From: Spongilla lacustris
Lineage: Eukaryota > Porifera > Demospongiae > Spongillida > Spongillidae
NCBI GenBank assembly: GCA_949361645.1
Contig: OX442431.1
Coordinates: 2,847,122-2,911,121 of the forward strand
Direction: 5' to 3'
DNA length: 64,000 nt
Position 1 is the stretch's first letter; each line of letters begins with the position of its first letter. A program made the translations under genes and the position numbers. The notes under the pieces were generated by a model, which searched no databases, was not told the origin of the DNA, and saw nothing but the letters and a program-made list of their open reading frames with translations. Shown one piece after another: positions 1-64,000 of the stretch.

Positions 1-116
1 GAGAAAACCCTTCAAAAACTGAAGGAACGGTTTTACTGGCCTGGGCACTGGCAGTCTGTAAGGGAGTGGTGTCGAACCTGTTCCCCCTGCTGTCAACGTA
101 AGACCCCAGCACCTCC
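1..116 (+). pseudogene. Ty3/gypsy pol fragment: integrase zinc-binding (H2C2) part
   Basis: Frame 1 reads as the end of an H2C2 integrase N-terminal domain: a FYWPG segment, then CRTC and SPCC cysteine pairs and the RKTPAPP linker that precedes the integrase core in Ty3/gypsy elements. The window starts inside pol, so reverse transcriptase and RNase H lie outside. The frame stops being integrase-like at the CCCGGG sequence near 117 and resumes at about 1694, so the domain pair is interrupted by an insertion. Family assignment rests on visible motifs only. Confidence 0.85.
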
Positions 117-1693
117 CGGGAAAAAATTTCAACGCGATCGCGCGCGAAACGACGATGGATGTGCGCGACACGGTGCGCGTGATCTCGCGTGTACGCGTGA
201 TCCATTGCGCGCGATCGCGCGCGATTTTAGCTGTTTATGGCCGATTTCCACGCCTTTTCGCGCGGCGAGAATTATTGCGCGAGAGGTGCCGCGCTATTTT
301 GCGTGACATTACGGTATACAAAACGCTAATGATAATAAATATTTGTTTACAAATTGAATCTAATTGATCAATATAAACAAGTAAACAACGAATACACAAC
401 TTTGAACACAGGGTCAGTTTACAGTGAACAGAAGGTCACTTCCCAGGTAATCCTCCATTATCGTATCAAGTTCAACACGCAGTCAGAGCAGTTGATATCG
501 ATGTCTACTGCAGTGTCTTCCGCATCAGGACTTCCAGCGGGATATTGTATTTGAGGTGTACTATAAAGGAGACACGTTGTGTGCGCTCAAATGATAAGCA
601 GTCGTACGCACTTACTAATTATAACCGTTTGGTCCAGAATAGTCTTGTTTGATGCAGTGGGCGTACAGACGGTACAGTATACGTTGCATATAACGGCAGT
701 GTTCTAGATGGCTATATACTGGGCCGATAACATTTTAATTTTCTCAGCAGAACTCACTGTTGTTTTCGTCTCTGCTATCTCATCTTCATCCAGCACTTGT
801 TCCGTTCCTGACGATTGGTATTTAGATGAGGACACGAACGAGTGAGTACGTACCGTGTGCAGTTATTAATCCTTTTTGTCACTTGGCCAAACCACATCAC
901 CAACAGAGCTATACCGGGGTATATCATCTTCGGGTGGAGCACGCTATTGGTATTGTAGTTGTCACCATCGAAAGATACAAAAATGTGAGTAGGAGCTAGA
1001 AAGAAATGCTAAAAAATAGGTTGAAGCTCTCCGATGGTGTAAGGTACTTACCATGCCCCATTGCCAACACGCACTTTCTTTTCACATAAAGTTATTTTTG
1101 GTAGAACACGTGATCGCCAGTCACGTGAACGCCGGTGTGTCTGCGATTCTTTTTAAAAAGATCGAGACCATAAAGACACGTAATGAATCGCAGATTGAGA
1201 CAACATGCCCATCGAAATAAAGGCTGGCTCATCGTATTTCAGAAACGCTGACAGCCTTTTTCAAAGTTTCATACAACAAAATCTTGCTTCGTCTGTTGTC
1301 TGTTGTATACCATGATTTAGTACCGATATGTGTTGACCGCAACTTAAAACAAGACTGTTTAGATGGGTTTATAAGCGCTACTGGAGTGAATATATTTGTG
1401 CAACACAGCCTTGGTTCATCAATTATAACTAATTAGGCTGACAACGTGAGAACGCGAGACCAATCGCGCGTTATTGCGCGTGATGTACGAGAACGCGAGA
1501 CCAATCGCGCGTAATTGCACGTGATGTACGAGAACGCGAGACCAATCGCGCGTAATTGCGCGTGCATCACGCGCAATTGACCTCGCGTTCTCGTTCCCAA
1601 GCCTATCGTTCACGCAATATTGCTCCAATTCTCGCAAAATCGCTTCGTTTCACGCGGATCCGCGCGAGATCGCGTGGAAATTTTTTCCTGGGC
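117..1693. mobile_element. Non-autonomous DNA element with CG-rich terminal inverted repeats, inserted in gypsy integrase
   Basis: The left end (CGGGAAAAAATTTCAACGCG) and the right end read on the other strand (CAGGAAAAAATTTCCACGCG) are imperfect inverted repeats that continue for about 45 bp through GCGCG-rich sequence to GAAACGA. The insert is about 1.58 kb and holds no transposase-like frame, so it is probably mobilised in trans. The pol frame continues across it with little or no coding loss. The right end is followed by CTAAC, and a TA target is possible, but the left TA is not preserved. A short related element at 7435-7581 shares the end motif and an ATGGCCGATTTCCACGC block. Confidence 0.75.
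1448..1600. repeat. 41-bp tandem repeat with inverted partial copy
   Basis: Three copies start at 1448, 1489 and 1530, each beginning GAGAACGCGAGACCAATCGC. A partial reverse copy (CTCGCGTTCTC) follows near 1585. The repeats are subterminal in the 117-1693 insert. Subterminal arrays of this kind often bind transposase, but that role is inference. Confidence 0.85.
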
Positions 1694-2768
1694 TAACAAC
1701 AGAGCACCCCTCCAAGGTATTGCCATGGGGTCACCAATGCAAATGGTGGCTGTTGATATCCTGGGGCCACTCCCAACAACATCATCCGGAAATAAATATG
1801 TTCTGGTGGCAGGGGACTACTTTACCAAGTGGATGGAGGCATACGCAATCCCCAATCAGGAAGCCGTAACTGTGGCAAAGAAGCTACTGGATGAGATGTT
1901 CTGCCGGTTCTCTCTACCAGAAAAGTTACATTCCGATCAAGGCAGACAGTTTGAGGGAGAAGTAGTGACACAGCTGTGTCAACTTCTGGCGATCGAAAAG
2001 ACGCGCACTACACCGTACCATCCTCAGTCTGACGGTCTCATTGAGAGATTTAACCGAACCCTCTTGAGTATGCTGGCCACGTGTTTGGAGGACCATCCAA
2101 CTGAGTGGGATCAATATTTGAGCAAACTGTGTATGGCCTACAACTCCAGTGTCCAAAGCACCACAGGATACTCACCATACTTCTTGATGTTTGGACGTGA
2201 TGCTCGCCTCCCTATGGACATCATCTATGACACCACTCCACCTGATGGGATAGAGCAGCAACCATATGCTGCATATGTCAAAAGTCAGCATGTCCTGCTG
2301 ACAGATGCATTTAGACAAGTGCGGGAAAACACAGGTCAGAAGTACAGCTTCCAAAAGGAACTTTACAATAAGAAAGTTCATGGCCAACCACTTGTAGATG
2401 GTGAAATGGTTTGGTTGTTCAACCCCGCCATCCGAAAAGGGCAATCTCGGAAACTGCATAAGCCATGGAGTGGGCCATACAGAATACGAAGGAAAATGTC
2501 TGAGGTCACCTACCAGATACAGCACACTGGTAATCACAAGCTGAAGGTGGTCCACTTCAACAGGCTCAAACGTTGTCCTAACAACATACGCCTGCCTGCA
2601 CGAAAAAGCCCACCAGTACGATCACCAGAGCCTGCAGCTGAACCACCTCCTGTTGGTACCTCACTGGAATTGCTTGATGAAGAAGAACCCCAGATCCCAC
2701 TCCCACTTCCAGCCAACCAACGCTACCCACCTCGGGAGAGGCGACCTCCAGACAGGCTTGCATATTGA
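1694..2768 (+). pseudogene. Ty3/gypsy pol fragment: integrase core and C-terminal domain
   Basis: An open frame resumes at NNRAPLQG and ends at the stop at 2766-2768. The catalytic DDE triad is visible: D in VDILGP, D in HSDQGRQFEG and E in GLIERFNRTL. An RKLHKPWSGPYRI segment (GPY/F type) and a proline-rich tail follow. The core is undamaged in this stretch, but it is separated from its zinc-binding domain by the upstream insert. In the retroelement cycle it would insert the cDNA copy into chromosomal DNA. The open frame can be extended leftward into the insert, but that extension is not integrase. Called a pseudogene because pol is split. Confidence 0.85.
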
Positions 2769-2807
2769 TTATGAACACGAGACGTGTTCTCATTGGAAGG
2801 GGGCATA

Positions 2808-3052
2808 TGTAACGTGATTGATAGACACCTAAACTGTTAACTAATGACCTTACTGGTTTGTACTGCTCTAGAATGTTCTATACATGTCCTATATATGTGT
2901 TGTACCCATCTTATGTTCAGTAGTGATATTATAGTGAACCTTGTCACACTAGTTTACATACAGTCAAATAAGATCACAATTTTTATGTTACTTTGTTTCT
3001 TACCTTTCCATTTACTAAACTGGTGTAAAGTTTGAGGTGTTCGTGATATAAC
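2808..3052 (+). repeat. Probable 3' LTR of the gypsy element
   Basis: Forty bases after the pol stop a purine run (GGAAGGGGG) resembling a polypurine tract is followed by TGTAACG, and a matching CA end (GATATAACA) lies near 3052. That gives an LTR of about 245 bp with a TATATATG box inside. The 5' LTR lies outside the window, so the boundaries cannot be confirmed by comparing the two LTRs. Confidence 0.5.
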
Positions 3053-3167
3053 ATTTGGAATTTTTATTGACAGCAATCTATTGTTGCACTCCTGTATCTG
3101 TATATATGTTAACATATTGAATGCATTGTTCATCATAGTCAGTTATACTTAGCATCGCTGTACCTGT

Positions 3168-4713
3168 GAATAACTACTGTATTCCTCATGACTTTTACTT
3201 GAAGAGAACCAGAGAGATAGCAATGCTTTTACCACGCCTATATATGTAGAGAGCGTGCAATATGTCCAGTACCATTCCAAGAACAGTGTCGAATGGAGGA
3301 TGTAAGGCTAACACTGGCATGCCATATATTCCACAAACCTAAATGCATGCATAATGTATAGATGATGCACACATTCAAACATTAGACACGAGCATTAAAA
3401 TACATACTGGCTTTCCTGTCACAGTTGCTTCCTCAGCATATTGAAGAACTTCATGATGCTTGCGCAGTGTAGCCTTGGGATCATAAGGCCAGTACACAGT
3501 GCGACCAACAAGAGTGCCGTAAATATCACAAGTATTACAGTCATTGTATCCATTGTACTGCACACAGTTACCAACTTTGGCTTTGGCTGGTAGGTCAGCT
3601 GAACACATTAATACCATGCAATGAACCTGAATCTTTCCAGTAGGTGTATTAACTTCTACACCTGAATAAATAAATAAATAAATAAATAAAACCGCCTTGA
3701 ACATTAATTATAAATATATAATCCATGTATATAACTTACCATCCATATACAATTTGTTCAATTTATCCACAAGAGGCTTCATATACGTGCTCATTGTAGG
3801 TTTCTGCTTTGAATACCAAAGTCCTGCCAATATATTGTATACTGTTTAGAGGCTCTGCAATTTCAGATATAATTACTGCATACTGAAACTGACATTTAAT
3901 ACATGTACAGCTGATTTACCTCATTTTTGGAGGCAATTCATTTATCTCGAGCCAAATTGGCCACAACTCAACCTTGGATGATTTAAATAATGAAACCCCA
4001 TCAGTGTTAAGGCAAAATGAAATGTTATTACAACTTGATAAAAATTCTCCTGGCACAGTTCTTTTTTTTGTACTCCGTTCCTCCAAAGATACCAGAGTTA
4101 CTAAGATTCCCACTGCTGTCAAAACGTGATTGCAGAGCAGTCCATGTTGATTCATCTGAACATAATCAGTATAGTAGTGTTTATATTTTCAAGCTCACAT
4201 ACATATATTTAACACATGACAATAGTCTAAATGTTAGTGCATCTAATGGAATTGTAAATTTTAAATGAAACAAAAAAAAATTATCAGAGTCACAGACTGA
4301 ATCATGCATGTAGTTACATACTTTAAATTAACAACTGAATATTTCAGTATTGGTATGTATGAGTGTACAGTCCAACAAATGTTGGTCAACTATATGAACA
4401 CTAACCTGCCATAATAGCCTTAAGCTGAAATTCAATATCACATGTTATGAATTTCACATGGATCAGGCACTACAATTGCTAAGACAGACAACATGCTGTA
4501 AATCAGTTTCCACCTCCTCTTTCGTTATTAGTGATGGCACACTGAACAATATTGATGCTTTTCAACCACTGGCTCACAAAAAATATGATTAAAAAACCTT
4601 TTAAGTCTGTATAATGAGGTCATTGCTGAATTAGGAGAAGGCAACTGTTGACTAACTAACTTTAACAAATCTTCATATGCAAGTTTGATCATAGTATTTG
4701 CGTTTGTAAGCAC
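3168..4713 (-). pseudogene. Transposase_21/TNP2-like (CACTA/EnSpm-type) transposase, intron-split and broken
   Basis: On the minus strand several pieces appear in the order seen in TNP2-like proteins of invertebrates. A segment with LAYEDLLKLVSQQLP and a CSVC pair lies at 4528-4713, and a DIEFQLKAIM tail near 4410. NTDGVSLFKSSKVELWP and INELPPKM follow at 3919-4050, and AGLWYSKQKPTMSTYMKPLVDKL at 3740-3830. The exon at 3408-3661 contains LPAKAKVGNCVQYNGYNDCNTC, and the piece ending near 3168 contains FDTVLGMVLDILHALY. The introns at 3661-3740 and 3338-3408 have GT-AG ends that keep the frame. Stops after the CSVCHH segment and a poly-A frameshift near 4070 indicate decay. The gypsy LTR lies just downstream. 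Confidence 0.7.
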
Positions 4714-5959
4714 TGTACGTAACTTTTAAAAGCATTTCTACGTGTAGAATACTTGATAGAATAAGTACAAATGCAAATATCATGATTATGTGCTACACGT
4801 TTACTACCATATACGGAGAAATCCTAAAAACGGGTGAAAAATGGCTTTCAATGTTAAGATTTTTAACATTTCATGGATTGTTTAATGCCGATAGCAAGCT
4901 GCCAAAAAATTATTATAAATTATATGGATACCCCAGAGACCTCTCATTTAGAAAAAGTCAATTATAATCCTTAAGTCAAACTAATTTGTCCGAATTCATA
5001 CGAAGACCACGCCTCCCTCTGAAAAGCGATACTTTCCTACCGATCTCCACAGCGAGTGAGACTTAAGAGCTCAACACAACACCATAGGTACTCACCTGTA
5101 TTGGGTACATACAAAGAAAATTTGGTAGCTTAACTACAAAGTATAGAGGAGTTATAGCCTTGAACATCCAACCTGACCAGCAGTTGTTTACTATGGTGCA
5201 TTGTTTTGTTTACAAGTTATAATTGAATTAAAGCAAATGTACTGTGTTCAGAAGTAGATGCTGAATCTAAAAATGTAATTGGCATGATATAATTATATAC
5301 AGTACCATTCATGAGATAAAATAAAAAATGTGCATTATTGCATTTTTCCCCTCTTTCGGTGAACACCACTGTATATCTATGAGCGGTTACTAGTCCTCGT
5401 ATTGAACAAATGGTGGCAAACGCAATAAATATTAAATACACGTGCGTTTCAATATAAATATAGCCCTTACTTTATACCTCAACCTATACAGCCCGGCAGG
5501 CAGCAGCTTCGCTTGAACGCACGCTGCGTGTACCATTGCTTGAATTTGCTAATTGATTTTTTTAATGCCTGTTAATTGGATGTAAATAATAAGCCTGGTA
5601 ACCACTCATCAATTATTCATAGTCTTAATGTCGATTGATCCGTTTCTATAATAAACAATTCTATTTTCTGGGTACATCAGTGATAAAAATTTAAATAAAT
5701 AAACATAGCTATATCAAGTTGTAAATGCATGTATTTGAACTGCTCTCAATATGTAACTGCATTCATTCCCAAGGAGAATTGAAAAAGGACAATGGTAATG
5801 AATATGTATTAGCAGATTGCTGTAAATTTTATTCCCATTCTCATATTGCTACCTACATTGAAATCAGTGCCAATGACTTCAAAGGTCTGCGAAAAAGAGA
5901 TTATAGTTGTATCATAAATGTTTGTCAACTTGCATGTATATGAATTGCACCTTTTCCAG
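4714..5959. other. Intergenic, AT-rich; no supported gene
   Basis: This stretch separates the minus-strand transposase remnant from the plus-strand BEN gene. It may hold the first exon(s) and promoter of the BEN gene. An open stretch at 5725-5943 has a donor-like GTAATG near 5793, but I could not connect it convincingly. Confidence 0.4.
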
Positions 5960-7222
5960 AAACATGTTGATACCAAAAAGGCAAAGAAGAAGGAAGCACT
6001 TCTAAGCAGTGCGTCATTCATCGAAATCAAGTCCCAGCAGGTAAACTACATTAATTGTGCAAACAGTTAACTATAGTGCTACTCAATCCACCAAAAATGT
6101 TGTATAGGATGGAGCTGAGTTAATGGTGTTGGCTAGTAAAAAAGCAAAGCGTGACAGTGCAGCAAGTACATGTAAGTACAAGATCAAAGTCTTAATAACT
6201 GTTTGAAATATTTTACTATCAATGTATAGTCAATGAACATCTGCACACAAGTAAAGCGTCTTCTGACTCAACAATTGTAAAGTCTCTGAACCACATAATG
6301 GTATTTACATACAGAAAAGCATTCATGCAGTCACTTTATGTTGCATGTATACATGTAGCTGCAGTTGGCTGATATGAAGCACCTGATAATCTCGACACAA
6401 CCTCAGAACAAGGATCCACAGGTACATGCATGGTACAATAAGAGCTAATTTTATTTTTAATTGTGATTATAATTTAAGATTGGTTTGGATGCAGGACGTG
6501 CAGAGAGTAAGTTGTACCATGGGCACTATCTTATCTTTAGTAACTAGTACAAATTGATCCTGCAGGTAGTTTGTCTGAACTCAAGCCTACTGGTTAGCTT
6601 TTGTTGTTGTGTTGTCAGCTTGGCGGTGCAGATATGATAATTACATATTTAGGGTGCTGGCTAGAAAATCCAGCTGCTACTGATGCAAAGCAAAGAGTGT
6701 GGACAACAAGAACTACTCCAGAAAGATTAGCTTCTGCTGAATTCACCGCAAAGAATGCTTCAAAGTTGGCCCTAAATTTAATGCGGGCACTCTTTTCAGA
6801 TGACGAGCTTGTACATGGATGCTGCACTCCTTCACCTAATGGGTACCAACTACTTGATCAGTCAGTCATTGGTGGTATTAGAAGTAAGTTAATTGACAAT
6901 AAAACATTAATAAACAGTTTTTTTTTTGTCCCATACAGTGCACATCAACTACAAATTCCCTGCAAGTACCTTGGATGATGGAAAGATACGATGGAAGTCA
7001 ATACTACAAGGTAATATGAATGCTAAATGCAGGAGCCTTCGCAGCAGGAGTCCAAAGTTTGTGAAAGTGCAGCGTGTGCTTGATGATGGTGGCTGTCGTG
7101 CTGGGTTGAGAGATGCTGCTCACGATGATGGAGGCTGTCGTGCCGTGTTGAGAGATGCTGCTCACGATGATGGAGGCTGCCTTGCTGTGCTGACGGATGA
7201 TAGTGAAGATACTGCAAGTTGA
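5960..7222 (+). CDS. BEN-domain protein gene (spliced; 5' end uncertain)
   Basis: Exons with GT-AG boundaries: 5960-6040, 6108-6171, 6365-6420, possible micro-exons near 6499 and 6567, 6619-6883 and 6939-7222, with a TGA at 7220-7222. Phases agree across the first three exons and across the last junction. The last two exons form a BEN domain: LALNLMRALFSDDELVHGC, then LLDQSVIGGIR, then YKFP and the W in IRWKSILQ, ending in NAKCRSLR. BEN domains bind DNA and chromatin partners; the target here is unknown. The N-terminal exons are rich in Lys, Ser and Ala. The C-terminus carries three 14-residue repeats. The start codon was not located. It could be a host gene or a domesticated transposon component, since BEN domains occur in both. 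Confidence 0.65.
7082..7207 (+). repeat. Three 42-bp coding repeats at the end of the BEN protein
   Basis: Units at 7082, 7124 and 7166 encode DDGGCRAGLRDAAH, DDGGCRAVLRDAAH and a diverged DDGGCLAVLTDDSE. The period is a multiple of three, so copy-number change would keep the frame. Confidence 0.85.
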
Positions 7223-7434
7223 CTGGTCAAGGAAGGAAGTATAGACTGAACTCACCTGCTGCATTCATGCTTTCATTGTATGGGGTTGTTTTTGTTTTGT
7301 TTATCTCATTTCCTATATATTAAAAGTAATAAGACCATTACGTAATTTATGAATATACATATAACATTGTAACAGCAATATCATGAATGCAATTAAAAGG
7401 TACGCAAGAATACGCGTTAATGACATGCTAATTA

Positions 7435-7581
7435 GCCCGTAAAAAAGCAACGCGTGGAAATCGGCCATAATAGTCACGCATTATCGCGATTTTATGAACT
7501 CAAATACGCGTTACTTCCGTACAAAAAGTACGCATAACGACTCGTTACAACGCGATTTTACGGGAACTTTTTTACCCGGGC
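7435..7581. mobile_element. Short MITE with GCCCG(GG)TAAAAAAG ends, TA-flanked
   Basis: The left end GCCCGTAAAAAAGCAACGCG and the right end, read in reverse, GCCCGGGTAAAAAAGTTCCC are inverted repeats, flanked by TA at 7433-7434 and 7582-7583. It is 147 bp with no coding capacity. It resembles the ends of the 117-1693 insert, suggesting one family of different sizes. Confidence 0.7.
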
Positions 7582-7583
7582 TA

Positions 7584-8470
7584 GTAACCAGATTAAACCT
7601 TCAGGCTTCCAAATATGTTTTACCCGTCACATTCTCGCAGCAACAGGGCAATAACTTTTAAATTCACACTAGCTAGTTACCTCTCTTCCAGCAGTTGTTT
7701 GAACAAATACAATATTTATCCTCCAGTGATACTCAAGGCTTTTGAACCAACACACATGTATCACATACCAACAACCTAAATATGTATTGAATGTAATTGA
7801 TCGTAATCCCATTTCTGACACTCTTACTAGTGCCTTAAAAGAACAAACCCACTTCATACATGCATGCATGCAGCTACGCAAATTTACATGCCACCATATT
7901 GTCACACCCCACCCAGATATCAAATAATTTCTGAATAACCATAACATTACATCCTAACACACACACTCAAACACAAAATCAAACACAAATAACACACATA
8001 CATGCACCCACACATCACACACAAATGCGTACACATACACATACACACATACACACACAAACAAAAACACACACAAACACACACACAAACACAAACACAC
8101 ACACAAACACATACACACACACAAACAAAAACACACACAAACACACAAACACACACACACAAACACACACACACAAACACACAAACAATGGATACTCTAA
8201 AACTAAAGGCTTTCGAACCAACACACACATCACATACCAACAACCTAAATGTAATACTTTGTCATAATTTCAATATAATTGATTATAATCCCATTCCTGA
8301 CTTAAACGTGCACTCTTATTAGTGTCTGATGCAGTGTCTTAAGAACGAACCCACTTGATATACATGCAGCTATGCAAATTCACATGCCATATTAATCATC
8401 TCAAAACACCTACCACATTGTCACACCCCATGCAATAAAATACTTGAAATGTTACATCCTTACACAGGTA
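7584..8470. repeat. Left inverted arm with CA microsatellites and two tandem sub-units
   Basis: The arm contains two copies of a module: AAGGCTTTYGAACCAACACACA, CATACCAACAACCTAAATGT, a TGACACTCTTA block, ATGCAGCTACGCAAATT, GTCACACCCCA and a TTACATCCTAACACACAC tail. A long CA-rich run lies between them at about 7955-8190. The CA runs yield spurious Thr/His and Cys/Val open frames on both strands. Confidence 0.85.
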
Positions 8471-11035
8471 GTGACCTCGCATAACAATAGGATTATTTTA
8501 TATTTTTCTTTATTACATGCAAGTATGATATGTACATGACTGTACTACAGATTTACAGATTATAAACAACATACAATGTCTATAGCATACTGTCCTCCCC
8601 CTCGGAACACTACTTTATTATGCATGGTCCCTTGTGAGAGATGTTGTTTAAAGTGCAAAGTGTGCTCATTACAAAAGTTTTGTAGGAGCACAATTTAGCT
8701 GTTTTACAAAAGCATTATTTTGACTAAGGACTAAGATTGGGACTGTGTTACATTTTCCACTGTGGGGATGCAAAATAGTGTTTGTAGTATTTGTTAAAGC
8801 CTAGCTGGAGTATTTGTTCAGATGAGTGGATTGCCAGATATGATGTTCCTAGTTAAGACTCTGACTGATAAGCATTCATTGTGATTTTTCAATGACTGTT
8901 GGGGGATAAAAACTTAGTGGCATTGCACCGAACATCTGCACATTTTTGATGAACATGAAGGACCCTGTGCATGTAACATTTACATGCAAAGATTGGGAAG
9001 TTACATGTTGCCCTGTTATTGTGAGGAAATTTTTTAAGTACGCATTGCTGGAAAGTTACTTGCTGAATAACTTATGGTATGTACACATGACACTGTAATG
9101 AATACAGGACGTCCCAAACATAGCATTATTTTACACTATGATTGTGGTGTTGCCCTGCTGTTGTCAGTTATTATTAACATACAACTATAATTACAGTACT
9201 TGTCCCTACCTGATCATGAAAGTGTGTGGATTTCAGACCTTTACTTGTGTTTTGCATTCCCTAATTGTTTGTGCACAGCTGTCTATAGCTACAGTGATAA
9301 ATTGGAATGATACTGGCGTTGTAAACCTGTAAGATATCAAGTTTGGTGTTAGATATTGTCCTGTTGTATGTCAGTGCCATGGGTGATTGGATTACTATGG
9401 AAAGCATAACTAGAGATTTTTACAGATGAACTTTAGTGTAGCCTTGTGGTTTGTGAAATTGGGAAGGGCAGTTGTTTATTTGGGAGTCTGTTGGTGTAAT
9501 GTTATTGTGCGTCGGTGCTAATTCCTGGTAAAAGTATGGAGGTTTTGCACGGTGTGGTTATAACACACTTTATGCTGCTTGGCACATGAATTTTTGTACA
9601 GGCAAATTGTATGCCATTTTAATACTTGCACATGATGGGAAATTTACTGTACATTAGTTGTTATGGAAAACCAAAATTGTCTTGCTTGTGGGTTACAAAC
9701 CCCACTACACCAGACACCTGTAAGAATAAGCATGTGAGTCCACATTGGAATATGTAAATTTTCTGGACTGCCGTCATTTGGCTTGAGAATGTGGTAGGGG
9801 TTACATTTGTTGGGTTTTGAAAAGAATGTTAGTTCTTTTGAAAAGCCTTATGTAGATTTTTAGAAGGCACTTCATCTGACACCTTTAAGAGTATGTATGT
9901 GAGTCAAGAGTTGAAGGTGTGAAATGGAATTTGACATGGGTATAGCCGACTGGATTGCCAGCCCTATCGTTATGTGAATTGTTCATAATGCCGTTTTAGT
10001 CGAATAAGACCTTTACTTTTATTTCCTGAATCTATCATGTTAGTATAATTATTGTAGAGAGTTAACCTAAATCAGAGTACAATGATGATAAGGTGAGAAA
10101 TGTAATTGAAATTGACTTAAGTCTGAAAGGTCTATACTGTGAGGATATCATGGTAGTTTGTGTGCCTGACTACTTTTGAAACAGCTGAAAATGACATACA
10201 AATGTGTCTACCGGTATAAAATAAAATATGCATCTGACATGCATTAGCATATGAATTGCTTTAAGCACTCCTCCAGACCCCTGAGGCTGTACGTGTGTGT
10301 TTAGGATCTCCCTGAAAGTGTGTAGAAATAGGATTCCTGTTGGTTTTTTTTGGCACTTCCTTTGTGATGAGATTGGTGTGGGATATAGATTTCGCTAGAT
10401 GGTTAGCATTTGTATACAAATGACTGGAATGTATGTATTAGTCTTTTTGAAACCTATAGTGGGTAAAATAGGCAGTACATCTTGCACAGGAAGATTATAA
10501 AATTGACTACAGCTGCATAAAACTGAAGGTTAAATCTTTCTTGTGTGAGATGTCGTTGGTGATAACTTATAAAGCAATGTCATTTGATCAAACACCTCAA
10601 AGAGCACACAGTGTACATGTAGGTCCTGGCAGGAAAGTCATTTGATACTACCTACATATGAAGATTGGGGCTAAGGAGGTATTGCCTTACTGCTGGGAAG
10701 AAGGGTTTTGTATGGGTTGTTTTGAGCAAGCCAGCTGAATTATTATAATTAGCATTCACTAAGGGTCTAGACATTCTGTCTGAATCATAATTAAGGCATT
10801 GTTGTATTGTTTATGAGTATGTATTGAGTCAAATAATCGATGAGCATATTTGTCCTTGGAGAAGAGTACATGTAGAAGGAAGGGTTGGTATGTAGACTGC
10901 GATTAAGGATCACTTTTAGAATGGATTTTTGTCTCCTAACCTATGAAAATGCATGGATAGAAGTAGTTAACCAATAGGGAAGCAGGGATAGTTGTCCAAT
11001 GCAAGTGCAGGGATTGTTATCCAATCAAAATGTAC
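8471..11035. other. Non-coding interior of the large element
   Basis: GT-rich 2.5 kb without any recognisable protein frame. Faint internal similarity exists: a CACCTGTAAGAATAAGCATGTG phrase near 9713 resembles one near 9883. No RNA gene is recognised. Confidence 0.5.
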
Positions 11036-11039
11036 CTAA

Positions 11040-11270
11040 CACCGCTTCCGTGAAATTAGACGACTTTTTAAGCCCATTTTGTCGAACACCTAAAAATAAA
11101 AATTAGTCTCATATGGTCTGTTTGTAAAATAACCTGCTGAGTCTCGTAGAGCAACTCTTTTGCATGACCTTTTGCTAAATACCTAGGTCGTACTTATAAC
11201 CGACCTCTACCTTCACGGGTTTAAAGGTGCGGGGTTTAGCCCGTAACTGAAATCGGTACACTTTTTTCCT
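11040..11270. repeat. Left TIR of the 4.8 kb transposon
   Basis: Inverted partner of 15645-15883. The outer 45 bp and the GTACACTTTTTTCCTA box at 11255-11270 are the best-conserved parts; the middle has drifted. Confidence 0.7.
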
Positions 11271-11492
11271 ACGTTTTTTTCACACTCGAAAATGAACGCA
11301 TTTAGTTGCATTCATTAAGAAATAGCCGAATTCGCACTAAATGTGTCGTGTAGATACACGCGCGCTTGCGTTCCAAAAGTTTCTTACCTGTCGACTGATT
11401 CAATAGCTCTTCTCTCGTACCCAGACTTACGTACGTTGGCGATCATTACATCAACTACCCATGCATGTACAAATGAGGCATGCATAAGAAAA

Positions 11493-14400
11493 TCAGTTAC
11501 AGACTGTATCCATGTGTTGCCGAATACGAAGTACAAGATTAGATTTGTTCCCACTTTTCTTCATATTGTGGTGGATTAGGTAGGCCTGTAATGCTGGTTT
11601 CTTCCACTTAGATAGGTCCTTCTGCATGTCACAGTCACTGTAGCACACCTTAGCCTTCTTCCTCCCAGAATCAGCTGCATTACTCAAAGGTCTTCCACGC
11701 TTGCAACTACCAGCAGATGGTGCCTCTGGTTTGCTACCAATACTTTTATAAACTGCAAGTATTTTTCCTGGGAGTGGCAGCTCACTAAGCCTAATGGTTT
11801 TCTGCAATTGCATCTCCTCTAATCTGTCATAGACACCAGCAGCTGATATCTTCACTTTGCCGAGTTCTTTGCTTTCTCCTGCTTTCCAGCATTCATGGAT
11901 TACCCTTTTTATCTTTGAGGTGAGCTCTGGGGGTGCATGTTTTTCTTCGTGTGGGCCCAACCAGCAAAAAAATTAGGCTCAAACGTTGCATATGGTGATG
12001 TTTTGCTATCAACTAAAAACATGCTTGCAGTTTTGTCAATAGCACCAGTAATAGAGAAGTCCATCCTTGCTAAAAGTTGGTCAGCATGTCGCATGGCAAC
12101 ACTGAGAGCATCCCAAGATTGTGTAGTCCCAGTACACACATGCTTTTCGAGGAGTTGTGGAGACTTAAAGTGGTACAAGCACTTGGCACACTGAGGGTAA
12201 ATAGCTTGTATCATATCCAATGTCTTTTCATCCTTGCTTTGATTTTCAATACATTGCTTTTCACGCTTGCTTACTTCTAGGCTACCCCTTTTGTACCTCT
12301 TTTTTTCTTTTTCTGCTTGAACACAACTATTGCTGTTATCACTGCTGAGCAGTACGGTGACACCTGTAAAGTTTACACTTTCAGCTATATCAAGTGATGC
12401 TTGGCATGAAGGAATGGATACGCACTTGGAAGGCACTTTCTGCCCCAGACTGTGAAAGAATCGGACAATTTTCTCCTCGTTTACAGTTGTCACATACTGA
12501 GCTGCATAAAAATCTGAGATGCCTGAGACATTTGGCACAACAGTAGTGCGATAAGGTGCCTTGAAATCAAGTTTTAACAGCAGTACTGTTGTATTCATTA
12601 TAGGATTCTCATCAATGCCACAGCAAGCGGCTTGGGTGTGGACACCTTTCTTCCTCCCTCTCCTTGTATCAAATAAGTGTCCACATGTGTCTGCTGGTGC
12701 GAAAAGTGTGTATCGCACACATCCTTTCCACTCTGGGCTTCATTATGATAGTACGCCACAAGCTTCAATCCAGCAGCAGAGCACACATATGGCAGTAGCA
12801 GCTTGGTTTGTTTGCCACCAAAGTTTTTGGCATTGTCGCTTTGAAGAATTACTTTCTTTACATGGGGAAACTGCTGCCTTAAGGCATGGAAGGCTGCTTC
12901 CAAGCAAGAGAGAATCACATTAGAATCAGCCTTCTGCTCTCCTTGTACAATGCAGTCGATGAAATGGAGAGTCATTGCAGTTTTCCCTGTTTTGTCAACT
13001 TCTTGCATGCTGTCACCCTCCTCATTCTCATATTGATTACTGTCACAATCACAACCCTCATTTTGCTCACATTCATCACCTTCATTCTGCTTCTCTAAAC
13101 CTACAGTGCTCTCAGCTTGTTCATGATCTGCTTTTTCACAGTAGTCATCATCCTGTTCATAATTACCCTCCTCAAACTCAGCTTGCTCACCACCATCACT
13201 TTCGAATTCAGATTGCTCAATACCATCATCAACTCCATGTTGTTCACCATCATCACCCTCATATAAATTGCCACCATCATATTGCTTACCATCCACACCT
13301 TCATATTGCTCACCATCCTCACTTTCATATTGCTCACTGTCATCACCTTCATGTTGCTTACTATCATCACCTTCATCATCATTTACCTGTTCCAATTGTT
13401 GCTGCAATGGTAAGTTACTACCTGCAAAATCTATCATCACATGAAGCTTCTCTAGGGGCTCAACCGTCTCATCATTTGCTTCATCACATGGCTTCACATA
13501 TGCTCCGGCTCCCCACCATAGCATGCCCTTTAGGCCGTAATAAGAATCACCACCTTCACGAAAGCCCTTGGCAAGAAATTCCTGCTTGAAGTCATAGACT
13601 AAATAAGCAGTAATGCAGTCCATTTTAGTCATGGCCTGTTTCATTTGATGATCTTGGTGAGTAGCTTGCATAACATGAGCCATATATCGATAAGACCGGT
13701 GCTCACACTGGTGTATAGTCACCAGGACATCAACAATTTCAGCCAATCTATTGGGGTCCTCATGAAGCTTGGTCAGAGCGACATACTGTAGCTTATCATA
13801 AAACAGAAAGGGACCTCTACATGCATGACATTCCATGTGACCACCAGGCTTAGGGCCCTTGCTTGGCCGCCTGTCAGGCACAAGATCCAGAGCGAACACT
13901 GGGGAATGTGTTGTGGCACCATTGCTCTCATTCTCTTCCAGCGCTGTCCCCATAGCATTTGCACAGAAGGTCAGCTGGCTTTGAACTTGGCTTACAATGT
14001 GCTGCTGTGTGGCAGGCTCATCCAAACTGTCAGGATGTAGAAGCAACTCATTGAGTTGCTGGTAAGCACCAAACTGCTGGGCATCATGCTCTTGAGGTGG
14101 ATGGTGGCACACCAGCTCATTGAATGCTTCAACTGCTTCCCTTATATGGACAGCGTAACAGTAGTTGAGAAAGGTATATGTATCTGAGCGGAGACTATAC
14201 AACTTCTCACGTAATGTATGGTCCACCTCAGAGAGAGGCACAAGAACATTGATGACTTTGTCAACAATGACAAAATTGTCTTTGTGAAAATTGACTTTGA
14301 TATAGTCAATACCTGATCGTGCCTCTTGATGTTTGCCACCACCAGTGATGTGGTTCACAATGTCATAGAACAATGTTTTCCCAATTGCCACTTTATTAGG

Positions 14401-15459
14401 CATCTCATTCTTGTGCTTCTCCAGGTACATTTTGTACATTGTAGCAATGTCGTGTTTTAGAACTAAGGACTTCATAGCAGATACATTCTTCAGGTCCTTC
14501 CATCTGACATCCTTATTTGGAGAACGTTTCTTAGCCTCCCATGCAAGACGGCTGATATTATCGTTGCTGTAGACAAAGCTTACAGCATAGTGAATCACTT
14601 CCTCACACACATGAGAGTGCGCTTCATTATAGCTCTGGAGAGTTAAGCCATGTGAGAGATAGAGTTTATCTACCTTTGCTTGAAAAATTAACTCCTTGAC
14701 ATAGTTTATGTTCAGTGTGAGGAGTGATGCAACATAAAGTCATGGTAAATCGGAAAGAGGAACAAGTAGTCTCCTTGCATCAGTTGAGGTGAGTCGTTTA
14801 ACAGGTTTCAATGCATCTCGGATAGCAGATGTTATGGTGGTGAACATGTTTCCATCAGATGGTGAGATACCAACCAAGGGGACAACTGTACGGTTCTCTT
14901 CACCCACCACAGCTTCAATGGGAGCCAGTATAGACTTGAGGCTGAACACCTTCTTCATCTCAGCATCACTTTTCATATTCCAATTTGGAACCAACATTCG
15001 TGCCCATGCCTTGATGCCTCTATTGAACACTGTCTCGATCCTGTTCATGATGTGTTGGTCAAGATCATTTGTACATCGTGCTTGCCGCCTTTTATCAGCA
15101 CTCGGAAGCCGTCGCACACTGCTTTCATCTCCTAGAGAGCCCATCGCTTCCAGAGCCTTTAGAATCTGTGCTTGCATGGTGAAATCAACAGTTGCAATTG
15201 AGCTGGCATCGTCTGTAACGGCATGGACTGTGTCAATATGGACAATGTCATTGTCTTCTATGCGTTTAGGGTTAGAGCGTTTAGGGTTAGACCTTATGGC
15301 TGGTGCAGGCTGCTCAAAAGGTACCTTTCTCGGCCGACCACGCTTGCGATTTTGGCATTTATAACACTTTGTGCAATAATAACCTGAATCGCACTTGTCA
15401 CACACTGGCGCTCTGAATCCCGAACGCGTACATGTACTACCGGTATATACATTGTGCAA
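11493..15459 (-). pseudogene. Large DDE-type transposase of the 4.8 kb element, broken by one stop and two frameshifts
   Basis: Three collinear segments. 15459-14740 has an N-terminal Cys-rich motif (CDKCDSGYYCTKCYKC) and a GRPRK basic stretch. 14740-12598 is in the same frame after a single TGA; it carries an IHQCEHRSYRYMAH region, a long acidic Glu/Asp/Gln repeat at 13020-13390, then VILQSDNAKNF and HNEAQSGKDVCDTHF, which look like the later catalytic part of an RNase-H-fold transposase. 12718-11909 has a C2H2-like CAKCLYHFKSPQLLEKHVC. 11960-11493 ends in a SAP-like LSKWKKPALQAYLIHHNMKKSGNK. The frame changes near 12610 and in a C-run near 11945. The family resembles large uncharacterised transposase-like proteins in sponges and cnidarians. 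It would cut and rejoin its own TIRs if intact. Confidence 0.7.
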
Positions 15460-15644
15460 GAAGCATTACATCATGTTAGTCTGGGAACGAGAGAAGGGGC
15501 ATTAATGATGGTCTGGGGACCGATTGTTCACAATTCAGCTGCAAGTTATCACAGAAAGAGGCTACATACGATCTTGATACTACCTGGGTCCTTTGTTTAT
15601 GCAAAATAAAGTCTCCTGAGCAAGCCAAATTCAAATAAATGCGC

Positions 15645-15883
15645 CTAGGAAAAAAGTGTACTACGCAATGTTTTACCGCATCTAAAACGGGAACGATCCC
15701 ACTATAGATCGGTATGGCTCATTACTGGAAATAGATAAAAAAAAACTTAGGAATTGCTCGTGACAGCTCAGCGAGAGTTTAGCTTTCTAATAATATATTT
15801 TATATAGCAAATAGAATCAATGAGACTAATTTTCTGAATATTGAGTTCGACCAAAAAGGTCTTCTAATTTCACGGAACCGGTG
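15645..15883. repeat. Right TIR of the 4.8 kb transposon
   Basis: Reverse-complement partner of 11040-11270. It ends CCGGTG, followed by CTAA. Confidence 0.7.
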
Positions 15884-15923
15884 CTAAAAAGTATAAATAA
15901 GGGGGTATACATTTCCACTATGC

Positions 15924-17019
15924 TTGAAAATGCCACGAGTACCAAGACTGTCAATTGAACAAAGAGTTGCCATTGTGAGGCTGTACTTTTCTAATGGAAA
16001 GAATGCCTATCTTACTGTAAGCTTGTTCCGGAGGGAGTACCCTAATTACAGGACACTATGCAGTAGCACAGTTCTGAGGGTGGTGTCCAAATTTGTGGAG
16101 CATGGCACAGTGCAGGATAGGCTGAAAACAAACTGTGGAAGAAAGAAAACTGTTCAGGTGCCAAGGAACGTTTGGCATCATTGCTCAGAAAATGCGACAG
16201 ACCCCAACTATGAGCATAAGAAGACTCCATCTAGGGACAGGATTGAGACGATCAAGTGTACAGAAGATGCTTAGGAAGACCCTGAAGATGAAGGCCTATA
16301 GGCGGCCTCTAGTACAGGCTCTATTGCCAGGTGACATTGACAAGAGAGTCAAGTGGGCAGAAGATTACCTTGAAGCAGCTGAGAGGGACTTCACCTACCC
16401 TGACTACATCCTGTGGACGGATGAAGCAATTTTCCACTTGGATGGACATGTTAACAGGCATAATGCTGTCATATGGTCAGTCCAGAACCCACATGCTTTT
16501 ATGAAATGCAGCAATCAGAAGAAGGCTGGTGTGATGGTCTGGGCTGGGCTGATCAAAGACCATATCATTGGCCCCTTCTTCATCAATGGAAGTGTCACAG
16601 GGCAAGTGTACCTTCAGCTACTACAGCAGAGGGTATGGCCAGCCCTGCAAGCTATCATGGGGGAAGAGGAAGAATTTGTTGTTTTCCAGCATGATGGAGC
16701 CTCAGCTCATTATGAAACCCGTGTTAGAGCCTGGTTGGATGGAAAGCTGGAGGACAGATGGATGGGCAGAGGGGGACCCATACCATGGCCAGCACGAAGT
16801 CCTGATCTATCTCCATTGGACTTCTGGCTATGGGGCTACCTGAAAAACAAAGTGTATGCAAATGCAGTGACAACATTGGACGAGCTAAGACAGGCTATAA
16901 TTGATGAGATGCAGGCCATTCCAGCCACTATGGTCCACAGTGCGACACTGGGGGTAGTGAGAAAGGCAGGGTTACTGCTCTCAATTGATGGGCTGCAGTT
17001 AGGATCACGACATAATTGA
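15924..17019 (+). pseudogene. Tc1/mariner-type transposase, DD41D, one frameshift
   Basis: The N-terminal part (from about 15930, MPRVPRLSIEQRVAIVRLYF) is a helix-turn-helix reader with ECK-like spacing. The catalytic part has D in LWTDEAIFHLDG, D in VFQHDGASAHY and D in SPDLSPLDFWLWGYLKNKVY. Forty-one residues separate the second and third D, the DD41D spacing of the subgroup called VS/Visitor. The N-terminal frame runs to the GRKKTV segment near 16150, where it moves by one base, so the protein is not made from one frame. The core is otherwise open to the stop at 17019. It lies just outside the right end of the nested element and inside the TA-flanked arms. Confidence 0.85.
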
Positions 17020-17204
17020 CATTACTAACCTCGATAACATTGTACATGTACCTGTTTCGTCTCATAATGTTATTATACTTCTCAGTGTGGTTGAATGCAC
17101 ACAGTAGTGCTATATCGTACTGCTAGAAAAATTCTGATAAACACCTTGATTATTATGTTAAGTGAAATTAAAATACAGTGGATGGCTAGGAAATACAGCG
17201 ATTT

Positions 17205-18629
17205 TGAATTTGTGTGTGTTTGTGTGTGTGTTTTTGTGTGTGTGTTTGTGTGTGTGTTTTTGTGTGTGTGTTTGTGGGTGTGTTTTTGTGTGTGTGTTTG
17301 TGTGTGTGTTTTTGTGTGTTTTTGTGTGTGTTTGTATGTGTGTGTATGTGTGTGTAAGGATGTAATGTTTTAAGGTTATTCAGAATAATTTTTATTTATT
17401 TCTGCATGGGTGTGACAATGTGGTAGAGATTATAAGCTATCGCGTAGCTGCATGCATGCATGTATCAAGTGAGTTTGTTCTTTTAAGACACTGCATCAGA
17501 CACTAGTAAGAGTGTATGCTAAAGTCAGGAATGGGATTATAATCAATTACATTCAAACTATGGCAAAATATTACATTTAGGTTGTTCGAAAGCCTTGAGT
17601 TTTTGGAGTATCCATTGTTTGTGTGTGTGTGTTTGTGTGTGTGTTTGCATGTGTGTTTGTGTGTGTGTTTGTAGTGTTTGTGTTTGTATTTGTGTATGCA
17701 TGTGTGTGTGTGTGTTTAATTTGATGTGTGGGTGCATGTGTGTTTGTGTGTTATGTGGTTGTGTGTATTTTTTATGTGTTTGTGTTTTTGTGTTTGTGCG
17801 TGTGCATGTGTGTGTAAGGATGTAATATTATGGTTATTCAATAATAATTAAGATCTCTGGGTGGGGTGTGACAATATGGTACATGTTTTGAGATGATTAA
17901 TATGGCATGTGAATATGCGTAGCTGCATGCATGCACACATGCATCTATCAAGTGGGTTCGTTTAAGTCAGTAATGCGATTATAACAGACTATTGCAAAGT
18001 ATTACATTTAGGTTGTTGGTATGTGATGTGTGTGTTGGTTCGAAAGCCTTCAGTTTTTGGAATATCCATTATTTGTGTGTGTGTATGTGTGTGTGTTTTT
18101 GTTTGTGTGTTTATGTGTGTATGTCTATGTGTGTGCATTTGTGTGTGTTGTGTGTAATGTGAGGGTGCTTGTGTGTTTTTGTATGTTGTGTATTTGTGTG
18201 TGTTTTAGTTTGCATGTGTGTGTTTGTGTGCATGTGTGTACGTGTGTTAGGATGTAATGTTATGGTTATTCAGAAATTATTTGATAACAGGGTGGGGTGT
18301 GACAATATGGTAGGTGTTTTGAGAAATATGGCATGTAAATTTGCGTAGCTGCATGCATGCATGCATGAAGTGGGTTTGTTCTTTTAAGGCACTAGTAAGA
18401 GTGTCAGAAATGGGATTAGGATCAATGACATATTTAGGTTGTTGGTATGTGATACATGTGTGTTGGTTCAAAAGCCTTGAGTATCACTGGAGGATAAATA
18501 TTGTATTTGTTCAAACAACTGCTGGAAGAGAGGTAACTAGCTGGTGTGAATTTAAAAAGTATTGCCCTGTTGCTGCGAGAATGTGACGGGTAAAACATAT
18601 TTGGAAGCCTGACGATTTAATCAGGTTAC
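17205..18629. repeat. Right inverted arm with GT microsatellites and three tandem modules
   Basis: Reverse complement of the left arm. It contains about three copies (near 17365-17610, 17820-18055, 18250-18480) of the module made of GGTGTGACAATATGGTA, GCGTAGCTGCATGCATGC, TTAGGTTGTTGGTATGTGAT and a following GTGTGTTT run. The outermost 350 bp match 7584-7930 closely, while copy number differs between the arms. Confidence 0.85.
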
Positions 18630-20439
18630 TAGGTATTCTCCAGTGTTGCATCAGTATTTAGGTGATGGGTAGGGTAACCTCACTGGGTGAGTATTTTGGA
18701 TTGGACAATCACACAGTAGAAAGTAACAAAAGTACCAAACATGGGTTTTTAACAGCTATATTTTTGAGTGAAGTTGTTGGCTCATCCTTCCATGACAAAG
18801 TTACATGCTCTTTAGTGACAAACAGGCATCTAAGCAGATTGCTTTCATTGCATGAGAATAATACTTTTGAAACACGCAAATGAATTGTATTAAAATAGTA
18901 AGCTCTAACAGGAAGCATGTGAATGTTTATCAAAGCTACTCAACAGTACACCCACCTGCAATTTTTTTTACAAACAATATAAATTTGCATGAAACAACCA
19001 AGTCAGAATTCACTGACACTTGAAGATCATCTCAACATTACATTTACATGTAGATCTGAGAATTAGGTGGTATTGTTTTACAAGTCATGCCCAGTTGTAA
19101 GCGCTAAAGAGTAATCCTGATGTCGGTGAAACTGCTCACTCTCATTCTTAATGAACAACGTTGGTTTTAAAACTGATTAGACTTGGTCTTAGCACACATA
19201 ACAGATTTGAACAGAAGTCACCATGACTCACAAATACACATACACACCAGTTGAGAGCCATATCTACAGTTCCTATGACATTGAATACTGTTGAAAAGAA
19301 TGCTCAAACAGTTCGGCACTTTTTTTCACACACACACACATCGGTAACTAAACAGCACACTAAGAATTAAGCCTTAGGCTTCAATATTAGTAGGTGCTGT
19401 AGGCAGTGTACACGCGGCTTCTCTAGTGTTACGGGCATATACCAGTTAGAGCTAGCTGAAAGGATGTATAGTTTGCTTGATGCATGGACTGTACCAATGT
19501 GTGCGTGTACCCGTAGGCCGTGCGTACATTGTATGCCAATAGGCACCCAGTCGTTCGTGCCTTTAACTCACCAACCATTTGCATCGAAGACATTCTCCAG
19601 TGTGGTTTTGTATAACGTAAGGCGAATGACAATCTCGATCTCGTCCACAACACGTAGCAAGAACGCTAATTGGTGCGCACCGCCCGTATGAATGACCTAC
19701 GGCGGGTATATGTTTCTTTTACGAAGAGATAGTAATACGGCTAGTTCATTTCTAAAAGCGAGAGATAAGCAGCCGCAGGTACGGTAGTATCTATGATTTC
19801 ACAAGGATGCTAAATTAAAAAAACAATTAAAAATTAAGCAATTCGAGGGGGTGGGGCTCAGTGGCACGTAATAATATGCAAGTTGAAGGGGTGGAGCTAA
19901 TATGGTGCTTTAATGGTTGCGTCACTAGTCTCGGAACGGGACGAGCGTATGCAATGAAGTGTAACGAGTGCGCATGCGTAACCGTGGTAAAATAGTTAGT
20001 GGGCTCTTACTTTCAGTTTAAAAGGTGATAAAAATATGATCATTTTGATTTTGGCTTCGAAACGTGTGTCTAAACATGGTTTCACTTTTAAAGTTGTTAA
20101 TTTGTTGTGTTTATTAAAGTTAATTAAGCATCGTTAATAACTTGTAAATAAAATTATGTAAACACATTTGCCTAATCTCAAGTTGTTAGTTTCTAAATAT
20201 TAGATTTTTTTCATACTCCTATCAAAAGTTATTCCCATTCAAAAGCATTGCGTTCTTTCGTGGACACCCGGCCGGTATACGTAAATCTAAATGACTGTAT
20301 TCCAAAATCCTCGTCCCGCAGTTATTTATTTGATTGGTGTACCCTTCAAAGTTGAATGCACCTTGCTGCAAGCTTTTAGAGATAATGGTAGATTAAAAAA
20401 CTAAGGCCTAAGCCGGCGCATGTAACGTACAATCACCAC

Positions 20440-20610
20440 GGCGAATGCAAATCTGCGATGAAACACATGCAGCCATTTAAAAACCACAATAGCCTGGAAA
20501 CCAGAACGTAATTATAATGGAGTGGCACGCATTTATTGGTTATGATTGCCTCCGTTTCTAATCCCCCTATACATGTACAATCTGTGGAAAAATTGGAATG
20601 TTTACAATAA
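20440..20610. repeat. Dispersed repeat, partner at 26800-26905
   Basis: The segment with CCACAATAGCCTGGAAACCAG, GAACGTAA, GAGTGGCAC, TTATGATTGCCT and ATCTGTGGAAAAATTGGAATG recurs in the same orientation at 26800-26905 with about 80-90% similarity by eye. No coding function is seen. Confidence 0.75.
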
Positions 20611-21789
20611 ATTTTTTCGCGCGCCAATGTCACACTTTCACTGCTTGAAGTAGCTATAGGTCATCTGCTTGAATCAGTGTGATTGTAAATTTTACACGGG
20701 ACGAAATGACCACATTTCAGTTATGTATACGTTCAAGTAAACCACAAGTAAATACCTTAATTAGATACATTTCCTGGAATTAGAAATTATCGGATTTACG
20801 ATATTTCCTTTCACTGAACAGCCGGAATTACGTACGTTTTCTGCGAAGGAAATATGATATATACGTATGGAAATATAGTGTTTTCATAAACCGTAAGGAA
20901 GGGTTAAACCTACGCGCCCAAAGCCTGCATACTATTAAAAAAATTTATTGATCTTTTTGTATAATTGTGATTAAAAAATCAGCAATATAGCACTTCATAC
21001 ATGTAACTACAACGTTCAATATAGGAAGCAGTCCGCTAGAAGAGCAAAATACTTCAGTTCAATATTCTGAGGGAAACAAAATGACATTAAAATTAAGATG
21101 ATACGATTTTTTTTACCTCAGGATGCAGTTTCTGCAATGGCGAGTCTTCCAGATCAGAACAAACCTAGCGGTCATTTTGGTAAAACGCTAGCGGTCATGT
21201 AAAACACATGCACGTACCTTTCTTCTTCAGATCTGACACAAACAGATTTGTCTTTAACCTGCCTTACACGTGATATAAGCACACGCGCACAGACACCCAT
21301 GTACCAGTAACCACTTACCACGAACATAGCTATTCCACGACACGCATCGCTGCTGAGTATTCCACCGTAGCATTCATTCGCGCTCCGTATATTTTCTTTG
21401 GTTTCTTAACGTTAGTTTCGAGGCAAAACGTGGAGAAACACGCATGGTCATCACATGCCTATACGATATTGATCACTTACCTTGTGTTGCGTTCCCCAAT
21501 CGGTAGGCTAGCCGGCCCTTTTGGCCTTGCCAATTATGTAAAAAATTTCAAGATGGCAACCCCCTTGCGGCCTTGCCTACGTAGAGGATGTGAAGATACA
21601 CTTTCACTTACCTTCTTGCCAAATTGCGCGCCCAATTCCAAACCGCCCAGGGCCACGTGACGCGACCCACAATACGATTTAAAAAATTCCCGCAACAATC
21701 AATGACGTCACCTATGCTACGTTCCTCGTTACATGTACATGTAATATTGACACTATGTTATCTGAACTCACTGCCACATATACTCAGAC

Positions 21790-21832
21790 ATGTGGGGGGG
21801 GGGGGGGGGGGGGGGGTGAGGGGGGGGGGGTG
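21790..21832. repeat. Poly-G tract
   Basis: A run of about 26 G, then GA-interrupted G runs. Similar tracts occur at 25720-25772 (C), 26917-26937 (C), 28586-28635 (G then C), 46293-46318, 47983-48008 and 59757-59780. Confidence 0.95.
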
Positions 21833-23329
21833 AGCGGCAGCTGGGGCTATGTGATATCCACTCTCACGTACGTACCTTTGGTATTGTGCCACGCCCACCA
21901 TTATTTTAAATGATTACAGCAGTGCAATGCAGCTACAGTAATATGCAAGGGAAAGTGATTGACTTTTACTCAAGGAATTTTACCCAGGCTAACATATGCA
22001 TTGATTATACTAAGTTCTTACGGTTGTTAAATGCTATGTTCGGTTTTTATACTTCATGCACCCTTACATGTACTGATGTACACATATATGAATGTGTTCC
22101 AACAGCATGTAACGTTACTAGCTATATATATCTTGGGTACTGATTTACGTGCAGCTTTTGGACGTACTAGCTCAGCTATACTAGTCTGTGCAATATATTT
22201 GTTATTTCATTGGCAATGGTGGGTGATGTCTATAAATATATTTCTGTGTACATTGCGCTTACTGTACATGTATAACATGCAAGTTCGATTAAAGTGATGC
22301 AGGGTATATATATGTATAGTTAGCATTTTGTGTACGTTTACATGTATGTGATGGATCTTTTCAAGATTTATACATCAGTCCTGCTGTAACTTGACTGTAT
22401 TTGTAATATTGCTAATAATATTATTATGTTGTATCTGTTCAAGATTTATACATCAGACTGTATTTGTATTGTGGCTAATAGTATCATTTTAGTAGATGAA
22501 TAGGACTTTATAATTATTAATGTTCTAAAATACCGGATAATGTCTTGTAGCTAGTACTGCAAGTGTAACATAGACTAAATCTACATAAATCGATTAATAA
22601 TTGTTATACATGCATCATATGCATGGGATCATACATATTACTTTGACTCACATATACTTTCGACTTTGAAAATAATAATAAATGTATGATATCATAATTC
22701 TCTTTTAGAACACTGGCATAGAAAAATATAAATTGATTGTCGGGATCCTTTCAAATGCAACAAGTGGTACACACCCGGTATAATCAACTCAGTTTACAAT
22801 GTAAAAGCCTTTTCAGCCTGGCTTATGGCATTGAATAGATTATCCCTCTCTTGCATTTCAACTGTCCCTGTCAAAATACATACATAAAAAAGTAATCATT
22901 ACATTGTATACCAGTATATAGTGTTAAATGTATACTATGTTTTACTTTCGTGACGAACACTAGTTCTGTGTATACACACATACATGGTCAGCTATAAAGA
23001 TTGAGGGTTAGAGTAGAAAGGGGGGTGGGGGAGGGGGGGTGTAGGGGCACACACAGTTTTTGTTCATAATATTATAAAGTGGTAAGAAGATACACATTTG
23101 CTTCTATGCATTTTATTCTCCGAGCTTCCATTTTGCAACTGTGTCATAAAAAAGTCAAAGGTTTTGAGTTGAAGTCTCATTCCAGATCAGACAGAATAGA
23201 AACCATTCCTGATGAATGTGCTTATATGCATTCAGATATTTTCCATTTATGGCTTGTTTATATAACTAGACAGCTGCTTGCATTGTCAGTAAGGTCTGAC
23301 CTCAAGGTTACCAAAAGCATGAATATGAT

Positions 23330-23332
<3 letters not shown>

Positions 23333-23389
<57 letters not shown>
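23333..23389. repeat. (GT)n microsatellite
   Basis: About 28 uninterrupted GT units. Confidence 0.97.
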
Positions 23390-23391
<2 letters not shown>

Positions 23392-24170
23392 TGACATAGG
23401 ATTCAGTTTGAAACAGAAATACACCAACGGACAATAAATAGTGTACATATTATTCTAATTTGTTGTCAAGTCTGCCACTACACTAGAGGTCCCTTCATCT
23501 CTTCAAGAGCCATTCTTCAAGCTGCTCAGTATCCCCACGGTCTGCATAAAACATTCTGATACGCCCTACGACTGAAATAACATAAAAACACCTCCTCCAA
23601 ATAAATTAGTGTCCATACATGTGTGAGTCAGTTTCTGGGTTCAATCCATATATCCCTACCTCCCCCCTCACACGTTCCACAAAGAGGATCATAATAGATA
23701 CCAAAAGTTCTGACCTGAAAAGGGGCTATGCCGCAGATCAAGCCCTGACAAGGAATTGCAGCTAACAGCATTCTTCATACACCCTGTCTGGGTTAGTTGT
23801 GCTCACCCATAACCTTTTCCACTCCACCATGCCCATGCCCCCTTGTCGTAGCCAGAACTCACATGTGCTACCTTTGAATATGCCCAGCCAGCCATGGAGA
23901 GGATATCCCATCCAAAATTTTTGGAGAGGTGGCATCTTCATGGCAACTACATGTAGAATGGAGTTTTAAACGTTAATGTACATCTATTTATCAGTAAGAA
24001 CACACTCATATACAGAACCCCACCGCCTGATCTGAAGTACACATGTGTGTATTATGCCATCTTCGATGTGCAGTCATCATCTAATGAGGCCACCCTATTG
24101 GGGGTGCATGGCCATCCATATGTGGTTCCTTTCTATAGGGTTGCCGCAGATCATAGGACACACCCACACC

Positions 24171-25520
24171 GTACTCACCCCACCCACAGTAACCTCTTAC
24201 CCCACACACAGTAAACTCTTTCCCCCCCACACACAGTAACCTCTTTCCCCCCACACACAGTAACCTCTTTCCCCCCACACACAGTAACCTCTTTCCCCCC
24301 ACACACAGTAACCTTTTTCCCCCCACACAGTAAACTCTTTCCCCCCACACACAGTAACCTCTTTCCCCCCACACACAGTAACCTCTTTCCCCACACACAG
24401 TAAATTTTCCCCCCACACACAGTAACCTCTTTCCCCCCACACACAGTAACCTCTTTCCCCCCACACACAGTAAATTTTCCCCCCCACACACAGTAACCTC
24501 TTTCCCCCCACACACAGTAACCTTTTTCCCCCCACACACAGTAAACTCTTTCCCCCCACACACAGTAACCTCTTTCCCCCCACACACAGTAACCTCTTTC
24601 CCCCCACACACAGTAACCTTTTTCCCCCCACACACAGTAAACTCTTTCCCCCCACACACAGTAACCTCTTTCCCCCCACACACAGTAACCTCTTTCCCCC
24701 CACACACAGTAACCTTTTCCCCCCACACAGTAAACTCTTTCCCCCCACACACAGTAACCTCTTTCCCCCCACACACAGTAACCTCATTCCCCCCCCACAC
24801 ACAGTAACCTCTTTCCCCCCACACACAGTAACCTCTTTCCCCCCACACACAGTAACCTTTTCCCCCCACACACAGTAACCTTTTCCCCCCACACAGTAAA
24901 CTCTTTCCCCCCCACACACAGTAACCTCTTTCCCCCCACACACAGTAACCTCATTCCCCCCCACACACAGTAACCTCATTCCCCCCCACACACAGTAACC
25001 TCTTTCCCCACACACAGTAAATTTTCCCCCCACACACAGTAACCTCTTTCCCCCCCCACACACAGTAACCTCTTTCCCCCCACACACAGTAACCTCTTTC
25101 CCCCCACACACAGTAACCTCTTTCCCCCCACACACAGTAACCTCTTTCCCCCCACACACAGTAACCTCTTTCCCCCCACACACAGTAACCTCTTTCCCCC
25201 CACACACAGTAACCTCTTTCCCCCCACACACAGTAACCTCTTTCCCCCCTCACACAGTAACCTCTTTCCCCCCACACACAGTAACCTCTTTCCCCCCACA
25301 CACAGTAACCTCTTTCCCCCCACACACAGTAACCTTTTTCCCCCCACACACAGTAAACTCTTTCCCCCCACACACAGTAAACTCTTTGCCCCCCCACACA
25401 CAGTAACCTCTTTCCCCCCCACATACAGTAACCTCTTTCCCCCCACATACAGTAAACTCTTTCCCCCCACACACAGTAAACTCTTTCCCCCCACACACAC
25501 AATATCCTCATCCCCCCACA
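24171..25520. repeat. 24-bp minisatellite, about 55 copies
   Basis: The unit is CCCCCCACACACAGTAACCTCTTT with small changes: C-run length 5-8, CCT or AAA before CTTT, occasional loss of two to four bases. It continues in degenerate form to about 25925. Long minus-strand frames full of repeated Trp-Gly-Glu and Val-Thr-Val-Cys units are only the translation of this array. Each unit ends in a pyrimidine tract plus CACACACAG, which resembles a 3' splice site. Confidence 0.95.
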
Positions 25521-25704
25521 CAACACAGCAGGCATGTATTCATAGAAGTTTCAGCGTTGCCTGGAAACTTGCCCCCCTTCCAAAATTAATTTTAATATCT
25601 AAGTGCACGTATTTGGTGAGACACAACCCTCACCCCCTTGCCGGTCAGCCCCGGCTTTGGGGGCAGGGACGGCCGCTGCCGCCCCTCCCATGGCATATGA
25701 AATG

Positions 25705-25860
25705 CCGCCACCCTTGCAACCCCCCCCCCCCCCCCCTAGTTTTCGTATAGACTGAAACCCCCCCCCCCCCCCGCCTCCCAGCTCATATATCAATTAATGT
25801 ACAAAGTTGGAACCCCTCCCCCTCTGAAATCCTGGATACGCCCCTGCACAGTAATCTCAT
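25705..25860. repeat. Poly-C tracts with CCTGGATACGCCCCTG end motif
   Basis: Two long C runs (25720-25737, 25757-25772) precede AAATCCTGGATACGCCCCTG near 25830. The same association occurs at 26917-26965 (AAATCCTGCATCCGCCCCTG) and 28586-28650 (CCTGGATCCGCCACTG). The shared end suggests one dispersed element family whose copies carry a homopolymer. Confidence 0.7.
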
Positions 25861-25929
25861 CCCCACACACCCTCAGAGAAAACTCTTTCCCACACAGTAA
25901 CCTCTCTTTCCCACACACACCTAACCTCA

Positions 25930-27300
25930 CCCCAAACACCCACACAGCAGCAGCTACCCCATATGTACATGTACATGTATGTATACATGCATCGCGTGAT
26001 GCACTAGCAGTTACACATGTTCATATAATAACACATAAGTACATAGAATGAATGTAACTTAACTTTTCAGTTTGTGCAACCTCTACCCAAACCAATCGAT
26101 CCACAGGACCACACAGTATTAGTAGCGTAACCTCTAGTAGCTCTACCATTTATTATCATACCTCTAGTTGTATCGGCTAATCCTTGTGGCGTGTCCTCCT
26201 GCTGTTTAAATCATGTTGGGCGTGGGCCGCGTGGCCCGACCTTCGTGTTTGGTCGCGAAGGTCACAGACTCAGCAACTACTGATCAGTAGTTCAAATCCA
26301 GTTCGCATCCTTAGGCGGTACTATTACTCACGTGCACGTGATAGCGATGTCTATGAATTGTAAATTAAGTGTAACATGTAATCCAGCTTTCTGGCTACAT
26401 GCATTGTACCAATTTGAGGAGTAACGTTGCGCGACTCCATTACATGTATTTATGACTGTCTTTTCGCATACAAATCGAATATATATAAGAAACAAGGTCA
26501 GTTGTAAATTTGTAATGATAGATTTGGTTGGCGCGAACACGAAACGCTACACATGTAATATGTCATGTGTGACAGTGAATTGCAGTAGTGAATTGAAGTA
26601 ACCAGTCAACTTAATTTACTGCATGTTTTGGTATCTTTCCGTGATAAGGAAATACAAAGGAAATTTCCCAAGACAATCAACACCGTATTTCCTTACGTTT
26701 CCAATCTAACTGAAACATATAAATTTGGTGTAGTGTTAATTGGCTCAAATAGCAAAGAAAAGCGCATGCATGTACCATGTAACAACACAGCCCGGCATGT
26801 AAATGCGTAAAACCACAATAGCTTGAAAACCAGAACGTAACTGAGTGGCACACATGCATTATGATTGCCTTAGTTTCCAATTAAATCTGTGGAAAAATTA
26901 GAATGCGCACCACAAAATTCCCCCCCCCCCCCCCCCCTCCTCGACAAAATCCTGCATCCGCCCCTGGTAAGAATGGCCAGAAAATATATTCAAGTTGGGT
27001 ACCTAAGACCATGCGCAAGATAGAGAACTGGTGGCCTCTTCACATTCATTTGTGTCTCGTTGCATGTGTGTTATGGAGTTGTTTTGTCCTGTTGGCTGGT
27101 GACCTTGGTGACCTTTACATGCTTTCCTCATGCATTCCTCGGATTCCTAGCTCTTGGGGCTGATTATATTACAAAGGCCACATACATGTAGCTGGTTCTC
27201 TAAAACTGATAATAGAAACACTACAACTAGTACTTTTTTATAGTTAGCTAACTAGCTAGCTAGCTCAAGACCCTTTAATGACTGACAACAGGTGATCTGG
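25930..27300. other. Intergenic; dispersed repeat copy at 26800-26905
   Basis: No supported gene. It contains a GGGCGTGG...GGCCCGACCTTCG segment at 26215-26245 that recurs near 60430 and 60640, and the second copy of the 20.4 kb dispersed repeat. Confidence 0.5.
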
Positions 27301-27314
27301 TGTGGCCTAGCGAT

Positions 27315-27796
27315 GCCATCTTGACCTCTCTGAATTTTAGGCTGGTGTAAAGTGGTTGTTAGGCATTGATAAGGCAAGCCAGCTGCATTTGACATTTAGT
27401 TACCATCGCTTAATCCAAGTATACCTTTAATGAATCGAGTGTGCATGACAGCAGGATCAGCAGCCTTAGGAGGTATCGATGCCTAACAACCACTTTACAC
27501 CAGCCTAAAATTCAGTGCAGAGAGGGACCAGGACATCAACAGTTCGAGTATGTCATGGTCATGCTCATGAACACTCCCTGCCTCTACATGGGCACCAACA
27601 CCTGCAAGACTCAAGAAATACATCTCGTAGTCTGTTGTGGGGGGGAGACCACGTCACCTCTATGCCTGCAGGTTAATGCATGATGAACCGAGAGTTCCAA
27701 ACAGTGAGGAGGACAGTATGGATATTTGGCACCTTGCGAGGTATCAATGCCTAAAAACCACTTTACACCAGCCTAAAATTCAGAGGGGTCAAGATG
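27315..27796. repeat. Inverted-repeat unit with a third internal copy
   Basis: The 56-bp segment at 27315-27370 (containing CTGAATTTTAGGCTGGTGTA and AAGTGGTTGTTAGGCATTGAT) is found reversed at 27740-27796 and again reversed at 27470-27515. This looks like a fold-back element or a rearranged MITE. No protein is recognised between the copies. Confidence 0.8.
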
Positions 27797-28189
27797 GAGA
27801 TTGAGCCCTGGCGCTGGGACAACTTGGAGCCATCAGCCATGCAGAAGTATGGCAAGAAGAAGCAGATATGCAGTCTAAGTCTGTCTGGCAAAATTATTAT
27901 TATATAAATAACTGTAATTTTCCTAGCTAGGTACATTCATATAAGTATGGAAAGAACTTAGCAATGTCAAAAGAAATTATCAAGCTCAGCTGTTAGGGGC
28001 CCTGCTAGAAAATGCAGTATGCTCATGCAATTATTAACAGTGATCTGGAGGGCAGTCTGGACCACTGCAGCATTTGTCAAAGTTCATCCCCGTGGAACTG
28101 AATAGATAACAATCAGTTTCTGTTCATCTATATTGGATATTCAGAAATGTGGAGAAATAAATGGTGCTTTTACTCAATATTACAGGCAT

Positions 28190-28690
28190 GCGGGGTGCAC
28201 GCGTGTGTAGAGAAAATGGTATTCTACAATACCCGCCGCACGAGCTGAAACTTATAATGAGCGGTATGCACTCTTAAGCCTGCTCGTAAGGCATACGTAC
28301 TATACTGCGCCTGTTCATACGAGATTTTAGGTAAGAACTCCTGCTCCTGCTCCTGGTTTTAGGTAGTAACTCCTGCTCCTGCTCCTGGTTTTAGCTACAC
28401 CCATTCCAAAGTACAATAGGTTGTACAGATAGATCGGAAATTTAACTACATCCTGTGGGCTGGGACATTTATAACAATCACTCCACCTACCACTATTGGA
28501 AGGATCGTTGCGCCGTTAACGCGCTCAGTACAGTATCGTCGTGCGTACCGTAAGAAGTCATTAATTTTTAATAACAGGTTTTGCAGGGGGGGGGGGGGGG
28601 GGGTATACCCCCGCCCCCCCCCCCCCCCCCCCCCTGGATCCGCCACTGCGGTTCGGTCTCCCACCTTCAGCACCCTGCACAGGCCTCAGG
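28190..28690. other. Non-coding stretch with short tandem duplication and GC homopolymer block
   Basis: CTCCTGCTCCTGCTCCTGGTTTT is present twice at 28338-28395. At 28586-28635 a G run is followed by GTATACCCC and a C run, which can pair as a hairpin. It abuts the 3' end of the BEL/Pao remnant. Confidence 0.6.
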
Positions 28691-28739
28691 TATGCTGTTC
28701 AATTCAGGACCACAAGGTTTCTGATCTGGCTCACAAACA

Positions 28740-30440
28740 TGCTGAGGTACCTTCAACCAGGATCCTATTTTACTTGGTTCGGTACCTTCAAGTGACAACT
28801 CCCCTTGATGGGAGATCAGCTGGGTTTACATAACTGCAACAGTGATGTATGACTCTCTCTCACCCTGTTCTCCACAAACTGCTTCCACTCTTTGTCATAG
28901 CCCCTTATCCAATACAAGACTATCTTCAAGTCAGTATAGCAGGATGTCTTGTCAAATTTCTGTTCAGGCTGTAGTGCTAGCATGATAATTGAAAGAAGAT
29001 GTGCCAAAAGAAGGGCAGCTAGCAGCTCCAGTCTGGGAATAGTCAGTGCATGAGTTCAGGGGAGCAACTCTGGTCCTCGAAGCAACAAATCGGATTGTAC
29101 ACTTGCCGGCAGAACCTACTTTAATGAACACACTGCGGCATATCATGCCCTTTGCAATGCATCACAAAATCCAATTAATTCACAGTTATACGGTTCTTCA
29201 ACATCGTGGAAGTAACACCTTGAAATGTGGAGAAGGCGGGAGTGGTTCTTACATTCTTATCAGCAATATCTTCCACTTCAGCAACAGCTCTCCTTCTAAT
29301 TGGTCATCCCAATCTAATCTTGCTGCACAAAAGTAGCTTGAAGCATACTGTCCAAAATGAAAGGATGCCCATGGGATCATACATGCTTGCAGAGAGACCA
29401 ATAACATTCCTCTTGGTAGGATGTATGGTAACAGCCACCTTGTAGAGGTTGCCAAGGGGAAAATCAAGTCTTTCTCCTAAGGTGTTCTTGGTGTATGATT
29501 CGTCAACACAGGTCACAGGTTCAAGCTGAGGAACTTGAACCCCATGGTGGTCCTGAGAAGACATGCGTGCCTGAAGGGTTGGAGAGTTGGACATGAATTT
29601 CCTGAGAGTGAATCCTGCTTGGCTCAAACACTGTCTTGACTTCTCGTACAGCTCAAGTGCCTTGGGTTTAGTCTTCTCTCCAAAGGTGAGGTCATTTACA
29701 TAGTGGAGCGATTGAATTTCTCAACAAAGGAATGATCTCCATCTCTGTAGCCTTCGACATGCTTTCTAATCGTCGCGTTGAGAAGGGATGGGCTTGCCAA
29801 CACTCCAAACACTACTCTGGTGAAGCACGTGACAACTAGTCTAGGAAGCTGTGCCGTGATGTCATCTACCCACAGAAACCTTAAAGCATTGCAGTCATCT
29901 TCTGCTACAGACACTATAAGAAAGGCCTTCTCTATGTCTGCAGTCACAACTATCTGAAAGAGACGGAATCTCAGAAGAATATGTCCTAAATGTTCTGGCC
30001 AAACGTCGGTCCAGCATACATACAATCATTTAGAGATGGTCCATTACTCCTTGCCAATGCATCATAAACGATGCACAGCTTAGTCATCAGCTTATCCTCC
30101 CGTATTACTGCATGATGAAGAAGGTAGTGCATTGCTCCAATGGGTCCAGCATCAGAAGGATCAACTGTTTCCACTATGCCTTGTCTGAGCTGGTCTTGAA
30201 TGATCTCATCGTACTGGGTTAGGATGTGTGGTGATTGCTGGAGTCTCTTAAGCAGATTGAAGAGTTGCCTCTGGCTAAGTTCAAGGTTATCTGGCAGCAT
30301 GATGTGTGGAGACTTCCAAGGCAGCCATATACAATAGCGATCACCACGGAAGGATACATCTTCAAGAAATTTCTCGTACACAGATTCTTCACCCTCCTTG
30401 ATTCAAAAAGTGTCAAGGTCCCAAAATGCCTGTAACTTCA
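28740..30440 (-). pseudogene. BEL/Pao retrotransposon pol remnant
   Basis: Minus-strand pieces in BEL/Pao order. A stop-interrupted FWDLD start lies near 30415, and GIVETVDPSDAGPIGAMHYLLHHAV and SNGPSLNDCMYAGP lie at 30050-30200. ADIEKAFLIVSVAEDD and a YVND version of the reverse-transcriptase YVDD box (near 29695) follow. AGFTLRKFMSNS and DPMGILS lie at 29340-29630. RLELLAALLLAHLL and a TDLKIVLYWIRGYDKEWKQFVENR segment lie at 28816-29010. The frame changes near 30000 and near 29690, and an in-frame TGA lies near 30410. The changed catalytic Asp and the breaks mean it is inactive. No LTRs were identified. Confidence 0.85.
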
Positions 30441-31200
30441 TCTCTAGAGGAATGAGCTCTTGCTAAATTAATTTACATATCTGACAAGAGTTAATACACC
30501 CTGCAGCAAATAATATGTATACCACTCAAACAGCACACAATAACCTACACATACAATCAGAGACATTGACACACACACAGACTTTATTCAGCAAAATTTG
30601 TTAAGCCTGCATAAGTATAAACCACAAATACATGTACATATAGTCCATGGACCACACCTACTCTAGTAGCACAGGGTCCCTGGCATTCTCCATAGTCCTC
30701 AGGTAGTTGGGATCATCTTCACCCACTGCGGCCCTCCATACTTGCATAGACCCTCATCACTTATACAGTTCTTCATGGAGATGTTGTCCCAGGGAAATGA
30801 ACTAACCACACATCACCAGGATGTCAGAGGCCCAAGGCACCCATAGGTCTCCATGGTGGTTGTACTGTAAGAGGCTCAAAAGAGACAGTACATAACCATG
30901 AACCCCTGTGGGATATTACATTTACACAACACACAGGGACACACTTACACACACCAGGGACACACCTGCACACACCAGGGACACACCTACACACACCAGG
31001 GACACAGCTACACACACCAGGGACACACCTACACACACCAGGGACACAGCTACACACACCAGGGACACACCTACACACATGTTCATCTGCAAAATAGCTT
31101 TTTAAAAGATGCTCATATGCAAGATCAGTTCAAACTAAATAGTCACTAAATCTCTAGAGAGTCACTACACATCTATAAGCAGCTAAAGCAAGCCATTCAG
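30441..31200. other. Non-coding stretch with 21-bp minisatellite
   Basis: Downstream flank of the micro-exon gene on the minus strand. No AATAAA-type signal was seen in the first 200 bp after its stop. Otherwise only the minisatellite at 30940-31078. Confidence 0.5.
30940..31078. repeat. 21-bp minisatellite, about 6.5 copies
   Basis: The unit is ACACACCAGGGACACACCTAC, alternating with a version ending CAGCTAC, so a 42-bp higher-order period is visible. Confidence 0.92.
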
Positions 31201-33764
31201 TCAATGTTCTTGTACGGTTCTCTTTGCCTGTTTGAAGGGAGATGCATGTGCACACAACATTAACAGAGCTTCAAACTCACAGTCATTAGTTGTTTGGCTT
31301 TTGCAGTTCATTGTGAAATGAAAATGAAACAGTAGAGTATAGCACAATAAAACATACAATACAAACAAATTTGATTTACAAATTTCATCAATGCATCAAG
31401 AAATTAAATTATCATGTGTGTAAAAATGGAAAATGCATTAGTTTGATACTTACACACTAATAATATCCATGGTGATGAGGAACAATAAGGAGATATGATA
31501 AGGTTGCCATGGGAAACACAACACTATTGATACTTACACACTGCATCATACATCATGTTGACAAGGGGTACAAGTAGGCAGTTTAATATCCAATGACAAA
31601 TATAACATTGTTTGCACTTACACACTATATCACAGTGTGCATAGAGGAAGGAATAAGTAGGCATTGTAAAGGTGCAATGGGAAATGCAACATAATTGATA
31701 CTTATACCTCCTGCATTGTTCATAATAGTATCCATGGCCACAAGGAATACATAGGCATTGTAAAGGTGCATGCAACATCATTGATACTTACTTTCTGCAT
31801 TGTTTATAATAGTATCCATGGCAGCAAGGAATAAGTAGGCATTGTAAAGGTGCAATGGGAAATGCAACATCATTGATACTTACCTCCTGCATTGTTCCTA
31901 AAAGTATCCATGGCAACAAGGAATAAGTAGGCATTGTAAAGGTGCAATGGGAAATGTAACATCATTGATACTTACCGACTGCATTGTTCATAATATAGTA
32001 TCCATGGCAGCAAGGAATATGTAGATATTGTAAAGGTGCAATGGGAAATGCAACATCATTGATACTTACAGGCTGCATTATTCATATGGCAACAAGGAAT
32101 ATATAGTTTTGTTAACATGCAATGTGAAATGCCACATCATTGATACTTACAAACTGCATTGTTCATATTAGCATCCATGGCAACAAGTTTTGTTAACATT
32201 TAATGTGAAATGCCACATCATTGATACGTACCCACTGCGATAATAGTATCCATGGCAACGAGGAATAAGTAGGATTGTAAATGTATGCTACATGTACATC
32301 ATTGATACTTACGTGCTGCATTGTTCAAAATAGTATCCATGGCAAAAATGAATAAGTAGGCATTGTAAAGGTGCAATGGAAAATGCAACATCATTGATAC
32401 TTACACACTGAATTGGTAATATATGTTAATTGTATAAATCCATGGTGACAAGGTCTGGATGATTAAATATGTTAAGATGAATAGGAAATTACTTACGCCC
32501 TACATCCATGGTGATAAGGAAGAAGTGGGCATTGTAAAGGTGCAATGGGAAATGAAACATCATTGATACTTACCGCCTACATTGTTCATAATAGTATCCA
32601 TGACAACAAGGAATAAGTAGGATTGTAAAGGTGCAATGGGAAATGTTACATCATTGATACGTACACCGCACTGCATTGTTCAAAATAGCATCCATGGCAA
32701 CAAGGAATATATAGGATTGTAAAGGTGCTATGGGAAATATTACATCATTGATACTTACCTCCTGCATTGTTCATAATAGTATCCATGGCAACAGGGAATA
32801 AGTAGGATTGTAAAGGTGCAATGGGAAATGTAACATCATTGATACTTACGATCTGCATTGTTCGTAATAGTATCCATGGCAACAAGGAATAAGTAGGCAT
32901 TGTAAGGTGCTTTGGGAACTGTAACATCATTGATACTTACAGGCTGCATTTTTCACAATATAGTATCCATGACAACAAGGAATATGTAGACATCGTAAAG
33001 GTGCAATGGAAAATGCAACATCACTGATACTTACCCACTGCATTTTTTATAATAGTATCCATGGCAACAAAAAATATGTAGACATCGAAATGGTGCAATG
33101 GAAAATGCAACATCTTTGATACTTACACTCTGCATTGTTCATAATAGTATCCATGGCAGCAAGGAATATGTAGACATTGTAAAGGTGCAGTGGGAAATGC
33201 TTGATACTTTCTGCATTGTTCATAATAGTATCCAAGGCAACAAGGAAAAAGTAGGATTGTAAAAGTGCAATGGGAAACGCAACATCATTGATACTTACCC
33301 GCTGCATTGTTTATAATAGTATCCATGGCAACAAGGAATAAGTAGGCATTGTAAGGTGCAAATCCGTGCAATGGAAAATGCAGCATCATTGATACTTACA
33401 CACTGGATTGGCAATGTTCAATGGCCAAAATAAGTAGTAATGCATGGAACAATGGAATATATAGCATCATGAAAGAATAACAACTCATTCATACTTACGG
33501 TGACACCGGCAACCGTCAAGCGTTCTGCACCCAAATAAATTAGTATACATGGATTATAATTAATACAACCAGTGCCACTATACCCTTTAGGTTAGCCGAT
33601 AATCGGTTATTGTGACTTGGACCTCGTACAACCACGTCTTCAACTGGATTGTTCAGTTGTTGCTGCATGAAATCGTCTTCTGGGTCCTTTAAGCGCTGGG
33701 GACGTCGACGCGCGTCGGTGAATAGCGCCAGTAGGGTCACAATTAGAGCCAGTTCCTTCAGCAT
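31201..33764 (-). CDS. Secreted small-protein gene built of one-codon micro-exons
   Basis: Exon 1 (33764-33584) starts MLKELALIVTLLALFTDA, a signal peptide, then a basic/acidic pro-region. A 59-nt intron (GTATAG, TACTAAT branch, TGCAG) leads to exon 2 (33524-33499, 26 nt), which ends in phase 0. Then come 23 micro-exons, each between CAG/TAG and GT. 33400-33402 TGT; 33299-33301 CGG; 33208-33210 AAA (weak GTATCA donor); 33127-33129 AGT; 33035-33037 TGG; 32941-32943 CCT; 32850-32852 ATC; 32759-32761 GAG; 32665-32670 TGC,GGT; 32574-32576 GCG; 32497-32499 GGC; 32405-32407 TGT; 32313-32315 CAC; 32232-32234 TGG; 32151-32153 TTT; 32070-32072 CCT; 31976-31978 TCG; 31884-31886 GAG; 31792-31794 AAA; 31708-31710 GAG; 31622-31624 TGT; 31538-31540 TGT; 31454-31456 TGT. 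The last exon is 31227-31201, after a CAG, with eight codons and TGA. The coding sum is 306 nt, 101 residues, with six Cys in the micro-exon part. The Cys-rich secreted form is compatible with a hormone-, defence- or venom-type peptide; function unknown. Confidence 0.72.
31454..33498 (-). repeat. Tandem array of ~23 miniature introns separated by single codons
   Basis: Repeat unit about 92 bp (74-98). Read on the minus strand, each unit begins GTAAGTATCAATGATG, continues through CATTTCCCATTGCACC and a pyrimidine-rich stretch to ATGGATACTATTATGAACAA, and closes TGCAG, followed by three free bases. Intron lengths from the boundaries range from 74 to 98 nt, plus a 226-nt final one. The units nearest 31.45-31.65, 32.15-32.25 and 32.40-32.50 kb are the most diverged. 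GTACGT replaces GTAAGT at 32228-32231 and 32661-32664. The conserved splice signals around a changing triplet are seen directly; splicing itself is inferred. Confidence 0.93.
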
Positions 33765-33802
33765 TCTCTGCCGTTCAGTCGGCTGTCGTAAGGGAATGGA
33801 AA

Positions 33803-33827
33803 TGCGACTGAACAATTTGTTTAAATA
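33803..33827 (-). promoter_or_regulatory. Candidate TATA box and initiator of the micro-exon gene
   Basis: TATTTAAA (minus strand, 33827-33820) lies about 60 bp before the ATG at 33764, with an initiator-like TTCAGTC at about 33809-33803. This would give a 5' leader of roughly 40 nt. Weak evidence by sequence alone. Confidence 0.4.
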
Positions 33828-35790
33828 CTCATGTCCAGAAGGAAATTGCGGACATGACTCACGTACTGAAAGAGCAGGAAGCTTACTTTTAAGATAGAAA
33901 CTGTTACAAAGATCTGTAAGGAGAGCCATCCATATAAGCAAATTTAAGAATATGGGACACAGGAGGTACGAGCATCGAATCAACACAAGGTGGACTAATT
34001 ATAAGCGAGCGAGTCAGAGTGGGTGGTACGATGGTTCGCCTCTGCAAAATAAAAATCGCATTTCTGTCGTTGAGAGGATGCAGAAATACCTAGCTGGCAT
34101 TGGTAGAAATGATGTCACCAGTACTGTTGGGACATAAAAAGAAAGGGCGGATGCTAGGACAACACTCACAACAGTGATCATAAATCACACTTTTCTATTA
34201 TTTTGTGTACAATTTTGATAAAAATACAACTTCTACCAAGAGTCTGAAGGTGCTACCACCATATAAGTAGTGAAAAGGAATAAAATTGGTATGTTCAATG
34301 CTCTTTATAGTTTGTAAGCATTACAAACTATAAATTGCTAATCATGTAAGCGAGAGTAACGTGCATGGGCAGCTTTCTAGATGATTAAAATTATTCCATG
34401 CTGTAAAATGTGGTGAAAACAAACAGCTACTATGTTTTAATGATTTTAATTTTCACTGCAATGGTTATTATAAACGGAAGAACTCATTATCCAGAATTCA
34501 GGATTTTACCGATCCTGAATTCAGGATCGTTTCACGCAGATTAAAGATACATGTAACCAGTGAAAACCAGCAAATCAGCCGATACGGTTGGCTTGACCGT
34601 GTCCGTGACCGCCAGAAAAAAATGCATGACGTAATGTTAGCCGCGAATCACCGAACCGCCAGTTTTTTCAGCTACATAACCAGGAACCGTCAGAAATTTA
34701 CACGGTTATATATGTAGCGATACAACAGTATTGATAATCAATTTGCAGCTGCTTGTATGCAAATCTTGGTCATCTGCCTGCCGCTTTCTGGTGTAGCAAT
34801 TTGCAATGAAACCATGATAACATCTCGATCAACCATGTCTAAATCTGATTCCTTAGGCTTAGCTAACCTCAAGGTGAAGGATGTGAGGATGAATCAACGT
34901 CTGAAGACATCTCTGGAAAAAGTGTCCCACTAGTGAAATGAAACCTTGCGCTTCTGCCGTTAACGGTACATTCCATCCTTCTGGTCCTAAGTTTTTGAAC
35001 GTGTGGTTGTGGAAGCACTTTAAACTCTCACCTCGCGCTACATGTCAAAAGGGAGATGAAACGGTATGGATTGTTGGGATGGGCCGAGTACGAGGATGAA
35101 AAGGAATTCGAATATGATTAATGTTCAGAACATGTATTTGCAACAAGAACTTCAAAGCATAACTTCTAAACATGTTCATGTCATTATTTCATGTATACAG
35201 TGCAGCGGCGACGGAAGGAATAAAAAAGTGTAGCCGCCATTAGGATGAAATGATTAATAATGCAAATAAGTGGTATGGCACAATCGTAAAACCCTCCATC
35301 GCCATAAATTTGTTTTGAATCATGATGTATACTTATATGCATACTTTCTTTCTTCTTTTATCCATGACTCAATTCTCGAAACGTCTTCACCTCGAAGTTT
35401 TAGCAACTGGAAATGTTTGATTCTGTTATGTAATCATGCCCTCTTAGGGGCAACCCTTGCATGTCTTGCTAAAAATCTCATATTCGAAAGAACACAGCTA
35501 CCTCTCTTTGCATTCTACTTTTAGACATGCTTCTTTATGACATATTGTAACCTCATGTATCGGAAATTTCTTCGCAGCGTCCTTCCAATTGCTAAAACCT
35601 ATTGATATGAACGTTCATGTACCAGCATTAGAAGACCATAAAAGCTTCTTTTCGATCTAGCTATATAAGAGGCAACTGAATATGTCATTTTCTTCACAAC
35701 AGTGTCAAAGAGGGCTGAAAGCTTCTTTTGGCTACATTAGTCAAACCCTCCAGGTTGATGTGGTTTCTCAGGACTGAATACAACTTGAAT

Positions 35791-36045
35791 CACTGAACTT
35801 GAAGCCATTTTCTTATGTAACACAACACTGAACTAGAAGCCATTTTCCTATGAAGCACAACACTGAACTAGAAACCATTTTCTTATGAAACATAACACTG
35901 AACTAGAAGCCATTTTCCTATGAAACACAACACTGAACTAGAAGTCATTTTCTTATGAAACACAACACTGAACTTGAAGCCATTTTCTTATGAAACACAA
36001 CACTGAACTTGAAGCCATTTTCTTATGAAGCACAACACTGAACTC
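35791..36045. repeat. 35-bp tandem repeat, about 7 copies
   Basis: The unit is GAACTWGAAGCCATTTTCYT followed by ATGAAACACAACACT, with single-base changes between copies. Confidence 0.93.
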
Positions 36046-36800
36046 TCCACACATGTACTTTGAGAAGACTTTAGATGTCATTATGAAACATGTTTGTCCA
36101 TGCTGATTGTCTAAAATTGAAAACCAATGCAACACATGGACAACCATGCAATATTTATACAACTATAATGCATAACAAAAGCATTATCACAACTGAGAAC
36201 ACAATAATTAAGACTCAAACTAAAAGTACAAGAATGTTTTCATATAGCTACTGATGTTGAGCCTATTGAGGGGGTAGGCAGAACAGAGTAAAAATGAAAT
36301 GGCACATTCAGACAACCCAAAGCCTAACTAGACCGGTTAAATGTGTCATACAGCTGGGACCTGCAGTCCTGATCTGTATGCTGTCCATACACGGCTAGCC
36401 AGACACAACAGTATCCTAGAGTACCCAGATTTAAGGAAAAACCACAAGGTTCTACCCAAACAATCATTTCTTCCTAACTTTCAATAACCCTGCAAAAGCA
36501 GGTAGAATTTTAGATAATTGCGACAATATGACCCCCTCAAAGTGGTAAACATTTTGCATGCATGTGTTTATACTGAGCCTGTACAAATTAAGTTGCATTA
36601 CATATACATGTGTGTGGCACGCTCCTCTCCACCCATGAACCTTGCTATTATAAAGCTCACGTCCATGGCCATCCCAGTCTAAACTAATTCCATCCAATGA
36701 AGTTGATGTGGTATTATTTTGGTGAGAAGTGGATTGGCCATGCACTCAGAACAGTATTGGGTTGAACAGTACTTGTAGTACATGTGTTGAGCAGTACTGG

Positions 36801-36838
36801 ATGTGTATGTGTGTGTGTGTGTATGTGTGTGTGTATGT

Positions 36839-36924
<86 letters not shown>
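36801..36924. repeat. (GT)n microsatellite
   Basis: Long GT run with a few TATG interruptions at the left end. Confidence 0.97.
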
Positions 36925-36928
<4 letters not shown>

Positions 36929-37604
36929 GTTTGAGGTGGTAGCACTTAAACCCACATACTTGTACGCTTGGGCTGGATTGTCCCCATAGCCCAATTCAAT
37001 TGAAAGAGTGTGAAGGGTTAAACGATGTATAAAGAACCTGTGGCCCTGGGTGTGGTCTAATTTATAATACAGTGTGAAGGGTTAAGAAAGATAGTTGTTT
37101 TGAGCTTGGTGACACCATAAGGTCATGTTCATGTAGCATGATGGTAATGCTTGTGGTTTGAAGAAGTTATAGCATACATGTATGTATTGATCAAAGGGCA
37201 CCTAATACCACGTTTACACGACGATGGCACGGTACGGCACGGTTATCGAGTAACGTTTATACGCGTTTGTGGCTATGTGGTATAGAATGGTTTTTAAAAA
37301 GCAATTCCGTAATTAACTACAATCATTGCAAAATGGATGACTTGTTTACAACGTTCCGTGAAATTTATCGAGAAAAGGAGGCAGCAGAGGCACAGAAGGA
37401 GAGCAATTAAATTTTCACGTTATTCTCGTAACACACGATATTATGACAATGGTCGTTCACCGATGGCGATCTTGTTGTGCACCAATTGATTTTTTAATAA
37501 AAGCTTTCCAGTCTCACTTGTATCGATTCCTCTCCCCAAATCTTTATCAGCCGTTTTACAGGTCTTGTGTATTCTCAGATGCATTGAGTGGGAAAAGCTA
37601 ACAC

Positions 37605-37838
37605 ATGTATAGTATGTACGTGCCACAAACCGAGGATGTGGTTAGTGTGGATCGTACTGCGCATAGAAGTTCAGCATGGCAATATTTTGGGATACATAAG
37701 AAGGCTCTAAATTCATCCTGGGTTGTGTGCTTGAAGTGCTGCAAATGGGTATCAAGACATGACAACAACACTACCAACATGAGGTATCACTTGAAGTTTG
37801 CCCATGGAATAGAGTTGTCTTCAGAAGGCAAAGAGTAA
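37605..37838 (+). pseudogene. BED-type zinc-finger exon (hAT/ZBED-like fragment)
   Basis: The frame contains SSAWQYFGI, then VVCLKCCKWVSRHDNNTTNMRYHLKFAHG: Cys-x2-Cys and His-x4-His with the aromatic residue before them, the BED finger pattern used by hAT transposases and ZBED proteins to bind DNA. A donor-like AAAGAGTAAGC follows at the end, so it may be a first exon. No hAT catalytic or dimerisation domain follows within the next 2 kb. Probably a stranded fragment. Confidence 0.65.
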
Positions 37839-38169
37839 GCCCTTTAAACATCAAATTGTTCATCATAGTATGAAAATTATCTGAAATTGTATGTTCAATG
37901 TAGCAGCTGTCAGAACGAAGGCACCAGCAGTACCTGTAGCACTAGCAAAATTTTTATCAGTAAAAACATATTACAGAAAAAAAGATGGAGACTTTTGCCA
38001 CATCGGCTCAGTAAATGCGTTTTTCTTTTAAAAGAAAAACTCTAAATTTCTGTAGCATATAGCCATATACGCTCAAGATGACAATAGAGTGAATATATAC
38101 ATGTGATATGATTCGAACTAGTTCTATTAAGAAACAAACCATGCCCTATATTTTCCGTATACTTTTCCG

Positions 38170-38290
38170 TTAACGTCCGCATACTTTAATGGCGATTGAT
38201 AGCATTATATCATTAATCGCGATACATCGTTAATCGCGATATAACATTTTACTCGCGATATATCGTTAATCGCGATATATCGCGGCAACA
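38170..38290. repeat. ATCGCGATATATCGTTA-type short repeats
   Basis: Four close copies of a CGTTAATCGCGATATAT phrase, itself partly palindromic. Confidence 0.8.
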
Positions 38291-38405
38291 CTGTGGAACC
38301 ATCGCATCGCAAGCGCTAATGGGCATTTCATCGCAGGGAAGGTGCCTAACGGATTGGGGACGTGACTGAACGGATCTAGTTGGCGTGTCCCGGCACACGC
38401 CATAC

Positions 38406-38512
38406 TAGTCTCGTTCCCAGACCCACATACGGCAGTAGCGGATGGATTACATCACCGCTACGTGAAAAAAGTGGCATATTGCGAATGCATATCAGGCTGG
38501 GGACGAGGCTAA
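38406..38512. mobile_element. Small MITE, CTCGTTCCCAG ends
   Basis: The left end TAGTCTCGTTCCCAGACC and the right end read in reverse TTAGCCTCGTCCCCAGCC bound about 107 bp. Single ends of the same type appear near 15479, 11410 and 61345. Confidence 0.55.
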
Positions 38513-39650
38513 CGCCATACTAAGGTGACTGGTCGGGACACTCCCAATTAGAACGGATCCGCGTTCAGAATTCCGGGACCAATGGGACAACGGTACGAAA
38601 TTCGGGACTGTCCCGGACGTTCCGGGACGGTTGGCAACTATGCAGTCATATAGCCAAAAACAAACCACACAACATAATGTCGACAAGGACATTTTTTTAA
38701 ATGTTGCTACAGCTGGACATGGGAACATATTATGCATAACATTTTGGTGGATACTTCTGCACAGCTGGTATAAATGACTGAACCTTTTCTCTCTACCATT
38801 ACTTACGCCGTATGCATGCAAGTGCAGGTTCTTATGAATACACGTGTCTGTACCAGAGGCAGATACTCATGTCACACTGCATGGTGACTGCTTATACCGT
38901 ATAAAGGCAACTCTATACATATATGTCACTTATGTCAGCCCATAAAAAAATGAAGGAAGCAAAAAACATTCTCTCTGAGAAAGTATAGGATTTGGGGCCA
39001 TGCAATAATTGTGTAAAAAAAAAAAAGGGAACAAAGGATCGGAGATAAAATAATTATTCCTATATTTAGCACTTTGAATTGTAGAATGGCAATACATATG
39101 TTGCTAAATATAAGAACAATTATTTTCTCTTCAATCCCTTGCTCCCTTCCTTTTTACACCACCATTGCCATCGAATCCTATATACCACCAACTGGGCTTT
39201 TTCGGAGAGAATGTTTTTATACCTTGTCGATATTTGATGGTATATCAGTGATTTGTATACAGCAATTGATTAAAATGTAAAGAAACAAGATTTTATCAAT
39301 TACAGAACCAATAGCAATTTCAGGTGCATTATGGCATCTATACAACTATACAGCCTTGTCTGTAATGCAAGAAAAGAATGATGTGATGAAGAAAAATACA
39401 GTACTATACACAGCTACTCAGTTCTCCAATTAAGTCAGTTTCTACAGGATTGTTCTTTGCACATCACTCTTCACAAATGTATTATAATTCTTTTTACTTT
39501 CTCTACTTTCCTCCAGTTTTGTTTCATCGAGCAGCTGACTACAATGTGTGCTTATGTGTATTTTGTGTGGGTTGGTGTGGGGGAAATAACAAGATATAAA
39601 AAATTTGATGATGATATGCTTTAAAAATTTAAACATTAAATCATTTGCTC

Positions 39651-41995
39651 TTACTTGACATTGTGTTTTTTCGCACTACTTGTAAACAGAAGCCTGTCAA
39701 TAGTTAGGATAACCACCAACAAGACTGCCTATGTAATTGTTGTAAGTAATTTTAGCATCCTTTATCAATGCTAAGCACTAACCATTGCCAAACTTGCTTC
39801 ACCAAATATCTGGGGGTGTGATGGGAGAAAAACATGATGTCACTTCTAAAGTGTTAAATAACACCAGCCTGCCCACAAAGCATATAGTTTAAGTGATAAC
39901 TAACCGCAGAACACTCTTCAAAGCTCAATATTCCATCTAGTCCTCCAGCCACCAGTGGACCGGCAAGCTCTCTGAGAAGACTCTTGTGGCATGAAGGTAC
40001 TGCAGTAAGTGGTGTTACGACTTACCCACATGAAGTAGCGGCTGGAATAATCCCAGAAACAAACATTGTAATAGAGTTAGTGCTGAGCTCAGAGCTTTGT
40101 GATCTTGACATCATCATCAAGTAATAGCCAGCACCATGCATATGCATACACATATACATACATATACACATAACAAAATAAACATACATGTAAGCTCAAG
40201 AAAGCACACACATACCTTGCCACTTCCATCATGGCTGAATACGCAGGTGCAATGGTAAGAGCCACACCCATCCCCAGGATCCCATCTGCTAACATCGTTA
40301 ACCACAGGTGGCTGTAAGATCACACTATGCACATGTGGATCACACAACACTTGTGGGCTCACGGCTTGCTGATGTAAGGAGCAGGTCCCAAAAAGAAGCA
40401 TCCAATAGAACACATCAGCAAGCCAACAACAATAAAAGGTTTTGGTGGCTGAAAATGTTGTCGGTTTAAGAAGTTATACAATTACACATGTACTGGCTCT
40501 ATCCAGAGGTTGTGTGCAGAAAAAATATTGATCACTCACCAGTCTGTCATAGAGAGGTCCCGTCACCAGACATAAGAGAAGATAGGTTCCAGCATCTATA
40601 AGGCTTATCAAACCAATCTGGTAGACACTGAGATGAAACTACACCAGCACAAAAAGACACAGCAGACCATACACACAAACAGATACAAAAACATACAATA
40701 GAACATGTATACATGTACAATTTGTATTAGATCGTGTTTAGAATTTAAAATACTGCAAACCTGAGTGTACATGAAAGGTGAGAAGATAGGGGTTGAGAAA
40801 GAGAGGGTCATTGTCCCAGTGATTGTACTCAGTACTATTTTTAAAAATAAAAAAAAACAGAAGTATGGGTTACATGCTGGTATTCGAATTAACACTTACT
40901 TAAGCAAATGATTACACAGTTATTCAAGGCCTTGCCAAAAAGCTGCAAGGTAGGCTCGTTTGTTTCACAAGCATCTGAGCAGGCAGGAATTAGGCTCACA
41001 TAGATAATGAAACATACGATAACAACTAACCAGTTGGAGAAACCACAATGATGTGTAGAATGGGAAGAAAGAGCAACGGGATTGAGCCTACCACAAGAAA
41101 TGGAAGCTGAAATCCTCCGATCTAATTATAAATATGTATGTTGAGACATCGTTGCATTAGCACATACGCCCACCTGGTATAGAGCTCCTCCTACTGGGGC
41201 ACCGGCTGCGTACCCTAGTCCTACTGCGACTTCCGTAAGTCCCTACAAGGGAATGCCGGATAAAGATTAGTGACGTAATAGCAACGGGTGTTTAATATCA
41301 TTCCAGGTTCTTTTACACTTTACCATCACCAGACCGTAGTGTCCACTAAACATCATGCCTATAAGGGCGTAAATTGAAGTCTGTAACATGGCACTCCCGA
41401 TACCACCGACGAAAGCCAATAAGAAGCAGAAAATGATAAAGGTTGTTCCGTTGAGCCAGTGGAGGAATCTGGGTCGTACAAGTACGGTTAGAAAATCCAT
41501 ATAATAACAAATAATTAACGCACCCAAATATAAAGTAACTTCCGCCAACAAGCAGAATACCAGCGAGGAGTGTGAACTTCACTCCTATCTTTGGGAGCTG
41601 ATCGAGAGAAAAGGAGTCAACCAACGCATGATGTACAGAAACCATGCATGTAGACGCTTACGTAGTACCCAAGGATGGGAGATGCTATTATCACACACAT
41701 CGGATAGGTGCTTACTACGGCTCCAACTATTACTGAGGACGCTCCCCTAGCTTCGGCCTACATGGGATAAACGACGTAATGTATACACATGCATGAATAT
41801 ATGTCACAGTATCACGTTAGGTGAACTAACTTCAATAGGAAAGAACGGTCCAAACAAAGATAAAGTCATGTTGCAGCACCCGTAGACCATCAAACACAGT
41901 ATAAACGTAGCTACGTTCCTGCATGTAACGCTACATTCAACCTCCCGAAACAAACTTGTGATCGATTCTCTCTTGTAGTGGCTCTTGGTGGCCAT
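39651..41995 (-). CDS. SLC18B1-like: MFS transporter, SLC18B1-like, about 15 exons
   Basis: A complete minus-strand gene. Exons with matching phases: 41995-41833, 41757-41662, 41597-41524, 41468-41324, 41242-41174, 41121-41031, 40974-40900, 40834-40761, 40638-40540, one at about 40444-40359, 40311-40216, one or more near 40100, about 39998-39906, a small exon near 39815-39788, and 39728-39651 ending in TAA. Conserved steps: NMTLSLFGPFFPIE in the first membrane helix, AEARGASSVIVG, GYAAGAPVGGALYQ (helix 5 motif), FSPFMYTQ, GPLYDRL, HLWLTMLADGILGMGVALTIAPA and ELAGPLVAGGL. These match the SLC18B1 branch of vesicular amine-type transporters (polyamine antiport in vertebrates), 12 helices expected. 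Introns are about 60-150 nt. No stop or frameshift was seen. The exon near 40100 and the two smallest exons are less certain. Substrate is inferred by family only. Confidence 0.78.
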
Positions 41996-41999
41996 GACA

Positions 42000-42234
42000 T
42001 TTTAGCTGCTTCGGGTTTGACACAATAACACCGACCCCACCTAGAAACCATATAAAGTGCCTAACGTAAAATTACGATATATATAGCGGTCGCCGTTAAA
42101 AAGATATACGATATTGTAGAGGCAACCGCGCTTCAGTACAAGGCATTTCCGCACTCAAACCGCTTCGAAACGCATTGTATGAATTGGGGTACGGTACGGA
42201 GTATCGTAACGGGTTTCAGCAAACTGGATCGAAT
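42000..42234. promoter_or_regulatory. Upstream region of the transporter gene
   Basis: Immediately 5' of the ATG at 41995 on the minus strand. No clear TATA box. The region ends at a fold-back repeat. Confidence 0.3.
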
Positions 42235-42669
42235 GGACCCTTCGCATGAAAGGGAACTACGATAACTGAACGTCATGTCCGGAGTAAAAACCTTAGCGGT
42301 TGCCTACAGACATTGTGTCACGTTCGCGGACCTTTGCGTAACAAAACGGCAACGAGTAATTCCTTCCCGCTCGGACAGGGCAGATCCAGTTCCTGATCAA
42401 ACTATATGCTGCCAATTAACATTAATTATAAGGCTTGGCAGAGTATGACACACCGGGAGCCTTTTTAAAGCCATCCCTTTAAAAACGCTCCTGATACGTC
42501 AGACTCTGTCAAGCTTACTGTTGATCCGAGCAGGAAGGAATGACTCCGAGCGTTGCCATTTTATCACGCAAAGGTCCGCGAACGTGACACAATGGCCCTT
42601 GGCAACCGCTAAGGTTTTTACTCCGGACATGAAGTTTATCATAGTTCCGATCCTTCATGCGAAGGGTCC
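42235..42669. mobile_element. Fold-back MITE with ~150 bp inverted arms
   Basis: The left arm begins GGACCCTTCGCATGAA and includes ATGTCCGGAGTAAAAACCTT and GTGTCACGTTCGCGGACCTT. The right arm is its reverse complement, ending at GGGTCC. The centre is about 130 bp. No coding capacity. Target duplication is unclear (AT on both sides at most). Confidence 0.85.
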
Positions 42670-43637
42670 ATAGAGCGGCTTGTGAATTTAAAAAAATATT
42701 AAGTTAAGTTGATAGCACATCCGGAGGCAACCATAAAAAAGCGAAAACGGCATCCGAAGACCTTCAGGCATGCAGCCACAGCAATATGAATCAAATTAAG
42801 TTCAAAGCTATATCACATGCACATTCCGGCCTGATCTTACGCGAGAGGGTATGCATCAAATTAGGCTGAAAGTATCAAGCTAGTATACATGTATGGCACT
42901 AAGATTTGAGTCGATCTGTTAGATAGTTCGGGTGGGCTACATGTATACAACACATGCAGCGATATCATGCAATGTACGTAACCACACCCAACTAATCCGT
43001 ATACTGGTGTGTCGATAGTGTCTATAACAAATCCCAAAGGATCGCACGTCTGGACAATGCCTCAAGACAACGCGCCTCCTGTCACACAAAAATTGCACCG
43101 CGCTTAAAAATTGTACAGTTCAATTTGTTGCAGCCGAGCAAAACGGTATAATTTTTGGTTGCCAAAAGTGTACCGATCTTGCCTAAAGTGTCCGGATAGC
43201 GAGAAAGGGTGTATTTTACGTCATATTAGGACCCACGGTAGTGGGTCCTGTGTAGGATTGGCTTCGGATTGGCTTTAGTAGGCGTGGTTTTCGATCGAGC
43301 GTTTTAAAACGGTAACGAAGCGTTGCCATTACTCACCAGCTCGCATATAATCCATCACAAACATGACAGATATGCACATATAACGTGAGCTTCGCTAAAC
43401 AGTGCCGTTTACGTGGAGTGACAAGTCGGTACCAAAATTCCGCCATTTAATTTTTGTTCTTAGTCTTCCGTTCATCGCGAAATGCCGTGAAATGACCCAA
43501 GCAGGTGCAATTTATTATCGGTAAAAATTCTCGGTTGCCTAGCAGTATGCAAAATGCGCGTCTTAATTTACTGTTGCCAGGCTACGCACACGTACGCAGC
43601 TGCAGACACGTTTAGGTTCTAATTCAGCAAAGCCGGT

Positions 43638-43790
43638 ATCATAGGGTATACGGTCCGGCCCAATTTCCGGTCCGGCGGACCGTATTCCCTTAGGGAGGAA
43701 TACGGTCCCCCGGACCGAGTTCCCTGGTTGTACAAAACCAATTAACCGGACTCAATTCCCTAGGGAATTGACCGTATTCCCTGGTTTTAA
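43638..43790. repeat. GGTCCGG palindrome-rich repeat, copy 1
   Basis: TATAC-GGTCCGGCCC, GGTCCGGCGGACCGTATTCC and CCCTAGGG palindromes in series. An inverted copy at about 54960-55130 matches along roughly 150 bp. Confidence 0.85.
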
Positions 43791-43799
43791 ATACATGCA

Positions 43800-46700
43800 T
43801 GTATATGTATATTCCACCCCTTGCATTCACGTAAGGGCTGGTTCGAAAAGCAAAATCCAATGATCGCAGGTCGTCAACTATATAAGCAGCTTCTGCAACA
43901 ATGGACTGTTTTCTTCAGTCTGTAACAATGAACTGTTTTCTTCGGTCTGGGATGCTTATTCTAAAACTAATTTGTTATACAAAATTAATGTATATTTACA
44001 TATATATTTATATTAAGTTGTTACTATTTATATATGTTCGGTCGTCAACTATGCATGCAGCTTCTGTAACAATTAACACTGTTTAATATTTTCAAATCGT
44101 GTGAACAAGTAGAATAAATTTAATAAAAGATGAAAAGAAATAAAAAATATATTACTGAACATAAGAGAGATGAGGGTACTGGATAAATCTCAATTTCGTA
44201 CCTGTAAAAAAGAAAATAAAACTAGTACACTTCAGCCATTATTGTTTAGAGAATGATGCATAAGTGTTTTTCAATCATTTGCATGATAAAAAGTGAATTT
44301 CCCAGACAAATAACGCTGCACGTGTGCCCAGATATTTTCTGCAGAGAGGGGGAGGTAGGAAAAAGAAGAGGGATGAGAACAGAAGTGAGAAGAGGTAAAG
44401 GGACACATAGCATGGGCCCTCAACAACTTGGTCCTTGATTAGTGGTTAACTCGACCTGGCACACTCTTTAAGTGTGACTGCATACTTCCTCTATACACCT
44501 ATGTCAGGAGAAAAAGAAATGGGATGAGAGAGGAATGAGTGGGGGATAATAGTCACGAGACATGCTGATATTGAGTGTACTCAATTTCGTACCTAATTAA
44601 ATCAGCCAAAAAGTGAATTTCACAGATAAATATAAGCTTGGCGGCATCAATTAATATTGCTTGTGTCTCCGGTGTCTTTTTAGTCTTGAGTGTCACTGTG
44701 TATTAGACACATGGCATTAGCAAGATAGCTACTTGTTGCTGTATATGCATGATTAAAGCCATGCTTTTAAGGATTACAATAAAACTGAATAACTAACTGT
44801 TTTAGTGGTATGTCTTTGTGTAGGTTTTATCGAAAATTTACATATCTTGTAGGGACAGAATATCCTCACATGTCTTTAAGCCGTCTGGCTTGTCTTTGTG
44901 TGCATGTAAAAAGACGTGCCTACATATACGTCATCTGAGGGTAAGTGCAAACACACATGACACAGTCGCCAATCCTTGTCTTAGAGGTGCATACACATAC
45001 TGACATACAGGTGTATGTAATCTGAGGGTACGTGCAACGATTTAAAAAGAACTAGAATTCACTTCAAATAGCAATTTATTCTTACCTAAACTAGGTACTT
45101 TAATAAATTTTTGAAAATTAATATAACGAGAACTTTTATGTATAGCCTAACAGAGCAAAATGAATGCATCAAAAATATGCTTTTGCCAATGAAAACAGAT
45201 TAGTATTTCAAAAGTTATAGCGTTTCAAACATTGCATCGCCGGTGACTAACAATGTACGCAATGTGAATGGACCGCGATATAAAAAACTGTGACCGCTTT
45301 ACTTCTCCGTGCAGCTGCTGTACAAGTATTCAAGATAATGATGCCACAATTGCATAAAATACAACATAGATACTCTTGATAAGGCTCACAGTGTCAAATA
45401 CACATTGCAACTAAATTTAGGTCTCCCTTTATACAATCCACTGCCAATAGCCCATACACCGGTATATAGTGATATTGTAATGTTTTCTCCTTCTACTTCG
45501 CCGTCATTCTTCCAATATGTAATAATTACTTTAGGACTTCTTTGATTGCTTTACACATATTATATAGCTGCACCATAGCTGTTCAAAATACAGACCATTA
45601 ATGACACATGAAATAAAATATTGTATTCCTTTTACATTCCGAGGTATCTGGAAATTCATTTGATAATTCAACTTCCTTTTGTGCCATACATTGCAACTTC
45701 TTTTCTATCTTCCTCCTTAAACTGCTCCGGCTCATCTTATTTTTAGGTCTCTGTTCTTATAATATAAAAATGTTGTTTACTAACTACATTTAACTGTATT
45801 TTCTTGCTCGTTCTGGGAGTGTACACACAACCACTGCATTGTCCCATTTTACTTTTCCAACAAGGAACCCTACTTTAATATTAGACGCTTCTCCTATATC
45901 ATGGTCACATCACCCAATCCACTTTGGCATATATGGTTGGTGCCGTAGATGCCGACACCATACAAAACGTCACATGACATGATCCTAATACTACTGAGAA
46001 CCTACATACAGAACAGGGACCAACTACCTATATAGCTAAGCTTTTGATTTTGAGCCTACTTATTTAGAGATGGTGGGCCCATACCACCTTAGGGGAAAAA
46101 ACCTCACTGAAGTGAGGGGAAAAACCATGCTGGCTCTAGTCAAACAAAATATCGCGACATGGCATATAGCCACAACTGATATACATTTGTATTATAATTA
46201 AGAATCTTATCATGATGCTTCCTGATCTGCTGCCACTGGCCTGCTTCTTCTCCAGATCTCTAGAAGCCTGTGCATAAGATACAACACCACTGGGGGGGGG
46301 GGGGGGGGGGGGGGGGGGTATAGTGACCGTGCACATGACGCCTAGAATGCTCACATACATGTACATGTATCTGCAGAAACCATCTCTTATACCACATGGC
46401 ACTATGTGTATGTACATCGAACACTCATCAACAGCCCAACACAGAGGCCATGAAATTGTATCCAACATACCAGGATATCAACACCCTTCAACAGCTATAC
46501 CTTAACATACAATCTGTTAGTCGCTACACTCAAACTGCATTCCTATAGGAGCATATTTTGCTCCTCAACTGACAGAAAAGTGCATTTCTATAAAGGCATA
46601 GCCAGCCAGGCCAAGGGTGTGTTTAGCAAACATATTGTCCACTGGTGCTGACAATGTTTGCCAGGTCTATATTAATGTATAGCACCAACCCACTGATTCC

Positions 46701-47421
46701 TTATTTCAGGAACTAGCAGTGTGTAATGCTCATCTGAACAGTTGAACAGTTCTCATTCTAAACAGCAATAAAAATAGCATGCATTTCTCAATGTTAATGC
46801 ATTGCTAAGATACACTAACATGAATATATTGTCTTGAAAAATACGCTGTGTGGGCACCATCATATCACAATAATACAGCTATTTTTAATGACATGAGGAT
46901 CCGTACTGTAAAACAGTTTCAATAACTAACGCGCACTTTGACGAATTTGGTGTGTATTAAATAGAGCTATCAAAAAACTCTTTGGCACACAAAGAAAATT
47001 GTCTATGCATTGAAAATACTAAAATTAAGTTTAATTCACAGGGCTCTAACACAGAAATACCAGGTTAAGCAATATTATGTCAAGTTCTAAGCAATCCAAC
47101 AGTAAACACCTGTGCCGTTAAATGGACCCTTGGGCACCATCCAAAGTTCATGAAATTGTATCCTGATATAGACTAAGACCTAATATATATGTCAAACGCT
47201 TCCTCAAGTTGGCACCTTTAAAAACTAGCGAATGGCTAATCGCGATAGAATTCTATGAAAATCAACGAGGCACACACAATTACGCCGTATGCTGCCTTAC
47301 ATTTCGACACCATTAGTGTATCGTGCAACCCCTTTTCTTCTTTAACCTAGTAATAAAGTCCTAAATACCTTCCAAACAACTTTACAAAACGCGCATCTTC
47401 TTGAGCACTCGTAGGGTAGCG
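43800..47421. other. Intergenic; no supported gene
   Basis: About 3.6 kb AT-rich. It contains a poly-G tract at 46293-46318. A duplicated AATGGACTGTTTTCTTCAG / AATGAACTGTTTTCTTCGG pair lies near 43900. Short frames lack domains. Confidence 0.5.
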
Positions 47422-49664
47422 TAGGGTATGTTCGGCAGTGGGTAGTGTTCGGCCCCCAACGCTTCTAAAAAGGGGCTAAGGCTTACCGAATGCTTTAAAA
47501 TTGAAACAACAAATGGAACACAATCTCCAAGGAGTTAGTTTTCAGCCAGTTCAGTTAAAGTTTCATTACAAAATTTCCTGTAGCGAGTAATATTACTTTT
47601 GTTTACCCAACCTAATTTTTTGACTAAAATGGCGCAACGTACGGTGCGCAAGTGTTACAAGGTGCGATAGGGGCAACCAGCATTTGTCAGGCAAGTTTCA
47701 TCGGTTTGTACTTTTTTGGTTGTTTCTGAACTAAGAACTGAATACACTACCACAAAATATGTTTTGCTACATACAAATCTGAAATGTCGAAGAATTTCAA
47801 TGGGGGTCGAACACACCATGGTCGAATCAAGCAATTTGGGTGTGTTCGGCATAGGGGACGAACACTGCAAAAAAGAAAAAAAAAACTTTATCAATAAAAA
47901 GATATATGTTAAGGTTGTTCAAGTGGTAGGTTTCTAATATATGAATCACAGAGCAAAATATTGCCCGGAAGGAGTGTTCGTCCGGGGGGGGGGGGGGGGG
48001 GGGGGGGGTTATTGCATATAGTAACTCATATGAAATATCTTTTTATTTCTTTGTCCTCCAACATTTACAGGCAGCTGGTGCAATACAAAAATACTTGTAC
48101 TACATTTTTGTGATTTCTCTTTTCTCTGTCAACAATGATATAAATGTATTCTTGAGTACCAATTATATATATATATACATGTATATATCAATTGATTTCA
48201 CTTTTCTTTGTTAAGTAAAACCTTAGCATGATTGCCATTGCACAATACCTATATGGCGCTTCATTGCCACACATTATACATGTATGATCTAGTGATGGAA
48301 CGTCAGTACCTCAAGTACTCTCATGAGAGTATGATAGCTGCTATAAAGGAAGTAAGAGAAAGTCACATGTCTAGGCATGCAGCATCAAAGGCCTATGGTG
48401 TACCACGATCCACACTCTGTGACAAGTTGGACGGAAAGAGCCCAGAGGATTGAAAAATGGGTCCTAGTACTGTGTTGACAAAGGCTGAGGAAGCAATGCT
48501 AGCAGCATTCTGTATCAAGTTTCTGAAATGTGGCTTCCCCATAAATCGTCAGGATCTTTGTGATATTTAAGGATGGCAGGCCAGGCTTTTGCTGGTTTCA
48601 GGGTTTTATGCGACGGAACCCTGAACTTACAGAACGATCTGCAGAAATGTTGACAGCGGGGAGGGCAGTTGTAACTGAAGCTGCCATTCGAAAATGGTTT
48701 CGTGACATCCAGGCCTATATTGTGGAGGAGGAAGAAGCTGCAGATCTCTTGCAGGCTCCAGAACAAATCTTCAACTTTGATGAGTCGAATTTTCTCCTTG
48801 CCAGGAAGAAGGGGAATGTTCTGGGACCTGTAAACTATAAAAGCTTCTTACAAACATCAAAAAAAAATGATAAAGAAGGCTTAACAGTACTGATGGGCTA
48901 TTCTGCTGCAGGGAAAATGGCACCTCCTATGATAATATATGCATACAAGCAGCACATTCCCCATGACATAGCAGAGGCAGTTGAAGCTGTTGATCCCACT
49001 TGGGCAATTGGTAAGTCTGAGACAGGTTGGATGACGAGTGCTACCTTCTATGACTATATGTCGCAAGTTTTTGAGCCATGGCTTGTACAGAGCAACATCC
49101 CAAGGCCTGTCTTGGTATATGCTGATGGTCACAAGTCCCACCTTTCCCTGGAAGTGGCTGAATTCTGTACATCAAAGGGTATTCTGCTTGTTGCTCTTTA
49201 CCCTAATTCTACCCACTTGCTTCAACCACTTGATGTTTCAGTTTTTAAGAGCCTGTGGGCCACTGCCAAAAACAAATGGAAGGAAACACACTTGAACAAA
49301 AACATCAGCAAAAAAAGTTTTCCTACAGTCTTCAAGGGTGCTGTTGATCAAATAACCCTTAGTACTGTTGTGAATGGCTTTAGGAAGTCAGACCTTTACC
49401 CGCTGGATCCAGGAAAGGTAGATTATAGTAAGTGTGTTAGGGATCACCTACAACAAGAGTGTGAAGAAGCAGAACTGTCGTCTCCAGTTAGTGATCCAGC
49501 TGTATTTCAAATGAGGTGTGGCCTTCGCTTTCTTGAAGAGCGTATAGGGCATACAAAGTTATGGCTGTTTGAGTCAGCTTATGGTGGGGAATGGCAAGGA
49601 GACATAGAAGACACATCACTTTACTTGCTGTGGGCCTCTGCTAAAGAGATTGCAGAAGCATCAG

Positions 49665-50105
49665 TGGATGATGGTCCCTCAGGTGGAGGAGGTGATGGTC
49701 CCTCAGGTAGAGGAAATGGTGATCCCTCAGGTGGAGGAAATGATGTTGATGATGATCCCTCAGGTGGAGGAAATGATGTTGATGATGATCCCTCTGGTGG
49801 AGGACATCATGATCCCTCAGGTGGAGGAGATGACAATCTCTCAGTTGGAGGAGATGATGATCCCTCAGGTAGAGGAGATGGTGATCCCTCAGGTGGAGGA
49901 AATGATGTTGATGATGATCCCTCAGGTGGAGGACATGATGATCCCTCAGGTGGAGGAAATGATGTTGATGATGGCCCCTCAGGTGGAGGAGATGATGATC
50001 TCTCAGTTGGAGGAGATGATGGCCTCTCAGTTGGAGGAGATGATGGCCTCTCAGGTGGAGGAGATGGTGATTCCTTAGCTGGAGGAAATGATGATCCCTC
50101 AGACG
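49665..50105 (+). repeat. In-frame Asp/Pro/Ser/Gly repeat
   Basis: Variable-length units built from GATGATCCCTCAGGTGGAGG, translating as DDPSGGG with inserted N-D-V-D. Located between the transposase core and its basic tail. Confidence 0.92.
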
Positions 50106-50384
50106 GTGAAAGGCGAGAAGAACTGCCAAGTGATGACCCAAATGATGTAAGATCAAATTGCCCATCAACATCAAGCTTGCATAACAGGCTGCCAACTTCA
50201 GTCACTCCAATTCTGACGAAGCATTTAGTAGACCGATTAATAACATTGTCTAAGCCTAGCAACCAAACTGGAAGGAAAAGAAAACGCTCTTTATCAGCTA
50301 GTGTGTACGCTTTAACCAGCAAGAAATGGCGAGAATTGCGTGAAGCAGAAGAGGCTGAAAAAAAGTTAAAAAAGCAATCTAAGA

Positions 50385-50930
50385 AAGGAGTTGAGAAAGG
50401 GAAAGGTAAGAAAGGAAATGAGAAAGGGAAAGGTAAGAAAGGAGATGAGAAAGGGAAAGGTAAGAAAGGAGTTGAGAAAGGGAAAGGTAAGAAAGGAAAT
50501 GAGAAAGGGAAAGGTAAGAAAGGAGATGAGAAAGGGAAAGGTAAGAAAGGAAATGAGAAAGGGAAAGGTAAGAAAGGAGATGAGAAAGGGAAAGGTAAGA
50601 AAGGAGATGAGAAAGGGAAAGGTAAGAAAGGAGATGAGAAAGGGAAAGGTAAGAAAGGAAATGAGAAAGGGAAAGGTAAGAAAGGAGATGAGAAAGGGAA
50701 AGGTAAGAAAGGAGTTGAGAAAGGGAAAGGTAAGAAAGGAAATGAGAAAGGGAAAGGTAAGAAAGGAGATGAGAAAGGGAAAGGTAAGAAAGGAAATGAG
50801 AAAGGGAAAGGTAAGAAAGGAGATGAGAAAGGGAAAGGTAAGAAAGGAGATGAGAAAGGGAAAGGTAAGAAAGGAGATGAGAAAGGGAAAGGTAAGAAAG
50901 GAGATGAGAAAGGGAAAGGTAAGAAAAGAG
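50385..50930 (+). repeat. 27-bp coding repeat, about 20 copies (KKGDEKGKG)
   Basis: Each unit encodes nine residues with Asp, Asn or Val at one position (GAT, AAT, GTT); other bases are almost unchanged. Antisense frames rich in Leu/Ser are shadows of this array. Confidence 0.95.
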
Positions 50931-51661
50931 CAGAGAAACAGGGAATGATAGATCAAACAGATGAAGATGATTCTGGTGGGGATTGGAAATGCATGGTGTG
51001 TGATTCCAGTTTCTTTCAACAAGAAGAAGATGGCGTTGAATGCAAGTGGGTGCAGTGTCAGAAGTGTGATGAAACATCACATGTCACTTGCATCCCAGAA
51101 GTGCACAGAATATATTTCTCTTTTGATAGTGAAGATGAAGAGGAATACATTTGTCCAAACTGCACAAATCTTGCTGAAGACAGTGACAATTACATGTGAC
51201 TCAGTTGAGTTCCACAGCCCTGAAGTGCAAGTTGCCAGACGTATAGGCTGCTTAATAAGATGATTCCAATTCCTGCATGCAAGTATATATAGCATGCCTC
51301 AATGCTGACTGATGATTCCTGGATCTGTAGATATTTTACTCATTTTTTATAATAGTAAGAATGTTTAAATGACTCATTGCGAATGATTGTGCTATATGCG
51401 ATGACGAACACTGCCTAATCGCACTGCCGAAATAACCCTTAGCGCTGCCGACTACTGCCGAACGCTACCGTAGTGACTTTAATATTTTATTACATTTTCA
51501 ATAGACAAAAAAAAAATCACCTAAAGTGATACTGTTGTTCTAAAGTGGTTTAGGTTTCTAAAAGTGCATGTAGTATATTTTTTTAATTCCGAATATCCGT
51601 AAGGCTATTTATTGTACATCAAATTTTCGCGCGACTGCCGAACACTACCGAATCTACCCTA

Positions 51662-53039
51662 GAGAAATCCAAAATACGGTCACAATTTTCGACGTAATTT
51701 AGATCACCAGTTTCCGCCTACGCATACGCAATTTATTAAAGTACCTACCTAAACCTGTCATATACTGCTACGAATCGTCGATATCAATCCTCACGCCGCG
51801 CCAGTATAGCAATATAAACTTACTCACTTCTCTTTCCATGCCTCCAGAGGGTGAAAACACTCTGTATAGAATTGTTTATGCCCATACCATAGTAAGGCTT
51901 CTATACCACTTATAGTATAAAGTACACGAATAACAAGCATTAATTAGCACCTTGCACCAACACAGTTTATCCTGCCCATGATTCAGGAATATAATAGGCC
52001 TATACAGGGGACATTAGAAGGAGTTCTGACTGTCAGTTCAGTTGCATCAATATCCTACCTGACAGATACTAGCAGACACTATAGTGATAGGGGGGAGTAG
52101 CTGAACTGGTATTATAGGACGCCAACATCGCTTGCGCGTCCTATAATACCAGTTCAGCTACTCCCCCCTATCACTATAGTGTCTTGCTAAATGTAGGTCT
52201 GTATAATATTTGATAATATCCGAAATCCTTACTTAAATTGGTGCCTATACAAATCCCACATCACCAATTAAAAATCACGTGCATGCGCGTCACGTAAGAC
52301 GGAGAACAAGAAGGCCGTGGAATGGTAGGTTATGTTATGAACGTCTGAGACTGAGTACTCATTGTTCTACTTAAAATGTAGCACTGAATTGTTTTCTTCG
52401 TCAGTGCATGTGTCAGTATAGTAAGAAATTACATTGACGATGTTCTGCGGTATGTGGGAGGGAAGAACGAAGATGCAAGAGTGGTGCTTCTAACAGAAGA
52501 TAGAACAAAGCCGTTTTCGGAGTATCACGTGTCCAAAAGTGGAGGCCATCAGGGAAGAGACCGCACCGAAGACAAATTGAGGCACTTACTACTGGCCGCA
52601 CTTGCATCTGGACATACGTTGTTGGGTAAGTGCATGCATGCATACATATGCCATCAAGCATACATGTATTCTGTGCATGTACATGCATTATTAGTCGTTT
52701 GTGTAATATATGTACCTCGTCGTGCACCTTGGCCGGTGTTAGATGTGCAATGTTTTGGATTGTGTGTTGTATTCAAATGAATAAAACTCTATTTTTGCAT
52801 ATGTGTACACAATATGAGCAACATGCACCATTATATACAGCACATCCCAATACATTGCACATTATGCTTTGATTGAATGGTTGGTTCTTTGACATGAATC
52901 ACGTTCGGTCACCTGCATAGAGATTTTGTGCAGCAATCCAAACACAGTATGTACCTCTCATGCTTATTACATTGTGTTATCCACATGGGAATTATCATAG
53001 TCCTTTTTCTAAGGCCTCACCTTGACCTGTCTTAGGACC
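51662..53039. other. Mostly non-coding; hairpin at 52075 and one exon-like frame
   Basis: Apart from the perfect hairpin, an open segment at about 52413-52625 sits between an AG and a GTAAGTG donor and reads IVRNYIDDVLRYVGG... to LRHLLLAALASGHTLL. It has no recognised domain, and partner exons were not found. Confidence 0.4.
52075..52183. repeat. Perfect 46-bp inverted repeat, 17-nt loop
   Basis: Left arm 52075-52120 starts GACACTATAGTGATAGGGGG. Right arm 52138-52183 is its exact reverse complement. It may be a young fold-back element or an assembly artefact near a palindrome; a transcript would form a strong hairpin. Confidence 0.95.
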
Positions 53040-53610
53040 TCTGCCCACACCTGCCATTGCAGCCCATCCCCATAACTGGCCTGTGGAACCTCTGGGGTGT
53101 GGATTTGATTGGTCCACTAACATTTACACCACATGGCAATCAGTACATAATTGTTGCAACAGACTACTTTTCGAAATGACCAGAAGCTGCACCATTACAG
53201 CACACTTTATCTAGCATCAAACATAATCACTGACCAGGGCAGTGAGGTAACATTTAATTAACACAACTTCGCCAACGTTATATGTACCCACAGTCACACA
53301 CAGCTGAAGATTCATTCCACAGATCACACTCACCTGAGATCCAGCTGCACCTTCATATACACCCCCAAGTTCCCACACCATTCCATCCTTATATTGATGT
53401 ACATTTCTAAGCACTTCAATTCATATTTATAAATGATACACTCTCATTCTATAAAGCTGCAGAAAGATGCATGTATTTACGTTTCAAGCATATGAACTTT
53501 CCATGACTGCCTATGCTTGAAATTGATCATCGAATGACGTCAGCCTATTATCCACAATCTAATTGATTGTGTGAAAGAATGAATCAAACAATAATAAGGT
53601 ACCTCATATA
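53040..53610 (+). pseudogene. Retroelement integrase remnant
   Basis: PITGLWNLWGVDLIGPLTF and IIVATDYFSK followed by a TGA and PEAA appear at 53068-53195, then ITDQG near 53225. SAYYPQSN, a TGA, and CERMNQTIIRYL lie at 53540-53610. These match the integrase core (first D, second D in DQG, and the E in ERxNQT). Stops, and about 250 bp of unrelated sequence between the parts, show decay. Different from the copy at 1694-2768. Confidence 0.75.
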
Positions 53611-54959
53611 CACATATTATAATTGGACAGTTTACACGAAAATTGCTCTTTTTAAATAATATTATTATTATTAATGAAGCACAATTTTAGTGGAAACTGT
53701 TCCAATAATATAATTATTTCATTTAGGAAAGAGGTATTCGCGAATATGATTATGTTCTTCTGCCGTGTAACATTCCAAGCCACTGGTTTCTTGCTATATG
53801 TCTAATGCACTTCCATTCGTTCATGTATGTGGCGGATACACTGTATATGGCTTCCATTTAAGTAGTTCAAGATATTATGCTTAGCCATGCTTGCAACTTC
53901 AGATGTCACTACAGCTCTTCAGAAGGTAAATATCACACTAATGATTAAAATACAACTGTTGGTTTTGAAACATTGACGCACATGCAGGTATTGGATCAGC
54001 AACTTGTCTCCATGTGTGAAGGAGTGCAAAGTGACTTGCCTTATCCTACAAAGTGTGAGGAAGTACACAGTAAGCAAAACAATGTATAAAACATGACAGT
54101 AGTTTTTATCATTTTTCATTATTATTAGGTTCTCCAAAGCTATACATTTAAAGATTTATTACCCAGTTTTAGACAACCAATTCCAGAAGTGAAGCTAGTG
54201 GAACCCCTGCCAGAGAGGTGCTTCTATGAAAATCATACAAATTGTGGAAGGCAGGGAAAATTCCACCCTACATGTATGTCAACAAGTAAGCCAATATTGC
54301 GTGGATACTAACATTCTTGTCAATTTTGATTTAGTGACATGAAGATTACATTGAAGTATATATATGCTCTGAAAAAGAGGTTAAAGAATGCATACAACAA
54401 ATTATTCCATATGAACTTTATATTATCCTGAAGGAATTTTAAGAACAATCTGTCAGTATACATCTAGTCAAAATCATTCTTTAGAACACTCTTCATGCCA
54501 AGACAGAAGAAAGGAGCACTGCCGCCTCCAATTAAACATCTGATGTCGTGAAAGAACTTCTGTCTTGTTTTTAACTGAATTGTTTTCATTATATAACTTC
54601 TGTCTTCTTATGTTTAAATTGCTTTCATTATATAAATTCTGTCTTGTATTTAAATTATAAATTAGCTATTCATTACATTAAACATCTGATGCCGTGAAAG
54701 AAATCTGTCATGGTTTTAAATTGCTTTCAGTATATAACTTCCAAATTATCAATTAGAACTTCTGTTCTGTGTTAAAATTGTTTTCATTATAAATTTGTCT
54801 GCCTTAGCGGTTGCGATTTCGGTGAGAATCGTTTTCTCTTTTTAATTTTAATTACCAGTGGTTGTCAAACGCTAACAGTTGCGATTTCGGTGAGGATCGA
54901 CTTCTCTTTTTAATTATACACGCTATGATTACTAGTGGTTGTCAAAATCAAATCTCCTT
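53611..54959. other. Non-coding; possible small unrecognised exons and duplicated segment
   Basis: Exon-like pieces at 53888-53926, 53988-54070 and 54166-54285 have AG/GT borders but no recognised protein. At 54800-54945 a segment of about 75 bp (GTTGCGATTTCGGTGAG...ACTAGTGGTTGTCAAA) is tandemly duplicated. Confidence 0.35.
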
Positions 54960-55130
54960 TCTGTCAGGGAATTGAGTCCGCCTCCTCCCCCGGACTGTAT
55001 TCCCTGGATGTACAATATTTTACACCGACCGTGTTCCCTAGGGAGTTGGGTCCGGGGGGGACCGTATTCTTTAAGGGAATACGGTCCGCCGGACCGAAAA
55101 TTGGGCCGGACCGTATACCCTATGACACCG
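54960..55130. repeat. GGTCCGG palindrome-rich repeat, copy 2 (inverted)
   Basis: Reverse-complement counterpart of 43638-43790. Confidence 0.85.
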
Positions 55131-55334
55131 GGACCAAGCCAAAGAAAACGGTTCGTTAGCAAGGAGAACTCTCAGTTTAAGATATCCGAAGAACAAAGGT
55201 AGGCCTATCAATAAAATTAAAAAGAGGCCTATATATATATACTCAGACTACACATAAGAGGATACATCGCAACGAATACACTAAGCCATATATTATATTG
55301 AACACTTCTGGCAGAGACCAATAAAATTAGGGGA

Positions 55335-55620
55335 ACAAGTAAATCAAAAACATCTCTATCGAGAAAGTGATTGGTGGTATGTAGGATTGGTGGTGCAAAA
55401 AGCAAGGAAACAAGGTACAGTACGTTAAAGTGAGGTTTGGTAGGATCCTACAACTATAACAATCCTGCATATAGGCTTCTTCATTTGCAAATTCAGGACT
55501 GTGAGTTGTAGGATCCTACCAAACCTCACTTTAACGTACTGTACCTTGTTTCCTTAATTGCTTTTTGCACCACCAATCCTACATACCACTTCTCGATAGA
55601 GAAGTTTTTGATTTACTTGT
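55335..55620. mobile_element. Fold-back MITE, ~115 bp arms
   Basis: The left arm starts ACAAGTAAATCAAAAAC and ends near 55455 at GGTAGGATCCTACAACT. The right arm from about 55502 is its reverse complement with few mismatches. Central spacer about 45 bp. Confidence 0.9.
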
Positions 55621-56929
55621 ATACATTTGCAATATGTTTGACGTAAATATAGCAGAGATCATATAGAATTTCCTGGTATAGTGACACAATTCCCTTAGCC
55701 GGGAACCCATCCGGGAATGCATCATGATCCGCTTTGGTCGTGTCGGCACTTAATCGGATCGAGTCGGTTTGGGCGTGATCTATGTACCGCATGTTAAAAT
55801 AGCATCCGATGATATGTACAGGTTTGCATAACCCACCGCTAAAAAGGAATGTCGTTTAGGTACATGTAGGTCCAGGCTACATGTAGGTCCAGGTTAGGCC
55901 TACATGGGTCCAGGCTGGTACTGGTGGTGATGAAAGATGAGGAGAGTATAGGGGTGAAGATAAGGATAACTATTCAGGTGAATTTGAAGTTGACTAAAAC
56001 TGACTAAAACTTAACTTTTGCCTAGCAAGTACTTGCATCAGTTGTGTAGAATCTGATGTACATGTATACAACTTTGCATGCCCTCCTGAAGATAAATATA
56101 ATTTCATTGCATACCTTCAACAATAGGATCATTGTGTGCTATGTGAACTGCATTGTTGTCCTATAGGCTGCTCCCTTGTACATGTAAGCAAAATTAATAC
56201 TACTGAGTAGTGCTGAACTAATTTTTGGTCACTGGTCATATATAAAGCCATAGGCCGGCTACATAGGTCCAGGGTGGCACCGATGGTGATGAAAGATGAG
56301 GAGAGTAAGGGTGAAGATAAGGCGGATAACTATTCAGATGAAATTGAAGTTGACTAAAACCCAACTTTTGCATAGCAAGTACTTGCGTTGTGTAGATGTA
56401 CATGTACAATTTTGCCCTCCTGAAGATAAATGTAATATTCATTGTACTGGTATACCTTCAACAATAGGATCATTGTGTGCTATGCAAACTGGTTATCCTA
56501 CATGTAGGCTACCTGGGGTACTCCCTTGTACATGTAGCAAGTTCTAGAGATCATACATGTATGTTTTTAAAGCACACACTATATTTGTACACGTAGCACC
56601 TATATACAAACCACACTGTGTGCAGAGGTGGGTTTTGGTGGTGATGGCATAGGTCTCTTGGGAGTGTGCTTTGGGTCTGATGCAAAGCCTTTGCCCTAGT
56701 GGTAGAGGCATTTAAGTCTGATGCATAAAGTCCTGGTACTTTGTTGTTCTAGGGTTCGATATCAAGAGCTGTTTTAAAAGTCTGTGCATGGAACTGTTTC
56801 TATGGAGATGAGAAAACATGTTACATGGGGACAATCCTGCATGTATTTTTTTTTGTACTGGGGAAGAGAGCAGGGTCCAGGAACACAATGCTGCATGGGA
56901 CTGACCATCTGGAGTCATCCACCTCAGAC

Positions 56930-57020
56930 TCAGCGAATTTACTAAGAACTGGAGTTTTGAACCTACTACCAGGCAAGTTGTCAGCTGGTCTGGAGAGGGC
57001 ATGCACTTCTTCATCAGGTC
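56930..57020 (+). pseudogene. Tyrosine-recombinase fragment, short copy
   Basis: The AGCGAATTTACTAAGAACTG stretch and following bases duplicate the start of the recombinase remnant at 59190-59290. Confidence 0.5.
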
Positions 57021-57199
57021 CAGGGTAGACCTATATAGGCACATGTAGGTCCAGGGTAGGGTGCATGTAGATCCATGTTAGGCCTGCTGCCTGCATAGGT
57101 CCAGGGTGGTACTGGTGGTGATGAACACGTAGGCAAAGATGAGAGTGAAGATGAGGATAACTATTCTGATGAAATTGAAGTTGACTTTTGCCTAGCAAG

Positions 57200-58597
57200 T
57201 AAGGCTTGAAACCTGTTAGTTTAGAAAAAACCGGTTGTAACAGGTTATTAAAATTAAAAAAACCGGTCGGTCACGGCTGTTTCGGTCGTGACATTAGGTT
57301 TTAAAATTAGATCATAATGATTGAATTACGGTATTTCCAATTCATGGTGGACTCGAAGCTCATTAACAAACACCTAAAATCGGGGACGGTTTATTCACTA
57401 CCTTTTAGAGGAACACATGATTTTATAGTTGAAATAGTTCGAGCATACACTTTAGTTTACATAACATCCATGACGCATATTAACTCAACGATTCTAACTT
57501 AGAAACAACGCTGGCGCATATGATGGCACTTTCGTGGCGGGAAATCGTATCGTGTTTGCTTTCGTATTGTACGAAATCGCGCTTATAAAAGTGGCTATTA
57601 TTTTTCGAGGCCAACTAGCTAAGCCAGGTAAGTGATAATATGGCTTCTATAATTTACTACACGCCTTCTAACAGTGAAAAAAACCATTGGTTTTACTATG
57701 AATATTTAACCACACCGCGTACGATCTATATGATTGTACGTGTAAATTGGAAGACCTTTGTAGAGTTTGCAAGTGCAAGCTTTTCAAAGATCACCTATCC
57801 ATGCATCCACCAAGGGATTTTGCAAGCCTTCCATATTGACACTGGGCAGGACAGCTATGAGATCCACCCCCAGAAGTTATGTATATCCTTGAGGCACATT
57901 ACTAAGTGCTTCTGCTCAAAAGATGACACCATTCCATGGAGATATATTTGCATGTTTCATGGCCTAGCTGTAATGTTCATAAGCCATTTTATACAGCATG
58001 CTGGAAGAAGACAGGAAAGTTGAGGGAGTATTCCAGCAGACAAAAATAGCACTAGCTACCACAGGTCCATATCCCACCATTGAGGGAACAGCAATATCCA
58101 ATTTGCTNNNNNNNNNNNNNNNNNNNNNNNNNNNNNNNNNNNNNNNNNNNNNNNNNNNNNNNNNNNNNNNNNNNNNNNNNNNNNNNNNNNNNNNNNNNNN
58201 NNNNNNNNNNNNNNNNNNNNNNNNNNNNNNNNNNNNNNNNNNNNNNNNNNNNNNNNNNNNNNNNNNNNNNNNNNNNNNNNNNNNNNNNNNNNNNNNNNNN
58301 NNNNNNNATAATTATATAATAAAGTTGCTATAAATATGTACCACGTGAGATGGATCCCTGCCTTCCGTTGTTCGCTCTCGTCCGCTTATTGTTTTTCGTG
58401 CCCAGCAGTAAGGCGCGCGTAACTCCTCTATAAAATACCAACCGGTCGGTTGAGGTTGTTCAAAATTTCTAACAACCGGTTGAGGCGGTTATTTAGCCAA
58501 AATATAACCAGTTGAGGCGGTTATTTGATTCTCGCAATCGGTTAACCGCCGGTTAACCGGTTAACCGGAGCTCCGGAACAACCGGTTTCAAGCCTTA
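57200..58597. mobile_element. hAT-like element with 8-bp target duplication
   Basis: Ends are TAAGGCTTGAAACC and its exact reverse complement (14 bp). CTAGCAAG is directly repeated outside (57192-57199, 58598-58605), and the flanking module A reads on across the insertion as in its other copies. Eight-bp duplications are typical of hAT. The interior is rich in AACCGGTT motifs. It has a 127-codon frame at 57640-58023 without recognised domains. It contains the 200-bp gap. Probably non-autonomous. Confidence 0.85.
58108..58307. other. Assembly gap (200 N)
   Basis: A run of N inside the hAT-like element; true length unknown. Confidence 1.
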
Positions 58598-59174
58598 CTA
58601 GCAAGTTCTTGCATTGTGTAGATGTACATGTACAACTTTGCCCTCCTGAAGATAAATATAATATTCATTGTATACCTTCAACAATAGTATCATTGTGTGC
58701 TATGTAAACTGGTTATCCTAGGCTGTTATGTAGTAGTACATGTACATGTAGTTGTACATGTACATGTAGCTGAGAACATATGTTTTTAATGCACACACCA
58801 TATTTGTAGCACCTAGACATGTATACAAACCACACTGTGTGCAGAGGTGGGTTTTGGTGGTGATGGCATAGGCTCAAGCATTAGCTTCACAATCAAGTAC
58901 ATGATGGGAGGCGGGGGTGTGTGGAGCCGGTGGACTAGTGTGCTTTGGGTCTGATGCAAAGCCTTTGCCCTAGTGGTAGAGGCATTTAAGTCTGATGCAT
59001 AAGTTACTGGTACTTTGCTCTTCCAGGGTTCAATATCAAGAGCTGTTTTAAAAGTCAGTTTGGAACTTTCTATGGAGATGAGACGACGTGTTACATGAGG
59101 ATAATCCTGCATGTATCTATTTATTTATTTTTGTACTGGGGAAGAGCAGCAGGGTCCAGGAACCCAATGATGCT

Positions 59175-59620
59175 TGAGACTGACCTCGGCGAATTTACTC
59201 AAGAACTGGAGTTTTGACCCTAGGTTCCACCCTACCAGGCAAGATGTCAGCTGGTCTGAAGAGGGCAAGCACTTCTTCATCAAGTGGTCCAAAACCAACC
59301 AAATGGGCAGGTGTGTTGAGCGTACCAAAGGCTGCAGGCACATGTGCCCAGTTCCAGCAGTGGAGGCCTATAGAGAATGCTGTCGCTGTTCCACTCACTC
59401 CTCACCCCTCTTCCACTTCAAAGATGGGAGACCACTCACATCTAAGAGCTTCTGCTCCACCTTTCTATCCCTGGTACGGTGGAGCAATGTGGCTACAATC
59501 CAGCCAAATATAGCACCCACATTGGTGCAGCAGGCCTTCCCACTGACACCATTCAGAACCTTGGAAGAGGTGAAGCAAAGCATACCATACTGGTGCAGCC
59601 ACAGTACATGTAAACTCTAA
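59175..59620 (+). pseudogene. Tyrosine recombinase catalytic-domain remnant (Crypton/DIRS-type)
   Basis: The frame contains RQDVSWSEEGKHFFIKWSKTNQM, CPVPAVEAYRECC and PLFHFKDGRPLTSKSF, in the order seen in eukaryotic transposon tyrosine recombinases (DVS..., IKxSKTD/NQ, CPVxAL, LFxFxDGRPLT). The catalytic Arg-His-Arg-Tyr set beyond SKSF is not visible, so the copy is incomplete. The family between Crypton and DIRS/Ngaro is not settled. Confidence 0.65.
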
Positions 59621-59840
59621 TTGCTAACTAGCAATAGCAGAAGAGGACAAATTGTGTATGTTTTTAATGCACATTACATGTACCTATGTTAACACAAACC
59701 ACACGCTGTGTGCAGGGACAGGAGTTTGGGGCCGTTTGGGCCTGATGCCATAACACGGGGGGGGGGGGGGGGGGAGGGGGGAGGGGAGTGTGCTTTGAGC
59801 CTGATGCAGGGGCTTTGGCCTAGTGGTAGACTGCTCAGCG

Positions 59841-61490
59841 CTGATGTGAAGATATAAAGCTCTTATATGACTCGCTTGCTTTTCAGATTTACTAGCATCC
59901 ACCCGATACTTGCCATGTTCCATATACTTAAAAAATCTCGTTTAAGAGTAATCTTTCTCGATCTTCTTCGTTCATTCTTATCGTGTCAATGGGACAATAT
60001 TGTCCCGCTTCCGACTATGTTTGCGAACACGTGGCGACGCTAAATTAAATAACTGGAGGTGTTATATAACACATCTGAAAAAGTTACAACATTAACAGAG
60101 CAAGAGGACTAGAGGGCGGAAGGGGGCGGGGGGGGACAAGCTATCCTATAGGCGGAAAACGTATACTAGGAGAGGCTGTCCGTAGGGGGACAGCCTATCC
60201 GGGGGTACAAGCTATCTTGTTACACCGGTTCGGATATTGGCAGGGTTGCCGAAGGCCAGTCCGACCTGCCAGGCCGCACATTTAGCTTGGCCTGGCAAGC
60301 CGGACCGTGATCTGATAGGCCGGCAGGCCGGGATCCATGCACCCACTTATTATAATAAATTAATTATTCATTTCGCGATGTCTATAGTATTTTTTTTTTT
60401 TAATTTTATTTAACACCGGTTCCTAGTTGGGCGTGGCCCGCCTTTCGCGTATTGGCGGAAGGTCGGGTTGCAAGCCTATACCAAGATTTGTTCTGGAGTG
60501 TTATGTAATATTGTTGTGAATATCGTTATGTTATTGCACATTCGAGTAGTACGTGTGTTAATGCGGTTTGTGTGTCTGCAGAGCAGCTGCTCAAGATATG
60601 TACATGTATTGCTTCGGGTGCGGTGTCGATAAGTTGGGCATGGCCCGCCCTTCGCATTGTTGTTCAGGCTTCATAGTAGCAGGGTAGCGCAACTCTTTAG
60701 CTGCCTCTGTAACACATTCACAAACAAAAGCAATGTTTGTCCGCTCCATGAAAATTCATATACATGTAAGTTAAATGGAAGGAACAGCTGCCTATCATTA
60801 CCTCACATCAGCCGCTAATTGGGTGATAATGGGACCCACTTGAACGCTGCAATTCGATTGGACTGGCAGCAGAACAAATCCAGGTATAGGCTTGCAACCC
60901 GACCTTCCACCAATACGCGAAGTTACTGCCAGCCTTGTAACTACTTCTGCTGAGGACCTACGTTTGTTTACAGTCGAGAGGGTAAAGACCTTACCGGAAA
61001 CGGGACACTTTTCTGACAAGGTTTCTGAGTCTAAAAACAGTATCTAAGTGCTCAACTGGATAGGATAGGTAGCGCTTCAAACAATTCTGGCAGTAACCCA
61101 TCTTGCTAGCGTTGAAACAGACACTGAACTTCTTTGGATCTCGACTCCAGACCCAAATGTTGGTCATGCACAGGCTTGGCCAAACACCTAATCATAGGCC
61201 TCACGTGGGTCACAGAACTAGTTTGGATCTCGACACCAGACCCAAATTTGGTCGTGCTCGGGCCCATAACATTATAATTTTATCATAAATTGCGCACGTG
61301 AGCTAAAATACATAGACTTTTCGTCCGGTTATTGATTTCTCGTACCCAGACATTTATGAACTACATTGATCTACGTAAGCGGTAAACAACTGTAAGTGAG
61401 TTTTGTACAAGATCTAAGCTAACTGCCAAAACGATATCTATTATGGCCTCCTAGTAGTACCAAATGACGTTTAAAATTGTATCCATAGCG
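59841..61490. other. Intergenic with inverted and direct repeats; no supported gene
   Basis: Contains the 60437-60920 inverted pair, a CTATCC/GGGGGACA direct-repeat cluster at 60125-60220, and a duplicated GGATCTCGAC(T/A)CCAGACCC at 61137 and 61224. Confidence 0.5.
60437..60920. repeat. ~45-bp inverted repeat, 370-bp spacer
   Basis: TTCGCGTATTGGCGGAAGGT and GGGTTGCAAGCCTATACC (60448-60482) are found reversed at 60866-60918. A GTTGGGCGTGGCCCGCCTTTC phrase beside the left arm recurs near 60634 and 26215. Confidence 0.85.
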
Positions 61491-61499
61491 GCTCTTAAT

Positions 61500-61725
61500 T
61501 GCCTAGGAAAAAAGTGTACTCTGCAACGCTTCGTGACCGAAAAACATAAAACTGCATCACTTTGAAAGCATACAGGTAAGTGTCCACGATAGATGACAAC
61601 GCCAAATGGCTAGGTGATAGTTAAACTATCTAAAAATATGCTTTTCCAGACAATTGGAGGCCTTGAGACTAATTTTTAGAAAGTATGGTTCGACGAAAAA
61701 GGTCGTCTAATTTCACGGAACCGTG
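61500..61725. repeat. Solo TIR of the 4.8 kb transposon family
   Basis: Matches 15645-15883: CCTAGGAAAAAAGTGTAC inside, TGAGACTAATTTTTAGAAA and CGTCTAATTTCACGGAACCG outside. TTAA is adjacent at 61726-61729, and also at 61495-61498. Confidence 0.8.
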
Positions 61726-61729
61726 TTAA

Positions 61730-64000
61730 AAATAAATACAGGATAATCATAAAATACAAAGCACACTCAGGCACATGCACAAACATAATAGCACATACAA
61801 ATTCTATTCATAAGCTGATGTGGGTAGTCCAGCCCCATCATCCATGTGCACTGCACTTCTCCATTTCACTCTGCTCCCTCTGCTGCACAGATTTGTGGCT
61901 CTTAGTATAGCAAATGCTAACGTCGCCCTTACCCATCCAGTCACTTCACTTAGTGGTTTTCCCCACTTTAATGCTAATTATAGTTATTACAATCAGCTGG
62001 TAATGGTTACAATTTACAAATTACAGATACAGAAACTGAGTCTGAGATACATAACATGCAGTGATGCAAACAGCGCGCTTGCTCTCTAAATACTTGTAAT
62101 TAACCATGCATTGTGCTTCAGCATGACACACGCCTCCAAACGTTGAGGGAGAAGGTTCCATCTCTGGCGCTGTTGAATCAGCTTAGCTCGCGAAAACACT
62201 CACTCGGATGGAGCTGAAGACGTATGTATAAATTGTTTATACCGGTAATATCATAATGTTTTGTGGTTAATTGGTTAGCCATGAATTTTTAATAAATTGT
62301 TTAATAACATCAATTTATCCGACCCCGTTGAATTGTTTATAAATTGTTTAATAACATCAATTTATCCGACCCCGGCCTGACTTTCGGCAACCCTGGATAT
62401 TGGTACATTCTTGGTTGTGACGACGTCAAAAGGATATTGCCATGCATTACAGAATATGATATACATGTATACACATGTATATAGACAATGCCCCAATGGC
62501 ATCGCTGCAATATCTATCATTTTGATAGGTATAGCTAGAAAATCGGCTTATTTAATGTAATTCAGAGGACCTATTACTGCCATTATAGTAATGTCATTCA
62601 TATACATGTAGGCACATGCAGGTCTCAGTAATATAATGCTTCGCTTCATAAGTAAGGTTGAATTAATTTCTGAACCACATCAAATGAGTTCAAGTAAAAC
62701 TTTTATACACTCGCTACAAATATCATGCATGTTAATTAACACTTCATTCTGTTTTTTCATGCCAGGCATATTGCTTTTAATCGTTATTTATTACAATCGC
62801 CTTAGGGGACATGTACATCACAGTACATGTTAACAAATGGAAATTTGAAAACTGTTGTCTACATAGGGAGGTGGTGAAAACTTCAACATATTGGAGACTG
62901 CAAATATTCCAAACCTCTCTTCATTATATTCGCCTTAGTGGTTCATGGACATGTACATCACAGTACATGGTATAACCACATAGAAATTTGAAATGTACAT
63001 GAAAACTGTTGTCTATACATAGGGAGGTGGTGAAAACTTCAACCATGCACTTATATGTGTGTCAGGGTCCGTAACATATTGGAGGCTGCAAATATTGCAG
63101 ACGTCTGTAGCCCAGGACAGGTAGTTGCATGGGCTTTGCATGGCCGCTTTCAAATGCTCCCATATATAGTGGTGGTGACAGTCGTATATGTTGTGAGCTA
63201 CTTGGATATCACCATGCAGTTGAACACCCAACTGTTAATACAGTTATCCAGTGGTTCCTATTCCCATGGAGACACTGGACGAACGGTTTGTCTTTATATA
63301 TACATCAAATGTTCGGACAGGCCTACCATTTTAGGGTGCTATTCACCCTCTTGTAGCAGATGCTGAACTGCACTTATGTGTTCATCATCAAGCCAGCCTT
63401 CAGAGTCATCCAAAACAGCTAAATTTCTGTTAGGCACAGAAAGCTGCTCATCTGAAACATTGATCACATGGTGAGATGTGCAATTTGTTATTGCCAAGGT
63501 ATTACAGCAGTTTTTGCCACCATGGCACCACCTGCTACAAGGCTATCTTTTTTCTCTTACACGGACAATGTTTTGTGGCACATCTCTTCTGGCATTTGCA
63601 TGGATCATCCTTCGAGATGTTTCCTTACAACAGAAAATTGATATGAAAATTCCTTCATTATATATTGATGATGATCAGAACCAAATATAGTAATATCCAG
63701 GTCTTCATTTCAATTCAGACGGTGGTATAGAATATACCAGGAATGAATATAATTCCTTATTGGAATTATCACTCTAAATGAATGTACGAATGAATATCCA
63801 GTGACTAAGAAAGCCAAATCCGAACCCCATTATTAAAATTCGATTATCTTTAATTGTTCAAAAATAAATAAATAATAACTTGCAATTAATTAATGTAAAA
63901 CAATAATGTACGACAACTTTTAATTCATTGCAAGATTTATAAACAGCAGATAAACCTTGATGGCTTCAAAAAGTATGAAATTTCCTTGGCGTTTTACTGG
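61730..64000. other. Intergenic; tandem duplications only
   Basis: No recognised gene. TTGTTTAATAACATCAATTT plus ATCCGACCCC is duplicated at 62297-62375. ATGTACATCACAGTACATG, AGGGAGGTGGTGAAAACTTC and TATTGGAGRCTGCAAATATT occur twice, at 62810-62910 and 62950-63095. The frame at 63478-63690 lacks known motifs. Confidence 0.5.

Follow-up and report, generated by a model that had tools for sequence, protein, structure and literature searches.

Conotoxin-like peptide families combine a conserved signal sequence with a hypervariable, cysteine-framed mature region, and that mature region is encoded in ordinary exons. In the micro-exon genes (MEGs) of schistosomes, 10 to 20 short exons per gene are separated by introns of 0.1–5 kbp, and the exons measure 6–81 bp, mostly 15 bp, according to the body of the text and 3–81 bp according to the abstract (PMC10526429). 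These ranges correct an earlier note on the DNA analysed here, which had stated that such genes use exons of several codons. Single exons of 3 nt are known from mouse Ncam and fly TnT (PMC8042270); the unusual part is the long series of 3-nt exons, which the same note had held not to be described. For APC11 of Arabidopsis, Guo and Liu (PMC4674806) proposed intron definition with recursive splicing, by which the introns flanking a 1-nt exon might be removed in turn.

The locus described here, from the sponge Spongilla lacustris, is predicted to encode the body of a peptide by a series of one-codon exons. No earlier report of sponge micro-exon arrays was found among the papers listed in searches of the open-licence PMC literature.

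Results

Anatomy of the predicted gene

Re-reading of the window (the whole 64,000-nt stretch of DNA analysed, G000:C18:2847122-2911121, in a genome of 248.6 Mb and 51 contigs) demonstrated that positions 31201-33764 of the minus strand can be divided into 26 GT-AG-bounded exons without internal stop, all 25 introns having these borders (Table 1). The joined predicted coding sequence is 306 nt long and in frame, and specifies 101 residues, six of the array-encoded ones being cysteines. The earlier note had counted about 23 tandem units presenting three bases, once six, and the re-reading yields 22 micro-exons of 3 nt and one of 6 nt; entry into the array in phase 0, micro-exon lengths in multiples of three, the lack of stops among them and the stop-bearing exon that follows were likewise confirmed from the DNA. 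The residues spelled by the array are, in order, C R K S W P I E CG A G C H W F P S E K E C C C. Intron 1 is 59 nt long, the introns before and between the micro-exons 74–98 nt and the one before the last exon 226 nt. If intron 1 is removed and the array is left unspliced, the frame meets a stop 26 codons past exon 2.

Table 1. Features of the minus-strand gene, in window positions.
Feature	Position	Strand	Remarks
TATTTAAA box, probable core promoter	33820..33827	-	63 nt upstream of ATG
Exon 1 (leader), predicted to encode a signal peptide plus propeptide (MLKELALIVTLLALFTDA...NLK)	33584..33764	-	181 nt, ends in phase 1
Exon 2	33499..33524	-	26 nt; supplies the rest of the E codon and RLTVAGVT; frame at its end in phase 0
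Micro-exon array (23 exons, of which 22 have 3 nt and one has 6 nt)	31454..33402	-	introns 74–98 nt, all GT-AG
Micro-exon AAA, degraded donor GTATCA (GTATCAAGC)	33208..33210	-	4 nt absent relative to paralogues
Sole two-codon micro-exon of the array, TGCGGT (C-G)	32665..32670	-	donor GTACGTATC
Micro-exon GAG, weak donor GTATAA (GTATAAGTA)	31708..31710	-	donor read from DNA
Terminal exon GCAAAGAGAACCGTACAAGAACATTGA (AKRTVQEH, stop TGA)	31201..31227	-	27-nt span ending in TGA

The signal peptide in exon 1 was judged by eye. Of 27 segments examined, 18 hold a leader, and 17 of these have a TATA-like box at 47–77 nt before the ATG; the exception, C1:14005033, contains none of the three TATA-like strings searched. 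Among the 23 micro-exon donors of the window gene, 19 read GTAAGT, two GTACGT, and two are poor. The two weak-donor units, AAA and GAG, may be skipped, which would leave the frame unchanged.

Several other elements were seen in the window. A 21-bp minisatellite occupies positions 30923-31079, just downstream of the terminal exon. The C16 paralogue carries AATAAA and the C18:239061 paralogue GATAAA at a place where the window, in the minisatellite region, differs; the nearest AATAAA or ATTAAA past the stop is found at 30588. By eye, one open reading frame resembles a retroelement integrase (1620-2768), another a mariner-like transposase (16135-17019) and a third a pogo/Tigger-like transposase with a repetitive tail (48560-51199).

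Genome-wide occurrence and exon length

One-codon-exon arrays occur genome-wide, and the phenomenon is larger than first noted. The pattern AATGCAG-NNN-GTAAGTATCAA, with up to two mismatches, gave 1096 genome matches, compared with 11 for the reversed pattern. When the same consensus flanks were kept and the middle was left free between 0 and 12 bases, 383 exact matches were obtained and none for the reversed pattern; among the 100 matches listed, the middle measured 3 nt in 97, 6 nt in two and 12 nt in one, and no zero-length middle, although allowed, was among them. This search is independent of any scorer training but tied to the consensus flanks.

An exon finder that admitted any length between 1 and 21 nt was run over 113 kb of fetched array loci, merged to segments beforehand, and found 520 sense-strand exons, 494 of them 3 nt long. 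The reverse complement yielded five exons (none of 3 nt) and the reversed sequence 25 (four of 3 nt), and the rest of the window gave four and three, again none of 3 nt. Length did not enter the score, but training on AG-NNN-GTRMGTA sites of these segments favoured the base composition around 3-nt exons. In the longest fetched array, 46 of the 48 exons found were of 3 nt. Related units are dispersed over many contigs, and the units of one cluster share one orientation.

Coding signal in the triplets

Stop codons are strongly depleted among the triplets. Only two were present in 484 triplets from 23 fetched arrays, as against 19.6 expected from position-wise base composition, and none of 5000 position-wise shuffles came as low; counting distinct triplets per array, stops numbered two in 253, with 11.7 expected and a proportion of 0.0002 of the shuffles as low. 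These counts cover 3-nt exons, those of C4:3992190, C19:5079117 and L067 being set aside together with all exons of other lengths. The two stops are a TGA in C1:8999039 and a TAA in C10:5103027, and a single TGA was found among the 97 three-nt sites listed in the free-middle search. Entropy at the three exon bases was 1.97, 1.84 and 1.51 bits, compared with 0–0.65 bits at the five bases before and six after, where the adjoining AG and GT had been imposed by the finder.

The commonest residues in the 484 triplets were glycine (91), proline (81) and cysteine (56), and the third codon base was T in 292 and A in 114 units. Proline micro-exons in the counted arrays read CCT in 78 cases and CCG in three, with neither CCA nor CCC. 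Several arrays spell peptide-like strings with stretches such as GPPGPPGPP and IPPIPP; examples are GPPGPPGPPGPPGPP on C12, IPPIPPIP at C17:7662572 and a run of 16 glycines at C17:7645732. Cysteine-rich strings are spelled by the arrays on C3 and at C1:15096683. At L083 (G000:C17:561900-565500) the string DDDDDDDEE uses both GAT and GAC, which is synonymous variation between neighbouring one-codon exons. Part of the regularity of these strings is due to higher-order duplication of units. At L074 (G000:C17:6058900-6061800) many units were called as CAG plus a codon; these contain either two codons or a tandem NAGNAG acceptor followed by a single codon.

Leader family

Searched with the 60-residue leader at E<=10, the genome gave 44 matches; many were weak and covered the first 20–30 residues, and two represent the same C16 locus, leaving 43 loci. 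From the motif matches listed, at least 38 array clusters were grouped by hand, and 29 of the 38 have a same-strand leader match less than 5 kb upstream (27 of these within 1 kb), where chance would give 0.02. No leader match was found within 5 kb upstream of the other nine, whose leaders may be too diverged or lost.

Array reading covered ten of the other 14 leader loci, with C17:520340, C17:538064, C1:29702246 and C11:2830369 left out. The locus C1:10356827 lies upstream of array-motif sites found genome-wide, and series of 3-nt exons are present at L065, L066, L071, L073, L081 and L083, of which L081 is cut off after four units and L071 includes a TGA within an exon called at 18 nt. At the remaining three no clear array is present, L067 being decayed in part, L068 truncated and L082 devoid of one. 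Sequence comparison places the window gene in a family of several genes that share a conserved leader and carry a hypervariable region predicted to be array-encoded.

Divergence of codons, introns and cysteines

Mean intron-body identity within arrays falls from 0.95 to 0.56, shuffled bodies giving 0.52–0.53; units without the motif are uncounted in this comparison, as exons were found by their splice motifs. In C1:10353508, C1:10373048 and L065, where identity is 0.56 (five, three and nine introns compared, respectively), 11 of 12, 10 of 10 and 10 of 12 exons are nevertheless 3 nt long, and the other of the four lowest-identity arrays (3–9 introns compared in each) has 19 of 22. Such retention of 3-nt exons amid drifted introns would not be expected of a homogenised satellite.

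Comparison of whole arrays between paralogues demonstrated that codons differ far more than their surroundings. Differences in introns, splice motifs and codons, respectively, were 2.1, 1.4 and 15.6% for the two C13 copies, 11.7, 3.2 and 55% for the two C18 genes, 10.0, 2.4 and 33.3% for C13:1407464 and C16, 10.4, 2.6 and 48.0% for C18:239061 and C16, and 4.2, 1.0 and 9.5% for C1:10373048 and C1:10353508. Some of this codon difference reflects gain, loss or swap of units, and that of the C13 pair is partly unit insertion or swap. A filter was applied that retained codons with 40 flanking bases ungapped and at least 90% identical, by which flank difference is capped at 10%. In ten pairs of the window subfamily (4–25 codons each), codon bases then differed by 10.7–54.5% and flanks by 1.3–9.5%, and in C1:10373048/10353508 by 16.7 and 2.5%, whereas L065 and L071 showed no difference in 18 codon bases, with flanks 1.7% different. 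The paralogue pairs are not independent of one another.

Of 33 clean-flank comparisons at cysteines, drawn from all 12 pairs, 30 retained the residue, and the three changes all involve C18:239061, which has only four array cysteines. In a five-way paralogue alignment, of which the two ends were read, all five sequences have the first cysteine codon and two of the terminal three; the last one is found in four, owing to a deletion in C16. Exon 2, as counted on the alignment, is 23, 29, 23 and 29 nt long in the four aligned paralogues, so that its length varies by multiples of three. The terminal exon is identical in C18:239061; in C16 its first 26 nt are identical, after which a deletion moves the stop to a later TAG, and in the two C13 rows the alignment stops after GCAAAG(A). 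In both C13 paralogues (C13:1407464-1412858 and C13:1449600-1455001) a shared deletion has removed the exon-1 donor, and divergence has been faster in the array codons than in the introns; both copies may be pseudogenes. The combination of fast codons and kept cysteines is consistent with the pattern that diversifying selection on a cysteine-framed peptide would give, and a codon-targeted mutation process is a possible alternative source.

A second series of one-codon exons

Four stretches of contig C4 between 3.4 and 4.0 Mb (L002, L075, L076 and L077) contain an unrelated tandem unit of 140 bp with AG-NNN-GTAAGTATC. By this pattern, 59 of the 60 exons in the four stretches are 3 nt long and one is 2 nt; the triplets are varied, and no stop is among the codons listed. 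The unit has 110 genome matches, 108 of them on C4, with further matches at 8.25 Mb. Exons judged by eye to be ankyrin-like adjoin the series in L002 and L075. This suggests that the habit of one-codon exons extends beyond the leader-peptide family.

Relatives in other genomes

A protein profile search, in which the 7979 candidates sharing most words were scored, returned 39 relatives at E<=1. Of these, 15 are named Ephydatia muelleri or carry Em gene numbers, Ephydatia being the only genus named among the 39. Together with the mitochondrial COX1 of the genome, which reads with TGA as tryptophan and precedes tRNA-Ser(uga) and tRNA-Asp in an order found in demosponges, these relatives point to a freshwater sponge or a near relative as host. 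No spliced array product was found among them, all being leader open reading frames or models that run into the intron or elsewhere. In five E. muelleri models (P0008, P0020, P0032, P0033 and P0035) the last leader exon is followed by a single residue and then by VSI, which is the translation of GTAAGTATC; the tails of P0014 (NNAESEYQ) and P0034 (AVCKYQ), as back-translated here, fit GCAG-NNN-GTRAGTATCAA. The array unit thus seems to be common to both species. P0002 matches the C18:239061 locus without difference, its reading continuing through the first intron into the array. The protein P0007 was considered as a spliced array transcript and rejected, its tail being an element repeated at 66 places. 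A Pfam search with four peptides returned no family.

Donor sites and U1

The donor GTAAGTA follows 401 of the 484 triplets. Ten genome matches to U1 were obtained, and the three that were read carry AACTTACCTG, complementary to GTAAGT at +1 to +6, the A-T at donor positions +7 and +8 being unpaired with U1 in these genes. The idea of complementarity over eight intronic bases was accordingly dropped, as the three U1 genes pair only with GTAAGT. RNA structures predicted for three intron sequences were no more stable than those of shuffles.

Discussion

Proposed splicing mechanism

It is in our judgement very probable that one-codon exons are joined stepwise into a likely secreted, cysteine-rich hypervariable peptide, the splicing being predicted from the genome sequence. 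Favouring this reading are the 3-nt length, found without conditioning on it, the depletion of stops, the leaders upstream, the 3-nt exons in drifted introns, the codon-specific divergence and the relatives in Ephydatia muelleri. The proposal of the earlier note, a spliced gene of 26 exons with a secreted product of about 101 residues, gains support from this family-wide evidence, as well as from the GT-AG anatomy and the open frame. Weighing against it are the two poor donors in the window, the loss of the exon-1 donor in the two C13 paralogues, the nine of 38 clusters without a leader match, the three leader loci without a clear array, the TGA at L071, the reduced cysteines of C18:239061 and C16, the unchanged codons of L065 and L071, the share of unit insertion or swap in the C13 codon difference, the unpaired donor bases at +7 and +8, and the failure to find a spliced product among the 39 related proteins.

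Exons of 3 nt are too small for exon definition, and each intron of about 90 nt would therefore be recognised as a unit, by intron definition. The pre-mRNA would be spliced step by step, each tiny exon adding one codon. The upstream intron would probably be removed first and the joined codon carried into the next donor, in a ratchet resembling recursive splicing that would leave one codon per step: intron n is removed, a codon is gained and the next donor is used. Such a ratchet applies in series the logic of Guo and Liu for a 1-nt exon (PMC4674806); complete inclusion of the codons is presumed. The family would grow and vary as intron-plus-codon units are duplicated in tandem, lost and shuffled, by which whole residues are added or removed and the frame is kept. 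Rapid replacement of codons, with most cysteines retained, would be a second source of variation; divergence of the codons themselves is seen between paralogue pairs. The products are likely to be diversified effector, defence or recognition peptides.

Alternative explanations

The array could instead be a satellite or minisatellite in a long intron, with splice-like motifs that belong to the repeat and with the preceding exon joined straight to the terminal exon. The tandem periods of 81–92 bp reported by TRF over the window array and the dispersal of related units over many contigs agree with this, but the three bases between the splice sites are the most variable, stops are about ten times rarer than expected, 3-nt exons persist where introns are barely alike, and codons diverge faster than their flanks, so that an array of this kind is most improbable. 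Even less credence is due to separate introner (transposable intron) insertions with the triplet as target-site duplication rather than selected codon. Although the introns are abundant copies of one sequence, only one of the 11 arrays tested, that with the glycine run at C17:7645732, has neighbouring triplets identical significantly more often than expected, and the single orientation within each cluster and the scarcity of stops speak against it as well.

Two further possibilities accept splicing in the family. The micro-exons may be optional, different transcripts including different subsets and one locus yielding a combinatorial peptide library; this is conceivable in that every micro-exon preserves the frame. 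All 23 exons of the window array are multiples of three, two of its 23 units have weak donors, and exons shorter than 51 nt are described in PMC4674806 as easily skipped. The cysteines kept in 30 of 33 clean-flank comparisons nevertheless suggest a fixed product, and with GTAAGT at 19 of 23 window donors we regard optional inclusion as unlikely. It is rather doubtful, though a possibility of some weight, that the window copy is a dead, decaying member of a real family that is spliced elsewhere. Its two poor donors, the 4-nt loss in the AAA unit, the minisatellite just past the terminal exon and the divergence from C16 at the site of its AATAAA would fit such decay; against it, the frame is open over 26 exons, and the TATA box, the leader and the terminal exon are intact. 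Stepwise joining of one-codon exons is the reading retained below.

Significance and comparison with known systems

The chances appear evenly balanced that one-codon exons on tandemly duplicated introns act as movable in-frame letters, by which residues may be inserted, deleted, permuted or replaced, dozens of them being read by a ratchet, in at least two unrelated families (leader-peptide and ankyrin-like), and that they may also give combinatorial libraries. Should transcripts confirm the prediction, no protein gene that we know of would be assembled from smaller pieces. Spliced as predicted, such genes would handle dozens of 3-nt exons each (46 in the longest fetched array), where exon definition should fail, and would thereby offer a natural system in which to test intron definition and recursive splicing. 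Protein evolution would then proceed in single-residue quanta through intron duplication. The peptide family is also one that standard gene finders miss, several Ephydatia models running into the intron at the first micro-exon.

As in conotoxin-like families, a conserved leader is combined with a hypervariable, cysteine-framed region; the Pfam search with four of the peptides matched no family. With the schistosome MEGs, which are secreted and diversifying and whose exons are mostly in-frame (PMC10526429), the genes of the leader family share a signal-peptide leader exon (here judged by eye, with secretion predicted) followed by many short in-frame exons. In contrast to the MEGs, 22 of the 23 window micro-exons are 3 nt long, and the introns are short, at 74–98 nt, and are tandem copies of one sequence. 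The exons of Ncam, TnT and Arabidopsis APC11 (PMC8042270, PMC4674806) demonstrate that splicing can include exons of a single codon or even less, as is proposed here; those are isolated cases, whereas the sponge arrays would form series that encode the body of a protein. The Drosophila ratchet points likewise place an acceptor beside a strong donor and lead to stepwise removal (PMC8605326), which for the sponge is proposed. They leave no nucleotide in the mRNA and lie in long introns, whereas here three bases separate the sites, the introns are short, and 494 of 520 exons are 3 nt long, in place of a zero-nucleotide abutment of AG and GT. The sponge arrays may therefore be regarded as a kind of micro-exon gene set apart from the schistosome MEG family, in which the serial use of one-codon exons, as predicted, would be new.
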